Positions 1 through 64,000 of a stretch of DNA of 64,000 nt are shown here, one piece after another. The stretch lies in assembly GCF_000177075.1 (NCBI RefSeq), contig NZ_ADEG01000086.1, positions 1 through 64,000 on the forward strand, read 5' to 3'. Every line of letters starts with the position of its first letter. Within the stretch, counting starts at the first letter, position 1. The notes under the pieces are model-generated. The model saw nothing but the letters and a program-made list of their open reading frames with translations, was not told the origin of the DNA and made no database searches. Source of the stretch: Hoylesella buccalis ATCC 35310. GTDB taxonomy: Bacteria > Bacteroidota > Bacteroidia > Bacteroidales > Bacteroidaceae. Made by a program: the position numbers and the translations under genes.

Positions 1-231
1 ACCGTCACTCAAGCCATACCATGTACGAAGAAGCTCGGTCTTGAACAACACAAGGCTGTCATAGCTTGGACGACCAGTGGGACGGTTGCCTTTGGTGTAA
101 GCAATTTCAATAAGTCCACGAATGGGATTCCAGTCGATTATCTGATCAATTTGAAAGAAAAAGGTCTGTTTAACCTTACGATGACCAACTATTAGGTCAG
201 CAAAACTCGGAGAAGAAGGACGTTGTTTCAT
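1..231 (-). CDS. IS5 family transposase, N-terminal part only
   Basis: The first 77 codons of a transposase are visible, starting at the ATG at 231 and continuing past the window edge. The stretch GRPSYDSLVLFKTELLRTWY followed by GLSDG is typical of the N-terminal DUF772 region of IS5-group transposases. The DDE catalytic residues are outside the window, so activity cannot be judged. No stop or frameshift is seen in the visible part. Confidence 0.8.
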   Translation of the reverse strand, partial: MKQRPSSPSFADLIVGHRKVKQTFFFQIDQIIDWNPIRGLIEIAYTKGNRPTGRPSYDSLVLFKTELLRTWYGLSDG

Positions 232-296
232 ACTATAAAGGTACAAAAATATGATGAAATGAGCAAATTTTGAACAATGAGTTTTGCAGAGGTCTC
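1..296 (-). mobile_element. Partial IS5-type insertion sequence (5' end of transposase gene and one terminal repeat)
   Basis: The element runs off the left edge of the window. It contains the first 77 codons of a transposase and ends near 276-296 in a sequence (gagttttgcagaggtctc) that looks like the terminal inverted repeat of IS5-group elements in Bacteroidetes. The exact end is inferred, because the partner repeat lies outside the window. The end abuts a dispersed intergenic repeat that starts about 298. Confidence 0.65.
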
Positions 297-297
297 A

Positions 298-450
298 CCA
301 TGTAGATTGTGCGCCAAAGTGATGCTTTTAATGCACCAATCTCATTGCTTTTCGGTTAAAAGTCGATAATTCTTCTCAAAACAACTCATTTTTGCATCCT
401 GCCGGCCTATTGATTTTTTCTATTTTGAAAGTTTTCAAGTGCCGTTTTTG
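298..450 (-). repeat. Dispersed intergenic repeat, copy A
   Basis: Read on the minus strand this matches 56844-56996 on the plus strand. Bases 405-450 align to 56844-56889 with only about five differences in 46. Bases 298-325 align to 56968-56996 around AGCATCACTTTGG and ACAATCTnCATG. The middle is diverged. The match was made by eye. Confidence 0.65.
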
Positions 451-684
451 GGGCATTATTCGGTAAAAATAATACACATTCTATGGGTGAAAAATCATGT
501 GGCGAACGTTCTGTGGAGCGATGGTTTTTACATTAAATCCCATGAAGGGAACGAATCGCAGGAGGGCTCGATGAACACAGGCATTCATGGTCTTGTTTAC
601 TTCCTCCGCATCATCTGTCGTTCCGCAACAGGCCCCTTCCGTGAATGAGCTGCGCCAGGATTGGATGAAAAATATGGAAAAAAG

Positions 685-716
685 TTTGGCGTTTTCACAA
701 AAACAAACTACCTTTG
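685..716 (+). promoter_or_regulatory. Bacteroidetes housekeeping promoter for tRNA-Val
   Basis: TTTG at 685-688 (-33 box) and TACCTTTG at 709-716 (-7 box) are 20 bases apart, the known arrangement for the Bacteroidetes primary sigma factor. The tRNA begins 24 bases further on. Confidence 0.75.
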
Positions 717-739
717 CACCCACATTCTGGATAAAGAAT

Positions 740-814
740 GGGCGTTTAGCTCAGCTGGTTTAGAGCATCTGCCTTACAAGCAGAGGGTCGGCGGTTCGAA
801 TCCGTCAACGCCCA
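740..814 (+). tRNA. tRNA-Val (anticodon TAC)
   Basis: The cloverleaf folds with acceptor GGGCGTT/AACGCCC, D-arm TAGCTCAG, anticodon loop CTTACAA and T-loop GGTTCGAATCC. The discriminator base is A814. CCA is not encoded. Confidence 0.95.
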
Positions 815-821
815 CACCGAG

Positions 822-858
822 AGTCTTGTTGTTCTGAGTAATAACGAGGCTTTTTTTT
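822..858 (+). terminator. Intrinsic terminator after tRNA-Val
   Basis: A 9-bp stem (822-830 with 843-851, G-U pairs allowed) is followed by eight T. It separates the tRNA from the secretion operon. Confidence 0.7.
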
Positions 859-885
859 ATAAACCCATCTGTAGAACGTTATGGT

Positions 886-1902
886 ATGTCAGACGTTTGT
901 CATTTCTTCCAACTTCATCCCGCTGTCTTGACAATAAAACGTAAAAATGTACGTTATGCAGACGTGCAATGCAAGAAAATCACATTACTCTGTCTGCTGC
1001 TGTGGATGGTTGGGACGGCAAGGGCGCAATACGATGTGGCGTTCAGTCATTATTTTGACATGCAACCCTCGTTCAATCCTGCTTCTGTGGGCAAACAGAA
1101 CAAACTCAACATCAATGCGGCTTACGCCATGAGTTTCGTTGGATTTAAGAACAACCCACGAACGATGTATGCTGCTGCTGATATGCCTTTTTATTTTCTC
1201 AAGGCATATCATGGGGGAGGTGTGCAGCTGATGAACGATCAGATTGGCCTTTTTACCCATCAACGTTTGGCTTTGCAGTATGCCCTTCGCTTCAAATTGT
1301 TCGGAGGTCGACTTGCGGTTGGCGCGCAGGCAGGCTTGTTGAGTGAGGCGTTTGACGGCACCAGGCTCAATTTAGGTGATGCCAACGACCCTGCCTTCAT
1401 CAATACAAAGGCCGAAGGAAATGCCCTCGATCTCGGTGCGGGCGTGTATTATTCGCATCGGTCATGGTATGTAGGCGTGTCGGCATTGCATCTAACTTCA
1501 CCACTCATTGAGTTTAATGAGAAAAATCAATTACAAATCGATCCTACATATTATTTAACAGGTGGATACAATATACACTTGAGAAATCCGTTTCTTACAA
1601 TACAACCTTCTGTGTTGGTTCGCACAGACGGGGTAGCCTACCGTGGCGACCTTACAACCCGCCTGGTGTATCAGCATGAGAAGAAAATGATGTACGGGGG
1701 TATAGCCTATAGTCCCACCAACTCTGTCACGTTCTTGGCAGGCGGTAGCTTTCATGGCATCGTGCTGGGTTATAGCTATGAGTTGTACACCTCGGCCATC
1801 CAACCGGGCAACGGCAGTCACGAACTGTTTGTTGGTTACCAGATGGATGTCAATCTGGCTAAGAAGGGAAGAAACAAGCACAAAAGTGTAAGACTTCTAT
1901 AA
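886..1902 (+). CDS. porP: PorP/SprF family type IX secretion outer-membrane protein
   Basis: The product is a predicted outer-membrane beta-barrel of the PorP/SprF family, which links the T9SS to cargo delivery or the cell surface. After a hydrophobic signal segment (KKITLLCLLLWMVGTARA) comes QYDVAFSHYFDMQPSFNPAS, the usual opening of this family, then alternating beta strands to the C terminus. The ATG at 886 leaves a long polar stretch before the signal peptide. A GTG at 964 would give a normal signal peptide, so the start is uncertain. It lies 16 bases before gldK, the order seen in the porPKLMN operon of Porphyromonas gingivalis. It could be a PorP paralogue, but the context favours the core component. 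Confidence 0.85.
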   Translation: MSDVCHFFQLHPAVLTIKRKNVRYADVQCKKITLLCLLLWMVGTARAQYDVAFSHYFDMQPSFNPASVGKQNKLNINAAYAMSFVGFKNNPRTMYAAADMPFYFLKAYHGGGVQLMNDQIGLFTHQRLALQYALRFKLFGGRLAVGAQAGLLSEAFDGTRLNLGDANDPAFINTKAEGNALDLGAGVYYSHRSWYVGVSALHLTSPLIEFNEKNQLQIDPTYYLTGGYNIHLRNPFLTIQPSVLVRTDGVAYRGDLTTRLVYQHEKKMMYGGIAYSPTNSVTFLAGGSFHGIVLGYSYELYTSAIQPGNGSHELFVGYQMDVNLAKKGRNKHKSVRLL

Positions 1903-1918
1903 TGACCATCGTGGAAAA

Positions 1919-3382
1919 ATGAAATTCAGGTATATGAAGAGAAACATGATATTCGGCTTGGCCGTGTTAGGCTTGATGATGCTGACAGGTTGCTTCGGTA
2001 GCAAGTCTGCTTCTTTGGGTAAAGGCGGCGAAGTAGTGGGTGTCGGCGGAAAGGCCTTCACCGAACCCACGCCATACGGAATGACACGGGTAAGCCGTGG
2101 CTATTTGAAGATGGGGCTTGAAAAGCAGGATAGTCTTTGGGGCAAACAGTTTTCGCAGAAAGATATCTCTGTAGACGGGTTCTGGATGGATGAAACAGAG
2201 GTGACAAACTCTGAATACAAACAGTTCGTCGCCTGGGTTCGCGACAGTATCTTGCGTACCCGTTTGGCCGATCCGGCTTATGCGGGTGATGAGACTTATC
2301 TTATTACCGAGGACAAAAACGGTGACCCTGTCAAGCCTCATCTGAACTGGAAAAAAGCACTTCCCCGTAAGATGAATGAGGATGAGCAGCGCGCCTTGGA
2401 GAGTATGTATGTCACCAACCCGGTGACGGGCGAGAAGTTGCTCGACTATCGGCAGCTCAACTATCGCTACGAGGTGTACGACTATACGACCGCTGCCTTG
2501 AGAAAAAACAGAATGTTGCCTCAAGAGCGTAATCTGAATACCGACCTGACCGTTGATCCTGACGAAGTGGTGATGATTTCCAAGGACACCGCTTACGTTG
2601 ATGACAACGGACAGATTGTGAGCGAAACCATCAACCGACCACGCTCGGGTCCATGGGATTTTCTCAATACTTATATCGTTAACGTGTATCCAGACACCAC
2701 CTGTTGGGTGAATGATTTCCAAAATTCGGACAACGAAACTTATCTCCGTAACTATTTCAGCAATCCGGCATACAACGATTATCCTGTCGTGGGCGTTACT
2801 TGGGAGCAGGCCAACGCCTTCTGCGCGTGGCGAACCGATTATCTGTTAAAAGGATTGGGTGGCGAGGCTCGTTACATTCAACGATATCGTCTGCCAACAG
2901 AAGCAGAGTGGGAATATGCTGCTCGTGGCAAGGACGGCACGGAGTTCCCCTGGGAAAATGAGGCGGTAGCCACGGGTGAGGGCTGCTTCTATGCCAATTT
3001 CAAGCCCGACCGTGGCAACTATACCAAGGACGGCAACCTCATTACCAGTAAGGTCGGCATCTATGGTGCTAATTCCAATGGCTTGTACGACATGGCGGGT
3101 AATGTGGCTGAATGGACGAGTACCATATATAATGAGGCGGGTGTCGATGCAATGAACGATTTGAATCCGCAGTTGGAGTATAAGGCGGCGTTGGAAGATC
3201 CGTACAAATTGAAGAAAAAAAGTGTACGCGGCGGATCGTGGAAAGACCCAGAATCGTACATCAGAAGCGCTTGGCGTACGTGGGAATACCAAAATCAACC
3301 TCGCTCGTACATCGGGTTCCGATGTGTACGCAGCTTGGCAAACACAACCAGTACTAAACAGAAGAAAGGCAAAAGAAAATGA
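1919..3382 (+). CDS. gldK: GldK/PorK, T9SS ring lipoprotein
   Basis: GldK is an outer-membrane lipoprotein that forms the periplasmic ring of the type IX secretion system with GldN. The signal peptide ends in a lipobox (MMLTGC, Cys25). The body is a formylglycine-generating-enzyme-like (FGE-sulfatase) fold: DGFWMDETEVTNSEYKQFV early, then PVVGVTWEQANAFCAW, LPTEAEWEYAARG, YDMAGNVAEWT, RGGSWKD and GFRCVR. These are the hallmarks of GldK rather than of an active FGE. The length, 487 residues, is normal. Its stop codon overlaps the gldL start (ATGA), which indicates translational coupling in one operon. Confidence 0.95.
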   Translation: MKFRYMKRNMIFGLAVLGLMMLTGCFGSKSASLGKGGEVVGVGGKAFTEPTPYGMTRVSRGYLKMGLEKQDSLWGKQFSQKDISVDGFWMDETEVTNSEYKQFVAWVRDSILRTRLADPAYAGDETYLITEDKNGDPVKPHLNWKKALPRKMNEDEQRALESMYVTNPVTGEKLLDYRQLNYRYEVYDYTTAALRKNRMLPQERNLNTDLTVDPDEVVMISKDTAYVDDNGQIVSETINRPRSGPWDFLNTYIVNVYPDTTCWVNDFQNSDNETYLRNYFSNPAYNDYPVVGVTWEQANAFCAWRTDYLLKGLGGEARYIQRYRLPTEAEWEYAARGKDGTEFPWENEAVATGEGCFYANFKPDRGNYTKDGNLITSKVGIYGANSNGLYDMAGNVAEWTSTIYNEAGVDAMNDLNPQLEYKAALEDPYKLKKKSVRGGSWKDPESYIRSAWRTWEYQNQPRSYIGFRCVRSLANTTSTKQKKGKRK

Positions 3383-4182
3383 GTGGATATAGCAAATTCA
3401 ATATGATTTATCGTCTGCAAAAGTGGATGGACAGTGTTCCGGGGCAGACGTTCTTGAACTATGCTTACAGTTGGGGTGCGTCATTGGTTATCCTGGGAGC
3501 CTTGTTCAAACTTACTCACTTGTCTGGTGGCAACCTCATGTTGTTCATAGGAATGGGAACTGAGGTCTTCGTGTTCTTTCTCTCGGCTTTTGACCGTCCG
3601 TTTGACAAAACGGCTGACGGTCGTGACATCCCGACGCGAGTGACGGAAGAGTATTTGGAAACGGGGCAGGTAACGTATGACTATGATACGACTCCCGCAC
3701 AAGCTGTGAATACATCAAGGCCTGTTGCCTCAGCCCCACGACGCGCTGTTGTTGGACATTCGTCTGCTGCAGAGCAGTCTGTAGGGGAAGTATCTGCAGA
3801 GGTTCCCTTGGGAAGTCAAGTTCAACAGGTTGAGAATGGACAGCAATTGCAGACTTTGGCCGAAGCACAAAACAACTATGTTGATGCGCTGAAACGATTG
3901 ACGGAGACGTTAGGGAAGGTATCAGAGCAGAGTGTAAGACTGACCCGGGATAGTGAGGAAATGGAAAACCTGAACCGTACGTTGACGGGTATATCCAAAG
4001 TTTACGAAATGCAGTTGAAAGGTGCCAGTCAGCAGATAGGCACCATTGATCAAATCAATGACCAGACCCGGAAGATGGCACAACAGATTGAGCAGCTCAA
4101 CAAGATATATGCTCGCATGATTGAGGCCATGACCGTGAACATGCGCGCAGCCAATCCTGGGTTAGAGCCGTCGCAAGAGTAA
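3379..4182 (+). CDS. gldL: GldL/PorL, T9SS inner-membrane motor subunit
   Basis: GldL forms, with GldM, the proton-driven inner-membrane motor of the type IX secretion system. Two hydrophobic helices lie near the N terminus (about residues 24-46 and 52-70, with LVILGALFKLTHLSGG and LFIGMGTEVFVFFLSAF). The second carries the glutamate (GTEVFVF) known to be needed in the motor. The rest is cytoplasmic: a low-complexity linker with Ala, Val and Gln, then a coiled coil with repeated ALKRLTETL and ISKVYEMQLKGASQQI segments. It overlaps gldK by 4 bases. It is followed by an unusual octamer repeat that leads into gldM. Confidence 0.95.
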   Translation: MSGYSKFNMIYRLQKWMDSVPGQTFLNYAYSWGASLVILGALFKLTHLSGGNLMLFIGMGTEVFVFFLSAFDRPFDKTADGRDIPTRVTEEYLETGQVTYDYDTTPAQAVNTSRPVASAPRRAVVGHSSAAEQSVGEVSAEVPLGSQVQQVENGQQLQTLAEAQNNYVDALKRLTETLGKVSEQSVRLTRDSEEMENLNRTLTGISKVYEMQLKGASQQIGTIDQINDQTRKMAQQIEQLNKIYARMIEAMTVNMRAANPGLEPSQE

Positions 4183-4184
4183 AC

Positions 4185-4272
4185 AACTCATCAACTCAGG
4201 AACTCAAAAACTTATCAACTCACGAACTCACCAACTTATAAACTCAAGAACTCAAGAACTCACCAACTCACC
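4185..4272 (+). repeat. Octamer tandem repeat forming the gldM leader
   Basis: There are eleven consecutive 8-base units of the form AACTCANN (variants AACTTANN). They begin two bases after the gldL stop and end exactly at the base before the gldM ATG. The transcript of this array contains almost no G, so it should be unstructured. A longer array of the same octamer, in the same orientation relative to a gene, lies at 57622-57757. Confidence 0.9.
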
Positions 4273-5823
4273 ATGGCAATAAAGAAAAGACCGTTATCTC
4301 CGCGCCAAAAGATGATTAACCTCATGTATGTCGTCTTGATGGCAATGCTGGCTCTGAACGTTTCCACCGAAGTCTTAGAAGGATTCGCCGTGGTAGAGGA
4401 GAGCCTGAACCGTACAACGGACAACTCATCAAGGGAGAATGTGTCTATCTATCGTCAGCTCTCAGAGCAGTTCAAGTCAAATCCAGAGAAGGTGCAAGCG
4501 TGGTTTGAGAAGGCTACGACGGTGAAACGTATGAGTGACTCGCTGTATGATTTTGCGCAACAGCTCAAGGAAAACATCGTCAAAGAGGCTGACGGTCCCG
4601 ACGGAAACGTGTTCGACATCAAACACAAGGATGACCTTGAGGCCGCCTCGCACGTCATGTTGGCCCCTGGGACAGGCAAAGGAAAGCTGCTTTATGAGCG
4701 AGTGAATCATTATCGAGAGCAAATTTTGAAGATGATAACCGATGAACACCAGCGCAAGACGATAGAGAGCAACCTCACAACGCAACTGTCCAAACGCGCC
4801 AAGGCCATGGGTAAGAATTGGCAGGAATATATGTTTGAAGACATGCCCGTGTCGGCTGCCGTTACGATGTTATCCAAATTGCAAAGTGATGTGCGCTATG
4901 CCGAGGGAGAAGTGCTGCACGCACTCGTGGCCAATGTCGACGTCAAGGACATTCGTGTCAATAAATTAAGTGCCTTTGTCATCCCCGAGTCACGCACCGT
5001 TGTCAGTGGTGACCGGTTCTCTGCACAGATTGTTATGGCGGCAGTGGATACCACTCGCCAACCCGAAATATATATAGGTGGACGAAAAGTAAACTTACGA
5101 AACAATACTTACCAGTTTACTGCTGGTGGTGTTGGCGAACATTCGTTCAGTGGTTACATCACAATGCGAAATGGAAGCGGCGATGTGATACGGCGTGATT
5201 TCACGCAAAAGTATTCTGTTGTGGCGCCCAGCGCAACCGTGTCGGCCGACTTGATGAACGTATTGTACGCTGGTTATGAGAATCCCATCAGCATTAGCAT
5301 TCCTGGTGTGCCATTAACATCCGTTTCAGCATCGATGACTGGTGGAGGATTTAGGTCAGTAGGAGCTGGTAAGTACATCGCTCGTCCGACCGCTGTTGGT
5401 AAAGATGTCACCATTCAAGTGTCGTCCAATTATAATGGTGTGTCACGACAGGTGGGCAAATTCACGTTTCATGTGCGCAAATTGCCTGACCCTATTGCAT
5501 ACATTGCCATGGGAACCGATCGGTTTAAGGGCGGCGGTTTAGCCAAAGCCTCCTTGATGGGAGCCACGGGTATCAACGCTGCCATCGATGATGGCTTGTT
5601 GGATATCCAGTTCAAGGTGGTTAGTTTTGAAACCGTTTTCTTTGACAGCATGGGTAATGCCGTTCCCATGACTTCCGATGGAGCACGCTTCTCGGCTCGC
5701 CAACGTAATGAATTCCGTAAACTGTCTCGTAATCGTCGGTTCTATATATCACATGTCACGGCAGTTGGTCCTGATGGGTTAACCCGTCGACTGCCTGCGT
5801 CTATGGAAATTATCGTCAAATAA
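4273..5823 (+). CDS. gldM: GldM/PorM, T9SS motor and periplasmic shaft protein
   Basis: GldM spans from the inner membrane to the outer-membrane ring and transmits motor force in type IX secretion. A single N-terminal membrane helix (MINLMYVVLMAMLALNVSTE) is followed by a long periplasmic region: a helical D1 part (to about residue 220), then beta-rich Ig-like domains (for example VNKLSAFVIPESRTVVSGDRF) and a C-terminal domain ending GLTRRLPASMEIIVK. The length, 516 residues, is normal. The start codon directly follows the octamer repeat and no Shine-Dalgarno is visible. It lies in the gldKLMN operon, 44 bases before gldN. Confidence 0.95.
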   Translation: MAIKKRPLSPRQKMINLMYVVLMAMLALNVSTEVLEGFAVVEESLNRTTDNSSRENVSIYRQLSEQFKSNPEKVQAWFEKATTVKRMSDSLYDFAQQLKENIVKEADGPDGNVFDIKHKDDLEAASHVMLAPGTGKGKLLYERVNHYREQILKMITDEHQRKTIESNLTTQLSKRAKAMGKNWQEYMFEDMPVSAAVTMLSKLQSDVRYAEGEVLHALVANVDVKDIRVNKLSAFVIPESRTVVSGDRFSAQIVMAAVDTTRQPEIYIGGRKVNLRNNTYQFTAGGVGEHSFSGYITMRNGSGDVIRRDFTQKYSVVAPSATVSADLMNVLYAGYENPISISIPGVPLTSVSASMTGGGFRSVGAGKYIARPTAVGKDVTIQVSSNYNGVSRQVGKFTFHVRKLPDPIAYIAMGTDRFKGGGLAKASLMGATGINAAIDDGLLDIQFKVVSFETVFFDSMGNAVPMTSDGARFSARQRNEFRKLSRNRRFYISHVTAVGPDGLTRRLPASMEIIVK

Positions 5824-5867
5824 ATAGGGGTGACATCACCTCGACAAGCTGTATAATCAGAAATAAA

Positions 5868-6908
5868 ATGAAGAAGAAATTATTATTCATATCCCTGTTA
5901 TTGTGTGTCGTTCAGTTCGCCATCGCACAGCCACCGGCTCGAAGAGCGCAGCAACAACGCGCACAACAGTCAAACGCCAATACGATTAGCTTGCGTGCAC
6001 AACTGTCATATCCTACTGAGGCTAAGATGACTGAGGATGTGGTATGGCGGCGCGACATCTATCGTGAGCTTGACTTAACGCAAGACGCTAATGCGGGTTT
6101 GTACTATCCTGTGGAGCCTATGGGTACGCAGATGAACCTGTTTTGCTACATTTTCAAGTTGATGATGACAGGCAATATTCGTGCGTATGAATATCGATTG
6201 GATGGTAATGAAACGTTCGAAGATTCTGCCAGGGTGAAACCCTTGGCGTTTTTGGACAACTATCATGTCTACTATGAGCGCACTGATCGTGGCATTCGTA
6301 TCGATGATAGTGATATTCCTTCGCGTGAGGTGACCGCTTATTACATCAAGGAAAGTGCTTATTATGATCAAGCTACGGCAACTTTCCATACCAAAGTCTT
6401 GGCCTTATGTCCCATTATGAAGCGGGTAGATGACTTCGGTGATGGTGCTACATCCTATCCCTTGTTCTGGGTGAAGTATGAAGATTTGGCTCCATTTCTG
6501 TCCAAGCAGACCATCATGACGAGCAACCTCAACAATGCAGCCGTGATGAGTGTGGACGACTATTTTACCAAAAACCTATATAAAGGAAAGATTTACAAGA
6601 CCAACAACATGTTGGGACGAACATTATCTCAAGAATATCCCACCGATTCGGCCATGGCGAACGCACAGAAGCGCATTGAGGCGGAAATAAAACTCTTTGA
6701 GAAAAACATGTGGGGAGACCAGGCTCGCAAGGACTCTTTGGACAGCATAGCCAAGCTCAATCCTAAAGATGTCAAGTCGAAGCGTGTGAAACGTAATCGA
6801 AGAGCGGCCGGCAAGAAGACGACTGTCAAGAGTAGTAGAAGTCGTCGTACTTCCTCTTCGTCAAGCAGTTCGCCTGCACGTGTAACCGTTAGGCGACAAC
6901 GTCATTAA
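5868..6908 (+). CDS. gldN: GldN/PorN, T9SS ring protein
   Basis: GldN is the periplasmic partner of GldK in the ring of the type IX secretion system. It has a cleavable signal peptide (LLFISLLLCVVQFAIAQ), followed by VWRRDIYRELDL and a core typical of the family, including PIMKRVDDFGDG and FWVKYEDLAPFLSK. Near residue 305 it changes to a strongly basic tail of about 40 residues rich in Lys, Arg and Ser (KRVKRNRRAAGKK, then a run of Ser), which I do not associate with the family core and which may be a lineage-specific addition. The sequence ends with a clear TAA, so this is not a frameshift. Confidence 0.93.
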   Translation: MKKKLLFISLLLCVVQFAIAQPPARRAQQQRAQQSNANTISLRAQLSYPTEAKMTEDVVWRRDIYRELDLTQDANAGLYYPVEPMGTQMNLFCYIFKLMMTGNIRAYEYRLDGNETFEDSARVKPLAFLDNYHVYYERTDRGIRIDDSDIPSREVTAYYIKESAYYDQATATFHTKVLALCPIMKRVDDFGDGATSYPLFWVKYEDLAPFLSKQTIMTSNLNNAAVMSVDDYFTKNLYKGKIYKTNNMLGRTLSQEYPTDSAMANAQKRIEAEIKLFEKNMWGDQARKDSLDSIAKLNPKDVKSKRVKRNRRAAGKKTTVKSSRSRRTSSSSSSSPARVTVRRQRH

Positions 6909-6950
6909 ATGATTGATTATTTTTTCTTATTTAAATAAATACACAAAGAA

Positions 6951-7580
6951 ATGAAAAAAAGTATTATCTCACTCATCATGGTTATGGCCATGGTAACAGT
7001 TTTACCAGTTAGTGCACAAGTAAAGTTAGGTATCAAGGGAGGTATGAACCTCAGTCAAATGTCATTAGACAAAGATGTTTTCAACACATCCAATCGTGCT
7101 GGCTTCTTCATTGGTCCGACTTTAAAAATGGGTTTGCCTGCTCCTGGCCTTGGTTTGGACCTGTCTGCATTGTACAACAGGCAAGAAGCTAAGGTTGAAG
7201 GTGTTAACAACAAGTTCAATACCGTTCTGAAACAGCAACAACTGATAGTTCCTGTGAACGTAAAATATAGTATTGGGATGGGCAGCGCAGCCAATATTTT
7301 CGTGTTTGCAGGTCCGCAGATTGCTTTCAATATTGGTGATAAGGTGAAGAAACTCTCTGATTTTGAAGATCAAGCAGCTGAGTGGACATTGAAGTCATCT
7401 AACTTCAGTGTTAATGCAGGTCTTGGTTTGACCATCGCCACGCATTTCCAAGTTACAGCCAACTACAATGTAGGTGTCGGTAAGACGGGTGACATTACAT
7501 GGAAAGGTGTGAAGGAAAGCGTAGAAAACCACAAGACCCAGGCCAACTCTTGGCGTGTAGGTGTGGCCTATTTCTTCTAA
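6951..7580 (+). CDS. PorT-family outer-membrane beta-barrel protein
   Basis: This is a predicted 8-strand outer-membrane barrel. A signal peptide (ending LPVSAQ) is followed by VKLGIKGGMNLSQMS, typical of the PF13568/PorT-type family. Alternating amphipathic strands end in NSWRVGVAYFF with a terminal Phe, as in exported barrels. It lies 42 bases after gldN and may belong to the T9SS operon. The position fits a secretion role, but family members are many and most have no known function. It is followed by a strong bidirectional terminator. Confidence 0.8.
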   Translation: MKKSIISLIMVMAMVTVLPVSAQVKLGIKGGMNLSQMSLDKDVFNTSNRAGFFIGPTLKMGLPAPGLGLDLSALYNRQEAKVEGVNNKFNTVLKQQQLIVPVNVKYSIGMGSAANIFVFAGPQIAFNIGDKVKKLSDFEDQAAEWTLKSSNFSVNAGLGLTIATHFQVTANYNVGVGKTGDITWKGVKESVENHKTQANSWRVGVAYFF

Positions 7581-7620
7581 GAAAACCACGCATCAGCATA
7601 GATTGCTGATGACAATTGAG

Positions 7621-7662
7621 GCAAAAAGGGGAAGTTGCCAACCAGCAACTTCCCCTTTTTGC
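7621..7662. terminator. Bidirectional intrinsic terminator
   Basis: An 18-bp perfect stem (GCAAAAAGGGGAAGTTGC and its complement) with a 6-base loop has A and T runs on its two sides. It serves the barrel gene on the plus strand and the convergent aminotransferase gene on the minus strand. Confidence 0.9.
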
Positions 7663-7699
7663 TTCTTTTATTGTTGTTTTATCTTAGTGATTCATCATC

Positions 7700-8869
7700 T
7701 TATATATTCTTGTCTATCACGTCCTTCATGCGTTTCAGTCCTTCAAGCATGAGGCTGCGAGGCATGGCAATGTTGATTCGGATGTAATCTGCTCCTGTGG
7801 TTTTACCGTACATGGTGCCGCGATTCACAAAGACTTTCCCTTCTTTCAGCAATTTTTCAGTCAGTTCATCGCCAGTCATGCCGGTTGCCCGAACATTTAC
7901 CCAGACAAGGTATGTCCCTTCCAAGTTGATGACCTCGAGTTGGGGGAGGTTGTCCTTGAAGAATGTTTTCAGTGCCTGGTAGTTCTCCCAGAGATAGACA
8001 TTGAGTTGATCAATCCAATCCTCGCCCTCGTTGTAGGCTGCCTGCAGGGCGATTACACCGAACGGATTCACGTCGCACACCTCATTGATATTGATGGCGC
8101 GGTCAATCTTTTGTCGGTCTTCCGCATTGCTGGTGATGATGTTGGCGATTTGTAATCCAGCAATATTGAACGATTTAGTGGGTGAATTAGTTGTGATGCA
8201 ATTGTCCTGACACGCTTTGGAAACAGCGGCAAAGGGTGTGAATACGTGACCTGGCATGACGAGTTCGCAATGAATTTCGTCAGCAATTACCTTCACGTTA
8301 TGCCTGAGACAGATATCGTTCATACGGCTTAGCTCCTCTTGTGTCCACACTCGTCCGGCTGGGTTGTGAGGATTGCAGAGCAAGAACACTTTTGTCTTCT
8401 CATCTGCTGCCTGTCTCTCAAAGTCGTCAAAGTCGATTTCATACGAGTTGCCTTTGCGCACCAGCGCATTCTCGGCGATCGTACAACCATTGTTTCGGAT
8501 AGACGAGAAGAAACAATTGTATACCGGTGTCTGCACCAGTACCTTGTCTCCAGGCTCCGTTAGTGCCTTGATGATGGCCGAAATGGCTGGTACCACCCCA
8601 GATGTATAGATAATCCAATCGCGCTCGATGTGCCATTGGTGGCGCCTTTCAAACCACGAAATGATGCTCTCGTAATAGCTGTCAGGCACGATGGTGTAAC
8701 CAAACACGCCATGCTCTACACGCTTTTTCAGTGCTTCAAGGATGCAGGGTGCAGCCTTGAAGTCCATGTCGGCCACCCACATGGGTATCACTCCCTCTTC
8801 TTTCGCCTCGTCCCATTTCACCGAGTTGGTGCCGCGGCGGTTCACAATCTCGTCAAAATCGTATTTCAT
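7700..8869 (-). CDS. MalY/PatB family PLP-dependent aminotransferase or cystathionine beta-lyase
   Basis: This is a fold-type I pyridoxal-phosphate enzyme of 389 residues. The MalY/PatB signature is clear: MKYDFDEIVNRRGTNSVKWD, PMWVADMDF, NPHNPAGR (166-173), DEIHCELV and the Schiff-base lysine K232 in NSPTKSFNIAGLQ. Such enzymes cleave cystathionine or cysteine to pyruvate, ammonia and a thiol, and some act in maltose-regulon control. The exact substrate cannot be read from sequence. It starts 2 bases after the DUF3737 gene, so the two form an operon. Confidence 0.92.
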   Translation of the reverse strand: MKYDFDEIVNRRGTNSVKWDEAKEEGVIPMWVADMDFKAAPCILEALKKRVEHGVFGYTIVPDSYYESIISWFERRHQWHIERDWIIYTSGVVPAISAIIKALTEPGDKVLVQTPVYNCFFSSIRNNGCTIAENALVRKGNSYEIDFDDFERQAADEKTKVFLLCNPHNPAGRVWTQEELSRMNDICLRHNVKVIADEIHCELVMPGHVFTPFAAVSKACQDNCITTNSPTKSFNIAGLQIANIITSNAEDRQKIDRAININEVCDVNPFGVIALQAAYNEGEDWIDQLNVYLWENYQALKTFFKDNLPQLEVINLEGTYLVWVNVRATGMTGDELTEKLLKEGKVFVNRGTMYGKTTGADYIRINIAMPRSLMLEGLKRMKDVIDKNI

Positions 8870-8871
8870 CT

Positions 8872-9741
8872 TTATTTGTTGTTTGATGGTTTGTTGCGTA
8901 CAATAATCTCGCAGTTGTTGGGTTGCAACACATGTTCGTCGATGGTCACCGAGCCGATGGCGTCGGCCACGATGCGTCCCGATGTGGGATTCTTGATGTT
9001 GGTCACCGCTCCGCGGATGTCGGCCACGAGGGTCGTCTCCTCAAACATGCGGTCGCAATCTGCCCCAAACGTACAGTTTTCCAAGACGAGGTCCTGGCAA
9101 TAGCACAAAGGCTGCTCGCCCGTGATGTGGCAATTCACCAGTTTGAGATTTTTGGAGTGCCATCCGAGGAACTCACCGTTCAGCTCCGAATCGTACACCG
9201 TGACGTTCTCGGTTTCCCAGAACGAGTCCTTGGTAGTGATTTTGGCGTTGCGTATCACGGCGTCCTTCACATATTGAAACACGTATTTGCTGTCACTTTC
9301 CAGTCCGTCTACATCCACATGGTTGCAGAACATAAACGGATAGGTGCCGTCGTGCAGCTTCACGTTGCGCAGGGTAAGGTGGTCTACCTTCCAGAAAGTC
9401 TCGTCGGCATCGTTAATCTGCACGTTAACCAGCTTCAGTCCGTTCATTTCACGAAATAGTTTGGGTGCGTCAATGATGGTGTCGCTCATCATCATGTCGT
9501 TTGAATACCATATCGCCGAGCGCGATCCGGTCTCAAAATAGCAGTTGGTAATCACCGAGTGATCCACATGCCACCATGGATATTTGCCGATGAAGCGACA
9601 GTGGTCGGCCTCTATGTTGTGGCATTTCTTGATTCCCGACTCGCCCTCTGTTATCGTAACATCTTCGAGTCGTGTGTCGTGAATGCCGAAGAGCGGCCGT
9701 TCGCCTCCAAACTTTTTACCTTTTATCAATTCCATTTTCAT
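8872..9741 (-). CDS. DUF3737 family protein (predicted right-handed beta-helix)
   Basis: This is a 289-residue cytoplasmic protein without a signal peptide, of the DUF3737 family, whose function is unknown. The sequence is a string of short beta repeats with many N-x-x-C/H-F patterns (IEADHCRF, VITNCYF, LKLVNCHI, LVLENCTF), which predicts a pectate-lyase-like beta-helix. It opens with MELIKGKKFGGERPLFG. I see no catalytic motif. It is the first gene of a two-gene operon with the PLP lyase and has its own -7 box upstream. Confidence 0.88.
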   Translation of the reverse strand: MKMELIKGKKFGGERPLFGIHDTRLEDVTITEGESGIKKCHNIEADHCRFIGKYPWWHVDHSVITNCYFETGSRSAIWYSNDMMMSDTIIDAPKLFREMNGLKLVNVQINDADETFWKVDHLTLRNVKLHDGTYPFMFCNHVDVDGLESDSKYVFQYVKDAVIRNAKITTKDSFWETENVTVYDSELNGEFLGWHSKNLKLVNCHITGEQPLCYCQDLVLENCTFGADCDRMFEETTLVADIRGAVTNIKNPTSGRIVADAIGSVTIDEHVLQPNNCEIIVRNKPSNNK

Positions 9742-9763
9742 CTATCATGTTTAGTTTCAAGTG

Positions 9764-9771
9764 CAAAGTTA
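9764..9771 (-). promoter_or_regulatory. -7 box upstream of the DUF3737/MalY operon
   Basis: On the minus strand this reads TAACTTTG, matching TAnnTTTG, 23 bases before the start codon. I see no clear TTTG at -33. Confidence 0.5.
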
Positions 9772-9842
9772 CCAATAATTAGCCGAATAGCCCCTGCACT
9801 CCTACTGTTTTCTTCCCGTGCGTGTTCGTCAGCCGAGATACA

Positions 9843-9884
9843 AATAAAAAGAAGGATGCAGCATCTTCACGGCTGCATCCTTCT
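9843..9884 (-). terminator. Intrinsic terminator after mdh
   Basis: A 13-bp stem AGAAGGATGCAGC (9850-9862) pairs with 9872-9884 and on the minus strand is followed by TTTTTATTTG. Confidence 0.85.
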
Positions 9885-9921
9885 GTGATAAGCGTTTGTC
9901 TGTCTGTTCAGACGATAGCGT

Positions 9922-10914
9922 TTAGAGATTCGGGTTGATGCTCGACCATTCCGAGATAGCCGGAACGATGTTCAGCGTTACCAGCTCGTCGCGCATCTTG
10001 CACAAGTGCTCATAGCTGGCATCCAGCTTGGCGTTCTCCTCATCTGTACCCTGTGGAACCTCATAGTGTGCGCCCGTCTTGTCGAGCGTTGTCTTCATGG
10101 CCATCATGATATGGTCATATTTGTCAGTGCTTACATAGGTGCCGACGGGGAAACGGAATGGCTCACCGCCCATCACCGAGCGAATCATCTCTACCGACAG
10201 GTAGGCTGGGCTCTGGAAAGAAGAGCGTCCGCGGAGCTCAATAATCTTGGCACCACCCTTGGTCACGTCCTTCTTCATCTGCTCCCACTCCTCGTTGGTG
10301 AACTCGGGTGTGCCGATAATCTCTGTCAGGGGCTTGCCTGAAATGGTAACATGACTGCCATAAACGGCCATCTGCTCGCCGTGTCCACCATAGGTAGCGG
10401 CTCCCTTCACCTCTGTTTGCATCACGTTGAACTTCTTTGCCAGTGCGCTCTGCAGGCGGGTAGAGTCAAGAGCTGCCAAGGTTGTAACCTGTGAAGGTTT
10501 CAAACCTGAGTAAAGAAGCGTTACCAAACCAGTGAGGTCAGCTGGGTTAAAGATAATCACAACATGCTTCACATCAGGGCAGTACTTCTTGATGTCCTTA
10601 CCCAAACCCTCTGCAATCTCGCAGTTACCTTTGAGCAAATCCTCGCGTGTCATGCCTGCTTTACGGGGAGCACCACCTGAAGAGATGATGTACTTGGCAT
10701 CGGTGAAAGCCTCTTTAACGTCTGTTGTCGCAACGATGTTCACTGAATCGAAGCCGCTTTGGCGCATTTCCTCAGCCACGCCCTCTGGTGAGAATACGTC
10801 ATAAAGACAGATGTTGTTTGTAAGACCCATAGACAATGCTGTCTGAACCATGTTGGAACCAATCATTCCGGCTGCGCCGACGATGGTCAATTTTTCGTTT
10901 GTCAAAAATGCCAT
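9922..10914 (-). CDS. mdh: Malate dehydrogenase
   Basis: This NAD-dependent enzyme interconverts malate and oxaloacetate in the reductive TCA branch used by these anaerobes to make succinate. The Rossmann glycine motif is GAAGMIG (13-19). Substrate-binding and catalytic residues of the LDH/MDH superfamily are visible: R84 in GAPRKAG, N123 in FNPADL, D150 and R153 in LDSTRL, and H178 in GGHGEQM. The 330-residue length fits. Arg at the discriminating positions favours malate over lactate. It is monocistronic, with a -7 box upstream and a terminator downstream. Confidence 0.93.
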   Translation of the reverse strand: MAFLTNEKLTIVGAAGMIGSNMVQTALSMGLTNNICLYDVFSPEGVAEEMRQSGFDSVNIVATTDVKEAFTDAKYIISSGGAPRKAGMTREDLLKGNCEIAEGLGKDIKKYCPDVKHVVIIFNPADLTGLVTLLYSGLKPSQVTTLAALDSTRLQSALAKKFNVMQTEVKGAATYGGHGEQMAVYGSHVTISGKPLTEIIGTPEFTNEEWEQMKKDVTKGGAKIIELRGRSSFQSPAYLSVEMIRSVMGGEPFRFPVGTYVSTDKYDHIMMAMKTTLDKTGAHYEVPQGTDEENAKLDASYEHLCKMRDELVTLNIVPAISEWSSINPNL

Positions 10915-10969
10915 AATTTAATTTGAATATTTATAAATGTTACTATATATGTCCTATTGCTTGTGACCA

Positions 10970-10977
10970 CAAAGTTA
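10970..10977 (-). promoter_or_regulatory. -7 box of the mdh promoter
   Basis: The minus strand reads TAACTTTG, about 56 bases before the mdh start. The -33 box is not clear. Confidence 0.5.
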
Positions 10978-11080
10978 ATAAAAAGTGGGAACATACTGGT
11001 CTTTAATTGCTTTTTAATTTGTTATTTATTCTAAAACTGGCTTTGTTTGTCATCCGTGCTTGACAATTTGAAGAATTTTA

Positions 11081-11112
11081 TTTGTTGCTGTGCCAGCAAA
11101 AAACTATCTTTG
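11081..11112 (+). promoter_or_regulatory. Promoter of the aminopeptidase P gene
   Basis: TTTG at 11081-11084 and TATCTTTG at 11105-11112 are separated by 20 bases. The start codon follows 22 bases later. Confidence 0.75.
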
Positions 11113-11133
11113 CGATAGAATAAACAAAACAGA

Positions 11134-12927
11134 ATGACTATGAAAACAGAGATTGCAGACCGACTTTCAGCGTTGCGAGAGGTGATGAAACGTGAGCGAC
11201 TGGCCGCGTTTATCTTTCCAAGTACCGATCCCCATAACAGCGAGTATGTGCCCGATCATTGGAAAGGGCGTGAGTGGATATCAGGCTTTGATGGCTCGGC
11301 CGGCGTGGCAGTTGTCACAATGAACAATGCTGCGCTGTGGACCGACTCGCGCTACTTCATCGCTGCGGCCAACCAACTGGCTGGAACGGAGTTCCAATTG
11401 ATGAAGCAAGGCTTGCCTGAGACGCCCACCATAGCTGATTGGCTGGGTACCGAACTTCAACAAAGCGACAGTACCGAAATCGGTATGGACGGTCAGGTGA
11501 ACGCACACCAATTTGTGATGCAGATGAAACAGGACATGCGTGATCGGGGCGGCATCACCATTCGGACGAACCTGGACCCACTGGCAATCATCTGGAAAGA
11601 CCGTCTCGACATCCCGAAAGACACGGTGCAGATTCAGCCCTTGCGGTATGCAGGCGAGCGAACTGCTGACAAACTGACCCGCATTCGTCAGGCCCTGCGC
11701 CGACAACACGCTGATGGTACCCTAGTTTCTGCCCTCGATGACGTTGCCTGGACACTGAACCTGCGCGGCACCGACGTGCATTGCAACCCCGTGTTCGTGG
11801 CCTACCTGCTGATTAGTACCACGAAAGCCACCCTGTTCATCGACCCCGACAAGCTCACGCCCGACGTGAAAGCGTACCTGAAAGGTGAAGGTGTGGAGGT
11901 GAGTGGCTATGACCAGATCAAGGATGAGCTGGCTGGCTATGGCGAATATAACATCGCATTGGATCCGCAGCAGATTAACCATCATCTTTTTGAAGGGGTG
12001 AGCGGCCCCAAAATTCTTCCTCTTACCAGTCCCATCCCCCTGTTGAAAGCAGTGAAAAACCAAGCCGAAATTGCCGGCTTCCGTGCCGCCATGGTGCGTG
12101 ATGGGGTAGCGATGGTGAAATTCCTGCGATGGCTCAAGCCGGCCGTTGAGGCTGGTGGACAGACTGAGATGTCGCTTGATGAGAAGCTAACCGGCTTCCG
12201 TTCCGAGCAAGATCTGTTCAAGGGTGTGTCTTTCGACACCATCGTGGGCTACGAGGAGCATGGCGCCATCGTACATTATGAGGCTACACCCGCTACCGAT
12301 GCACGCATAGAGCCGCGGGGATTGGTGCTGATAGACAGTGGTGGGCAGTACCAGGACGGCACCACCGACATCACCCGAACCATCGCCTTGGGTGAGCTGA
12401 CCGACGAACAGCGTCGCGTGTACACGCTAGTGCTGCGGGGACACATCCAACTGGAGCTGTGCAAATTCCCCTCGGGGGCGTGTGGCTCGCAGCTCGATGC
12501 ATTGGCACGGCAGCCCATGTGGCGCGAGGGAATGAACTTCTTGCATGGCACCGGACATGGCGTGGGCAGCTATCTCAACGTGCATGAGGGCCCTCACCAG
12601 ATTCGTATGGAATGGCGACCAGCTCCCTTGCTTGCTGGCATGACCGTTACCGATGAGCCGGGCATCTACATGGAGGGCAAGTTTGGCGTGCGAATAGAGA
12701 ACACGTTGCTCGTCACCCCCTACAATGAGACCGAGTTCGGCACGTTCCTACAATTCGAATCGCTCACGCTGGCACCCATCGACACCACGCCCATTCTCAT
12801 GGACATGCTGCTCGAGGAGGAGAAGGCATGGCTCAACGCCTATCATGCCGAGGTGTACCGGCAGCTCTCACCCCATCTTTCTGACGAGGAGAACGAGTGG
12901 CTGGCAGAAGCCACCAAAAATATATAG
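11134..12927 (+). CDS. Aminopeptidase P family (M24B) metallopeptidase
   Basis: The enzyme removes N-terminal residues that precede proline, using two metal ions in the cytoplasm. It is the long form (597 residues) with two creatinase-like N-terminal domains and a C-terminal pita-bread domain. Metal ligands are visible: D401 and D412 in DSGGQYQDGTTDITRT, H475 in GTGHGVG, and the glutamates of TDEPGIY and ENTLLV. The usual M24B elements follow the expected order. It is preceded by a good promoter. Codon choice is somewhat more GC-rich than in neighbouring genes. It appears monocistronic. Confidence 0.93.
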   Translation: MTMKTEIADRLSALREVMKRERLAAFIFPSTDPHNSEYVPDHWKGREWISGFDGSAGVAVVTMNNAALWTDSRYFIAAANQLAGTEFQLMKQGLPETPTIADWLGTELQQSDSTEIGMDGQVNAHQFVMQMKQDMRDRGGITIRTNLDPLAIIWKDRLDIPKDTVQIQPLRYAGERTADKLTRIRQALRRQHADGTLVSALDDVAWTLNLRGTDVHCNPVFVAYLLISTTKATLFIDPDKLTPDVKAYLKGEGVEVSGYDQIKDELAGYGEYNIALDPQQINHHLFEGVSGPKILPLTSPIPLLKAVKNQAEIAGFRAAMVRDGVAMVKFLRWLKPAVEAGGQTEMSLDEKLTGFRSEQDLFKGVSFDTIVGYEEHGAIVHYEATPATDARIEPRGLVLIDSGGQYQDGTTDITRTIALGELTDEQRRVYTLVLRGHIQLELCKFPSGACGSQLDALARQPMWREGMNFLHGTGHGVGSYLNVHEGPHQIRMEWRPAPLLAGMTVTDEPGIYMEGKFGVRIENTLLVTPYNETEFGTFLQFESLTLAPIDTTPILMDMLLEEEKAWLNAYHAEVYRQLSPHLSDEENEWLAEATKNI

Positions 12928-13071
12928 GGCAAGAGGAGTGCCGACAGCCATCAAAAGTTTTGACCAACTCGTTCTTCTGCATGCGTTGTGATGACGACAT
13001 GTTGTTGGCAATTATCGGTCATTCAAAGCACTGAGAATCGTGATTTGGAATCTGTGTTTTTGTCAGATTTT

Positions 13072-13240
13072 ATGGTCAAAAAACAGGTATCTCAAAAAGT
13101 TGATTCTAGAAAATGCTGGTACTTTTCATGCAATTAAAATGCGCTATATTCGCCACTTTTAGGTGCTGAAATGATCATCGTATTGACTTTCCTGCACAAA
13201 GGCATTGAGTTTGATGTTCAAACTCAATGCCTTTGATAGG
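13072..13240 (+). repeat. Dispersed intergenic repeat, diverged copy C
   Basis: A segment around 13074-13115 (TCAAAAAACAGG, AAAAGTTGATTCTAGAAAA) aligns with gaps to the conserved 5' part of the copy at 56844. The following ATTGACTTTCCTGCACAAAGG resembles its 3' modules. The similarity is weaker than between copies A and B. Confidence 0.4.
13198..13234. repeat. Perfect 17-bp palindromic hairpin with 3-base loop
   Basis: AAAGGCATTGAGTTTGA (13198-13214) is exactly complementary to 13218-13234 with loop TGT. No T-run follows directly. It shares the core CATTGAGTTTG with the tandem repeat at 38945. Confidence 0.85.
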
Positions 13241-13687
13241 ACACCTCATTGCTTTTGCAGCCGAAAAATGGACAGTTTTCGTACATTTACATAGCTTTTG
13301 ATGCTTCTCGAAGGTGTAGTTGTTCTGTAAAGAGCTATCAGTCAACGATATGTATTTTTGGCGTATATGCGGCCATGTGATGGACTCGTGCAAAATATTT
13401 GAGTATTCAGAAGGCGATTGTCAAGATATTTCAGTGAAAATCGACAGTGCGGGGTAATCAAAATCCATGCCCCACTAATCGTAGTCATCTATCTCATATT
13501 CTGTGTATGTTTTTGAAATTATTTGAACAAATCTTTTTCATATTTCAAATATTCTATGTATATTTACAGCGTGGATACTATGGGATGCACTATTTGATCA
13601 TAACAAGCACAGTTAAAATTAGGTTGTGCCCTGTTTGGCGTAAGTCAGTATAAACGTGAAACCTAAACATTCTTAAATTAATACGAT

Positions 13688-16675
13688 ATGAGTAAACAAA
13701 AGTTTTTTCGAGGAGCTACGCTCTTCTTGTTTAGTCTGCTTTGCACACTGAGCAGTTATGCTCAGTCTACGGTTCAAGGAACTGTGAAAGACGAGGTAGG
13801 TGAACCCTTGATTGGAGCCACCATCCAAGTGAAAGGAGAGCAGGGTGGTACGGTTACCGATATTGATGGTAACTATCGCTTGACTAATGTGAAAGAAAGC
13901 GCAACACTGGTATTTACCTATGTGGGTTACGCAACCCAAGAGATTGCCGTGAAAGGTCAAACACAAATCAATGTGACCATGGAAACTGACAGGCGCGATC
14001 TTGACGAGATTATTGTCGTGGGTTACGCCGTTGGAACCAAACGAAATGTTTCGGGTGCCATTGACCGTGTGGGAGAAAAGGATATGAACAAGGGCGTTGT
14101 GACCGACGCAACCGACGCATTGAAAGGCAAGGTGAGTGGCGTGGTGATCAGTAGTGCAGGTGGCGACCCCATGGGAACAGCCAATGTACGCATCCGTGGA
14201 ACCTCTTCTCTTTCAGGTGGTAACGATCCGTTGGTCATCATTGACGGAATATTCTCTGACATGACGATGTTCAATGCTTTACAACCTAACGATATAGAGA
14301 GTATGACCATCCTGAAGGACGCATCTGAAACTGCACAGTATGGTTCGCGCGGTGCTGCCGGTGTCATTGTGGTAGCTACGAAGCGAGGCAAGAGCGGATT
14401 CTCGAATATCAGCTATAATGGAACCATTGGTATCAATTCTGTATTTAAAAATATAGAAATGCTTGACGCTTCAGCTTATCGTAACTTAGCGAAAGAACGC
14501 AACCTTACCTTTACCGATATGAAGGCTAACACCAATTGGCTGGATGCTGTAGAGCGTTCGACGGGTATAACTCAGAATCATCATGTTTCATTCTCATCGG
14601 GTAATGATAAGGGAAATTATAGAGCGAGCCTGGGTTATATACAGCGTCAGGGTGCCGTTCGTGGGTCGGGAATGGAAAACTACACTGCTAAATTAGATGC
14701 TACCCAGTTTGGGTTTGACAAGAAACTAAAGTTGGAATTAGGGCTGCAAGTTGGTGAGCGTAAGGGTAAGCAGCAGTACGACATGTACCGCATGTTTTAC
14801 TCGGCAGCTGCTTATAATCCTACTTATCCTACAAGCAAGAACGAACAGGGCATCTGGGATGAGGATTACTTGGCCAATGAAGTATATAATCCCCTTGGGC
14901 AGTTGGAGATTCTGAATAAATATAGTGCGAGTAATCAGAATGTACATGGCAAAGCAACATGGACATTGCTCGATGGATTGTTCTTGAGTGCGTTCGGCAG
15001 TTACACCAAGTTGAACATAGAGCATCAGCGTTATCTCCCAAATAATATTAAACAAGGTGTTGACAACGGCAATGGCTGGGCTTATTTAAAGAATGTTAGA
15101 CGCCAGGATATGATGGGAAACATTCAGCTGACATATAAGAAGGATTTTGGCGCTCATCATATTGATGCTTTGGCTTTGGTGGAAGGACAGAGTTATAAAA
15201 CCTTTTGGAACAGTTCTGAAGCGCGAGGCTTTGAAACCAATTATTTTGGTGTGAACAACATGAAGGCTGGAGCCAATGTTTCATGGGGTGATAACCAAAG
15301 TGAGTCAAAAGAATATATGCTGAACTCGTATATGGCTCGTATCAATTATATGTATGCTAACCGATATATCGCAACTGTCAATGTGCGTGCAGATGGTTCA
15401 TCCAAGCTTGGCAGCGGGCATAAGTGGGGTTGGTTCCCATCAGCATCGTTGGCATGGGTGCTATCAGAGGAAGATTTCATTAAACAGGCTAAATGGATTG
15501 ATAACTTGAAGCTACGTGCTGGCTACGGTGTGACAGGTAATCAGGATGCCATTGATCCGTACAATTCGCTGGCTCTCTATAAACCCAATGGGGTAACGCC
15601 ATACAATGGCGCCAATACAACCACTTTTGCCATTCAGAGTAATGATAACCCTGACTTGAAATGGGAGGTGAAGCATACATTTGACGTGGGCTTGGACTTT
15701 GCTGCTTTTGACAGTCGTTTGAAGTTAACACTAGACTGGTACACTTCTAAGACAAAGGACTTGTTGTATACCTATACCGTTCCTGTTCCTCCATTTACCT
15801 ACAATACCCTGTTGGCTAACATGGGTGAAATGACCAATAATGGACTTGAAATTGGACTGCGCGGTGATATTGTTCGTACGAAAGACTTTACTTTCAACTC
15901 GGGTCTGAATCTTTCTTTCCAAAAGAACAAGCTCAACTCTTTGAGTGGAACGTACAAAGGACAGAAGTTGACAACCAGCGAACACATTGTAGTAGCTGAC
16001 GCTGGATCCGCTGGCTTGACACAGAATACAGGTGTTACCTATCTGATTGAAGGCGAGCCGATAGGAACATTCTACATTCCTCATTGCACCGGAATCTCTA
16101 AAACAGGTCAGTATGAACTGGAAGATATCGTCAAAGATGGTAAAATTGATACCGGTGACGCTGGTGACCGTCGTGTAGCCGGACAGGCTATCCCCAAGGC
16201 TTATCTGGGTTGGGATTTCACCTTGAGTTACAAGAATTGGGATTTAACCATGCAATTCAACGGTGCCTTTGGTCACAAGATTTACAATGGAACGTCAATG
16301 ACTTACAGTAACATGAACAACTTCCCGACCTATAACATATTGGCTAATGCACCTGAAAAGAATATTCATGATATTCAGATCTCTGATTATTGGTTGGAGA
16401 AAGGCGACTATGTGAACTTCGAATATATCAACTTAGGCTATACATTCACGAAAGAACAGCTGAAGATGAATTGGATTCAGAACCTTCATCTTGGCTTGGC
16501 TGTCAACAATGTATGTACATTCACAGGTTACAGCGGTCTGACGCCCATGATTAACTCTGCGTCATTGGGTCGTATAGACGAAGGAACAGGAACAACTGGG
16601 ACGCTGGGTGTTGATAATAAACGAATCTATCCATTGGTACGTACATTCTCATTCAATGTGTCTGTCAATTTCTAA
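13688..16675 (+). CDS. SusC/RagA family TonB-linked outer-membrane transporter
   Basis: This is a TonB-dependent outer-membrane transporter that imports oligosaccharides or peptides with its SusD partner. It has a signal peptide (ending SSYAQ), a carboxypeptidase-regulatory-like domain (TVQGTVKDEVGEPLIGATIQ, about 26-110), a plug domain with GVVISSAGGDP and IRGTSSLSGGNDPLVIIDG, a barrel, and a C-terminal aromatic end (SFNVSVNF). No STN domain precedes the regulatory domain, so it should not signal to a FecR anti-sigma factor. No glycosidase or regulator sits beside the pair, so the substrate is unknown. The susD-like gene follows after 28 bases. Confidence 0.93.
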   Translation: MSKQKFFRGATLFLFSLLCTLSSYAQSTVQGTVKDEVGEPLIGATIQVKGEQGGTVTDIDGNYRLTNVKESATLVFTYVGYATQEIAVKGQTQINVTMETDRRDLDEIIVVGYAVGTKRNVSGAIDRVGEKDMNKGVVTDATDALKGKVSGVVISSAGGDPMGTANVRIRGTSSLSGGNDPLVIIDGIFSDMTMFNALQPNDIESMTILKDASETAQYGSRGAAGVIVVATKRGKSGFSNISYNGTIGINSVFKNIEMLDASAYRNLAKERNLTFTDMKANTNWLDAVERSTGITQNHHVSFSSGNDKGNYRASLGYIQRQGAVRGSGMENYTAKLDATQFGFDKKLKLELGLQVGERKGKQQYDMYRMFYSAAAYNPTYPTSKNEQGIWDEDYLANEVYNPLGQLEILNKYSASNQNVHGKATWTLLDGLFLSAFGSYTKLNIEHQRYLPNNIKQGVDNGNGWAYLKNVRRQDMMGNIQLTYKKDFGAHHIDALALVEGQSYKTFWNSSEARGFETNYFGVNNMKAGANVSWGDNQSESKEYMLNSYMARINYMYANRYIATVNVRADGSSKLGSGHKWGWFPSASLAWVLSEEDFIKQAKWIDNLKLRAGYGVTGNQDAIDPYNSLALYKPNGVTPYNGANTTTFAIQSNDNPDLKWEVKHTFDVGLDFAAFDSRLKLTLDWYTSKTKDLLYTYTVPVPPFTYNTLLANMGEMTNNGLEIGLRGDIVRTKDFTFNSGLNLSFQKNKLNSLSGTYKGQKLTTSEHIVVADAGSAGLTQNTGVTYLIEGEPIGTFYIPHCTGISKTGQYELEDIVKDGKIDTGDAGDRRVAGQAIPKAYLGWDFTLSYKNWDLTMQFNGAFGHKIYNGTSMTYSNMNNFPTYNILANAPEKNIHDIQISDYWLEKGDYVNFEYINLGYTFTKEQLKMNWIQNLHLGLAVNNVCTFTGYSGLTPMINSASLGRIDEGTGTTGTLGVDNKRIYPLVRTFSFNVSVNF

Positions 16676-16703
16676 CCGTCTAAAATAAGAAAGGAATCAA
16701 ATT

Positions 16704-18422
16704 ATGAAAAAATATATATTTGGAACATTGCTTCTTTCTACGGCGCTGTTGTCGGGATGCTCACTGGATGAAACACCGAAGAGTGCATTTAGTGAAGAAG
16801 AAGCTTTCAAGTCTTCCACGCTGATTTATGCGAATTCTGTAGCCAACGTTTATTCGTCTATTGAAAATTATATCTATGGGCAAGATGCGGGTTCAATACA
16901 CACCCTGCAGCAATATTCAAGTGACGAATCAATGATACCTGGCCGACAAGGCGACTGGGTGGATGGCGGTAAGTGGCAAAATTTCTTTTTGCACAACTTC
17001 GATTCGTCTGTGGATATGTATCGAAATATCTGGAATCAGATATACACTATTATTGGGCAAAGTAATAAGGGCATCGATAAGTTAAATGGGTTACAGAATA
17101 ATGAAGACGCTGCTACTTATGTGTATGAGTTGCGTGCCTTGCGTGCCATCTTCTATTATTATTTGATGGACTTGTGGGGACAGGTGCCTTTGGTGACATC
17201 ATCTATAATTAATACCAATGATGTGGTTCAGAGTAATCGTGCGGATGTGTTCAAGTTTGTTGTATCTGAGCTTGAAGCCTGCTTGCCTCATTTGGCCGAT
17301 GACATGAGTCAGAATGAAGGGAAATATTATGGTCGCATTACCAAACCTGTGGTTTACATGTGCTTGGTCAAGTGTGCGATGAACTCACCTTTATATACCA
17401 TCAATCCTACATCGGCAACTAGTTATCAGGCTTTTGTTGGCAATGACATGAGTGGGAATAATACAGTGAGTGAAACGCTAGGAGCGAATGTTACAGAGTT
17501 GGGTAAGAAGGTAAGTATCACTGTTGATGGGAAAGCGCGTAATGCGTGGGAAACCGTGAAATATTGTGTGGAAAAGTTGGAAGCATTAGGTTATACTTTA
17601 CAGCCAAACTATGCAGACAATTTCACCATTAGCAACCAGAACTCTAAGGAGAACATCTTTACACGACCTAATGATGACAAGACTTACCGGTATTATGATT
17701 ATAACTTAATGCGCTCATTGCACTACAACCATGCGGGCGCTATCGGGTACAGTGCTTGGAACGGTGCCTGTGCCACTGTGTTTGCCATGAATGTTTATGG
17801 ATATGGAACGGCTGATGTTGACCCTCGCCTAAAGCTTAACTATTATACGGATAAGGACTACATGGAAGATACGGGAAAACCAGTGGAGGATGGAGCTACA
17901 GGACAAGATCTTGAATATTTGCCACTCAAGCCACAGGTTGACTTCCCCGCAGGTGCCAACGCGCATGACGTGAAATGTGCGGGAGCGCGCATGAAGAAGT
18001 ATCAACTTGACCTTACTTCGAGTACAAATGGTATTACAAACAATGACCTTGTGGTGTGGCGCTATGCAGATGCGTTGCTGTTAAAGGCCGAGGCTGAATA
18101 TCGTTTGGGTAATACGGGTGCGGCATTGGCTGCCATCAACACTGTTCGGGCACGTGTTGGCGCCCCAGCATTGACCTCTCTTACACTGAATGTTATTTCG
18201 AATGAACGTTTGAAAGAACTAGCTTGGGAGGGTGTGCGTCGTATGGATGCCATCCGATATGGTATCTTCACGCAGCCTACAAAAGATCGGTATGAAGGTG
18301 TGTGGCACAATGCTGTAGCAGGAAACTATCTGAATGATACACAAGGTTATACCACCATCTATCCCATTCCTTACGATGTGATGAGCTTGAATAAGAATCT
18401 GAAGCAAAATCCTGGATATTGA
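16704..18422 (+). CDS. SusD/RagB family surface lipoprotein
   Basis: This is a surface-exposed lipoprotein that forms the lid over the SusC barrel and captures substrate. The lipobox is LLSGC (Cys19). The helical TPR-like body contains YVYELRALRAIFYYYLMDLWGQVPLV, and the C-terminal family signature is ALLLKAEAEYRLGN, INTVRARVGAP, LAWEGVRRMDAIRYG and YPIPYDVMSLNKNLKQNPGY. The 572-residue length is normal. It pairs with the upstream SusC-like gene. A hairpin terminator follows at 18687. Confidence 0.93.
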   Translation: MKKYIFGTLLLSTALLSGCSLDETPKSAFSEEEAFKSSTLIYANSVANVYSSIENYIYGQDAGSIHTLQQYSSDESMIPGRQGDWVDGGKWQNFFLHNFDSSVDMYRNIWNQIYTIIGQSNKGIDKLNGLQNNEDAATYVYELRALRAIFYYYLMDLWGQVPLVTSSIINTNDVVQSNRADVFKFVVSELEACLPHLADDMSQNEGKYYGRITKPVVYMCLVKCAMNSPLYTINPTSATSYQAFVGNDMSGNNTVSETLGANVTELGKKVSITVDGKARNAWETVKYCVEKLEALGYTLQPNYADNFTISNQNSKENIFTRPNDDKTYRYYDYNLMRSLHYNHAGAIGYSAWNGACATVFAMNVYGYGTADVDPRLKLNYYTDKDYMEDTGKPVEDGATGQDLEYLPLKPQVDFPAGANAHDVKCAGARMKKYQLDLTSSTNGITNNDLVVWRYADALLLKAEAEYRLGNTGAALAAINTVRARVGAPALTSLTLNVISNERLKELAWEGVRRMDAIRYGIFTQPTKDRYEGVWHNAVAGNYLNDTQGYTTIYPIPYDVMSLNKNLKQNPGY

Positions 18423-18686
18423 GTAAAATCAATCTGAGTGAAGATTGTTAGTGGATTGCCTGCAAAGCCCCAGTGAATGTGTGTTTCTATGACACGGTTA
18501 GCCATTCACGGAGCTGAGCATCAATGGTTACATTCTCACGTCGATGTGGCTTTGCTGGGGTTCGCCAGTATCTTTCATGTATATATGACGCATCTCCCGA
18601 GTATATATAAAAGGTAATGGCGATAATCAACTTGCTTTATTTTAAAAGTCACACAGCATCAGGATAAGTTGTCTGTATAATCGGAA

Positions 18687-18727
18687 TGAACTCATGAATT
18701 TACTATTAATTCATGAGTTCATTTTAA
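18687..18727 (+). terminator. Hairpin terminator after the susD-like gene
   Basis: A 14-bp perfect stem (TGAACTCATGAATT, 18687-18700, with 18708-18721) with a 7-base loop is followed by TTTTAAATATTCTT. It lies 265 bases after the gene, so the operon has a long 3' tail. Confidence 0.65.
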
Positions 18728-18756
18728 ATATTCTTCCTTTTCACTATTTTTTTTCG

Positions 18757-18764
18757 TATATTTG
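18757..18764 (+). promoter_or_regulatory. -7 box of the otsAB promoter
   Basis: TATATTTG matches TAnnTTTG. The -33 region (TTCTTCCTTTTC) is poor, so the promoter may be weak or regulated. The start codon is 75 bases downstream. Confidence 0.5.
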
Positions 18765-18838
18765 CATAACAGCCTAAAGCGTGAAATGTAGGTAGCTGTT
18801 GTTGTTACTCATGTTTTAGGCGTCTAAAACAGAGGAAT

Positions 18839-21016
18839 ATGAAGCGGAAAAAATTGTTTATCGTGTCGAATCGTTTGCCTGTGAAGGCAAAGGAAATAAG
18901 TGAAGGACATTTTGAATTTGAACGTAGTGAAGGCGGCTTGGCAACGGGCTTGAACTCATTGCAAACCTCCTATGAACAGCATTGGATAGGATGGCCGGGC
19001 GTTTGTTTGAAACGGAAGGCCGATGAGAGGAAAATCAAGGAAGAGTTGGAGCAATTCAATTATCACCCGGTGTTCTTGAGTGCAACCCAATACAATAATT
19101 ATTATGAGGGGTACAGCAACAGTACCATCTGGCCCTTGTGCCACTATTTCTACGAGTTCTCCAAGTACCGTAGAGGTTTTTGGCAGGCTTATCAAGACGT
19201 GAACAGACTGTTCTGCAAGGAAGTACTCAAACATATTGATGACGATAGCATGATATGGGTGCAGGATTACCAGCTGATGTTGTTGCCTGGGATGTTGCGT
19301 GATGGGAAGGCATCGTTGAAGATAGGCTATTTTCATCATATTCCCTTCCCCTCCTATGAGTTGTTTAGGGTGCTGCCCGAGCGTCGTAACTTGTTGAGAG
19401 GACTGCTGGGTGCCGACTTCATTGCTTTCCATACCCACGACTACATGCGACATTTCATCAGTGCCGTGGAGCGTACTTTGCATCTTGAATTCAAGTTAAA
19501 CGAAGTCATGGTTGATGGTCGTGCTGTGCATGTGGATGCCTTACCAATGGGCATCAACTACGAGTTGTATCATGAAGCTCCAAAGAAACGCCCTGTGAAG
19601 GATGCCATAAAACGTATGAAGAGTCAGTTTGGTAAACACAAAATCATTTTATCCGTAGACCGATTGGATTACAGCAAGGGCATCTTGCATCGACTGGTGG
19701 GCTTTGAAACGTTCTTGGAAAAACATCCTGAGTATCAAAACAAGGTGACGTTGGCCATGATTATTGTGCCTTCGCGCGACAAAGTGAGCAGTTATGCTGA
19801 GATGAAACGGCGCATTGATGAGCGCATTGGTGCCATCAATGGCAAATATGCAGGCATCGGTTGGACACCCGTATGTTATTACTATCACGCTTTTCCTTTC
19901 GAAGATTTGGTGGCGATGTACAAGTTGGCTGATGTCGCTTTGGTCACTCCGCTGCGTGATGGTATGAATTTGGTGGCTAAGGAGTATGTCGCTACGAAAG
20001 ACAATGACCTTGGTGTATTGATATTGAGCGAGATGGCCGGTGCGTCTTCTGAGCTTTCGGATGCCATCCAAATCAACCCGAATGATACCGACCAGATTAG
20101 CATGGCCATCTGCGAGGCGCTGGAAATGCCTGAAGAGGAGCAGAAAGAACGATTGCAGAACATGCAAGACATTGTTGGTAAGCAGAGCGTTAAGAAATGG
20201 GCAGGCGACTTTGTAGATGCGTGGAAAGAAGTTATTGAGCGCAATGAAACGCTCATGAAGAAATATATCTCTAAGAGAGTATTCTCGGACATCAAGCAAA
20301 AGTACAATGCCAGCAAACATAGACTTATCATGTTGGACTATGACGGTACATTGGCTGCTTTCCGTAGAGATCCTGAAAAAGCATCTCCTACCACCGAGGT
20401 GAAGAACATGTTGCGGAAACTGTGTGATGACGAACGCAATACGGTGGTCATCAACAGTGGTCGCGATCACCGTACACTTGATAAGTGGTTGGGCGACTTG
20501 CCGCTGTCGTTTGCGGCCGAGCATGGTGCGTTCTATAAGGAAAACGGCGAGTGGCACGAGAATGTAGAGCCTCAGGCATGGGATGAACGGCTCATGAGCA
20601 TCCTTCGCGAATTTGAGGACAAAACACCTAACTCGCGTCTGGAGGTTAAAGCAACGGCCGTGGCATGGCATTATCGTAAGGTGGACAATTGGATAGGGAT
20701 GTTTAGGGCGCAACAGTTGATGCATGCCTTGATACCTATATGCTCTCAAAACAACCTCCAGATTATGCGAGGCAACAAGATTGTGGAAGTAAAGCCTGCC
20801 GAATATTCAAAAGGCTCGGAAGTACAGCGTATCTTGAATCAACGTTCTTATGATTTTATCTTAGCCATTGGCGATGACGTGACCGATGAGGATATGTTCA
20901 GGGCTTTACCAGAAGAAGCCGTGACTATCAAGGTGGGTTATGCTTGTGATGATGCCCGTTATAATCTGTTGGGACAGAAAGATGTACTGCCTTTCTTGAA
21001 CAATTTGCTGTCGTGA
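18839..21016 (+). CDS. Bifunctional trehalose-6-phosphate synthase/phosphatase (OtsA-OtsB fusion)
   Basis: The N-terminal part (about 1-470) is a GT20 trehalose-6-phosphate synthase that joins UDP- or other NDP-glucose to glucose-6-phosphate. It has SNRLPV, EGGLATGL, WVQDYQLMLLPGMLR, FFHHIPFPSYELFRVLP-like residues, SVDRLDYSKGI and PLRDGMNLVAKEYVA. The C-terminal part (about 490-725) is a HAD phosphatase giving trehalose: D500 and D502 in LDYDGTL, INSGRDHRTLDKW, EHGAFYKE and GDDVTDEDMF. All key motifs are intact and no frameshift is seen, so both activities are expected. The next gene is a GH15 hydrolase 122 bases downstream. Confidence 0.95.
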   Translation: MKRKKLFIVSNRLPVKAKEISEGHFEFERSEGGLATGLNSLQTSYEQHWIGWPGVCLKRKADERKIKEELEQFNYHPVFLSATQYNNYYEGYSNSTIWPLCHYFYEFSKYRRGFWQAYQDVNRLFCKEVLKHIDDDSMIWVQDYQLMLLPGMLRDGKASLKIGYFHHIPFPSYELFRVLPERRNLLRGLLGADFIAFHTHDYMRHFISAVERTLHLEFKLNEVMVDGRAVHVDALPMGINYELYHEAPKKRPVKDAIKRMKSQFGKHKIILSVDRLDYSKGILHRLVGFETFLEKHPEYQNKVTLAMIIVPSRDKVSSYAEMKRRIDERIGAINGKYAGIGWTPVCYYYHAFPFEDLVAMYKLADVALVTPLRDGMNLVAKEYVATKDNDLGVLILSEMAGASSELSDAIQINPNDTDQISMAICEALEMPEEEQKERLQNMQDIVGKQSVKKWAGDFVDAWKEVIERNETLMKKYISKRVFSDIKQKYNASKHRLIMLDYDGTLAAFRRDPEKASPTTEVKNMLRKLCDDERNTVVINSGRDHRTLDKWLGDLPLSFAAEHGAFYKENGEWHENVEPQAWDERLMSILREFEDKTPNSRLEVKATAVAWHYRKVDNWIGMFRAQQLMHALIPICSQNNLQIMRGNKIVEVKPAEYSKGSEVQRILNQRSYDFILAIGDDVTDEDMFRALPEEAVTIKVGYACDDARYNLLGQKDVLPFLNNLLS

Positions 21017-21138
21017 ACATGAGGCTTGTGCTGAACAAGACTTTGATTAACTCATCTATAAAAAGCAGTCAGTGCTTGGTTTAAAACTAATTTGACTGTC
21101 GAAACATTATCTAAAACAAACTGACAACCAATCAAAAT

Positions 21139-22920
21139 ATGAAATTAAACTACGGCGTGATAGGCAACAGTTGTACGGCGGCATTGGTCTCTGACCGTGC
21201 CTCTATAGACTGGCTTTGTATGCCTAATTTTGACTCTCCATCGGTCTTTGCATCTTTGTTGGATCAAGAAAAGGGAGGGTCGTTTGGCTTCGAAGTAGGA
21301 GAAGAGTACGAAGTGACACAGGCCTATATACCGCATACCAATATATTGTCGACGACATTCACCTCGGATGAAGGGTCCTTCGCTGTCGTTGATTTCATGC
21401 CTTGTTACCGAAAGGATCATAGTGATGAAAACTACAACCCGGCTGAGGTGTACCGGTATATCCGGCTGCTCAGCGGGCATCCAAAGTTTGCAGTCAACTA
21501 TCAACCCCGTCCTGATTATGCCCGTGGTAAGACCATCTATAACATGACGGAGCAATATATAGAATCAATGTCGTCATCCAACAACAAAGACCGACAGTAT
21601 CTGTATTCTTCCCTCCCGTTGCAAGACGTCTTGGATGGAGTTGTCTTCGAACTTGAGAAAGATGAATTCTTCTTGTTGGCATCCAATGAGAAGGTGGTTA
21701 AGATAGATCTTGAACGGGAGAAGATGGATTATTGTCGGACGTTGGTCTATTGGCTGAACTGGTCGAATATGACAAAGAAGTTCACCCACTATAACGATGT
21801 CATCGAGCGAAGTTTCCTAACCTTGAAACTGTTGTCCTTTTACAATGGTGCCGTGCTCGCGGCTTTGACCACCAGCCTGCCCGAAACGCCTGGAGAAGTG
21901 CGCAATTGGGATTACCGCTTTTGCTGGCTGAGGGATGCATCGATGACCATTGAGACGCACATCAACTTGGGACATACCCGTTCTGCAAAGCGCTTCATGC
22001 GGTTCGTGGAGTCTACCTTCGTGGGCAATCATAACGGTTTTCAAATCATGTATGGCATCAGAGGAGAACGCGACTTGGTGGAAGAACATCTGGACCACTT
22101 CTCCGGCTATCTTAATTCAAAGCCCGTTCGAATTGGTAACGCGGCCTATCATCAGAAGCAAAACGACTCATTTGGCTACCTCATGAATCTGATTTACCAG
22201 TATTTCAGTCTGATACCTGGTTCGTTAGACGATGTGGAGAATCTCTGGGACATGGTGAAAAACATCATGCGAACCGTCATAGACGACTGGCGCAAACCCG
22301 ATAAGGGTATCTGGGAGATTCGTGGTGAGGCTCAGCACTTTGTTTCTTCAAAGGTGATGTGCTGGGTGGCATTAGACCGTGGAGTGCGAATTGCCTCGCT
22401 CTTGGAGAAGTACGACTACGCAAAACGCTGGCGTGAAGAGGCCGATAAGGTGAAAGATGACGTGTGGGCGAACGGCTGGAATGAGCAGTTGCAGAGCTTT
22501 ACGCAAGCCTATGGCAGCACCTCGCTCGACTCTTCATTGCTGCTCATGGAGCATTATGGCTTTATCAATGCCGACGACATCTATTTCCATAAAACGGTAA
22601 AAGCCATCAAGAAAGCACTCTTCCACAACGGTTTGATGTACCGATACAACGTGGAAGACGATTTCGGACAGCCCAAGTCGGCCTTTACCATCTGCACGTT
22701 TTGGTTGATTCGGGCTTTGTTTGTCACGGGTGAGAAGGAGGAAGCCCGCAGCTTGTTCGACGAGTTGCTCACTTATTCGAACCATCTGGGGCTGTTCAGT
22801 GAGGACCTTGATTTTGAAACCAAAGAGCAACTTGGTAATTTTCCGCAGGCTTACTCACATTTAGCGCTGATTAACACCGCACTGCTTTTTACCGAAGAAG
22901 TGAAAAGCATGCACCTATAG
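21139..22920 (+). CDS. Glycoside hydrolase family 15 protein (glucoamylase- or trehalase-like)
   Basis: This is a 593-residue cytoplasmic alpha/alpha-barrel inverting glycosidase of family GH15. The family start YGVIGNSCTAALVSDRASID, WLCMPNFDSPSVFASLLD and the central NWDYRFCWLRDAS (NWDYR 256-260) are typical. The conserved RGEAQHFVSSKVMCWVALDRG and LGNFPQAYSHLALINTA lie near the C terminus and include the region of the catalytic base. Bacterial members of this form include glucoamylases and trehalases. The position right after otsAB suggests trehalose or a related glucoside as substrate, but sequence alone does not decide this. There is no signal peptide. Confidence 0.88.
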   Translation: MKLNYGVIGNSCTAALVSDRASIDWLCMPNFDSPSVFASLLDQEKGGSFGFEVGEEYEVTQAYIPHTNILSTTFTSDEGSFAVVDFMPCYRKDHSDENYNPAEVYRYIRLLSGHPKFAVNYQPRPDYARGKTIYNMTEQYIESMSSSNNKDRQYLYSSLPLQDVLDGVVFELEKDEFFLLASNEKVVKIDLEREKMDYCRTLVYWLNWSNMTKKFTHYNDVIERSFLTLKLLSFYNGAVLAALTTSLPETPGEVRNWDYRFCWLRDASMTIETHINLGHTRSAKRFMRFVESTFVGNHNGFQIMYGIRGERDLVEEHLDHFSGYLNSKPVRIGNAAYHQKQNDSFGYLMNLIYQYFSLIPGSLDDVENLWDMVKNIMRTVIDDWRKPDKGIWEIRGEAQHFVSSKVMCWVALDRGVRIASLLEKYDYAKRWREEADKVKDDVWANGWNEQLQSFTQAYGSTSLDSSLLLMEHYGFINADDIYFHKTVKAIKKALFHNGLMYRYNVEDDFGQPKSAFTICTFWLIRALFVTGEKEEARSLFDELLTYSNHLGLFSEDLDFETKEQLGNFPQAYSHLALINTALLFTEEVKSMHL

Positions 22921-22947
22921 TATAAACCTTAAATAACGAAGAATGAG

Positions 22948-23667
22948 ATGAAACGAATGACAATGTACGCCGTGGGCATGGCTCTGATGGGCCTCTCACT
23001 GGTTTCATGTAGCACCAGTTCTGGGGAAAAGCAAAATACAGTTGCCGTCATGGGGACGGGAACCGTATGGGCGCGGCCCGACATGGCGCAGATTAACGTC
23101 AGCTTCGCCCATACGGCGGCAACCACCCAGGAAGCAAAGAAGTTGGCCGATCAGACGCTGAAAGCAATAACCAAAATCTTGCAGGAGGAGAAAATTGACA
23201 TTAAAAACCTGAAGACAACCGCCCTCAGTTATCAAGCTGACTATGAGTACAGAAACGGTCGGCGTGTACTCTTGGGACAGAGCGCACAGCAAAACGTCGA
23301 GATTACCGTCAGGAATATTGTCAAAGTTGGCGGACGTCTTTCAACGTTGTTGGATAAGTTGGCTGACATCAGCAACGTGGAAATCAATGACATCAGCTTT
23401 GACATCGATGAGAAAGCAGAATTGTTCAAGAAAAGTCGCGAGCTGGCTTATCGTAAAGCGCATGAAAAGGCCGAACAGTATGCGGCATTATGTGGCAGGA
23501 AGTTGGGCAAGGTGGTTACCATTGTAGAAAACAGCGTAGGTGACGTTTCGTCTGCCTTGTTGAGTAATCGTGCAAAACTTGAGTACAAATCAAACGACAT
23601 GGCGACAGTTCCAACGGGTCAAAACGAAATCAGCACAGATGTACAGGTGGTCTTCTCATTGAAATAG
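22948..23667 (+). CDS. SIMPL domain (DUF541) lipoprotein
   Basis: This is a 239-residue exported protein with a lipobox-like LSLVSCS near residue 20, so it is probably a lipoprotein. The SIMPL/DUF541 domain follows: VAVMGTGTVWARPDMAQINVSF, LKTTALSYQADYEY, VEITVRNIVKVGGRLSTLLDKLADIS, and AYRKAHEKAEQYAALCGRKLGKVVTI. Family members are periplasmic or envelope proteins of unclear function, some linked to oxidative stress or kinase interaction. It starts 27 bases after the GH15 gene and may be co-transcribed. Confidence 0.88.
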   Translation: MKRMTMYAVGMALMGLSLVSCSTSSGEKQNTVAVMGTGTVWARPDMAQINVSFAHTAATTQEAKKLADQTLKAITKILQEEKIDIKNLKTTALSYQADYEYRNGRRVLLGQSAQQNVEITVRNIVKVGGRLSTLLDKLADISNVEINDISFDIDEKAELFKKSRELAYRKAHEKAEQYAALCGRKLGKVVTIVENSVGDVSSALLSNRAKLEYKSNDMATVPTGQNEISTDVQVVFSLK

Positions 23668-23867
23668 TGAGGCAGCCCACATCCTGTGTTTGCAAACACT
23701 CTAATGATACAAATGTTTGTTGTCAAGAAAATTCGTGCATATTGAATGTCATGTTTCTTGTTTTTTAACCGTTCAACCATATACGTTGCATCTTGTTGGT
23801 GCTTGGCTACTTTTTCGTTGGGCAAACCCTATGGCTTGACGTAAATATTAAAATGTAATCTAAAAAC

Positions 23868-23898
23868 TTTGCTGTTTGATAAATAAGTCGTAATTTTG
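23868..23898 (+). promoter_or_regulatory. Promoter of rpsU
   Basis: TTTG at 23868-23871 and TAATTTTG at 23891-23898 are 19 bases apart. A small palindrome, GGTGgcgtgatgtCACC, lies in the leader at about 23911-23926. Confidence 0.75.
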
Positions 23899-23965
23899 CA
23901 CCCGCATTTGGTGGCGTGATGTCACCATGCAACATAATAAACTATAAACAATTAAAAAGAACAAC

Positions 23966-24157
23966 ATGATTATCGTACCAGTAAAAGATGGTGAAAACAT
24001 CGAAAGGGCTCTTAAAAAATTCAAGAGAAAATTCGATAAAACCGGTGTGTCTAAAGAGTTGCGTGCTCGTCAGCAGTACAACAAGCCGTCGGTTTTGAAG
24101 CGCCTGAAGATGGAACGTGCCATCTACATACAGAAGTTGCGCGACGCAGAAGAGTAA
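23966..24157 (+). CDS. rpsU: 30S ribosomal protein S21
   Basis: A 63-residue basic protein of the small ribosomal subunit. It opens MIIVPVKDGENIERALKKFKRKFDKTGV and contains KELRARQQYNKPSVLKRLKMERA, as in Bacteroidetes S21. In this phylum S21 helps sequester the anti-Shine-Dalgarno on the ribosome, in keeping with the lack of Shine-Dalgarno sequences before most genes here. It has its own promoter and is followed by the Xer-type gene, the usual order in the phylum. Confidence 0.95.
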   Translation: MIIVPVKDGENIERALKKFKRKFDKTGVSKELRARQQYNKPSVLKRLKMERAIYIQKLRDAEE

Positions 24158-24292
24158 AATCTTCTAAAAAATTTGGTAGTTTAAATTAATTTCCTTATTT
24201 TCGTTGCAAAATCTGTTGCTGCTCTCTTTGAGAGGACATGCATTCTTTCGAGAGAATGAAGCTTCAGAAGCAATACTTCAACGGAAGGCGTC

Positions 24293-25171
24293 ATGATAGA
24301 AGAGTTTTTGAACTACCTGAGATTTGAGAAAAATCGCTCAACGCTTACAGCTAAAAGCTACGGCGATGACCTGAGGGCCTTTGAACGCTATTTTCAAGGC
24401 TTAGGGGATCAAATCACATGGGAGTCGGTAGACTCGGATATCATCCGCGGTTGGATGGAGGATATGATGGATCGTGGGAACAGTGCCACTTCAATTTGCA
24501 GAAGATTGAGTGCATTGCGTTCCCTCTATCGCTATTCCCTTTCTCGAGGCCTGGTTCAGGTCAATCCCACCCTGCGTATAGAACGTCCCAAGATGGGTAA
24601 ACCCTTACCGCAGTTTTTGAAAGAATCAGAAATGGATGAGCTGCTGGATGCCAGCACATGGGATACCAGCTATCAAGATGCCCTCGCGCGTACCATTATT
24701 ATTACTTTTTATGAAACTGGTATGCGGTTGGCGGAACTGATAGGGTTGGATGATGTTTCAGTAGATTTTGTCAACCGGCAGTTTAAAGTCCTGGGAAAAA
24801 GGAATAAACAGCGACTGGTTCCATTTGGTGATGAATTGTATCAAGTTCTTCAGGAGTATTTGAATCAGCGTAACGAACAAATCGTGCGAAAGTCGAAGGC
24901 CTTCTTTTTGAGCAGAAACGGTGTACGGATGAATCATAACCAAGTAAGGTATCTTGTGAAGAAGAATCTGTCACTGGTTAGCACGTTGAAGAAACGTACA
25001 CCGCACGTGCTTAGACACACCTTTGCAACCACGATGCTCAACAATGGGGCAGGACTTGAGAACGTGCAAAAGTTGCTAGGGCATGAAAGTCTGGAGACAA
25101 CCGAAATCTATACGCATACGACGTTTGAGCAGTTGAAGAAAGTCTATGAGAAGGCTCATCCCCGAGCTTAA
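24293..25171 (+). CDS. Tyrosine recombinase of the XerC/XerD type
   Basis: This is a 292-residue site-specific recombinase, probably one of the housekeeping Xer proteins that resolve chromosome dimers at dif. An N-terminal SAM-like core-binding domain (FLNYLRFEKNRSTLTAKSYGDDL) precedes the catalytic domain with R145 (TGMRLAEL), H238, R241 (HVLRHTF), H264 (LGHESLETT) and nucleophile Y273 (IYTH). All catalytic residues are present. The stable location between rpsU and hpf, together with the size, argues for a chromosomal Xer and against a phage integrase. XerC or XerD cannot be decided by eye. Confidence 0.93.
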   Translation: MIEEFLNYLRFEKNRSTLTAKSYGDDLRAFERYFQGLGDQITWESVDSDIIRGWMEDMMDRGNSATSICRRLSALRSLYRYSLSRGLVQVNPTLRIERPKMGKPLPQFLKESEMDELLDASTWDTSYQDALARTIIITFYETGMRLAELIGLDDVSVDFVNRQFKVLGKRNKQRLVPFGDELYQVLQEYLNQRNEQIVRKSKAFFLSRNGVRMNHNQVRYLVKKNLSLVSTLKKRTPHVLRHTFATTMLNNGAGLENVQKLLGHESLETTEIYTHTTFEQLKKVYEKAHPRA

Positions 25172-25197
25172 CCTTTTTAAAAATAATAGGAGGTATT

Positions 25198-25497
25198 ATG
25201 GAAATTAAGATTCAGTCAATTCATTTTGACACTACCGAGAAATTGGAAGCCTTTATAGAAAAAAAAGTAGGCAAGTTAGAAAAAACATTGGAAGATATTC
25301 GGAAAGTAGAGGTGCAACTGAAATTAATCAAGCCAGCAACTGCATTGAATAAGCAGACAGCCATAACGGTAGCCGTTCCTGGCAGTACATTGTTTGTGGA
25401 GAAAACTTGTGATACATTTGAAGAGGGCATTGACCTCTGTGTAGACGCTATGCGGGTTCAGATCTCCAAATACAAAGAAAAAATGCGGGCGCATTAA
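25198..25497 (+). CDS. hpf: Ribosome hibernation-promoting factor (HPF/RaiA family)
   Basis: A 99-residue protein of the S30AE family that binds the small ribosomal subunit and stabilises idle ribosomes in stationary phase. The beta-alpha-beta start MEIKIQSIHFDTTEKLEAFIEKKVGKLEKTL and later CDTFEEGIDLCVDAMRVQISKYKEK fit the short form, without the C-terminal dimerisation domain of the long form. An unusually good GGAGG lies 5-9 bases before the ATG. It is 26 bases after the Xer gene. Confidence 0.93.
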   Translation: MEIKIQSIHFDTTEKLEAFIEKKVGKLEKTLEDIRKVEVQLKLIKPATALNKQTAITVAVPGSTLFVEKTCDTFEEGIDLCVDAMRVQISKYKEKMRAH

Positions 25498-25514
25498 AAA
25501 AAAATCAAAAAAGC

Positions 25515-25545
25515 TTTGGCGATTAAAAAATAATCCCTATCTTTG
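25515..25545 (+). promoter_or_regulatory. Promoter of the tRNA-tuf operon
   Basis: TTTG at 25515-25518 and TATCTTTG at 25538-25545 are 19 bases apart, a near-consensus Bacteroidetes promoter. The first tRNA starts about 50 bases on. Confidence 0.8.
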
Positions 25546-25597
25546 CAGCCGTTTTACAACACGTCATAAGCGAGTGGTTTGACGGCTGCATAGAATC

Positions 25598-25671
25598 GCC
25601 TCTTTAGCTCAGTTGGCCAGAGCACGTGATTTGTAATCTCGGGGTCGTTGGTTCGAATCCGACAAGAGGCT
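25598..25671 (+). tRNA. tRNA-Thr (anticodon TGT)
   Basis: Acceptor GCCTCTT/AAGAGGC, anticodon loop TTTGTAA, T-arm GGTTCGAATCC, discriminator T. First of four clustered tRNAs. Confidence 0.95.
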
Positions 25672-25709
25672 CTCCAACAAAAGGAAGTACGAGTTGTAAA
25701 AACAAAAAA

Positions 25710-25792
25710 GGGTAGTTACCAGAGTGGCCAAATGGGGCAGACTGTAAATCTGCTGTCTTTCGACTTCGGTGGTTCGAATCCATCACTACCCA
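25710..25792 (+). tRNA. tRNA-Tyr (anticodon GTA)
   Basis: Acceptor GGGTAGT/ACTACCC, anticodon loop CTGTAAA, and a long variable arm as expected for a class II tRNA-Tyr. Discriminator A. Confidence 0.95.
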
Positions 25793-25808
25793 CTCAGTAG
25801 AAGTTTTT

Positions 25809-25881
25809 GCGGAAATAGCTCAGTTGATAGAGCACTAGCCTTCCAAGCTGGGGGTCGCGGGTTTGAGCCCCGTTTTCCGCT
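25809..25881 (+). tRNA. tRNA-Gly (anticodon TCC)
   Basis: Acceptor GCGGAAA/TTTCCGC, anticodon loop CTTCCAA, T-loop GTTTGAGCC, discriminator T. Confidence 0.95.
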
Positions 25882-25887
25882 CTCACT

Positions 25888-25959
<72 letters not shown>

Positions 25960-26045
25960 CTACTTCGGTTCTATTTTATAGATCCTTTGTAGAAAAACAG
26001 ATAAAACTTTTGACTATTCATTTATATAAATAAAAAAGAAAAGCT

Positions 26046-27242
26046 ATGGCTAAAGAAGAATTCAAACGTACCAAACCGCACGTTAACATTGGTACAATTG
26101 GTCACGTTGACCACGGTAAGACTACTTTGACAGCTGCCATCTCTAAAACTCTTCATGACAAGGGTTTCGGTGGTGAGGATGTAAAGTCGTTTGACCAAAT
26201 TGACAATGCTCCTGAGGAGAAAGAGCGTGGTATCACCATCAACTCTTCACACATCGAGTATGAAACAGCTAAACGTCACTACGCACACGTAGACTGTCCG
26301 GGTCACGCCGACTATGTAAAGAACATGGTTACTGGTGCTGCTCAGATGGATGGTTCTATTCTTGTAGTTGCCGCTACTGATGGTCCTATGCCTCAGACAC
26401 GTGAACACGTGCTTTTGGCTCGTCAGGTAAACGTTCCTCGTTTGGTTGTCTTCATGAACAAGTGTGACTTGGTAGAAGACGAAGAGATGCTTGAACTCGT
26501 TGAAATGGAGTTGCGCGAACTTCTTGAGCAATACGAATTCGAAGAGGATACTCCAATCGTTCGTGGTTCTGCATTGGGAGCATTGAATGGTGTTGACAAG
26601 TGGGTTGACAGCGTGATGACGTTGATGGACACTGTTGACGAGTGGATTCAAGAGCCAGAGCGTGACCTTGACAAGCCTTTCTTGATGCCAGTAGAGGACG
26701 TGTTCTCTATCACAGGTCGTGGTACCGTTGTAACAGGACGTATTGAGACTGGTAAGGTAAAGGTTGGCGACGAGATTCAGTTGCTCGGTCTTGGTGAGGA
26801 CAAGAAGTCTGTTGTAACAGGCGTTGAAATGTTCCGTAAGATTCTTTCTGAAGGTGAAGCAGGTGATAACGTAGGACTTTTGCTCCGCGGTATCGATAAG
26901 GATGAGGTAAAACGTGGTATGGTTGTTGTACACCCAGGTGCCATTACTCCTCACGATCACTTCAAGGCTTCCATCTATGTATTGAAGAAGGAAGAGGGTG
27001 GACGTCACACTCCATTCGGAAACAAGTATCGTCCTCAGTTCTATCTCCGTACAATGGACTGTACAGGTGAAATCACTCTGCCAGAAGGCGTAGAGATGGT
27101 AATGCCTGGTGACAACGTAGAGATTGAGGTTACCTTGATTTACAAGGTTGCGTTGAACGAAGGTCTTCGTTTCGCTATCCGTGAGGGTGGTCGTACCGTA
27201 GGTTCTGGCCAGATCACACAGATTCTTGACGACGTAAAGTAA
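26046..27242 (+). CDS. tuf: Elongation factor Tu
   Basis: This GTPase delivers aminoacyl-tRNA to the ribosome. G-domain motifs are all present: [14 protein letters not shown] (G1), the switch region with ERGITIN (G2), DCPGHADYV (G3), NKCDLV (G4) and GSALGAL (G5). Domains 2 and 3 follow, with [11 protein letters not shown] and [11 protein letters not shown]. The 398-residue length is normal. It is highly expressed, with a biased codon set rich in CGT, GGT and AAG. It is the first protein gene after the tRNA cluster, 86 bases away. Confidence 0.98.
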
Positions 27243-27288
27243 ATTGATCACAAGCGAGTAAGGCATACCTTTTCTCGTTTATCATACA

Positions 27289-27322
27289 AAGTTCCCGCAA
27301 TGCGGTTGCGGGGACTTCTTTT
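27289..27322 (+). terminator. Terminator-like hairpin between tuf and tRNA-Trp
   Basis: A 12-bp stem (27289-27300 with 27306-27317, one G-U pair) and a 5-base loop are followed by CTTTT. It ends directly at the tRNA-Trp 5' end, so it may both reduce read-through and assist tRNA processing. Confidence 0.65.
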
Positions 27323-27395
27323 ACGGGTTTAGCTCAGTTGGTAGAGCACTGGTCTCCAAAACCAGGTGTCGAGAGTTCGAGTCTTTCAACCCGTG
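27323..27395 (+). tRNA. tRNA-Trp (anticodon CCA)
   Basis: Acceptor ACGGGTT/AACCCGT, anticodon loop CTCCAAA, T-loop GAGTTCGAGTC, discriminator G. It sits between tuf and secE. Confidence 0.95.
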
Positions 27396-27411
27396 CTAAA
27401 AAGAAAATCAT

Positions 27412-27624
27412 ATGTTTAAGAAGATTGAAAGTTTTTTCAAGAATGTGGTAAATTACTGCAAAGCTTGCTATGATGAACTTGCGCATAAAACTACTTGGCC
27501 TACAAGCCGGGAATTAACTCACAGTGCAGTGGTTGTATTATCTGCTTCCCTAGTCATTGCACTGATTGTGTTCTGTATGGACTGGTGCTTCCAGCACTTG
27601 ATGGGCATTGTTTATCCAGGTTAA
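27412..27624 (+). CDS. secE: Preprotein translocase subunit SecE
   Basis: A small (70-residue) inner-membrane subunit that stabilises the SecYEG export channel. It has an amphipathic N-terminal helix with ELAHKTTWPTSRELTHSAVVV, where the W-P pair is the SecE signature, then one membrane helix (VLSASLVIALIVFCMDWCF). It lies between tRNA-Trp and nusG, the standard place for secE. Confidence 0.95.
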   Translation: MFKKIESFFKNVVNYCKACYDELAHKTTWPTSRELTHSAVVVLSASLVIALIVFCMDWCFQHLMGIVYPG

Positions 27625-27635
27625 ATCATTAGGAT

Positions 27636-28181
27636 ATGGCAGAAACAAAAAAGAATTGGTATGTACTGCGTGCTGTCAGTGGAAAAGAAGCCAAGTTGAA
27701 AGAATACATCGAGGCTGAAATCAAACACAACACGTTGTTACAACAGCATGTCTCTCAGGTTTTGATACCGATGGAGAAACTTGCAACCTTGCGTAATGGC
27801 AAGAGAGTTGAAAAGGAGAAGATCAGTCTCCCGGGATACATTTTTGTTGAAGCTTCCCTCGTGGGTGATGTGGCGCATACTTTGCGTTTCATGCCCAATT
27901 GCTTGGGTTTCCTAGGAGGTTTGGATAATCCATCGCCTGTTCCCCAGTCTGAAATCAATCGTATGCTTGGCGAAGCCGAAGATACCGAAATAATGAACGG
28001 GATTGAAGTTCCTTATGAGGTTGATGAGGTTGTCAAGGTAACCGATGGACCTTTTAGTGGATTCAGTGGCGTCATCGAAGAGGTGAATGCCGAGAAACAT
28101 AAACTGAAGGTCTTGGTCAAGATTTTTGGACGTAAGACTCCGCTGGAACTAAGTTTTATGCAAGTTGAAAAAGAGGCTTAA
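27636..28181 (+). CDS. nusG: Transcription termination/antitermination protein NusG
   Basis: NusG binds RNA polymerase and modulates pausing and Rho action. The N-terminal NGN domain starts [21 protein letters not shown] and includes [11 protein letters not shown]. The C-terminal KOW domain carries [45 protein letters not shown]. The length is normal for the phylum (181). It starts 11 bases after secE. Confidence 0.97.
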
Positions 28182-28238
28182 CGCAGTTACGGGCGTTAGG
28201 TTATCTTTCGTATATATTAAATTAAATATTAACAAAAA

Positions 28239-28682
28239 ATGGCTAAAGAAGTAGCTGGATTAATCAAATTACAGATTAAAGGTGGTGCTGCGAATCCTTC
28301 TCCACCAGTAGGACCTGCTTTGGGTTCTAAGGGTATCAATATCATGGGATTCTGCAAGGAGTTCAACGCCAGAACCCAGGATAAGGCAGGGAAAATTATT
28401 CCTGTTATTATCACTTACTATACTGACAAGTCATTCGATTTTGTTCTCAAAACTCCTCCTGCAGCTGTACAGCTCAAGGAGATGGCAAAATTAAAGACAG
28501 CTTCAGCTCAGCCTAATCGCCAGAAGGTAGCTTCCGTTACTTGGGACCAAGTACGTACTATCGCTGAAGATAAGATGGCCGATTTGAACTGCTTTACTGT
28601 TGAGAGTGCAATGAGACTTGTTGCAGGTACTGCACGTAGTATGGGTATTACTGTAAAAGGGGAATTCCCTGGAAATAATTAA
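28239..28682 (+). CDS. rplK: 50S ribosomal protein L11
   Basis: L11 (147 residues) forms the GTPase-associated centre of the large subunit with 23S rRNA. It opens with [27 protein letters not shown], continues with [15 protein letters not shown] and ends with the rRNA-binding domain ([24 protein letters not shown]). It is the first gene of the rplKAJL group, 57 bases after nusG. Confidence 0.97.
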
Positions 28683-28696
28683 AACTTCAATTAGAA

Positions 28697-29389
28697 ATGA
28701 GTAAACTGACAAAAAATCAGAAATCAGTAGCTGAGAAGGTTGAAGCAGGGAAGGCATACACATTGAAAGAGGCTTCAGAATTGGTGAAGGAAATTACCAC
28801 CACCAAGTTTGATGCATCTCTGGATATTGATGTTCGCTTAGGCGTAGACCCACGAAAGGCTAACCAGATGGTGCGAGGTGTTGTTACACTTCCACACGGA
28901 ACTGGTAAGGTTACTCGTGTTCTCTGTCTCTGTACTCCTGATCAGGAAGCAGCTGCCAAGGAAGCAGGTGCCGACTATGTTGGTCTGGATGAGTATATCG
29001 AAAAGATCAAAGGTGGATGGACAGATGTAGATGTAATCATTACAATGCCATCATGTATGGGAAAAGTAGGTCCTTTGGGTCGTGTGCTCGGACCTCGTGG
29101 CTTGATGCCTAACCCTAAAAGTGGTACGGTAACGATGGATGTTGCTAAGGCAGTTTCAGAAATCAAGAAGGGTAAGATAGACTTTAAAGTTGACAAGGCC
29201 GGTATCATTCATACCTCCATTGGCAAAGTAAGCATGTCAGCTGAGCAAATCTATGGCAATGCGAAGGAGTTCATCTCTACGGTTATCAAATTGAAGCCGA
29301 CTGCTGCGAAAGGTACATACATCAAGAGTATCTTTATTTCCAGCACTATGAGTAAGGGTATCAAGATTGATCCTAAATCAGTTGAATAA
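28697..29389 (+). CDS. rplA: 50S ribosomal protein L1
   Basis: L1 (230 residues) binds the mobile stalk of 23S rRNA and in many bacteria represses its own operon by binding the leader. It has [24 protein letters not shown]-type residues, [45 protein letters not shown] in order, and a normal C terminus. It is 14 bases after rplK. Confidence 0.97.
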
Positions 29390-29407
29390 CTCTAAAAGTT
29401 TTGTAAA

Positions 29408-29926
29408 ATGAAAAAGGAAGTAAAAGATACTATAATCGTTGAAATAGGTGAGAAGCTTAAGGAGTTTCCACATTTCTATCTTGTAGACCTTACAGGATTG
29501 AATGCTGGAGCTACCAGTGCACTTCGTCGCAAATGCTTCAAGCACGAGATCAAGATGGTCGTTGTGAAGAATACGCTTCTACGGAAAGCTTTCGACGCAT
29601 CTGATGTTGACTATGAACCTTTGTACGACAGTTTGAAAGGCAGCACCGCTGTGATGTTCACACAGACAGCCAATGTGCCTGCTAAACTACTGAAAGAATA
29701 TCAAAAGGAAGGAATTCCTGCCCTCAAAGCTGCTTATGCTGAAGAAAGTATCTATGTAGGTGCTGATAAATTAGCTGAGCTGGCTGCTCTCAAGAGCAAG
29801 AACGAAGTTATCGCAGAGATTGTGGCATTGCTGCAATCACCCGCAAAGAACGTTGTTTCTGCTCTCCAATCGGGTGCAAACACCATTCATGGCGTGCTGA
29901 AGACATTAGGCGAGCGTCCTGAATAA
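29408..29926 (+). CDS. rplJ: 50S ribosomal protein L10
   Basis: L10 (172 residues) anchors the L7/L12 dimers in the ribosomal stalk. It starts MKKEVKDTIIVEIGEKLKEFPHFYLVDLTGLNA and has FKHEIKMVVVKNTLLRKA and YDSLKGSTAVMFT. The C-terminal helix (SPAKNVVSALQSGANTIHGVLKTLGER) is the L12 docking helix. The 74-base gap before rplL is AT-rich. Confidence 0.97.
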   Translation: MKKEVKDTIIVEIGEKLKEFPHFYLVDLTGLNAGATSALRRKCFKHEIKMVVVKNTLLRKAFDASDVDYEPLYDSLKGSTAVMFTQTANVPAKLLKEYQKEGIPALKAAYAEESIYVGADKLAELAALKSKNEVIAEIVALLQSPAKNVVSALQSGANTIHGVLKTLGERPE

Positions 29927-30000
29927 TCAACGATGCTCATTCATGGATGACATCAACAGTAAATAATTAGACAAAAAATAAATTAAATTTTTAGAATAAA

Positions 30001-30378
30001 ATGGCAGATATTAAAGCTATTGCTGAAGAATTGGTAAATTTGACAGTTAAGGAAGTTAATGAGTTGGCAACAGTCCTCAAGGACGAGTATGGTATTGAGC
30101 CCGCTGCTGCAGCTGTTGCTGTAGCTGCTGGTCCTGCTGCTGGTGCAGCTGACGCAGCTGAAGAGAAGACATCTTTTGATGTTGTCTTGACAGAAGTTGG
30201 CGCTACTAAGCTTCAGGTTGTTAAGGCTGTGAAAGAAGCTTGTGGCCTTGGCTTGAAGGAAGCAAAGGACTTGGTAGACGGCGCTCCTGCTACCATCAAA
30301 GAAGGCTTGTCTAAGGACGAAGCTGAGAACTTGAAGAAGGCTATCGAAGCAGCCGGCGCTAAGGCAGAACTCAAGTAA
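30001..30378 (+). CDS. rplL: 50S ribosomal protein L7/L12
   Basis: L7/L12 (125 residues) is the multicopy stalk protein that recruits translation GTPases. The N-terminal dimerisation domain ([23 protein letters not shown]) is joined by an Ala-rich hinge ([20 protein letters not shown]) to the globular domain ([41 protein letters not shown]). It is followed by two hairpins before rpoB. Confidence 0.97.
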
Positions 30379-30390
30379 GCTTAAATATTT

Positions 30391-30482
30391 GGTACTGTAT
30401 AGCCTTAGAGGTTATACGGTGCCAATTACTTTTATTACGAATGTGGTTAGGATTTGCTCAGTAAGCATGTCCTAACCATTTT
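30391..30482 (+). promoter_or_regulatory. Two hairpins in the rplL-rpoB gap, possible attenuator or processing site
   Basis: The first stem pairs 30391-30401 with 30413-30423 (11 bp including G-U pairs). The second pairs TGGTTAGGA (30444-30452) with 30470-30478 and is followed by TTTTGTGT. A partial terminator between ribosomal protein and polymerase genes is well known from E. coli; the same role here is inferred. Confidence 0.6.
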
Positions 30483-30543
30483 GTGTCTTAAGATGACAAA
30501 ATCCTAATTGGCTCACGGGATTGTTTTCCCAATCATAAAATAT

Positions 30544-33500
30544 ATGGCTACAAAAATCATTGATAACAGAATTAATTTTGCAAGCGTGCATAATCCGGTT
30601 CCTTTTCCGGATTTTCTCGATGTGCAATTAAAGTCCTTCAAGGATTTCTTACAGTTGGAAACCCCACCTGAGGAACGCAAGAATGACGGTTTGTATAAGG
30701 TGTTCGCCGAGAACTTCCCTATCACCGATACGCGTAATAATTTCGTTCTCGAGTTCCTGGATTACTTTATCGATCCTCCTAGATATTCCATTGAAGAATG
30801 TCTGGAGCGCGGATTGACCTATAGTGTGCCCTTGAAGGCGAAGATGAAACTTTATTGTACAGATCCCGATCATGAAGATTTTGGTACCTTTATCCAGGAC
30901 GTGTTCCTAGGTACCATTCCATACATGACGGATAATGGTACTTTTGTTATCAATGGTGCAGAGCGTGTTGTTGTTTCTCAGCTGCATCGCTCTCCCGGTG
31001 TCTTCTTCGGTCAAGGAGTACATGCCAATGGTACAATGTTGTACTCTGCCCGAATCATTCCGTTCAAAGGTTCGTGGATTGAGTTCGCAACAGACATTAA
31101 TAATGTTATGTATGCCTACATTGATCGTAAAAAGAAACTGCCTGTTACCACTTTGTTGCGTGCCATAGGTTATCAGTCGGATAAAGACATTCTTCAAATC
31201 TTTGACCTGGCTGAAGAGGTGAAGGTGAATAAGAAGAACATGAAAGCCGCTGTTGGACGACGGTTGGCTGCACGTGTTCTAAAAAGCTGGAATGAAGACT
31301 TTGTGGATGAGGATACGGGTGAAGTGGTATCTATCGAACGCAATGAGGTCATCATGGAACGCGAAACAGAAATCACTGCAGAGAATGTCCAAGACATCTT
31401 GGATAGTGGAGCTTCGACCCTTTTGTTGCATAAGGATTCTGAGTTGGCTAACAAGTTTGCCATCATCTTCAATACGTTGTCGAAGGATCCATCCAACTCT
31501 GAAAAAGAGGCTGTTACCTACATTTATCGTCAATTGCGTAATGCCGATCCGGCTGATGACGCCAGTGCCAAGGAAGTATTTAACAACTTATTCTTCTCTG
31601 ACAAGCGTTATGATTTGGGAGAAGTAGGTCGCTATCGTATCAATAAGAAATTGGGCTTGGATACCGACATGGATATCCGAGTGTTGACCAAAGATGATAT
31701 CATCGAAATCATCAAATATTTGATTCAGTTGGTCAACTCCAATGCGACGGTGGATGACATTGACCACTTGTCTAATCGACGCGTTCGTACAGTTGGTGAG
31801 CAATTATCCAATCAGTTCTCTATTGGATTGGCCCGTATGAGTAGGACCATTCGTGAGCGCATGAACGTGCGTGACAACGAAGTCTTTACACCTACTGATT
31901 TGATCAATGCCAAGACCATCACAAGTGTGATCAACTCGTTCTTTGGAACCAACCCATTGTCACAGTTCATGGATCAAACTAATCCATTGGCTGAGGTCAC
32001 TCACAAGCGTCGTTTGTCAGCGTTAGGCCCTGGTGGACTTTCACGTGAACGTGCAGGTTTCGAGGTGCGTGACGTACACTATACACACTATGGTCGTTTG
32101 TGTCCTATTGAGAGCCCTGAAGGACCAAACATTGGCTTGATTTCTTCACTTTGCGTGTATGCTAAGATCAACGACATGGGTTTCATTGTTACTCCATATC
32201 GAAAGGTCAAGGATAAAAAAGTAGACATGAACAATGATCATATCGTGTTCATGACTGCAGAGGAAGAGGAAGATTTGCCCGTTGGACAGGGAAATGCTCC
32301 GTTGCGTAAAGATGGTTCGTTCATTCGTGACTATGTGAAATGTCGTCAAGATGCCGACTACCCAGTAGTAGATCCTGACGAAGTTGCCTTGATGGATGTT
32401 TCACCCCAGCAGATTGCTTCTGTTTCTGCTGCGCTGATTCCTTTCTTGGAGCATGACGATGGTCACCGCGCGTTGATGGGATGTAACATGATGCGTCAGG
32501 CCGTACCCTTGCTTCACAATGATGCACCTATCGTAGGAACAGGATTGGAGAAGCAGGTGTGTGAAAACTCTCGTACGATGATTACTGCCGAAGGTGATGG
32601 CGTGATAGAATATGTTGACGCTACAACCATTCGTATCTTATACGACCGCACCGAGGAAGAAGAGTTTGTAAGTTTTGAACCTGCCTTGAAGGAATATCGT
32701 ATTCCCAAGTTCCGTCGTACCAATCAAAACATGACCATCGACTTGCGTCCTATTTGTGTGAAAGGTCAACGTGTGAAGGATGGCGACATCTTAACTGAGG
32801 GCTACGCAACCGAAAACGGTGAGTTGGCGCTCGGTCGAAATATGTTGGTGGCTTACATGCCATGGAAGGGGTACAACTATGAGGATGCTGTGGTTATTTC
32901 CGAACGTGTCGTTCGTGATGACGTGTTGACATCTGTCCACGTTGATGAGTATTCTCTTGATGTCCGCGAAACGAAACGAGGCATGGAAGAGTTTACCAAC
33001 GACATTCCCAATGTCAGTGAAGAGGCAACCAAGGATCTTGATGAAAATGGTATCATCAGGGTAGGTGCACGTGTAGAGCCAGGTGACATCTTAATTGGTA
33101 AGATTTCTCCAAAGGGCGAGAGCGATCCTTCTCCTGAAGAGAAATTGCTTCGTGCTATCTTTGGTGACAAAGCCGGAGACGTGAAGGATTCTTCTTTGAA
33201 GGCCAATCCATCTTTGAGTGGTGTAGTGATTGACAAAAAACTCTTTACGCGTGCTATCAAGACACGTGAGACCAAGAAGCATGATAAACTGATTCTTGCG
33301 AAGATCGACGAAGAGTACGAAGCCAAGAATACAGACTTGAAGGACATCCTGGTTGACAAGTTGTTGACTTTGACTGAGAGCAAAAAGTCGCAAGGTGTGA
33401 AAGATTATACGGGTGCCGAAATTATTACAAAGGGAAGCAATTTTACAGCTGCCGCTTTGAAGAATCTGGAGTATGACGGAATTCAGTCAAACGACTGGAC

Positions 33501-34356
33501 AGATGATGAGCATACCAATGGTCTCATCCAGACGTTGATACTCAATTATATCCGAAAATATAAGTTGCTTGATGCTGAATTGAAGCGTCGTAAGTTTGCC
33601 ATCTCTATCGGTGACGAACTCCCAACAGGCGTTTTGCAGATGGCTAAGGTATACATCGCTAAGAAACGTAAGATTAGTGTGGGTGATAAACTCGCAGGAC
33701 GCCATGGTAACAAGGGTATCGTGTCTAAGATTGTACGTGTGGAGGATATGCCGTTCTTGGAAGATGGACGTCCAGTTGACTTGGTGCTGAACCCATTGGG
33801 TGTGCCTTCTCGTATGAACCTAGGACAGATATTCGAAGCTATCCTTGGTGCTGCCGGTCGCAAGCTGGGCGTTAAGTTTGCCACACCTATCTTCGATGGT
33901 GCCAAGTTGGACGATTTGTCAGAATGGACAGACAAGGCCGGATTGCCTCACTTGTGTTCTACCCATCTGTATGATGGAGAAACAGGAAAGAAGTTTGACC
34001 AGCCTGCAACGGTGGGTGTCACCTATTTCTTGAAGCTCGGACACATGGTTGAGGATAAGATGCACGCACGCTCTATTGGTCCTTACTCTTTGATTACCCA
34101 ACAACCACTCGGTGGTAAAGCACAGTTTGGTGGACAACGTTTTGGTGAGATGGAGGTGTGGGCTCTTGAAGCTTTCGGAGCCAGTCATGTGTTACAAGAG
34201 ATTCTCACCATCAAGTCTGACGACACCGTTGGGCGCAGCAAGGCGTACGAGGCCATCGTCAAGGGTGATGCTATGCCAACACCTGGTATCCCAGAATCGT
34301 TGAATGTACTTCTCCATGAATTGCGTGGACTCGGATTGAGCGTGAAACTCGATTAG
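30544..34356 (+). CDS. rpoB: RNA polymerase beta subunit
   Basis: RpoB forms half of the catalytic core of RNA polymerase. I place the start at the ATG at 30544 ([18 protein letters not shown]); an upstream in-frame ATG at 30508 adds 12 residues not expected in the family. Recognised segments include [31 protein letters not shown], the rifampicin region [20 protein letters not shown] with SALGPGG and the wild-type residues S, D and H, and C-terminal [24 protein letters not shown]. The length is about 1270 residues, normal for Bacteroidetes. rpoC follows after 39 bases. Confidence 0.98.
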
Positions 34357-34395
34357 TTATGAATAGATTGTTTTCACACAATAAAGATAAAGAAC

Positions 34396-37300
34396 ATGGC
34401 TTTTAAGAAAGATACAAAAGTAAAAAATAATTTTACGAAGATAACCATCAGCTTGGCTTCTCCTGAAGAGATTCTGGAGAATTCATACGGTGAGGTGACT
34501 AAACCAGAAACCATCAATTACCGTACGTACAAGCCCGAACGGGATGGCTTATTCTGTGAACGCATCTTTGGTCCTACAAAAGACTACGAGTGCGCTTGTG
34601 GTAAGTACAAGCGTATTCGTTACAAGGGAATTGTCTGCGACCGTTGTGGCGTTGAGGTCACAGAAAAGAAAGTGCGTCGCGAGCGTTCCGGACATATCGA
34701 ATTGGTGGTGCCTGTTGCGCATATATGGTACTTCCGCTCCTTGCCTAACAAGATTGGTTACTTGTTGGGTATGCCAACCAAGAAACTTGATTCGGTGATT
34801 TACTACGAAAAATATGTAGTAATCAAACCAGGACTCATGGAGGGACGTAAAGACGCTGATGGAGCCGAAGTCAATGGGTCACATGTCATGGATTTACTGA
34901 CGGAAGATGAATATCTCGATATCCTCGACAATCAACTGGATCCAAACAATGATCGCTTGGAAGACACGGATCCCAATAAGTTTATTGCCAAGATGGGTGC
35001 CGAAGCAGTCTATGATTTGCTGGCCAATCTGGATTTGGATTCTATCTCTTACGAGTTGCGCGACCGTGCCAACAACGACTCGAGCCAACAGCGTAAGACT
35101 GAGGCTTTGAAGCGTTTGCAGGTTGTTGAAGCCTTCCGTACCAGTACGGATATCAATCGCCCTGAGTGGATGATTTTGAAGATTGTTCCGGTGATACCAC
35201 CCGAGTTGCGTCCGCTTGTCCCATTGGATGGAGGCCGCTTCGCTACATCCGACTTGAATGATCTCTACCGTCGCGTCATTATTCGTAACAACCGTCTGAA
35301 GCGCTTGATGGAAATCAAAGCGCCTGAGGTTATTCTGCGTAATGAGAAGCGTATGCTCCAGGAAGCAGTCGACTCCTTGTTCGACAACTCACGCAAGAGC
35401 AGTGCAGTGAAGAGCGAGAGCAATCGTCCATTGAAGTCGTTGTCTGACTCTCTGAAAGGTAAGGCAGGACGTTTCCGTCAAAACCTCTTGGGTAAGCGTG
35501 TTGACTATTCAGCTCGTTCGGTAATTGTCGTTGGACCTGAATTGAAGATGGGAGAGTGTGGCTTGCCTAAGTTGATGGCAGCTGAGCTTTACAAGCCCTT
35601 CATCATCCGCAAACTGATAGAACGCGGTATCGTTAAGACGGTGAAGAGTGCCAAGAAGATAGTCGACCGTCGTGAACCTGTCATTTGGGACATCTTGGAG
35701 AACGTGATGAAGGGTCATCCGGTGCTTTTGAACCGTGCCCCTACACTTCACCGATTGGGTATCCAGGCTTTCCAGCCTAAACTGATTGAGGGCAAGGCTA
35801 TTCAGTTGCATCCTTTGGCTTGTACTGCCTTCAATGCCGACTTTGATGGTGACCAGATGGCCGTTCACCTTCCTTTGAGTAATGAGGCCGTTCTTGAAGC
35901 ACAGATTTTGATGCTCCAGAGCCACAATATTTTGAACCCAGCCAATGGTGCTCCTATCACCGTTCCTTCTCAGGACATGGTGCTCGGTTTGTATTATGTA
36001 ACCAAGATTCGCCCAGGAGCCAAGGGCGCTGGCCTTACTTTCTATGGTCCTGAAGAAGCCATCATCGCCTATAATGAAGGACGATGCGACTTACATGCCC
36101 CTGTGAAAGTGATTGTAAAGGATTTGATTAATGGACAGCTGGAAGACCGCATGGTCGACACGTCCGTAGGTCGCGTCATCGTCAATGGCATCATCCCGGA
36201 TGAAGTGGGCTATTTCAATGACATCATTTCTAAGAAGACCCTGCGCGGCATCATTTCGGATGTTATCAAGGTCGTAGGTATGGCTCGCGCATGTGAGTTC
36301 TTGGATGGTATCAAGAATTTGGGTTATCGAATGGCTTACTTGGCAGGTCTTTCCTTCAACTTGGATGATATCATCATTCCTGAAGAAAAGGCAACTATTG
36401 TGAAGAAAGGCCAGGACGAGGTAAATCAAATCAAGTCCAATTATGAGATGGGATTCATCACCGATACTGAACGTTACAATCAGGTCATCGATGCATGGAC
36501 GCATGTTAACAATGAGTTGGGTGACGTCCTTATGAAGGTGATGACCGAGAACGATCAGGGATTCAATGCTGTGTACATGATGCTCGATTCCGGAGCCCGT
36601 GGTTCTAAAGATCAGATTAAGCAGCTCTCTGGTATGCGTGGTTTGATGGCCAAACCTCAGAAGGCTGGAGCAGAAGGACAGCAGATTATCGAAAACCCTA
36701 TTCTTTCTAACTTCAAGGAAGGTATGTCTGTGCTCGAGTACTTTATCTCCTCGCACGGTGCCCGAAAGGGTCTTGCCGATACGGCTATGAAGACTGCCGA
36801 CGCTGGTTATTTGACACGTCGTTTGGTAGACGTTTCTCACGATGTCATCATCACCGAAGAAGATTGTGGTACTTTGCGTGGACTGGTCTGCACAGCACTG
36901 AAGAGTGGGGATGAGATTATTTCGACGCTTTACGAACGTATCTTGGGACGTGTTTCTGTGCATGACATCATTCACCCGACAACAGGCGAACTGATTGTAG
37001 CAGCTGGTGATGAAATCACAGAGGACAAAGCTCGACAGATTGATGAATCTCCCATTGAGAGTGTTGAAATTCGTTCGGTGCTCACTTGTGAGAGCAAGCG
37101 TGGGGTCTGCAAAAAGTGTTACGGACGTAACCTTGCAACAGCCCGCATGGTTCAAAAGGGCGAGGCCGTTGGTGTTATCGCAGCCCAAGCCATTGGTGAA
37201 CCGGGTACACAGCTAACCCTTCGTACTTTCCACGCTGGTGGTGTGGCTGGTAACGCAGCTGCCAATGCCAGCATTGTGGCAAAGAACGACTGTAAGATTG

Positions 37301-38709
37301 AGTTTGAAGAACTGCGTACCGTACCATTCGTTGAGAGTGACGGCGAGAAGGATGTTGAATGTATGAAAGTGGTGAGCCGTTTGGCTGAAATCCGTTTCAT
37401 CGATCCCAATACCGACATCGTATTAAGTACGCTGAATGTACCTTATGGCAGCTCACTCTATTACAAACATGGTGACAAGGTGCAAAAAGGAAGCCTCATT
37501 GCTAAGTGGGATCCTTTCAACGCATTGATTGTTTCAGAATATTCTGGTACCTTGAAGTTTAATGGTGTTGTCGCTGGTAAGACCTACCATGCTGAAACTG
37601 ACGAGACAACGGGTCTGACCGAAAAGATCATCAGTGACTCCAAGGATAAGTCATTGGTACCTACCTGTGACATCATCGACAAGAATGGAGAAGTGTTGGG
37701 AACCTATAACTTCCCTGTAGGTGGACACGTTGTCGTTGACGACGGGGCAACCATTAAGTCGGGTCAAACCTTGGTGAAGATACCGCGTGCCGTGGGTGGT
37801 GCAGGCGACATCACCGGTGGTCTTCCGCGTGTTACCGAGTTGTTTGAGGCTCGTAACCCATCCAACCCCGCTGTGGTTTCTGAAATCGATGGAGAGGTAA
37901 CCATGGGTAAGGTGAAGCGAGGCAACCGAGAAATCATCGTCACCTCAAGAACTGGTGAGCAAAAGAAGTATCTTGTTTCGTTGAGCAAGCAGATTCTTGT
38001 TCAGGAACACGATGCCGTTCGTGCTGGTACGCCGTTATCAGATGGTGTCATCACACCCGATGATATCTTGGCCATCAAAGGTCCTACCGCTGTACAAGAG
38101 TACATTGTAAACGAGGTACAAGACGTATATCGCTTGCAAGGTGTGAAAATCAACGACAAGCACTTCGAAATCATTGTTCGCCAGATGATGCGTAAGGTTC
38201 AAATCAACGAGCCGGGTGATACTACGTTCTTGGAGCAAGAACTGGTAGACAAACTCGACTTTGCCGAGGAGAACGATCGCATCTGGGGTAAGAAGGTGGT
38301 TACCAAGGCTGGTGACAGCGAGGTGTTGAAAGTAGGACAGATTGTGACGGCGCGCAAGCTCCGTGATGAAAATTCGGCCTTGAAACGTCGTGATTTGCGA
38401 CCCGTTGAGGTTCGTGATGCTCTTCCTGCTACGTCCACTCAGATACTTCAGGGTATCACTCGTGCCGCATTGCAAACCAAGAGCTTCATGAGTGCTGCTT
38501 CGTTCCAGGAAACGACAAAGGTTCTCAACGAGGCTGCCATCCGTGCGAAGGTAGACCATTTGGAGGGAATGAAGGAGAACGTGATTTGCGGTCACTTGAT
38601 TCCTGCCGGAACAGGACTTCGCCAGTGGGAGAAACTCATTGTAGGATCGAAAGAAGAGTACGAGCGCATCGAAGCAAATCGCAAGAATGTACTCGACTTT
38701 TCAGAGTAA
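34396..38709 (+). CDS. rpoC: RNA polymerase beta' subunit
   Basis: RpoC carries the catalytic Mg2+ site of RNA polymerase. Visible are the N-terminal zinc-binding region ([20 protein letters not shown]), the active-site [12 protein letters not shown], the clamp and bridge-helix region ([20 protein letters not shown]), and a second zinc site ([16 protein letters not shown]). Its 1437-residue length is normal for this phylum. It ends the operon, and a strong terminator follows. Confidence 0.98.
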
Positions 38710-38764
38710 CCACTAGTAGTAAACAAACAAGTGGCTGCCTCATGGCAGCCGCTTGCATTATCAG

Positions 38765-38802
38765 AAACCGGCTGCAGGCCTTGAAACTTGCAGCCGGTTT
38801 TT
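38765..38802 (+). terminator. Intrinsic terminator of the rpoBC operon
   Basis: A 12-bp stem AAACCGGCTGCA (38765-38776) pairs with 38789-38800, with a 12-base loop and a T-run. Confidence 0.9.
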
Positions 38803-38944
38803 GAGTTTATAGCGATTCGAAACGTTTTTGTTGCCTGTTGTCACATGCGTCAATATTTTCGGCTCAATCGTTGTTTCACCAATGTGCAAAAAGGTTTGTC
38901 AGCAATGCTTTAAATGCACTTTCCCAATTACTATGCTATTGCCT

Positions 38945-39006
38945 GTCAAAGTCATTGAGTTTGAGGGTCAAAGTCATTGAGTTTGGCAGTCAATGTCAAT
39001 GCTTTT
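38945..39006. repeat. Short tandem repeat with a 22-bp unit
   Basis: The unit GTCAAAGTCATTGAGTTTG plus three variable bases occurs at 38945-38966 and 38967-38988, followed by a diverged partial unit (GTCAATGTCAATGCTTTT). It lies between rpoC and the convergent sigma-factor gene and shares its core with the hairpin at 13198. Confidence 0.8.
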
Positions 39007-39643
39007 AAACGCTGAGGTCTGTTTGCCCCAACAGCAACGCTTCCGCCACGACCAGTACCATCAGTGCTTGTTCGTCATATTTGCTGGCAAGAGAGCGAAG
39101 AGCACACAATACTTTTGTGATATGATATTCAACGGTCTTCACGGAGACACCAAGTTTCTCTGCTATTTCCCGGTTCAGCAAATCCTCCTCGCGGCTCATC
39201 TTGAATATCATTTTTGATTGCTCGGGCAGGGAGTCAAGAACCTCATGAATTTGCCGGTGCAACTCCTCATATACCAGTTCTTCTTCCGCATTGTGGTGAA
39301 AGATCAAGCTATATAGCTGCTCTGCCCCCTGTTGTTGAGGTAGTTCGTCAAACGAATACTGGTTGGCTACCATCTGGTGTCGCAAAAAATTGAGGCATGC
39401 GTTCCTCACCATTGTGTAAAGGAGTGAGGAGATGGAGATGTGGGTCAGCTTTTCTCGGCTTTCCCATAGCTTTACAAAACAGTCTTGTAAGATGTCGTTC
39501 AAGTCGTCCGGCTGATGGATGAAGCGAAAGGCATAGGCCTTCAGTCTGGGCTGATAGGTCTTGAAGATAAATTCGAATGCTTCGGCTTTTCCTAACCTCA
39601 AGTCATCGAACAATTCAGCGGAATTCATTGTATATCTTACCAT
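39005..39643 (-). CDS. ECF-type RNA polymerase sigma factor (Bacteroidetes sigma-70 family)
   Basis: An extracytoplasmic-function sigma factor of about 207-212 residues. Region 2 holds FEFIFKTYQPRLKAYAFRFIHQPDDLNDILQDCFVKLWE and region 4 holds LPEQSKMIFKMSREEDLLNREIAEKLGVSVKTVEYHITKVL with a helix-turn-helix. The ATG at 39628 (MNSAELFDD) is a likelier start than 39643. It is divergent from a FecR-like anti-sigma gene and is predicted to drive the adjacent susCD-glycosidase operon. Such pairs are more often co-directional, so the divergent layout is notable. Confidence 0.92.
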   Translation of the reverse strand: MVRYTMNSAELFDDLRLGKAEAFEFIFKTYQPRLKAYAFRFIHQPDDLNDILQDCFVKLWESREKLTHISISSLLYTMVRNACLNFLRHQMVANQYSFDELPQQQGAEQLYSLIFHHNAEEELVYEELHRQIHEVLDSLPEQSKMIFKMSREEDLLNREIAEKLGVSVKTVEYHITKVLCALRSLASKYDEQALMVLVVAEALLLGQTDLSV

Positions 39644-39662
39644 TTCGCGCGAACGTATAGCA

Positions 39663-39694
39663 CAAAGATAGAAAATGTCTGCATAAATAGCAAA
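39663..39694 (-). promoter_or_regulatory. Promoter of the sigma-factor gene
   Basis: On the minus strand TTTG (39691-39694) and TATCTTTG (39663-39670) are 20 bases apart, a full housekeeping promoter, so the sigma gene should be transcribed without self-activation. Confidence 0.7.
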
Positions 39695-39789
39695 CGAATC
39701 TGAAAAATAAAGTGAATTTACTTGAAGTTTTGTTTAGGGTAAAGCGATAGTTCGGTGTTATACATATAAAGACTATTGAAAAAACAGAC

Positions 39790-40773
39790 ATGCAAAATAC
39801 AGACAACCAATTGGCAGAACTGGCCCGAGGCTTCTTTGAGGGCACGCTTTCCAATGATGAAGAGCAGATGCTTTTTGGCTTTCTCCAAGAGAATGAGGAG
39901 CAGCGCACGCGCTTCGATGCGATGGAGCAGGCGTGGAACGCAACCCATGTCCCATCAGCAGCAGTTGAGGAAGAATGGCGAAGGGTCTGGTGCCGTGTCC
40001 AAGGCAGCAGTCCTATCCGCATGAGGTCACGCAAGATGTATCTTCGTCGCAAGCTTGCTGCCGCAGCCGTAGCTTTGGTTCTGGTGTCGTCACTCGTTAC
40101 CTATTTTTTCAGCAGCCATCACTCTGGGCCAGAGGCTTATTACACCTGCATCGCACCACTTGGCGGCAAAGCCGAAGTGGTGTTGCCCGATGGGTCGCGC
40201 GTGTGGCTCAACGCAGGGTCAGACTTACGCTATCCTGCTTCGTTCGGTGGTGACAGCCGTATGGTTGAACTCAACGGCGAGGCTTATTTTGAGGTGGCCA
40301 AGCATGCGGGATCCAAGTTCACGGTAAACACCAAAGGATATGATGTGATTGTCCATGGAACCAAGTTCAACATTTCAGCCTATGACGACGATGCCACTGT
40401 TACGACAACCCTGTTAGAGGGAAGTGTGCAGGTGAGCCTCGACAATGAGCGTGTCATGATGGTTCCAGGAGAGAAGGTTACACTGAACCAGGTGTCAGGA
40501 GAACTGATCAAGACCAAAGCGTCGACCAAAGCTAATGCCTGGATTCATGGCAATACCGAGTACGAGAGCATTACCCTGGCCAATCTGGTTAAAGTGCTTT
40601 CGCGCAGGTTCAATATGAACATCACCGTACAGTCGCCCTCCTTGCGTGATGAGCGGCTGGCCATCTCGCTGAATAACGGCGAGGATTTTGACGGTATCAT
40701 GCGAGGGTTGCAGAGAATCATCCCTATACGAGTTGTCAGACAGGGGAAAAATGTGCAAATCCTCGAACGTTAG
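39790..40773 (+). CDS. FecR family anti-sigma factor
   Basis: An inner-membrane anti-sigma regulator of 327 residues. A cytoplasmic N-terminal segment binds the sigma factor. A membrane helix follows (AAAAVALVLVSSLVTYFF, about 93-110). The periplasmic FecR domain (GGKAEVVLPDGSRVWLNAGSDLRYP, VELNGEAYFEVAKH, FTVNTKGYDVIVHGTKFNI) is followed by a C-terminal DUF4974 domain (ITLANLVKVLSRRFNMNITV). It is expected to receive a signal from the STN domain of the downstream SusC-like protein and release the divergent sigma factor. It lies 100 bases before the susC-like gene. Confidence 0.93.
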   Translation: MQNTDNQLAELARGFFEGTLSNDEEQMLFGFLQENEEQRTRFDAMEQAWNATHVPSAAVEEEWRRVWCRVQGSSPIRMRSRKMYLRRKLAAAAVALVLVSSLVTYFFSSHHSGPEAYYTCIAPLGGKAEVVLPDGSRVWLNAGSDLRYPASFGGDSRMVELNGEAYFEVAKHAGSKFTVNTKGYDVIVHGTKFNISAYDDDATVTTTLLEGSVQVSLDNERVMMVPGEKVTLNQVSGELIKTKASTKANAWIHGNTEYESITLANLVKVLSRRFNMNITVQSPSLRDERLAISLNNGEDFDGIMRGLQRIIPIRVVRQGKNVQILER

Positions 40774-40873
40774 TGCGCGTTTGTCCCATGTGATGACTGC
40801 GTCAACATGAACAAAAAAACATACATTATTTAATAAATTTATCTCTAATCTAACAGAAAAGTAAACAACAACC

Positions 40874-43800
40874 ATGAGAGGAAAATACCTTTATTATTCG
40901 CTTCTTGCCGTGTTCCTTCTGTGTCCTGTCAGAGCCCTTTCCCAGACAGTCACGAAGGTGTTTAGTAAAACTCCACTGAAGACCGTTCTGAAAGAGGTGG
41001 AAAAACAAACCCGGATGTCTGTCATCTACAAGGTAAAGGAAGTAGATGCCAACAAGAAAATCTCAGCGTCATTCAAGAATGAGCCAGTTAACAAGGTGCT
41101 TGACAAAGTGCTTGACCCGTCATTAACGTATACGATAGAGAATAAGATGATTACCATCTATCGCCGCGGCACGCGTCCCCATGGAGCTGCAGCTGTTAGC
41201 AACAGTGTGGGACAACCGCGCAAAATCCATGGAACCGTTGTGGACGCCAGCGGTGAGCCGCTCATCGGTGTGACGGTAAGGATAAGAAACTCGAAAGAGG
41301 GAGTGGTGACCGATATTGACGGAAACTACTCTCTTACTACGAAAGAGACGGCTCCCACATTGGAGTTCTCGTACATAGGCTATGCTCCGCAGACATTGGT
41401 GGCCACTGGCGCAACACTGAATGTCACCCTGAGCGAGGAGAGCAGTACGCTTAACGAGGTGGTGGTTACCGCCATGGGTATTCAGCGTAAGGAGAAATCG
41501 CTGACCTATGCTACTCAACAGGTAAAGGCAGAAGACTTGATGCGTGTACAAGACCCCAACGCGGTGAACTCTTTGGAAGGTAAGGTTTCGGGCGTAGTCA
41601 TCACGCCAAGTGCTGGTGGAGCCGGTGGTGCGTCAAAGATTATCCTCCGCGGTAACAAGTCGGTATTGGGAAACAGCTCTCCACTCATTGTATTGGACGG
41701 AGTTCCAATGAGCAATGGTACGCGTGGGCAAATCAATGGTTCGAACATCGAGTATTCAGGTGTTTCTGAAGGTGCTGACCCCTTGTCGATGATCAACCCT
41801 GACGATATTGAGTCGATGAACGTACTGAAGGGTGCCAATGCTGCTGCTCTCTACGGTTCGGCAGCCGCTAACGGTGTGGTGATGATTACGACAAAGAAAG
41901 GAAAGGAAGGAAAGCTATCAGTAAGCGTTACGTCCAACATTACTTTTGATACGCCACTGCTCACACCAGAGATACAAAACGTTTATGGCGCACGCATCAA
42001 ATCAGCTGGTGGACTTGATATTGGTAGCTGGGGAGACAAGGTGGCTAACCGCCCTGCCGACCAGTTAACCTTGCAATCGACCTTTGACTCGTCGGCACCT
42101 TTTGCCCCTGGTTTCGTCAATACCGTTCATCTGCGTAATGCTGCCAAGAACGACTTGGACGACTTCTACCGCACAGGTACCACGATAAACAACTCGGTAT
42201 CGTTTTCAGGAGGTACAGAGAAGATACAGAGTTACTTCTCTTTCTCTAACTCGCACGCCAACGGTATGCTGGTTAGCAATTCATACAACCGTAATACGGT
42301 GAATTTCCGACAGTCGTACAACTTCCTCAAACGTCTGCACATCAATACCGCTATCAATTATATCCAGACCATTACCAACAACCGTCCTGGTGGAGGTACG
42401 GTGATGAACCCAGTGTACCACATGTACACAGCACCACGCAACTTGGACATGGACTACTATCGCAACCATTACTATCGTGAAAATGGTACGTGGATGGCGA
42501 AGAACGTTCCTGCATACGTACAGCAAAATGGTAGTATCTACGAGCTTACCACCACTGATTTGACATTCAATGGTCCGATGCAAGACTGGGCATACTTGGA
42601 GAAGAGCCAGAACAACCCTTACTGGCTTACCCGCATGAACAATACCAAGCAGCGCACCGACCGTGTGTTTGGAACGGTGAGTGGTAAGATTGATATTTAT
42701 GACGGTTTGGATTTCCAAGCACGTCTTAGCATTGACCACACCAAGTACGACAATGACGGAAAACGATACGCTACCACCTTCACCCCTGGAGGTATTGAAC
42801 CTTATGGTATCTATTCAAAGACTTTGGATCGTACTTCGGAAATTTATACCGACTATTTGCTGTCTTACAACAAGACATTTGAAGACACATGGAGTGTATC
42901 GGCAACAGCAGGATGGGTGGCTCACCTCATCAAGACCAAGTTCCAGAATACTTATACCACCGCAACTCCTAAGGATGGCAACAAGATAAGATTTTCCAAA
43001 CTCGTGAACTATTTTGAGACCGATGCTGCCACAGCAGGTGAAACGCGTGCTTCGGTAAACACCAACTGGGACAAGGCTGCCCTGTTCACTGCTCAAATTG
43101 GTTGGAAAGACATGGTGTACTTTGATGCTTCCTATCGTCAGGACTGGTATCGTGCCTTCAGACAGTTCAAGAATCGCGGCACTTCCGAAAGCTATGGTTA
43201 CTTTGGTTTTGGTGCCAATGCCATCGTTAGCTCTATGGTCAAGCTGCCAGAGGTGATTTCTTACTTGAAATATCGTGCTTCTTATTCAGAGGTAGGTAAC
43301 TCTATTCCTAACAAGGTACTGGCAAGATCATCGCGTGACACGTTCACCGGAGCTGTTCCACCGTCACCATACTCATCATTCAAGAATCCTAAACCAGAGA
43401 AAACTCGCTCATTCGAGACAGGTATTGAGTCGTCATGGTTCGGCAGTCGTCTCGACTTCGACTTCACGTTCTACCATGCCCTCTCTACCGATCAATATAT
43501 GGAGGGAGCCAATGCTTCTGGAAAAATTGAACCGATGAACTCTGGAAAGATCAGAAACATGGGTGTAGAGACGACCCTTGGCTATAACTTCCGCTTTGGT
43601 AAAGACTGGCGTTGGAAGACTTCTTACAACCTGTCGTACAACGATAACGAAATTATGGAAACCACCTACAACCCCGACGGCACCGAGAAGTTGGTGTTCC
43701 AAGATGTGGCTGAGGTGCGCGTAAGATATAAGAAAGGTGGATCGATTGGTGACATGTATGTAACCGATTACAAACGCAATGCCGACGGAACACTCGTTAC

Positions 43801-44404
43801 GACGAAAGACGGAAGACTGAGCTTTGAGTCTGAGGCTTCTAAAAAATACACGGTATATGCCGGCAACATGAACTCTAAGTGGCAAATGGGTTGGAGCAAC
43901 ACCCTTAGCTATAAGAACTTCCAGTTGTTCTTCCTCATCAATGGTCGCATTGGTGGTAAGGTGATTTCGCTCACCGAGTCGTACCTTGACAACTTAGGAT
44001 TGTCACAGCGTACCGCAGATGCACGCTTGTATGCCGAGCAAAACAACTTGACAGCCAATGGACAACTGGCAATGCCCCTGCCCGATGGTAGTGGTCGACT
44101 GGTTCCTATTGAGAGTTATTACACAAGTATCGGTGGTGTGAAGAAGAGTCCATTGGAGTATATCTATGATGCCACTAACTTCCGCTTGCGCGAGTTGTCT
44201 ATGGGCTATACGTTCCAAAATCTCTTTAAGAGCAATGCCAGCCTCAACGTGTCGTTCATTGCACGCAACCTATTCTTCTTGTACAAGGATTCACCTGTTG
44301 ATCCCGATGTATCTCTGTCAACTGGCAACGGATTAGGTGCGTTCGAAATGTTCAACATGCCTTCTTCACGCTCGTATGGATTATCAATGAAACTAACATT
44401 CTAA
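40874..44404 (+). CDS. SusC/RagA TonB-linked transporter with N-terminal STN signalling domain
   Basis: This 1176-residue outer-membrane transporter carries, after its signal peptide, an STN domain (about 27-95: VFSKTPLKTVLKEVEKQTRM, KNEPVNKVLDKVLDPSLTYT). STN domains contact FecR-type anti-sigma factors. A carboxypeptidase-regulatory-like domain follows (KIHGTVVDASGEPLIGVTVR), then the plug (GVVITPSAGGAGG, ILRGNKSVLGNSSPLIVLDG) and the barrel with C-terminal LSMKLTF. It is predicted to import N-glycan pieces released by the enzyme two genes downstream. The substrate is inferred from that neighbour. Confidence 0.94.
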   Translation: MRGKYLYYSLLAVFLLCPVRALSQTVTKVFSKTPLKTVLKEVEKQTRMSVIYKVKEVDANKKISASFKNEPVNKVLDKVLDPSLTYTIENKMITIYRRGTRPHGAAAVSNSVGQPRKIHGTVVDASGEPLIGVTVRIRNSKEGVVTDIDGNYSLTTKETAPTLEFSYIGYAPQTLVATGATLNVTLSEESSTLNEVVVTAMGIQRKEKSLTYATQQVKAEDLMRVQDPNAVNSLEGKVSGVVITPSAGGAGGASKIILRGNKSVLGNSSPLIVLDGVPMSNGTRGQINGSNIEYSGVSEGADPLSMINPDDIESMNVLKGANAAALYGSAAANGVVMITTKKGKEGKLSVSVTSNITFDTPLLTPEIQNVYGARIKSAGGLDIGSWGDKVANRPADQLTLQSTFDSSAPFAPGFVNTVHLRNAAKNDLDDFYRTGTTINNSVSFSGGTEKIQSYFSFSNSHANGMLVSNSYNRNTVNFRQSYNFLKRLHINTAINYIQTITNNRPGGGTVMNPVYHMYTAPRNLDMDYYRNHYYRENGTWMAKNVPAYVQQNGSIYELTTTDLTFNGPMQDWAYLEKSQNNPYWLTRMNNTKQRTDRVFGTVSGKIDIYDGLDFQARLSIDHTKYDNDGKRYATTFTPGGIEPYGIYSKTLDRTSEIYTDYLLSYNKTFEDTWSVSATAGWVAHLIKTKFQNTYTTATPKDGNKIRFSKLVNYFETDAATAGETRASVNTNWDKAALFTAQIGWKDMVYFDASYRQDWYRAFRQFKNRGTSESYGYFGFGANAIVSSMVKLPEVISYLKYRASYSEVGNSIPNKVLARSSRDTFTGAVPPSPYSSFKNPKPEKTRSFETGIESSWFGSRLDFDFTFYHALSTDQYMEGANASGKIEPMNSGKIRNMGVETTLGYNFRFGKDWRWKTSYNLSYNDNEIMETTYNPDGTEKLVFQDVAEVRVRYKKGGSIGDMYVTDYKRNADGTLVTTKDGRLSFESEASKKYTVYAGNMNSKWQMGWSNTLSYKNFQLFFLINGRIGGKVISLTESYLDNLGLSQRTADARLYAEQNNLTANGQLAMPLPDGSGRLVPIESYYTSIGGVKKSPLEYIYDATNFRLRELSMGYTFQNLFKSNASLNVSFIARNLFFLYKDSPVDPDVSLSTGNGLGAFEMFNMPSSRSYGLSMKLTF

Positions 44405-44419
44405 ACAATCGTTCAAACA

Positions 44420-46222
44420 ATGAAAAGAATACAATATATTGCAATAGCAGCACTTACTACAGGGTTCATGACCCTGCAGTCGTGCTTGGATTTTGATGAG
44501 CCGACCGATGATTTCCGCCCAAATGACATCACTATTGATGAGGGAGACATCGTGGGCGAGGCTGACTCTGTAAATCTCATCAACTATAAAGCGTTGTATA
44601 CAGAGAATCAAGTAGATGCGGCAGCCAAGAGCTTGGATAAGTATTTAGGTATGCTGAAAGTAGCCCAATACTGTATGCGAGGTGGAAAGGAAGGACAATA
44701 TCCCGTTTCACATGCTTACCAGCGTATTTATACGTTGCCCGATGTGTACGCACAATATGGTGTTGTACCACATTCTGACTTCGCTTTTGCCAGTGAATTG
44801 ATATCTTCCTATCATGCCAGTCAAGACTGGATTACTGGGCCAAATGGTCAGTTTACAGGTGCGCGTACCAGTTTAACACCATTGCTCAACCACAAGTCTT
44901 GCGATTCCATTCCTGAGGTGAAGGCGATTGCCTTGTTGTTGTACAACTATGCAGCGATTGAGAATGTAGATATGTATGGAACCATTCCTTACAATGACTT
45001 CAAGGCTAACAAGGTGGATCCACCATTCAAGTACGATGACATGAAGACCATCTACACTGGTGCCGAAGCCAATATTGATACCATTGTAAATTGTCTGCGT
45101 TATTTTGACAGCAAGCCTGCTTGGTACCAAGCCAAGGTAAAAGACATTGTTAACAAGTTTAGCGAGGTGACGCATGATCAAAGGAACGGTGTGAAAAACA
45201 TGGAAACATGGGTTCGCTTTGCCAATTCGCTGAAGTTGCGGATGGCCATGCACATGGTCAAGGCAGAGCCACAGTTGGCACAAAAGTGGGCTGAAGAGGC
45301 TGTGAAGAGTGGAGTGATTGACGATTTGAAATATGAAGTAGCTCTCTTCCCCTCTATATACGGAGGTGTACATCCTTTGGTAGAAATTTGCGATGGCTGG
45401 GGTGACATGCGCTTTAGTGCCTCGTTTGTTAGTATGCTGAAGAGTTTGACGCACCCTTATCGTTTCTCCCTTTGTACGAAAAACAGTGGAGACTTGAGTA
45501 ATGATCAAGGTGTCACCTTGCCTGCAGAGACAGACCAAGTAGGTATCCGTTCGGGAATACACACGGGCAAGGGACAGTCATACGGTTCTAACCAGTTTAT
45601 TGGCTTTAGCCGAATCAACAAGTTGCTGATTGATAAAGCACCTTTGTACCTGTTTAAATGGGCAGAAATTGACTTCCTGCGTGCCGAAGGTGCCTTGCGA
45701 GGATGGGACATGGGTGGAAAAGCCGAGCAGTTCTATACCCGTGCCATCGAAAACTCTGCTTTCTTGGAGCCAGGTTCAGATATTTACAATGCACTAAAGC
45801 CTGTACTCTCACAATATGCAAATATTGAAGAACCGGTTGCTTATACGTATAAGGATCCCACTGGCTCATCGCCTGATATGGAAAGTGTGACGAAGATTGG
45901 CGTCAAATGGAATGAAGCGGATGACAAGGAAACAAAGTTAGAGAAAATCATCACGCAGAAATACATCGCACTCTTCCCTAACAGTATGGAGGCATGGGGC
46001 GAAATGCGACGCACTGGTTACCCAAAGGTGTTCCCCGTTCTTAACGTTGAGGAAGGAGACGGCAGTTTGAAACCTGGCGATTTGGTTCGTCGCATTCTCT
46101 TCCCCAATAGTGATGATGCTTCGTTGAAAGACATTCAGGCTACTGGACTGAAAGCCTTGGGCGGTCCCGACCAGCAAGCTACGCGTGTATGGTGGGATGT
46201 GAAAGGAAAAGGAAACTTTTAA
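44420..46222 (+). CDS. SusD-like surface lipoprotein (SusD/RagB family, nutrient-binding type)
   Basis: A 600-residue lipoprotein with lipobox-like residues MTLQSC (Cys22). The helical body resembles the SusD-like family PF12741/PF12771: YNYAAIENVDMYGTIPYNDF, WVRFANSLKLRMAMHMVKAEPQLAQKWAEEAV, FLRAEGALRGWDMGGKAEQFYTRAIENS and EKIITQKYIALFPNSMEAWGEMRRTGYP. It forms the lid of the preceding SusC and starts 15 bases after it. Confidence 0.92.
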   Translation: MKRIQYIAIAALTTGFMTLQSCLDFDEPTDDFRPNDITIDEGDIVGEADSVNLINYKALYTENQVDAAAKSLDKYLGMLKVAQYCMRGGKEGQYPVSHAYQRIYTLPDVYAQYGVVPHSDFAFASELISSYHASQDWITGPNGQFTGARTSLTPLLNHKSCDSIPEVKAIALLLYNYAAIENVDMYGTIPYNDFKANKVDPPFKYDDMKTIYTGAEANIDTIVNCLRYFDSKPAWYQAKVKDIVNKFSEVTHDQRNGVKNMETWVRFANSLKLRMAMHMVKAEPQLAQKWAEEAVKSGVIDDLKYEVALFPSIYGGVHPLVEICDGWGDMRFSASFVSMLKSLTHPYRFSLCTKNSGDLSNDQGVTLPAETDQVGIRSGIHTGKGQSYGSNQFIGFSRINKLLIDKAPLYLFKWAEIDFLRAEGALRGWDMGGKAEQFYTRAIENSAFLEPGSDIYNALKPVLSQYANIEEPVAYTYKDPTGSSPDMESVTKIGVKWNEADDKETKLEKIITQKYIALFPNSMEAWGEMRRTGYPKVFPVLNVEEGDGSLKPGDLVRRILFPNSDDASLKDIQATGLKALGGPDQQATRVWWDVKGKGNF

Positions 46223-46243
46223 CTTATTAATAATACGGTGACA

Positions 46244-46285
46244 GGGAACTACCGTCTGTTCGCTGAATATGAACAGACGGTTCCC
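46244..46285 (+). promoter_or_regulatory. Strong intra-operon hairpin between susD and the glycosidase gene
   Basis: GGGAACtACCGTCTGTTC (46244-46261) pairs with 46271-46285 with one bulge and a 9-base loop. There is no T-run, so it is more likely an mRNA stability or processing element than a terminator. Confidence 0.65.
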
Positions 46286-46337
46286 CTAACCAATAATTTA
46301 ACATTTACAACTTAACCATTAAAAAACAACCAAATCT

Positions 46338-49300
46338 ATGAAGAAAAGATTTTTACCCCTGATGCTTTTGGCTTGTTTGGCTGGATCTGCAAATGCGCAG
46401 TCTGACATGTCGCCAACGGCAACATCCACGATTTATGATTTCGCTGGATTTAATGAGGTTACTCTGCTGAACCTTTTCGATAAGGCTTTGCAGAACGGTC
46501 GCAACTATCCTACAAAGGCTGAATTTGAGGCTGCAGGTATTCAAGCTTCTGACATTGCTTTTGTGCGTTCGCATGTTAAGCAGCGTGCTATCTTGGATCG
46601 CAAAGACCGTTTGGTGAAAGACACCTACGAGAAGCGTAACCTGTTTATGAATATTCCGAGCGGTTCGGGTAAGGGCATCGGTGGCTATCCATCGTCCAAC
46701 TTTGCCAATGATGTGTTCTCTATGTGGAACTACACCAACCTGTTTGGTTCTTGGAACCATGGTTTGTTCCAAGCTCCGGGAGCATGGACCGATGCAGCAC
46801 ACAAGAATGGTACCGACATTATGAGTGGTATCAAGTTTTTTGAAAGCTGGACAGCAGGTTCTGGTGATGGAGCTTATGTAAGCTTTATCCAAACCAAAAA
46901 CTCGGATGGCAGCTATAAGTATGTTAAACCCATGCTCAACTGTCTGCTGTTCTTCGGGTTTGATGGTATCAACTACAACTGGGAGGATAACTCTTACTCT
47001 AATTCTGATGTAACAGGTTTCCACAAGGCTTTGTACAAGGAAGCAGAGAAGATGGGCTTCAATAACTTCCACGCAGCTCTTTATACGCAAGGCTCCAGCC
47101 TGTCGAGTGCGGCAGTTGACTATTTATATGGTACAAAAGCCACAGGCAAGACTTTCGACCTGTTCCTCAACTATGCTGGAGGTGACTTTGCTGTCCAGGG
47201 TTATGAAAGTTCTGTTCAGGCTGCAGAAAACGCAATGGGAACCGCAGAAGGTCTTTACGGAGGCGCTTGGATTGTTAGTATGAATCGCGATTGGCAAGGG
47301 TTGGTAGCAAAAGCAAAATACGATTTTTTCACGGGTACCTATACTTACGAACCTAACGAAACCGTGAAGCGTATTGGTATCTGCCTTTGGGGCGAGCATG
47401 GCGACAGCCGTTTCTGGAGTTACAACTCTGGTTCGGATGCGCTCAATGCACAGTACAACTACCAACGTTTGTTGGAGCGTGGCTTCTCTGGCGGTAACAG
47501 AAGTCCATTGAATCGTCCTGCTATTAAAAATACAGGACACGAGTGGGAAGGTGAAAACGCATTGAAGACATTCTGTGGTTTGGCTTCGTTCATTCCAGAG
47601 CGTTCTGCAATACAGGGCAATCTTCCTTTCTTGACACACTTCAACTTAGGTAATGGAGAGCGTTACAACTATAAAGGTAAGAAAACGGCTGGTACATGGT
47701 ACAACATGGCGAACCAAGATGTAGTGCCTACTTATCGCTGGTTGGTTTATGGCGAAGGAACAGAAACTGTTTCAAATGCTTTGCAGCCAGAATTTACACA
47801 TATCGACTCGTATAACGGTGGCTCATGCTTACTGTTGAAAGGACTGTCTTCAGCATCGGGTGTTGATGTAGTTCTGTTTAGAACCGACCTTAACGTGAGT
47901 GCAGCTAATCCTATTGCCAAAGTTGCTTTGAAGACAAAGGCAGCTGGCGAGTCTAACTTGTACTTGATTGTAAAGGTAAACAATCAATGGAAAGAGGTAG
48001 CAGTAGGTGCTACCGACGACAAGACATGGCAAGAGAAAAAGGTGAGCCTGCCTGTTAGCATGGGCGACCGCATTACTCACATTGGTTTGCGTGCCAAGAA
48101 CGTAACAGACAAGTACAATGTGTTGGTAGGTAAGCTCGAACTCAACGACGACGTGAAGGCTACACCTGCTAATGTTAAGAATCTCATGGTAGAAGTGAAA
48201 GAAGAGTCACAGAAGAGTCTTTCTGCAAAGCTGCATTGGGATGTAGACCATTCTACAGGTGAACGTTCAGCTTATGGTATGATTTACAACAGCGATGCTA
48301 ACATCGACCACTTCGAGATTATGTATAAGAATGGTAAAGACGGACGTGTTTCAGAAGTAGGTCGTACTACACAGTGGGGTACCTATATTCCTAACATTGT
48401 ATTTACTGATGCTGCTAATGAAAAACCATTTATTGGTGTACGCTCCGTATCAACAGACTTGAAGACTTATTCACCCGTCGAATGGGTAGAGATTACGCGT
48501 GCCGACGCTTCTCAATTGCCAGAAGAAACAGTTGGTGGAACAGATACTTATGGAATTAGTAAGATTAATCCGAATGCAGATGGATTCAAGATAGCCGTCG
48601 AACAAAGATTCTTGACAAGCGTTACAACTACAGGTGCTGTAAAAGACTTGAATTATACAGCTACGGAATCGCCACGCGATAGCTCACAGTATGCAAATGC
48701 TCGCGACCACAAGTTGGTTGTCAAGCAAGGACAAGAAATTACGATGACCTTTAAGGCTCCCAATGAAAAAGACGGTTTGAAGTGGTGCTTTGCAGGTGGC
48801 TGGTTAGACTTAGACGGTAGTGGTACATTTAACTATCCTAAGGCTCCAAAAGACGATCCTATGGGTGAGCAGATTTTCTTTGCTGGAAAGATACGTGCGG
48901 CAACTCCTGAGATACAGGATCCTAACGGCTACACATTTAAGTTCACAGTACCACAAGATGCTCACGTAGGTACAAGTCGTTTGCGTATTGTGTTTGCTGA
49001 TGCTTGGTTTGGCGGAACCTTCTTGCCAACTGGCTTGACAGCCAAAGGATTTACCATAGACTTTGATGTAGAGATACAAGGTAAGAAAGACGGACAGCGT
49101 CAATATGTGGATACACAGCATGACCAGGGTGTTGCTGAGCAGCCCGAAGGATTGAATGAAACGACTGGCGTAGACAACACCGTGTTTGCTGGTGGTGTTT
49201 CTAACGTGACAGTAAATGGTAATGACATCCTCTTTACCAATGTAGAGAAGGCTTGGATTTACACTGTTGACGGAAAGATGGTACAATATCTTACAAACCC

Positions 49301-49397
49301 AACATCAGTAAGCCGAAACGAGCTTCAAGAGGGGGTTTACCTTGTAAAGATGCAAAACAAGAATGTAATTAGAACGGAAAAGTTAGTGGTTAAATAA
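46338..49397 (+). CDS. GH85-like endo-beta-N-acetylglucosaminidase with T9SS C-terminal sorting domain
   Basis: This is a predicted secreted endoglycosidase that cuts the chitobiose core of N-glycans. The signal peptide ends in GSANA. In the catalytic region FQAPGAWTDAAHKNGTDIM, GIKFFESW and GFDGINYNWED match GH85 order. N214 and E216 form the N-x-E pair that GH85 uses (oxazoline-stabilising Asn and acid Glu). GH18 is the alternative, but its second Asp is Asn here. Later come a jelly-roll-like part, a fibronectin-like part (about 640-735), a GEVED-like domain (about 800-900, WLDLDGSGTFNYPK) and a C-terminal T9SS type A sorting domain (KAWIYTVDGKMVQY, GVYLVKMQNKNVIRTEKLVV). Third gene of the PUL operon. 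Confidence 0.8.
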   Translation: MKKRFLPLMLLACLAGSANAQSDMSPTATSTIYDFAGFNEVTLLNLFDKALQNGRNYPTKAEFEAAGIQASDIAFVRSHVKQRAILDRKDRLVKDTYEKRNLFMNIPSGSGKGIGGYPSSNFANDVFSMWNYTNLFGSWNHGLFQAPGAWTDAAHKNGTDIMSGIKFFESWTAGSGDGAYVSFIQTKNSDGSYKYVKPMLNCLLFFGFDGINYNWEDNSYSNSDVTGFHKALYKEAEKMGFNNFHAALYTQGSSLSSAAVDYLYGTKATGKTFDLFLNYAGGDFAVQGYESSVQAAENAMGTAEGLYGGAWIVSMNRDWQGLVAKAKYDFFTGTYTYEPNETVKRIGICLWGEHGDSRFWSYNSGSDALNAQYNYQRLLERGFSGGNRSPLNRPAIKNTGHEWEGENALKTFCGLASFIPERSAIQGNLPFLTHFNLGNGERYNYKGKKTAGTWYNMANQDVVPTYRWLVYGEGTETVSNALQPEFTHIDSYNGGSCLLLKGLSSASGVDVVLFRTDLNVSAANPIAKVALKTKAAGESNLYLIVKVNNQWKEVAVGATDDKTWQEKKVSLPVSMGDRITHIGLRAKNVTDKYNVLVGKLELNDDVKATPANVKNLMVEVKEESQKSLSAKLHWDVDHSTGERSAYGMIYNSDANIDHFEIMYKNGKDGRVSEVGRTTQWGTYIPNIVFTDAANEKPFIGVRSVSTDLKTYSPVEWVEITRADASQLPEETVGGTDTYGISKINPNADGFKIAVEQRFLTSVTTTGAVKDLNYTATESPRDSSQYANARDHKLVVKQGQEITMTFKAPNEKDGLKWCFAGGWLDLDGSGTFNYPKAPKDDPMGEQIFFAGKIRAATPEIQDPNGYTFKFTVPQDAHVGTSRLRIVFADAWFGGTFLPTGLTAKGFTIDFDVEIQGKKDGQRQYVDTQHDQGVAEQPEGLNETTGVDNTVFAGGVSNVTVNGNDILFTNVEKAWIYTVDGKMVQYLTNPTSVSRNELQEGVYLVKMQNKNVIRTEKLVVK

Positions 49398-49427
49398 TTC
49401 ACATAGAACTTTAATCACATGAAATAT

Positions 49428-49505
49428 AACCGTTAGGTAGTTGGTAGAACTTCAGTGCGATGAGCACAACAATATTGAGAGTTCCAATTACCTAACGGTT
49501 TTTTG
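49428..49505 (+). terminator. Long-stem terminator of the PUL operon
   Basis: A 17-bp stem (49428-49444 with 49484-49500, one G-U pair) closes a 39-base loop and is followed by TTTTTTG. The loop is unusually large. Confidence 0.75.
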
Positions 49506-49512
49506 TTAATCG

Positions 49513-49586
49513 TAAGCATCCAACATTGCCGCTTTTGTGTAGTTAAGTAGGAAGATAACACAAAGGCCGCAAATGTTGGATGCTTA
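49513..49586. repeat. Imperfect 30-bp inverted repeat, possible MITE remnant or structured RNA
   Basis: TAAGCATCCAACATT at 49513 is exactly complementary to 49572-49586. The pairing continues with small mismatches through GCCGCTTTTGTGT and its partner, leaving a loop of about 15 bases. No T-run follows. It lies at the left edge of the accessory island. Confidence 0.7.
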
Positions 49587-49747
49587 TGGTTTGACGCTAA
49601 GGGGTTGCCAGTTACAGAGAGAATCCCTGATACAAAACAGCCAACTAAATGTCAATTACACCCGAATTTTTGGTTTCATCAGGCTTTAGTTATGGTGCTC
49701 AAACCTTGCGGTTCAATCAAGCACAGTGGAACAGATATTCGACCTGA

Positions 49748-49945
49748 ATGTCTTTGGTTAGCTCTGTGAACAACCACTCTTGCAACTTGTCGGCTCGTAT
49801 CTCCGAATTTTTATCCGAACAGAGCTTTACGCTCACGTCATTAGAATATATTGCCATCCATCGCCGATTATTTGAAGACATCTATGAACAGGCGATAAGA
49901 TAAGAGATTACAATATTAAAGAAGAGTTATGATACATCACCTTTT
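49748..49945 (+). pseudogene. Fragment of a Fic family protein (different subfamily from the intact one)
   Basis: The frame from 49748 reads MSLVSSVNNHS, then ARISEFLSEQSFTLTSLEY and IAIHRRLFEDIYEQA, then stops at 49901-49903. Just before the stop a +1 shift would continue as KIRDYNIKEEL. This matches the early part of Fic proteins that read EDIY-x-x-AGKIRDYNI. The catalytic HPF-x-x-GNGR motif is absent, so it is a truncated, frameshifted relic. The recognition is from memory of the family, without a search. Confidence 0.6.
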
Positions 49946-49970
49946 TGGTACATTATACAATAATATTTAC

Positions 49971-49978
49971 TATATTTG
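49971..49978 (+). promoter_or_regulatory. -7 box upstream of the XRE relic and fic gene
   Basis: TATATTTG matches TAnnTTTG. A TTTG at 49944-49947 lies 23 bases upstream, slightly too far for the consensus. Confidence 0.45.
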
Positions 49979-49999
49979 CATATCATCTTATCTATATTT

Positions 50000-50211
50000 A
50001 TGGAAAGTCCAACCAACAGAATAAAAGAGGTGTTGACCGAAAAAAGGATGAAGCAAAGATGGTTTGCAAAAAAGCTGGACGAGAGTTTTCGATAGAATAC
50101 TCTTACGTTTGCAATCGTTGACTGCCAAGCCTTGAATTGCTATTCCAAATAACAGAGATCTTGCAGGTGAATCCAAAAGAATGGATTAATACTCCAAATG
50201 AATATTTTTTC
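50000..50211 (+). pseudogene. Degenerate XRE family helix-turn-helix regulator
   Basis: The frame from the ATG at 50000 reads MESPTNRIKEVLTEKRMKQR, then WFAKKLDESF, and stops at TAG. One missing base near 50091 shifts the remainder into another frame: SIEYSYVCNR, a TGA at 50119-50121, then LPSLELLFQITEILQVNPKE. Together these make a typical small XRE regulator with two defects. The second half is in frame with the fic gene downstream. The original was probably a regulator or antitoxin-like partner of that gene. Confidence 0.7.
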
Positions 50212-50214
50212 ATT

Positions 50215-51174
50215 ATGGCAAAATATAAAGAACAACATAAGAAATCAATTCGCTTCTTCAACGACCGTGAAGTACGTGCCGTATGGGATGAAAAGAACAG
50301 CAAGTGGTGGTTCTCAGTGCTTGATATTATTGCTGCCATCAACGAGCAAGATGATTACCAAAAGACGAGGAACTATTGGAAGTATCTTAAGACCAAACTG
50401 CGAAAGGAAGATAGTGAAGTGGTTAGTGCTACTAACCAGTTGAAGCTCGTAGCCCCTGATGGTAAATATCGATTGACAGACACACTTGATGCAGAGGGTG
50501 TAACCCTTTTGGCAAAGCATATCAATAATACCAAGGCTATGAACTTTCTTGACTGGTTCCTCTATAGTGATAACACGATTGACGGACAGAGTAAGAAAAA
50601 GGCTTATCAGCTTTTTGATAGTGGTATCTTAAAGACTGTAGACCCAGGTACAATCAAATGTTTACAACAAATACACGCTTATCTCTTTGGTGGATTGTAC
50701 GACTTTGCTGGACAAATTCGCACAAAGAATATCTCCAAAGGTGGTTTCACTTTCGCTAATTGTATGCACTTCCCTGCTACGCTGCAAACGATTGAGCGAA
50801 TGCCCGAAACCACCTTTGATGAGATAATGGACAAATATGTGGAGATGAAAATTCGTGCAAACGAGTACCATGTGAACTCGTTCACTAATGGTCGAGTGCA
50901 GCCGAATTTATACAACGTAGCCCATCCTTTTATGGAGGGTAATGGCCGCAGCACTCGCATTTGGCTCGACCTCATGCTAAAGCGTTCTCTCAAGCGGTGT
51001 GTGGATTGGAGCCAAATAGACAAAAACGATTATCTCAATGCCATGCGTGAGAGTGTTGCAGACAGCACGCACATCAAAGCCTTGGTACAACCTGCCATTA
51101 CCACCAAGATCAATGATCGAGAAATGTTTATGAGGGGTATTGATTATTCATATTATTATGAACAGAACGATTAA
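50215..51174 (+). CDS. Fic family protein with N-terminal Bro-N-like domain
   Basis: A 319-residue protein. Residues about 8-110 resemble the Bro-N/antirepressor-type DNA-binding domain of phage proteins (IRFFNDREVRAVWDEKNSKW, then WFSVLDIIAAI, NYWKYLKTKLRKE, KYRLTDTLDAEGV). The C-terminal Fic domain, which usually transfers AMP to target proteins, has the active motif HPFMEGNGRSTR (237-248) with catalytic His237. I start at the ATG at 50215, since the frame upstream belongs to the XRE relic. Residues 212-234 look like an insertion just before the motif. A copy of its last 60 residues lies at 52107. It may be a toxin, and no obvious intact antitoxin is beside it. Confidence 0.85.
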   Translation: MAKYKEQHKKSIRFFNDREVRAVWDEKNSKWWFSVLDIIAAINEQDDYQKTRNYWKYLKTKLRKEDSEVVSATNQLKLVAPDGKYRLTDTLDAEGVTLLAKHINNTKAMNFLDWFLYSDNTIDGQSKKKAYQLFDSGILKTVDPGTIKCLQQIHAYLFGGLYDFAGQIRTKNISKGGFTFANCMHFPATLQTIERMPETTFDEIMDKYVEMKIRANEYHVNSFTNGRVQPNLYNVAHPFMEGNGRSTRIWLDLMLKRSLKRCVDWSQIDKNDYLNAMRESVADSTHIKALVQPAITTKINDREMFMRGIDYSYYYEQND

Positions 51175-51263
51175 TCAATAGAATGAGAAGTAACCTGCTA
51201 AGGCATTGAGCTATTACATATAAAGAGGAGAGAAGGTAAAATAAAAAATACAAACAACTTTAT

Positions 51264-52103
51264 ATGAAAAAAGAAGTAATTCAAGAACTCTACAACGATT
51301 TTGAAGCCGCAGCTGCGGAAGTAGAAGGAGTAGAGTGTTGGAGCGCACGTGAACTCCAAACTCTGTTAGGCTACTCCAAGTGGGAGAATTTTTCTAAAGT
51401 CATAGACAAAGCTAAAACAGCCTGCGACAAAGCAGGACAACAGATATCCGACCATTTTCCTGACGTCAAGAAAATGGTTAATCTCGGTTCTGGGTCAGAA
51501 AGAGAAATCAACGACATGCTATTAACTCGATACGCCTGTTATCTCATTGCACAAAATGGAGACCCACGTAAGGAATAAATTGCTTTTGCACAAACCTATT
51601 TTGCCATACAAACACGTAAAACCGAGCTAATAGAACAAAGATTACTGGAGATTGAACGCGTCAAAGCTCGTACAAAACTACAAGAAACAGAGAAGCATCT
51701 TTCTGGAGTACTCTATGAAAGAGGTATCGACAATAAAGGTTTTGCAACAATTCGCTCTAAAGGAGATCAGGCTCTGTTTCGTTTGAATACGGCACAAATG
51801 AAAAGAAAGATGGGAGTACCAGTGAGCAGACCAATAGCCGACTTTTTGCCCACAATAAGCATCAAGGCGAAGGATTTTGCAGCAGAAATGACAAATGTCA
51901 ATGTGCAACAAAAAGATTTATACGGAGAGGGTCAAATCAGCAAAGAACATATAGAGAACAATAAAGCAGTTCGGCAAATAATGATTCAACGAGGAATCAT
52001 CCCCGAAAATCTCCCTCCCGCTGAGGATGTAAAAAAGGTTGAAAGGAGATTGGCGAGTGAGGAGAAAAAAGCACTGATCAACAAAACAAAAAAGAAATCA
52101 TGA
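51264..52103 (+). pseudogene. dinD: DNA-damage-inducible protein D (DinD) homologue interrupted by one in-frame TAA
   Basis: The N-terminal 104 residues (CWSARELQTLLGYSKWENF, then SKVIDKAKTACDKAG, INDMLLTRYACYLIAQNGDP) and the following frame (IAFAQTYFAIQTRKTELIEQ, ALFRLNTAQMKRKMGVP, ENNKAVRQIMIQRGIIPENL) are one DinD protein in the same frame, split only by TAA at 51576-51578. E. coli DinD reads NGDPAKPVIAAGQTYFAIQTR at this place, so one codon has mutated. DinD inhibits RecA filament activity in E. coli. The rest is uncorrupted, which suggests a recent mutation or a sequencing error. Confidence 0.85.
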
Positions 52104-52106
52104 TAT

Positions 52107-52316
52107 ATGAACAACATTTATCCTTCAATTTATCGTGACTGTGTGGATTGGAGCCAAATTGATAAGAACGAATATTTGTCTGCGATGCGTGAGAGTGTTT
52201 CTGACAGCACGCACATCAAAGCTTTGGTACAACCTGCCCTCACTACAAAGATTGATGACCGAGAAATGTTCATGAAGGGCATTGACTATTCATATTATTA
52301 TGAACAAAAGGATTGA
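52107..52316 (+). pseudogene. Duplicated C-terminal fragment of the Fic protein
   Basis: From about 52136 the sequence repeats the end of the upstream fic gene (50996-51174). CVDWSQIDKNEYLSAMRESV, SDSTHIKALVQPALTTKIDD and REMFMKGIDYSYYYEQKD differ at few positions. The Fic active motif is absent. The short N terminus (MNNIYPSIYRD) is not homologous. It starts 4 bases after the dinD stop. It is probably the remnant of a second fic gene or of a duplication that flanks dinD. Confidence 0.75.
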
Positions 52317-52389
52317 TTTATAAGATGAAACATCATCCTATTTTTTGATGAAATTAATTATATTTACAACAAAATTAATATTGAAAAAT

Positions 52390-52578
52390 ATGGAATGGAT
52401 ATTTGAAGGAATCGGCACTAATATATTAGTTCTTATAGTTACATTTTTACTTGGTGGATTTACTGGCTACAAAATAGGAATCCACCAAAAGGCTAATTTA
52501 AAACAAAGCGCAGGTGATAATGCCACACAAAGTCAAACAGGAATTATAAATAATTACTATGGAGATAAACAAAAGTGA
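52390..52578 (+). CDS. Small membrane protein with C-terminal GDN/Q/NNYY motif
   Basis: I prefer the ATG at 52390 (62 residues, MEWIFEGIGT) over 52345 (77 residues), because the first version begins directly with the membrane segment. Residues about 8-30 form one Gly-rich membrane helix (NILVLIVTFLLGGFTGYKIG). After a short basic linker comes QSAGDNATQSQTGIINNYY (39-57). Nearly the same motif opens the next protein, whose start codon lies inside this gene (20-base overlap), so the two are translationally coupled. I do not recognise a named family. By analogy with membrane effectors triggered through shared amyloid-like motifs, it may be a cell-killing effector, but this is inference. Confidence 0.75.
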   Translation: MEWIFEGIGTNILVLIVTFLLGGFTGYKIGIHQKANLKQSAGDNATQSQTGIINNYYGDKQK

Positions 52579-53761
52579 GCAAACTGCTGGTGACAATTCT
52601 ACGCAAGTACAAGCTGGGACTGTAAACAATTATTATAATACCACCACTACAAATATTATTGGGATTGATGAAGAACGTGCCCGCAATATTTGTAAGGAAG
52701 AATATGCCATTGCAAAAGCTAATTGGACTCAAGAAGCCCAAGGTATTGCCCAAGAACGCGTAATAGCATTAGAGGACAAACTAATACCAAAGATGCAACA
52801 GCATGATGAAACCTTAAAGATATTTGGTGATCCTGCTTTTCAATTTGTTTTAAGAAAAGCGCAAATATCAGCAGCATCAAGTGGAGAAGAAAAAGACTTA
52901 GATATACTTTCTGAATTAATCGTTCATAGAGCCGAACAAAATGGTAACAGAGAGCGAACATTAGGTATAACAAAAGCTATAGAAATCATAGATCAAATTC
53001 CAGAATCCAGTTTAATAGGGCTTTCAACCTTCTACGCTATACATAGATATGTGCCAGAATCCTTTGACATACATCAAGGATTAAAAACTCTTGATAATCT
53101 ATATAAGAGTATCATTAATGATACAGAATTGCCTGTTGGTACACAATGGATAGAAAATTTGGATGTGCTTTCTGCAGTTCGTATGGGTTCTTCGGGGATA
53201 CAATCTTTTAAGAAGATGGAAGAATTTTTATCTAATAAATTAGCATGTTTACCTATTGGAATTGAAAGATATTCAACAGAGTATAATAAGATACTCTTAG
53301 AACTTCATAATGTCAGTCTCTATGACCCAAAAGAGGAAATAACAGAACTTAATGAAGATAATGGAGATAATAAAAAGATTCTGAAAATTAAAATACCGTT
53401 ATTTAAAGAGCATCCTTTAAGAGAAGGGTTTCTTATATGCACGTATCCACCTGAGGCTTTTACTGAGGGGAATAGTATTAGTTTTAAAGTAAATCTTGGA
53501 GCACAAGAGTTAGATATTCCTCTAAATCGAGAACAATTCCTTGCATTTAAGCATCTTTCAGAAATAACATACAAGGATGGGCGAAATGTTGAATCATTAA
53601 CATCAAAGCTTATCAAAGAATGGGATAATTATGAAAATTTAAAAAATGTACGAATCTGGTGGAATCAACTACCAATATTTTTTACAATAACACCCATTGG
53701 AGTTGCTATTGCAAATGCATATATTAGGACTAAATATCCTGCTATCCCAAGTATGTATTAA
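52559..53761 (+). CDS. Uncharacterised protein with N-terminal GDN/Q/NNYY motif (LPO_1073/Vpar_1526-like)
   Basis: A 400-residue soluble protein. Residues 8-26 read QTAGDNSTQVQAGTVNNYY, nearly identical to the C-terminal motif of the preceding membrane protein. A Thr-rich linker leads to a helical part (ERARNICKEEYAIAKANWTQ, FQFVLRKAQISAASSGEEKD, ILSELIVHRAEQNGNRERTL, GITKAIEIIDQIPESSLIGL), and then a mixed C-terminal region ending PIGVAIANAYIRTKYPAIPS. The architecture resembles what databases call the LPO_1073/Vpar_1526 family, of unknown function. I recall this from memory and cannot verify it. No catalytic motif is evident. AT-rich codon use differs from that of flanking core genes. Confidence 0.75.
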   Translation: MEINKSEQTAGDNSTQVQAGTVNNYYNTTTTNIIGIDEERARNICKEEYAIAKANWTQEAQGIAQERVIALEDKLIPKMQQHDETLKIFGDPAFQFVLRKAQISAASSGEEKDLDILSELIVHRAEQNGNRERTLGITKAIEIIDQIPESSLIGLSTFYAIHRYVPESFDIHQGLKTLDNLYKSIINDTELPVGTQWIENLDVLSAVRMGSSGIQSFKKMEEFLSNKLACLPIGIERYSTEYNKILLELHNVSLYDPKEEITELNEDNGDNKKILKIKIPLFKEHPLREGFLICTYPPEAFTEGNSISFKVNLGAQELDIPLNREQFLAFKHLSEITYKDGRNVESLTSKLIKEWDNYENLKNVRIWWNQLPIFFTITPIGVAIANAYIRTKYPAIPSMY

Positions 53762-53801
53762 AAGGTAAATCCATTATTTATGATGCTAAAAAATATACCA
53801 T

Positions 53802-54359
53802 ATGATAAGAGAAATTTTTTCCGATAAGTATAATGAGGAAGTGAGGATAGTTATTCGCGAGCTATTCAATATTTGCAAGCAGACAATGAAGCATCCTGGA
53901 GATTTATTGGTATGTCAGCAAAATGGCTTCATCGGCTTAGGTGCTCCTAGTTTGGGTCTTGGGATAACAGGATTAAACTATATGCAGCAACTTAATCAAA
54001 TAGTTTATCCTGGAATTGGAAAAACGACAAATGATAATGAGTGCTTTATAAATTCAAGATCTATTTCTTTTAATGGCACTACGGATTTTGAACAATCCAT
54101 AGAAGAAGAAATGCATAGGTATCAGTTGATTTGGGAAAATGGGTTTTTTCTAAAGACACTGAAAGAAATCAGTCATCTTCTTAATGGTGAAAATTACGAT
54201 TGGGAATTAGATATTGATAGCAAGACTAGAGCTACGAGAAGCAATTATATTAAAGACGCTATTATTACCAAGTTCTCAAAAACTCCTAAATTCCAAAATT
54301 TGTTGGAAGATGCATACAACAAAGATTTAAGGAATGCAATTGCACATACACAGTACTGA
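53802..54359 (+). CDS. HEPN-like protein, N-terminal part up to an in-frame TGA
   Basis: This 185-residue frame starts 40 bases after the preceding gene and looks co-transcribed. It ends LEDAYNKDLRNAIAHTQY, where R177-N-A-I-A-H182 matches the R-x4-H catalytic motif of HEPN ribonucleases found in many defence and toxin systems. Just after this motif a TGA (54357-54359) stops translation, but the same frame continues to 54641 with plausible protein sequence. It is therefore either a truncated pseudogene or a two-part protein. The N-terminal part has no recognised domain. Confidence 0.65.
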   Translation: MIREIFSDKYNEEVRIVIRELFNICKQTMKHPGDLLVCQQNGFIGLGAPSLGLGITGLNYMQQLNQIVYPGIGKTTNDNECFINSRSISFNGTTDFEQSIEEEMHRYQLIWENGFFLKTLKEISHLLNGENYDWELDIDSKTRATRSNYIKDAIITKFSKTPKFQNLLEDAYNKDLRNAIAHTQY

Positions 54360-54380
54360 TTAATTCAGGGAGGTATTGTT

Positions 54381-54641
54381 TTGACAAGCATCAAAGGCGA
54401 TAATCACCAACCATTTTATGGTATTACATTTGAGAAATGGGAAGAAATATATTCTAAGGCATGGTTCCTATTACGATATATTTTTAGTGGATTAAATAAT
54501 ATTATGGAACTCTATTATGTTCCACTTGCGAAAGAAACAATCTCAGGTGGAATCCCTATTCTGATACCAAATGGCAAAAAATGGAGCGAAACATATGTAT
54601 ACTATTTTGAAAGAGGGAACAGGTGGACTTTTCATAAATGA
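54381..54641 (+). CDS. Continuation of the HEPN-like protein after the stop, possibly a separate small protein
   Basis: In the same frame as the upstream gene, this 86-residue segment (MTSIKGDNHQPFYGITFEKW, EEIYSKAWFLLRYIFSGLNN) is helical and looks like the end of a HEPN-containing protein. A TTG codon at 54381 is preceded by AGGGAGGT (54367-54374), an unusually good Shine-Dalgarno for this genome, so independent re-initiation is conceivable. More simply it is the second half of a broken gene. No function is assigned. Confidence 0.5.
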   Translation: MTSIKGDNHQPFYGITFEKWEEIYSKAWFLLRYIFSGLNNIMELYYVPLAKETISGGIPILIPNGKKWSETYVYYFERGNRWTFHK

Positions 54642-54921
54642 AATTACCTAACGCCCCTTTATAGACCCATATTTGAAATATAGATAACTTGAATAATACA
54701 GATACAGACTGATAACCTGCAAGATGTTTTCTAATCAATGCCACTCAAATTGAGGAAAGAATTTTGTATTATAAAGATATAAATTACTGATAATCAGCAT
54801 AGAACATTTTTGAGGAGGAAAAGTATGTTCAAGATTAAAGTAGATGTATTCTTGTCAAGACATTTCTAAAGATTTCACGTAACAGAATCATCATAACACT
54901 AACCATAAAATACAAACAATC
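54642..54921. other. AT-rich intergenic end of the accessory island
   Basis: About 280 bases. It starts with AATTACCTAACG, a 12-base direct repeat of 49486-49497 at the other island edge. A GAGGAGG before an ATG at about 54825 leads only a 15-codon frame. I see no gene. Confidence 0.5.
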
Positions 54922-55824
54922 ATGGACAAAGATTTATTGAAAAAACTAACTGCCGAACCAGGAAAAAAGCATAAGGTGTCGGATTTCGACACGAACTACA
55001 CGGCAGACCTGAACAAGAAAGAGGGTAAAAAATTGTTGAAAGAAAACGTCAAGACGATGGCGGCTTTGCAAAACATGCTTTATGCACATAACCGGCATGC
55101 TGTGCTAATTATCTTCCAGGCCATGGATGCGGCGGGAAAAGATGGTACAATCAAGCATGTGATGTCGGGCATCAACCCGCAAGGATGCCAGGTGTTTTCG
55201 TTCAAACAACCTTCGGCTGTGGAACTCGACCACGGCTATCTGTGGCGCATCCAAAAGAATGTACCTGAACGGGGGCGCATCGGCATCTTCAACCGTTCGC
55301 ACTATGAAGACGTGTTGGTGGGAAGAGTTCATCCAGAGATTATCCTCGGAGGACAAATTCCGGGGATGAAAAAAATGGATGATGTCAATGAGGATTTTTG
55401 GGAAAAGCGATATCAACACATCAATGATTTCGAACGTTATTTGACGGAAACTGGTACGACCGTAATCAAATTCTTCCTCAATGTTTCGAAAGAAGAGCAA
55501 AAAGAGCGTTTCCTGAAGCGACTGAACAACAAAGAAAAGAATTGGAAATTTTCTGCCAGTGATGTTGAGGAACGCCAACATTGGGACGACTATATGGACG
55601 CTTATGGCAAGATGCTCACCAAAACGTCAACCGATTATGCTCCCTGGTTCGTCATTCCAGCTGACCATAAATGGTTTATGCGTTACGCCGTTGGCGAAAT
55701 TATCAGTCAACACTTGGACAAGTTGAAGATGTGTTATCCGCAACTTACCAAAGAGGAAACGGAAAATTTAAAGGTATATCGCAAGCTATTGGAGGAAGAG
55801 GATAAAGCTGAAAAGAAGGATTGA
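54922..55824 (+). CDS. Polyphosphate kinase 2 family protein
   Basis: A 300-residue cytoplasmic enzyme that moves phosphate between polyphosphate and nucleotides. The PPK2 core is clear: Walker A-like FQAMDAAGKDGTIKHVMSG, INPQGCQVFSFKQPS, Walker B-like RIGIFNRSHYEDVLVGRVHP, FEKRYQHINDFE-like residues, and the lid region LKRLNNKEKNWKFSASDVEER. The WRIQKNVPERG segment is typical. Family members of this size use AMP or ADP, and the exact class is not decided. It appears to have its own transcript after the island. Confidence 0.93.
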   Translation: MDKDLLKKLTAEPGKKHKVSDFDTNYTADLNKKEGKKLLKENVKTMAALQNMLYAHNRHAVLIIFQAMDAAGKDGTIKHVMSGINPQGCQVFSFKQPSAVELDHGYLWRIQKNVPERGRIGIFNRSHYEDVLVGRVHPEIILGGQIPGMKKMDDVNEDFWEKRYQHINDFERYLTETGTTVIKFFLNVSKEEQKERFLKRLNNKEKNWKFSASDVEERQHWDDYMDAYGKMLTKTSTDYAPWFVIPADHKWFMRYAVGEIISQHLDKLKMCYPQLTKEETENLKVYRKLLEEEDKAEKKD

Positions 55825-55933
55825 ATGCCTGCAAAACGTTGATATCCCTATGAAAAAGCAGCAAATCGTGAATTATTCATGACATTTTTAATAAATATTC
55901 GTAAAAATATACTGGTAATTCATTTGTTTTTAT

Positions 55934-55941
55934 TATATTTG
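55934..55941 (+). promoter_or_regulatory. -7 box upstream of the LEA-like gene
   Basis: TATATTTG matches TAnnTTTG, 70 bases before the ATG at 56012. The -33 region is not clear. Confidence 0.45.
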
Positions 55942-56011
55942 TATAGATAATTAACATAAAAGTCCTACTGCCTCGATGGTTTGTAGGCATCACCTTTTAA
56001 TACATAAAAAT

Positions 56012-56761
56012 ATGAAAGAAGAAGTGAAAAAGACTGCTGAAGAAGTGAAAGACAAGGCAGAAAAACAAGCAAATAAAGTTGAAAAGAAAGTAGAAAAAGC
56101 GGCAGAAAACATTGCCAAGAAGGCCGATGAAGCGAAAGATAAAGCTGAGAAGAAAGTAGAAAAGGCGGCAGACAAGATTGCCCAAAAAGCCGATGATGCG
56201 AAAGATAAAGCTGACAAGAAAGTAGAAAAGGCGGCTGACGACATCGCCAAGAAGGCCGATGAAGCAAAAGAAAAGGCTGACAAAGCTATTGACAAAGCCA
56301 AGGACAAGGTTGAAAAAGGAATTGATGACTTGGAGAAAAATGAGCATGTACAAGATGCCAAGAAAAAGGTAGAGGAAGTGGTGAACGACCACAACAAAAC
56401 CGAGTGCAAGAAAGAAACTGAAAAGAAAGTTGATCAAGCAGCAAAAGACTTAAAAGAGAAAGCAAAAGAAACGGCTGACGATGTGAAGGAGAAGGTCAAA
56501 GATGCCGTTGAAAATACAAAAGAAGCTACTAAGGACGCCGTTGAAAATTTGCGAGATAAAGCAAAAGATATCACTGAAACTGTGAAAGAAAAGACGGATG
56601 AGGTGGCCGACAAACTGAAAGAAAACGAGAAGGTGCAAAACGCAGCTAAGTTTGTCAAAGAGAAGAGCGACGACCTTTCTCAGGCTGTTGACGAGGCTGC
56701 TGACAAGGTAGAACGCTCTGGCTTTTGGCAGAAACTGAAAGACATCTTTGGGTTTAAATAA
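56012..56761 (+). CDS. Highly charged LEA/apolipoprotein-like repeat protein
   Basis: A 249-residue protein made almost entirely of Lys, Glu, Asp and Ala. I use the ATG at 56012 (MKEEVKKTAEEVK); an upstream ATG at 55976 adds 12 unlike residues. Three 22-residue units (VEKAAENIAKKADEAKDKAE, VEKAADKIAQKADDAKDKAD, VEKAADDIAKKADEAKEKAD, each plus KK or KA) are followed by more degenerate 11-residue amphipathic repeats, and a short hydrophobic C terminus (GFWQKLKDIFGFK). The pattern is that of group-3 LEA or apolipoprotein-like proteins, which protect proteins or membranes in stress. There is no signal peptide. Open antisense frames here are an artefact of composition. Confidence 0.8.
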   Translation: MKEEVKKTAEEVKDKAEKQANKVEKKVEKAAENIAKKADEAKDKAEKKVEKAADKIAQKADDAKDKADKKVEKAADDIAKKADEAKEKADKAIDKAKDKVEKGIDDLEKNEHVQDAKKKVEEVVNDHNKTECKKETEKKVDQAAKDLKEKAKETADDVKEKVKDAVENTKEATKDAVENLRDKAKDITETVKEKTDEVADKLKENEKVQNAAKFVKEKSDDLSQAVDEAADKVERSGFWQKLKDIFGFK

Positions 56762-56788
56762 CCCGTAGGCGCGAATCATTCAATGATG

Positions 56789-56828
56789 GCAACATGCGTG
56801 ACGGGACGCACGCATTGTTGCGTTTTTT
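56789..56828 (+). terminator. Intrinsic terminator after the LEA-like gene
   Basis: GCAACATGCGTG (56789-56800) pairs with 56809-56821 with a one-base bulge, followed by TTTTTT. Confidence 0.8.
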
Positions 56829-56843
56829 GACCAATTATTGCCT

Positions 56844-56996
56844 CAAAAACGGCACCTGTAAACTTTCAAACTAGAAAAAAACGATAGGCAAGCAGGCTGA
56901 AAGGTGGGGATGATTTGGCCAGGAAAAGCAAATTTTAGCGGTAAAGCATTGACTTTACCCGTTAAACAGCATCACTTTGGTTGACAATCTGCATGA
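56844..56996 (+). repeat. Dispersed intergenic repeat, copy B
   Basis: The best preserved copy. The 5' block 56844-56889 matches copy A (405-450, minus strand) at about 41 of 46 bases. Downstream it breaks into modules of about 22 bases that each begin GCAT, continuing to about 57050 (GCATTGACTTT, GCATCACTTTGG, GCATGACTTTGC, GCATGCAGATA). Confidence 0.65.
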
Positions 56997-57356
56997 CTTT
57001 GCTACGCAAAAGCATGCAGATATTATCCTTGCTGCAATGCTTTTGCCCTTCAAAAAGCTTGTCATGCGTGGCCAAAATCGTGTAATAGACGCTTAAATCG
57101 CTATATATTAACGATATACAAACAAGCCGCATTTTGGGCGTATTCACGGCAAGAGGCAGGTTTGTTTGCAAATTCTTCAAGCATGAAGAGATAGGTTGTC
57201 AAAAAATATTCATGTCAATAGGTCGGCATACAGTCATTCGCAACTACACCTTAGTTGCAAAGTTAGTAGGGAAGCACCAGTCGTGTTTCCCTATATTTTT
57301 CTCCCTAAAAAAGACATAGCGGTATGGATAGGCGAAACTCGTGAGGGCATGAGGAC
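56997..57356. other. Intergenic stretch without a recognised gene
   Basis: About 360 bases with the tail of the modular repeat and no open frame that resembles a known protein. The 57134-57319 and 57196-57552 frames on the plus strand overlap each other or run antisense to the 86-residue gene and are not supported. Confidence 0.5.
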
Positions 57357-57617
57357 TCATGTTGCTATGCCATTTATCATTTTCTCCAATTGTTGTACAG
57401 CCTCATCCATTTCACTTGCAAAAGTTTCTGATGGCTGCAAAAAGGATTCACGTCCCCTTGCCAGAAGGGCATACAATTCTTTGTTCATGCCATTCACATA
57501 CGAACTGATGGCGTATTCGATATCTTCTTTCTGCCACTGCATGGTTGAATAACGATACACCTGCCACTTTTGATGGAAAAAACTATAAGCTGTTTCTATG
57601 CTGTCTTTGGGAATCAT
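57357..57617 (-). CDS. Conserved hypothetical protein, 86 residues
   Basis: A small protein, MIPKDSIETAYSFFHQKWQV, YRYSTMQWQKEDIEYAISSY, VNGMNKELYALLARGRESFL, with an amphipathic, helical, acidic C-terminal region. There is no signal peptide or membrane segment. I do not recognise a named family, but the composition is that of a real protein and similar sequences seem to occur in Prevotella. Its start codon follows, after only 4 bases, a 17-unit octamer repeat of the kind that precedes gldM. I see no neighbour that suggests a role. Confidence 0.7.
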   Translation of the reverse strand: MIPKDSIETAYSFFHQKWQVYRYSTMQWQKEDIEYAISSYVNGMNKELYALLARGRESFLQPSETFASEMDEAVQQLEKMINGIAT

Positions 57618-57621
57618 GAGG

Positions 57622-57757
57622 TGAGTTGATGAGTTGGTAAGTTTATAAGTTTATGAGTTTGTGAGTTGATAAGTTGGTAAGATGATGAGCTTTTGAGTTA
57701 ATAAGTTGGTAAGTTAGTGAGTTGATGCGTTATTTAGTTATTGAGTTAATGAGTTAA
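57622..57757 (-). repeat. Octamer tandem repeat in the leader of the 86-residue gene
   Basis: On the minus strand there are seventeen consecutive 8-base units of the form NNAACTCA (variants AACTTA), ending 4 bases before the ATG at 57617. On the plus strand the units read TGAGTTNN or TAAGTTNN. The leader RNA has almost no G. A few more degenerate units follow to about 57773. Confidence 0.9.
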
Positions 57758-57820
57758 AAGTTTATGTGTTAAGAACTTACTCTATCGACGCATAACGTAC
57801 CGTTCATGCAACATCAACCA

Positions 57821-58006
57821 CTACCAAACCCTATTCAGCTCGGCTGAATATTGAAATCCGCCAGCTGCCAGACGCTTTTCAAGATCAGCTCTATCAACAT
57901 TGAAGTGATAACAGATTTGGTCGAGATTATCAAACTCCTCATCACGCAACAAAAAATTAATGGCGGACACCAACATCGGCGTATCATGTAATGGCAAATG
58001 ATCCAT
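57821..58006 (-). CDS. DUF4250 domain-containing protein
   Basis: A 61-residue protein. I start at the ATG at 58006 (MDHLPLHDTPMLVSAINFLL), which fits the family; a TTG 18 bases upstream is less likely. It has RDEEFDNLDQICYHFNVDRA and GGFQYSAELNRVW, characteristic of DUF4250, a small helical family of unknown function common in anaerobic Bacteroidetes and Firmicutes. It has its own -7 box and is separated from the next minus-strand gene by the octamer array. Confidence 0.85.
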   Translation of the reverse strand: MDHLPLHDTPMLVSAINFLLRDEEFDNLDQICYHFNVDRADLEKRLAAGGFQYSAELNRVW

Positions 58007-58038
58007 GTTTCTTTCTTCTATCAATTAATGAATGCAGG

Positions 58039-58046
58039 CAAAGTTA
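58039..58046 (-). promoter_or_regulatory. -7 box of the DUF4250 gene
   Basis: The minus strand reads TAACTTTG, 33 bases before the ATG at 58006. No clear -33 TTTG. Confidence 0.5.
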
Positions 58047-58212
58047 CAACTGCCTACATCCATGTTCCCTGCGACCAAGAGCCTCAAACGGGCATAGTTA
58101 CGGGCGAATACAAAGGTAATTAAAAAATTATGATCAATATTGATAAGCGTCAAAAAAAACGTTCGGCGAAAAAATATGATGGGCTCATAGCATCTACATC
58201 CTGCTTTTTTAC

Positions 58213-58220
58213 TAATTTTG
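58213..58220 (+). promoter_or_regulatory. -7 box upstream of the TonB receptor gene
   Basis: TAATTTTG followed by C. It lies inside the longest open frame (from 58130), which supports the start codon at 58292 instead. Confidence 0.5.
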
Positions 58221-58291
58221 CAGCCAGTTTTCTTACAACTAATTGTTTAGTAACGCCTTCGAAGCAAGAAGGCAAGACGTTTTTTGTATTT

Positions 58292-60658
58292 ATGAACATT
58301 TGGAAAAAATGTGTATTATGCCTGGCCGCCTTACTGTGCCTTGCGGCCTCAGCCCAAAAGCGGTTCACCATCAGCGGATATGTCAAGGACATCCACTCCA
58401 GTGAAACACTCCTCGGGGCAACCATCCAAGACGCTAACAGCCACATGGGGACAACGACCAACTCGTATGGATTCTACACGCTGACGCTCCCTGCCGGACA
58501 GGTGCAGGTGGGTTATTCGTATGTAGGCTACGCACGCATGCAGAAATCATTTGTGCTGAACAAGGACACCGTCATCAACATCCAGCTCACACCATCGGCC
58601 AACCTGCCCGAGGTAGTAGTGTCATCGGCGAAAGATAATGCGGGAATCCTCGCCACCGGCATGGGCGTGACAGACATCGGTGTGAGCCAAATAGAACACA
58701 CGCCCTCACTGCTCGGTGAGACGGATGTCATCAGAACCATTCAGCTCATGCCTGGCGTTCAGCCGGGATCCGATGGAGGGTCGGCTCTTTATGTCAGGGG
58801 AGGCAATGGTGACGAGAACCTGATTTTGCTTGACGGCACGCCCATCTACAAGATTGACCACCTGTTTGGATTTTTCTCGGTGTTCACGCCAGAGGCTTTG
58901 AAGAAGGTCACCTTCTATAAAAGTTCCTACCCCGCACGCTACAATGGGCGGTTGTCATCGGTCATTGACGTGAGGACGAAGGATGGCGACATGAACCACT
59001 TTCACGGAACGGCGTCGCTGGGTTTGCTCACCAGTAGGGTGCAGTTGGAAGGGCCTATCGTAAAGAATCGCACATCGTTCAACTTCTCTGCACGCACCAC
59101 CTACATCAACTGGGTGTTGCAACCGTTTATGAAGAGCGACGAGAAGTTTGGCTATCAATTCTACGACCTTCACTTCAAGCTCAACCACCGCTTCTCGCAC
59201 ACGGATCGGTTGTATCTGAGTGTGTATCGGGGACACGACATGATGAAAGAGGACTACAAAGACCGCTACAGCTCATCCAGCTTCGAAATCAATTCTGCCT
59301 ACGGTGACGACATCAACTGGGGAAACACCATCGCCTCACTGCGATGGAACCACATCTTCAGTAACAACCTCTTTGCCAACATCACGGCGGCCTATAACCA
59401 TTACAACATGCACCTGGATAGCTACGATCACTCATGGCGTACCGATGTACTTGAGAAGAACAGCGCCAGCTACCGGTCGAAAATACGTGACTGGTCGGCA
59501 GCCATCGACTTTGATTACGAGCCGCTTCCCTCACATAGAATCAAGTTCGGGTCGTCCTACACCTATCATACCTTCAGCCCTGAGACCTCTGGAAGCAGCT
59601 TCACGGAAGAGGGAAAGGATGGAAAGGTGAACAGATCGGGCGAGTATTCTTCCCCCAGCAATCCCATCTACGCACACGAGGCCTTGGCTTATGCCGAAGA
59701 CGATTGGCGGATTCTGCCATCTCTTACCCTCAATGCGGGTGGGTCTGTATCGATGTTCCATGTCAGAAACAAGTCGTACCTCACGTTTCAACCGCGTGTT
59801 TCGCTGCGCTGGCAAGCCCTGTCCGACGTGGCACTGAAGGCATCGTACAGCGAGATGTCGCAATATATCCACCTGCTCACCTCAATGCCCATTGCCCTTC
59901 CCACCGACTTGTGGGTTCCTATCACCGACAACATCAAACCAGAAAGGTCAAGACAATATAGTGTTGGCGCCTACTACACGGGCTGGAAAGGATGGGAATT
60001 GTCGGCGGAAAGCTATTACAAGCAGCTCGACAACGTGCTGGAATACAAGGACGGCATGAGTTTTATGGGATTCTCAGGCAACTGGGAACGTCTGGTCAGC
60101 ATGGGTGAGGGACGTTCAAAAGGCATCGAACTGATGTTGCGACGCACCACAGGACGTGCAACTGGCTGGCTATCTTACACGCTTTCCAAGAGCGACCGCA
60201 AGTTCAGTGAGGACAGTGGCGTGAATGGTGGAGAGCGATTCCCTTTCACCTACGACAGGCGGCACAACGTGAATATGGTGGCAAACTGGAAGATGACCAA
60301 GCGCATTGACTTGGATGCGACATGGTCGTTCTACTCTGGAGCAACCGCAACGATATCCTTGCAGAGAGGATACGAGATGACTCCCGAAAGCATCGGAGAG
60401 AGTAGTTATGTATCAAGCCGCAACAATTACAGGCTTCCGCCTACGCACCTGCTCTGCTTAGGCATCAACTTCCGCAAGACATTGAAACGAGGCGTTGAGC
60501 GAACATGGAACGTCAGCGTGTACAACGCCTACAATGCGATGAACCCAAACTTCATACTGAGAAAGACTGACGAGTACGGAAGGGAAGTGCCGAACAAGCT
60601 GTCCAAATACACGTTGCTGCCCTGTCTGCCGTCGTTCACCCTCACTTATAAATTCTAA
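58292..60658 (+). CDS. TonB-dependent receptor with carboxypeptidase-like regulatory domain
   Basis: A 788-residue outer-membrane transporter. I start at 58292 (MNIWKKCVLCLAALLCLAAS), a normal signal peptide; the frame upstream holds a promoter element. A regulatory-like domain (FTISGYVKDIHSSETLLGAT, YGFYTLTLPAGQVQVGYSYV) leads to a plug (TDVIRTIQLMPGVQPGSDGG, LYVRGGNGDENLILLDGTPI) and a barrel ending TLTYKF. It is not a SusC, being shorter and without a SusD partner. The next gene overlaps at the stop and encodes a DUF4249 lipoprotein, a known partner arrangement. Substrate unknown. Confidence 0.92.
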   Translation: MNIWKKCVLCLAALLCLAASAQKRFTISGYVKDIHSSETLLGATIQDANSHMGTTTNSYGFYTLTLPAGQVQVGYSYVGYARMQKSFVLNKDTVINIQLTPSANLPEVVVSSAKDNAGILATGMGVTDIGVSQIEHTPSLLGETDVIRTIQLMPGVQPGSDGGSALYVRGGNGDENLILLDGTPIYKIDHLFGFFSVFTPEALKKVTFYKSSYPARYNGRLSSVIDVRTKDGDMNHFHGTASLGLLTSRVQLEGPIVKNRTSFNFSARTTYINWVLQPFMKSDEKFGYQFYDLHFKLNHRFSHTDRLYLSVYRGHDMMKEDYKDRYSSSSFEINSAYGDDINWGNTIASLRWNHIFSNNLFANITAAYNHYNMHLDSYDHSWRTDVLEKNSASYRSKIRDWSAAIDFDYEPLPSHRIKFGSSYTYHTFSPETSGSSFTEEGKDGKVNRSGEYSSPSNPIYAHEALAYAEDDWRILPSLTLNAGGSVSMFHVRNKSYLTFQPRVSLRWQALSDVALKASYSEMSQYIHLLTSMPIALPTDLWVPITDNIKPERSRQYSVGAYYTGWKGWELSAESYYKQLDNVLEYKDGMSFMGFSGNWERLVSMGEGRSKGIELMLRRTTGRATGWLSYTLSKSDRKFSEDSGVNGGERFPFTYDRRHNVNMVANWKMTKRIDLDATWSFYSGATATISLQRGYEMTPESIGESSYVSSRNNYRLPPTHLLCLGINFRKTLKRGVERTWNVSVYNAYNAMNPNFILRKTDEYGREVPNKLSKYTLLPCLPSFTLTYKF

Positions 60659-61719
60659 TGACAATGAACAGAATGAAAACTTACCTATATTGTTGCCTCT
60701 CAGTTATGCTCTTCGGTCTGTCAGCATGCGAGAACGAGTTGGAACTTGACACAAAGACGGCCAGCAAGCAACTGTCGGTGAACGGATTCATCAATGCCGA
60801 CAGCACCATCAACAGGCTATTGGTGTCGTTCACGGGCATTGACCGTCCTACGATTGTCACCGATGCTACCATCAAAATATCAGTCAACGGGAGCTTGCGC
60901 GAGACTGTTCATGAGCTTCCAGCGGGTTCGGAACAATATATCATCCATGGCCGCTTCAACCCAGGTGACCATGTGCGCATCGAGGTGTCTACACCTGATA
61001 ACAACTATCAGGCTACTATAGAGGAAACGGTGCCGCAACCCATTGACAAGATTGAGCGCATCAGCACCGAGTTTGTCAAGGATGTAAGCTATGTGGACGA
61101 ATATGAAATGGCGCGGGTAGACGACTTACAAAAAATCAATCTCTCATTTCAAGACAACGGACAGCGAGCCGATTATTACCGTCTGACGCTGGCTGGATAC
61201 CAGACTATCATGAACACACAGTTTAACTACACGCTGCGAAGAAAAGAGCCCACCTATCGATATTTCGTCAGCGACATGGGCAGTTCGTACATTGCCACGG
61301 GCGACCCAATCATCATGGAAGGCAGGGTATGCACACCTTCAACCGACATGGGCTTTGCCTCACCCAACAATGTGGTGAACCAGATGGGCGTCTTCAACGA
61401 CCTTTTGTTCAACGGACAGGAATGTTCCATCAGCGTATATTCCAAACTATACCTATTCAATAGGATGTCTGATCCAGATATGAAGACATCACTTGACCTG
61501 GTAGCAACCATCTCATCGTATACATCAGCGGCCTATTACTATCTGAAAGCCATGAATTTGAAGAAGTCAACGTATTATAGTGACTACAACGATTTGACCG
61601 GTCCCATCAAGATGCCGTCCAATGTTAAGGGCGGAACAGGCTTGGTAGGATTCTACACATCGAAGTCAATACCGGTTCATGTCTACGGAACTGATCGATA
61701 TCCGCACCTCTACGAGTGA
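60658..61719 (+). CDS. DUF4249 family lipoprotein
   Basis: A 353-residue exported lipoprotein with lipobox FGLSAC (Cys24). Its beta-sandwich N-terminal part (LSVNGFINADSTINRLLVSF, TDATIKISVNGSLRETVHEL, GDHVRIEVSTPDNNYQATIE) and later LVATISSYTSAAYYYLKAMN are typical of DUF4249, which is found beside TonB receptors and probably acts as an accessory lid or binding protein at the cell surface. The start overlaps the receptor gene by one base, so the pair is one operon. Confidence 0.9.
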   Translation: MTMNRMKTYLYCCLSVMLFGLSACENELELDTKTASKQLSVNGFINADSTINRLLVSFTGIDRPTIVTDATIKISVNGSLRETVHELPAGSEQYIIHGRFNPGDHVRIEVSTPDNNYQATIEETVPQPIDKIERISTEFVKDVSYVDEYEMARVDDLQKINLSFQDNGQRADYYRLTLAGYQTIMNTQFNYTLRRKEPTYRYFVSDMGSSYIATGDPIIMEGRVCTPSTDMGFASPNNVVNQMGVFNDLLFNGQECSISVYSKLYLFNRMSDPDMKTSLDLVATISSYTSAAYYYLKAMNLKKSTYYSDYNDLTGPIKMPSNVKGGTGLVGFYTSKSIPVHVYGTDRYPHLYE

Positions 61720-61743
61720 TAGGATAGGAAGCCAAAACATGCG

Positions 61744-61793
61744 AAATGCCGTGTATCAATATCACAATCGGGGTATTGATACACGGCATTTTC
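61744..61793. terminator. Bidirectional intrinsic terminator
   Basis: An 18-bp perfect stem (61744-61761 with 61774-61791) with a 12-base loop has A and T runs on its two sides. It separates the convergent DUF4249 and PBP4-type genes. Confidence 0.9.
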
Positions 61794-61808
61794 GTAAGAA
61801 TACACTTG

Positions 61809-63050
61809 TTATTCTACCAGTTTCTCGCACAACCTACGTTGCAACACACGGGCATCGAGGACAGACATCTCGCTGCTCATCACGGCAAATGCCAAGTCGT
61901 GTCCGTTACTTCCACGGCAATATCCCGCCAATGAACTGATGCCATAAGGATGCGACAGGGTACCCGTTTTAGCGTGTATTTTGCCCCGTGTCTTGGGACC
62001 TGCCATCTCATGTGCCAACGAACCATCAACGCCAGCTATCGCAAGGTTTTGCATAAGCATCGTGTGAATACTCTTATCCTTATAGCCATACACGAGAATC
62101 GCCGTCAATGCTTGGGGAGAAAGATGATTGTAGGTACACAAACCACACCCATCGTGTACAACCAATGAGGTGTCGGTCATGCCGAGATCTTCCCTTAAAA
62201 ACTTTCTAAGATATTCTACCCCCGTAGCTGTTGGGTCGGCTTGTGTGTTAATACGGTGTCCAATGGTGTACAGCAGTGCGGTGGACTGGGTGTTGGAACT
62301 GTTCTTCCACATGCGCTTAACAATGCGATGAATGGGGGTACCGTATCTGTAAATAGCCTTTGAACCAGCAGGCATCGTACCCAACACCACCTGACTGTCA
62401 GCGAAAGCGATACCCTGAGTGCGCATCACACTCTTCAAACTCTTCATCACCCGAGGCGCACCTTTGTAAAACAAGCCATATCGACTGAAAGATAAATCCC
62501 AAGGATACCAATGCTCTTCGCTTTTCACAGGTTCCTGTATCACGAGATCCACATAGATCTTGCCATTCACTCTGTTGATTCCTCTCTTCTTTGCAGCCTG
62601 CCCAAATCGTACAAGCTCCTGTTCGTTGAGCTGTGGATCCAGGCTTCCCTTGAAGGTTAGGTCGCCTTGAAGGACACCATCAGACACCTTTCCCCGCTGA
62701 TACAAGCCCGTAATATACAGATAATCGCTGCCCAAGAGGTGTAGACCTGCCACGCCACTAAGCAACTTCAAGCACGAGGCCGAAGGCTGTGACAAGGTTT
62801 CTTGGTAGCCATATACGGGCTTGTCCGCAGTAAGGTCGTACACATGAAAGGCAAATTTGCCCTGCACCCTGGGGCCTTGTGCGAATGCTGCCAAGCGCGA
62901 ACGCAAGCTATCGTCAATCGCTATATCAAGCTTCTTTCCTTTCGGTTCTTTCTGATGCTTATCGCTACAAGCCACGAACAGCAGCGCAACACTCATCAAA
63001 ATCATCAACGGAGTTGGCGCAACCGCCATCGTTCTAAAGACTTTCCTCAT
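61809..63050 (-). CDS. D-alanyl-D-alanine carboxypeptidase/endopeptidase, PBP4 (S13) type
   Basis: A periplasmic peptidoglycan hydrolase, probably a lipoprotein (SVALLFVACSD). The S13 serine-peptidase motifs are in order: S-x-x-K as PSASCLKLL, S-x-N as NSSNTQST, and K-T-G as HAKTGTLSHPYG. At about 413 residues it is shorter than E. coli DacB, as is usual in this phylum. The ATG at 63050 lies only 6 bases from a -7 box, which would make the mRNA leaderless. The next ATG, at 63029 (MAVAPTPLMILMS), gives a good lipoprotein signal with a 20-base leader and may be the true start. Confidence 0.9.
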   Translation of the reverse strand: MRKVFRTMAVAPTPLMILMSVALLFVACSDKHQKEPKGKKLDIAIDDSLRSRLAAFAQGPRVQGKFAFHVYDLTADKPVYGYQETLSQPSASCLKLLSGVAGLHLLGSDYLYITGLYQRGKVSDGVLQGDLTFKGSLDPQLNEQELVRFGQAAKKRGINRVNGKIYVDLVIQEPVKSEEHWYPWDLSFSRYGLFYKGAPRVMKSLKSVMRTQGIAFADSQVVLGTMPAGSKAIYRYGTPIHRIVKRMWKNSSNTQSTALLYTIGHRINTQADPTATGVEYLRKFLREDLGMTDTSLVVHDGCGLCTYNHLSPQALTAILVYGYKDKSIHTMLMQNLAIAGVDGSLAHEMAGPKTRGKIHAKTGTLSHPYGISSLAGYCRGSNGHDLAFAVMSSEMSVLDARVLQRRLCEKLVE

Positions 63051-63056
63051 AGACTG

Positions 63057-63064
63057 CAAAGTTA
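63057..63064 (-). promoter_or_regulatory. -7 box of the PBP4-type gene
   Basis: The minus strand reads TAACTTTG followed by C, just before the first possible ATG at 63050. No clear -33 TTTG. Confidence 0.5.
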
Positions 63065-63125
63065 ATCATTTCTTTCCTAAACTACTTATCGTAAAGGAAA
63101 GAATGAAAACCGCCCAGGTACTCAT

Positions 63126-63779
63126 CTACTCAAACGTGATTTCACCGAAGAAATCGGGACGATGGAAATCGGGCTTCTCGATGTTGATAGGGTTCCATGA
63201 TAGGAAATGCGGCTTCTTCAAGGCGTCACCACACTTGTAAAAGTTGGCGCGAATGGTCTTCCCACTCAGGGATTTGATGTCATGCATGAAGAAAGTCTTG
63301 AGCGGAATGATGAAAGCCATCTGCCAATCATAAGGTCCTTTGAGTTCTTCAAAAGGTCGACGACCAAGCGATGACCAGCGGTCAACCTGGTCCAATACCG
63401 TCTGAGGGGCTAACGTTCTGCCTTCTCTTCCTTTGCCACATCCCACCAAGATGGTTCCTCCACAATTACATTCTATATTATAATAGGTACCATCATCGGC
63501 AGGTTGTGAGAAAAACTCGCAACAAGAGTCTTCCCACACGCGCCCATTATCATGAGGAGCCGCCGCGCGAATGGAGTCCTCTTTCACACGATAATGCAAG
63601 AAGATAGCACGGTCACTATAAGCAATTCGGAAGACTACCTGTGGCGTATAGGGATATTTCTCGGCCCAGTTGGCTTGATTAATGACATGATATTCTATCC
63701 CCTCCTCATCCATCATAGAAGGAATGATGGCTGCGGCATAAGGATGCTGCTTGAGTTTCTTAACTGTTAGTTTTTCCAT
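63126..63779 (-). CDS. Carbohydrate-binding family 9-like protein
   Basis: A 217-residue protein without a signal peptide. Its beta-sandwich pattern resembles the CBM9-like family: FRIAYSDRAIFLHYRVKEDS, then GRVWEDSCCEFFSQPADDGT, YYNIECNCGGTILVGCGKGR, W-x-MAFIIPL and C-terminal LSWNPINIEKPDFHRPDFFG. Members without a signal are uncharacterised and may bind sugars or nucleotides in the cytoplasm. It starts 7 bases after the phosphotransferase gene, so the two form an operon. Confidence 0.8.
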   Translation of the reverse strand: MEKLTVKKLKQHPYAAAIIPSMMDEEGIEYHVINQANWAEKYPYTPQVVFRIAYSDRAIFLHYRVKEDSIRAAAPHDNGRVWEDSCCEFFSQPADDGTYYNIECNCGGTILVGCGKGREGRTLAPQTVLDQVDRWSSLGRRPFEELKGPYDWQMAFIIPLKTFFMHDIKSLSGKTIRANFYKCGDALKKPHFLSWNPINIEKPDFHRPDFFGEITFE

Positions 63780-63786
63780 GACAGAT

Positions 63787-64000
63787 TTATTGATTCAGAC
63801 AAGTATGAATGACGGACACCATTTCGGGTTCATGAGCGCAAACACGGCGGAACAGACACAACTGATTTTGCGTGCGCACCAAATTATGCTTGTCGTAGTT
63901 AATCTTATAATAGGTATCACCATTGATGTAATCGGCTAGGAACCTCACGCACTGCATGTACGGAAAGAGCTTGGCGGCATACGGCAGATTCTCTATTTCG
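63787..64000 (-). CDS. Phosphotransferase (aminoglycoside/sugar kinase-like), C-terminal part
   Basis: The last 71 codons of a gene that begins outside the window. The visible part reads EIENLPYAAKLFPYMQCVRF, then LADYINGDTYYKINYDKHNL, VRTQNQLCLFRRVCAHEPEM. The F-L-x-D-Y-x-x-GD-x-Y-x-K and HNL-x-R-x-x-x-Q pattern matches the C terminus of APH-fold phosphotransferases common in Bacteroidetes, which are often sugar kinases. Catalytic residues are outside the window. Confidence 0.7.
   Translation of the reverse strand, partial: EIENLPYAAKLFPYMQCVRFLADYINGDTYYKINYDKHNLVRTQNQLCLFRRVCAHEPEMVSVIHTCLNQ

Follow-up and report, generated by a model that had tools for sequence, protein, structure and literature searches.

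Start-site choice in the Bacteroidetes, whose ribosomes use no Shine-Dalgarno (SD) pairing, is only partly understood. The spacer between gldL and gldM of Hoylesella buccalis ATCC 35310 raises the matter in concrete form, for nearly all of it is a short tandem repeat that stops flush with the gldM start codon. What kind of element is this repeat, and could it serve as a leader that brings ribosomes to gldM? We analysed the repeat within a stretch of 64,000 nucleotides (the window), compared it with its counterparts in related genomes, and set it beside the known systems that it most resembles. The array is real and non-random. Judged from sequence comparisons, the idea that it acts as a leader is plausible and is backed by conservation, and copy-number tuning finds no support at this locus.

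The proteins encoded by gldK, gldL, gldM, and gldN all score above the NCBIfam equivalog cut-offs and are confirmed as T9SS proteins, which for gldL and gldM bears out the gene names given in a first-pass annotation of the same DNA. The features of the window that concern us here are collected in the table.

Features of the window that bear on the repeat array and its relatives
Feature	Position	Strand	Basis or remark
gldK, member of gld cluster	1919..3382	+	TIGR03525 equivalog
gldL, T9SS motor protein, upstream of array	3379..4182	+	TIGR03513 equivalog, 130.8 bits; Pfam GldL_N
AC dinucleotide, junction of gldL stop and first unit	4183..4184	+	identical in four genomes
AACTYANN array, 11 in-register 8-bp units forming the whole gldM leader	4185..4272	+	sequence read, TRF, folding, four-genome comparison
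gldM, T9SS motor protein, ATG abuts array end	4273..5823	+	TIGR03517 equivalog, 603 bits
gldN, member of gld cluster	5868..6908	+	TIGR03523 equivalog
86-aa ORF downstream of second array	57357..57617	-	no family match
Second AACTYANN array, about 17 units, stops 4 nt short of a minus-strand ATG	57622..57755	-	TRF, pattern search

The gldL stop codon (TAA, 4180-4182) is followed by AC and then by the array, after which the gldM ATG begins at 4273. The first-pass annotation had drawn the array from two bases past the gldL stop to the base before the gldM ATG, and these limits are confirmed; TRF reports a period of 8 with 11.2 copies at 4184-4273. The annotation had also described eleven perfect units. 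Eleven units are indeed present, but they are not all perfect copies of AACTCANN: nine units are of this AACTCA type, while unit 4 (AACTTATC) and unit 7 (AACTTATA) are of the AACTTA type, AACTTANN, and the consensus is hence AACTYANN. Neighbouring units are mostly non-identical. When the spacer was shuffled 200 times with its dinucleotides preserved, the periodicity score was never as high; this result, together with the genome-wide excess of the pattern over a reversed control that is described below, led us to reject a chance repeat.

The leader consists of 43% A, 33% C, 18% T, and 6% G. Its predicted MFE is 0 kcal/mol, and 200 of 200 shuffles fold at least as well; the region from -35 to +20 of gldM has a predicted energy of -1.3 kcal/mol, compared with a median of -2.4 kcal/mol for the window. 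Thus, the earlier description of the leader as almost free of G and unstructured holds good. An A of the last array unit sits at position -3 of gldM in each of the four genomes that carry the array. The spacer holds a single sense array that is unpaired with any inverted partner. A search of the 64-kb window against Rfam 15 at the gathering score returned tRNAs only, with no described RNA family at the array.

The four genomes with the array at gldM are the present one, Prevotella sp. BV3P1 and G191 (99% GldM identity to the window's GldM in both cases), and G029 (86% GldM identity). The match to BV3P1 marks the window as Prevotella DNA. The four form one clade with strong support (100/99) in the GldM tree. 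All of them have a spacer of exactly 90 bp, made up of AC and eleven units. The first-pass annotation had proposed that slipped-strand changes in unit number would tune GldM relative to GldL, and it had named a fixed number, combined with no effect on translation, among the outcomes that would tell against its reading; the number is fixed at eleven in the four genomes. Moreover, the variable positions match best in register in six of six genome pairs (permutation p from below 0.0002 to 0.04), so unit order has been kept and net gain or loss is zero. The proposed slippage and tuning are therefore not borne out at gldM.

The case for conservation rests on the one distant genome, G029 (the other three being close strains): between it and the present genome, gldM is 76% identical and 134 of 216 four-fold sites (62%) differ, and yet not one of the 55 AACT.A core positions differs between the two (compared with the four-fold sites, p = 7e-20). 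Twelve of the 22 NN positions differ in the same comparison, as four-fold sites do (p = 0.5). Over all six genome pairs, the core shows either 0 or 1 difference in 55 positions. Within the unit, A1, A2, and A6 are as frozen as C3 and T4, and position 5 varies freely between C and T. By eye, the gldM-gldN and gldN-omp spacers of the present genome appear unrelated to those of G029; the 44-bp spacer upstream of gldN served as a comparison spacer. A frozen core and a fixed length fit the pattern that would be expected under purifying selection. Between the present genome and BV3P1, 10 of 22 NN positions differ, which exceeds the 41 of 252 seen at four-fold sites (p = 0.002), and 12 of 33 variable array sites differ versus 2 of 86 sites in neighbouring spacers. 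This faster change at NN may reflect some exchange at the level of the unit.

The gldM array belongs to a family. A three-unit pattern with one mismatch allowed gave 48 + 42 matches across the genome, whereas the reversed control pattern gave 5 + 4. We located arrays by this search and read the stretches around the matches, which merge to about 25 AACTYANN arrays, a figure that depends on the three-unit pattern; the gldM array is one of them, and 25 of 25 are intergenic. No G occurs at unit position 5 among the approximately 190 AACT units in these arrays. Their orientation was scored together with that of arrays sampled from G028 and G174. With genes called by a simple ORF rule, under which single cases may be wrong, arrays near starts are 22 sense and 1 antisense, and arrays near stops are 5 sense and 17 antisense (Fisher p = 4e-7). 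The nearest gene edge faces the 3-prime AACTYA end in 39 of the 45 pooled arrays (p = 5e-7). Arrays elsewhere are thus placed non-randomly relative to genes, as the leader idea of the first-pass annotation had supposed. Folding offers one simple explanation for the preference for sense arrays near starts: joined to the first 20 nt of gldM, the gldM leader has a predicted energy of -1.3 kcal/mol as it stands and of -15.4 kcal/mol as its reverse complement.

Several longer spacers carry arrays of both orientations as an inverted pair, stop-(TGAGTTNN)n ... (AACTCANN)n-start, and eight such spacers fold with z from -2.7 to -16. A hairpin or terminator role was considered for gldM and rejected, since the array there folds at 0 kcal/mol and hairpins suit only the paired arrays in longer spacers. 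A second flavour of unit, AACTYGTN, is found at dozens of places (examples in the present genome are L256, L258, L259, L261, L262, and L264), in many cases as strongly folding inverted pairs whose polarity is constant (GAGTT...AACTC); these pairs could be a hairpin element or a terminator. The second array of the window lies in a spacer that is equal in length in BV3P1, with interior units that differ. The 86-aa ORF that follows this array, being without a family match, may not be a real gene.

Among 18 orthologous arrays compared between the present genome and BV3P1, several are equal in total length and others differ by one to three units; the L047 array is missing from BV3P1. At two pairs of corresponding spacers (L274, positions 950-1600, with L155; L275, positions 980-1200, with L141; the first of each pair from the present genome), wholly different repeats occupy the same place, with GC-rich blocks of about 95 bp or units of about 22 bp in one strain and 8- and 7-bp arrays in the other. 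The flanks of these spacers are about 95% identical between the two strains.

Repeat-filled spacers extend well beyond this clade. In gld neighbourhoods of 79 genomes, significant arrays occupy 44 of 253 co-directional spacers (about 17%), compared with 1 of 45 spacers from other Bacteroidales families, 0 of 10 from a 50-kb E. coli stretch, and, at a similar threshold, 3 of 252 pieces of coding sequence. This survey suggests that short lineage-specific arrays account for a sizeable fraction of the spacers in Prevotella operons, which bears on how spacers, assemblies, and regulatory regions are to be read in this abundant gut genus. Genomes rich in AACTYANN number about a dozen in a sample of 200 of the genus and are scattered, with 7 changes needed on a GldM tree of 45 rows. 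Most Prevotella have no AACTYANN array at gldM, and their gldL and gldM are often overlapping or short-spaced. The units in the spacers of other Prevotella differ and are mostly 7, 8, or 9 bp long; examples from unrelated Prevotella, the gldM spacer included, are GAATTAA, CAGGTCCGA, GGATGAA, ACAACCAN, ATAACGNA, and ACTAGTTTG (L085, L097, L104, L106, L118, and L120). One Prevotella clade has arrays of the 9-mer CCYATAAGW, a unit unrelated to AACTYANN, throughout its genomes. In this clade the gldM leader has, counted by eye, 5, 7, and 9 units in three genomes that are about 95% identical over gldM. Copy number in a gldM leader can therefore change in another clade; no such change is seen in the lineage of the window.

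We tentatively favour, at somewhat less than an even chance, the interpretation that the gldM array is a selected, fixed-length, sequence-specific RNA leader that recruits ribosomes without SD pairing, rather than noise or a rheostat. The gld genes would share one mRNA, on which the 88 nt between gldL and gldM would form a single-stranded, nearly G-free track that presents AACUYA every 8 nt. A putative RNA-binding factor, either ribosome-associated or free, would read these repeats as single-stranded RNA and bring 30S subunits to the SD-less start codon, and gldM could in this way be initiated independently of gldL. The array probably originated in a repeat-spreading process that filled Prevotella spacers and was afterwards held constant at gldM. 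Candidate types of reader are S1-, RRM-, and cold-shock-like proteins. S1 alone prefers A/U-rich RNA with no strict sequence, and for that reason S1 alone fails to explain a frozen hexamer. RRM proteins are candidates and no more, and they are considered because RbpB, an RRM protein of B. thetaiotaomicron, prefers AU-rich sequence such as that around ribosome binding sites (PMC11697453). RbpB is a sequence-selective binder of single-stranded RNA from the same phylum and the kind of reader that could fit, although its motifs are not AACUYA.

A translation-enhancing role, as the first-pass annotation had suggested, is plausible by analogy because translation in Prevotella tolerates little leader structure: it ignores SD sequences, and a leader structure of -5.2 kcal/mol reduces it to about one fifth (PMC3155529). 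Binding of S1 to unstructured leaders is a proposal of that same study. In Flavobacterium, initiation is aided by an A at -3 (PMC6847099). Independent initiation of gldM could answer a plausible need, given that GldL and GldM assemble in a 5:2 ratio (PMC9389320); against such a need, other Prevotella manage with overlapping gldL and gldM. The gldM leader is a direct handle on start-site choice: its exact hexamer and repeat number have outlasted a divergence that has changed 62% of four-fold sites, and a leader frozen in this manner predicts either a reader that recognises the sequence or a strict demand on geometry. A broader version, which we consider unlikely, would have genome-wide leader repeat codes of 7-9 nt replace the missing SD in Prevotella lineages, with a matched RNA-binding factor for the word of each lineage recruiting ribosomes and with loci such as gldM keeping an exact number of sites.

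Other explanations of the array have to be weighed against a ribosome-recruiting leader. Under concerted evolution, conversion or template switching among arrays would keep the cores uniform and shuffle the NN positions with no function involved, and the position at gene edges would reflect tolerance. The occurrence of the AACTYANN unit at about 25 places in the genome is in keeping with such exchange, as are the NN and Y positions that outpace four-fold sites between close strains, the gain, loss, or replacement of other arrays between the present genome and BV3P1, and the lineage-specific units and patchy abundance across Prevotella; exchange alone would be able to keep cores uniform without selection. 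However, unselected exchange should alter unit number and unit order, neither of which differs at gldM among the four genomes. Homogenisation is also not general, for interior units are perfect in 9 of 9 cases at gldM versus 59 of 108 in the other arrays of this genome, a gap explained in part by mixing of some of those arrays with the AACTYG flavour. We therefore judge concerted evolution by itself to be somewhat unlikely. Still less can be said for a contingency locus, in which slipped-strand changes in unit number would tune or phase-vary GldM against GldL. The differing unit numbers of the 9-bp gldM leaders in the other clade, and the AACTYANN arrays that differ by one to three units from those of BV3P1, are what such a locus would lead one to expect, but at gldM itself eleven units stand in the same order in four of four genomes, and the mostly non-identical neighbouring units should slow slippage. 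We hold this explanation to be very improbable.

The remaining two alternatives grant the array a function of another kind. If the leader were a Rho-loading (rut) site, Rho would bind the ribosome-free, C-rich, G-poor 88 nt when gldM is poorly translated and would cut the message there, so that gldMN is lowered relative to gldKL. We treat this as a serious rival because the leader closely matches the published description of rut sites, which are unstructured, untranslated RNAs of at least 70-80 nt with more C than G and regularly spaced C (PMC6407284): the leader has 29 C and 5 G in its 88 nt, UC in most of its units, and an MFE of 0 kcal/mol, and only about 0.006% of the plus-strand 78-nt windows in the 64 kb have a C/G ratio as high. 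Yet rut sites have no fixed hexamer, and Rho needs C and not flanking A, whereas A1, A2, and A6 are frozen just as C3 and T4 are; furthermore, the UC depends on position 5, and this alone of the core positions is free to be either C or T. A rut site is for these reasons distinctly unlikely. The array might instead act at the level of DNA, as tandem sites for a DNA-binding protein or as an element in replication or recombination, the RNA being without a role. Any sequence-specific binder would suit an 8-bp period with a frozen core, and arrays do occur at stops and not at starts alone. On the other hand, both the 22:1 strand bias near starts and the way the array stops directly at the ATG speak for the RNA, and with a period of 8 bp neighbouring sites look out from different sides of the helix. 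We think a DNA-level role quite improbable.

Among described elements, the nearest in kind are the arrays of direct heptamer repeats, TAACTGA, found in Beggiatoaceae, Cyanobacteria, and a few Bacteroidetes (MacGregor 2015, PMC4679880). These repeats are patchily distributed, mostly forward, and located a few nucleotides before starts, and a translational role was proposed for them. Of the 14 sets in Flexibacter litoralis, 12 run forward and lie 1-43 nt ahead of a start, and one stands in reverse orientation immediately behind a stop, so the sets share with AACTYANN arrays the two modes of sense at starts and reversed at stops. Both kinds of array are short, tandem, intergenic, start-adjacent, forward, unstructured, and patchy: the gldM array is flush with its ATG and has an MFE of 0 kcal/mol, and the arrays related to it are sense over antisense by 22 to 1 near starts and intergenic in 25 of 25 cases. 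The AACTGA core of TAACTGA and the AACTYA core differ by one base. However, TAACTGA has 7 nt, zero free positions, and a home in another lineage, whereas the unit described here has 8 nt and two free positions, repeats with a period of 8, and has no G at position 5 in about 190 units. Since unit length and free positions differ, the gldM array is related to that kind as a variant but does not belong to it. A conserved unit number and a frozen core are seen at gldM, and the available part of the MacGregor paper reports neither for TAACTGA. The phase-variable simple repeats of Moraxella uspA1 and uspA2, cited in the same paper, likewise form tandem arrays in the leader, placed after an upstream element and ahead of the start, but they vary in copy number between strains and change expression, whereas the number at gldM is fixed.

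The gldM leader also resembles the SD-less leaders of Bacteroidetes described in Prevotella bryantii (PMC3155529) and Flavobacterium johnsoniae (PMC6847099) in its low G content (6%), its little structure (-1.3 kcal/mol at -35 to +20), and its A at -3, which is present in four genomes. Unlike the gldM leader, ordinary leaders of this type need no repeat and no fixed hexamer. Our literature search, which covered few subscription journals, found nothing on octamer arrays in Prevotella, and it found no paper that ties the TMV omega leader to S1 as a G-free enhancer analogue, a comparison that we leave aside for this reason. What appears new here is the conservation of an exact unit number and core at one locus, together with how widely lineage-specific repeats fill spacers across the genus.

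Some minor observations concern the repeats of other spacers and of the window. At seven sampled loci of genome G321 (L228, L236, L237, L238, L242, L244, and L245), the CCYATAAGW array starts within the upstream gene, which takes its stop codon from the TAA in the leading unit. Maintenance of stop codons through reverse-strand TGA/TAA was considered and finds no support, as the non-stop GG is not depleted in the 9-mer clade (4 GG, 56 AA, 14 AG, and 4 GA). The window contains two further tandem repeats. One, at 38945-38998, has 2.5 copies of a 22-bp unit, GTCAAAGTCATTGAGTTTGACA, with partly palindromic ends. The other, at 56073-56317, has a 66-bp unit that is, judging by its consensus, rich in Lys and Ala codons.
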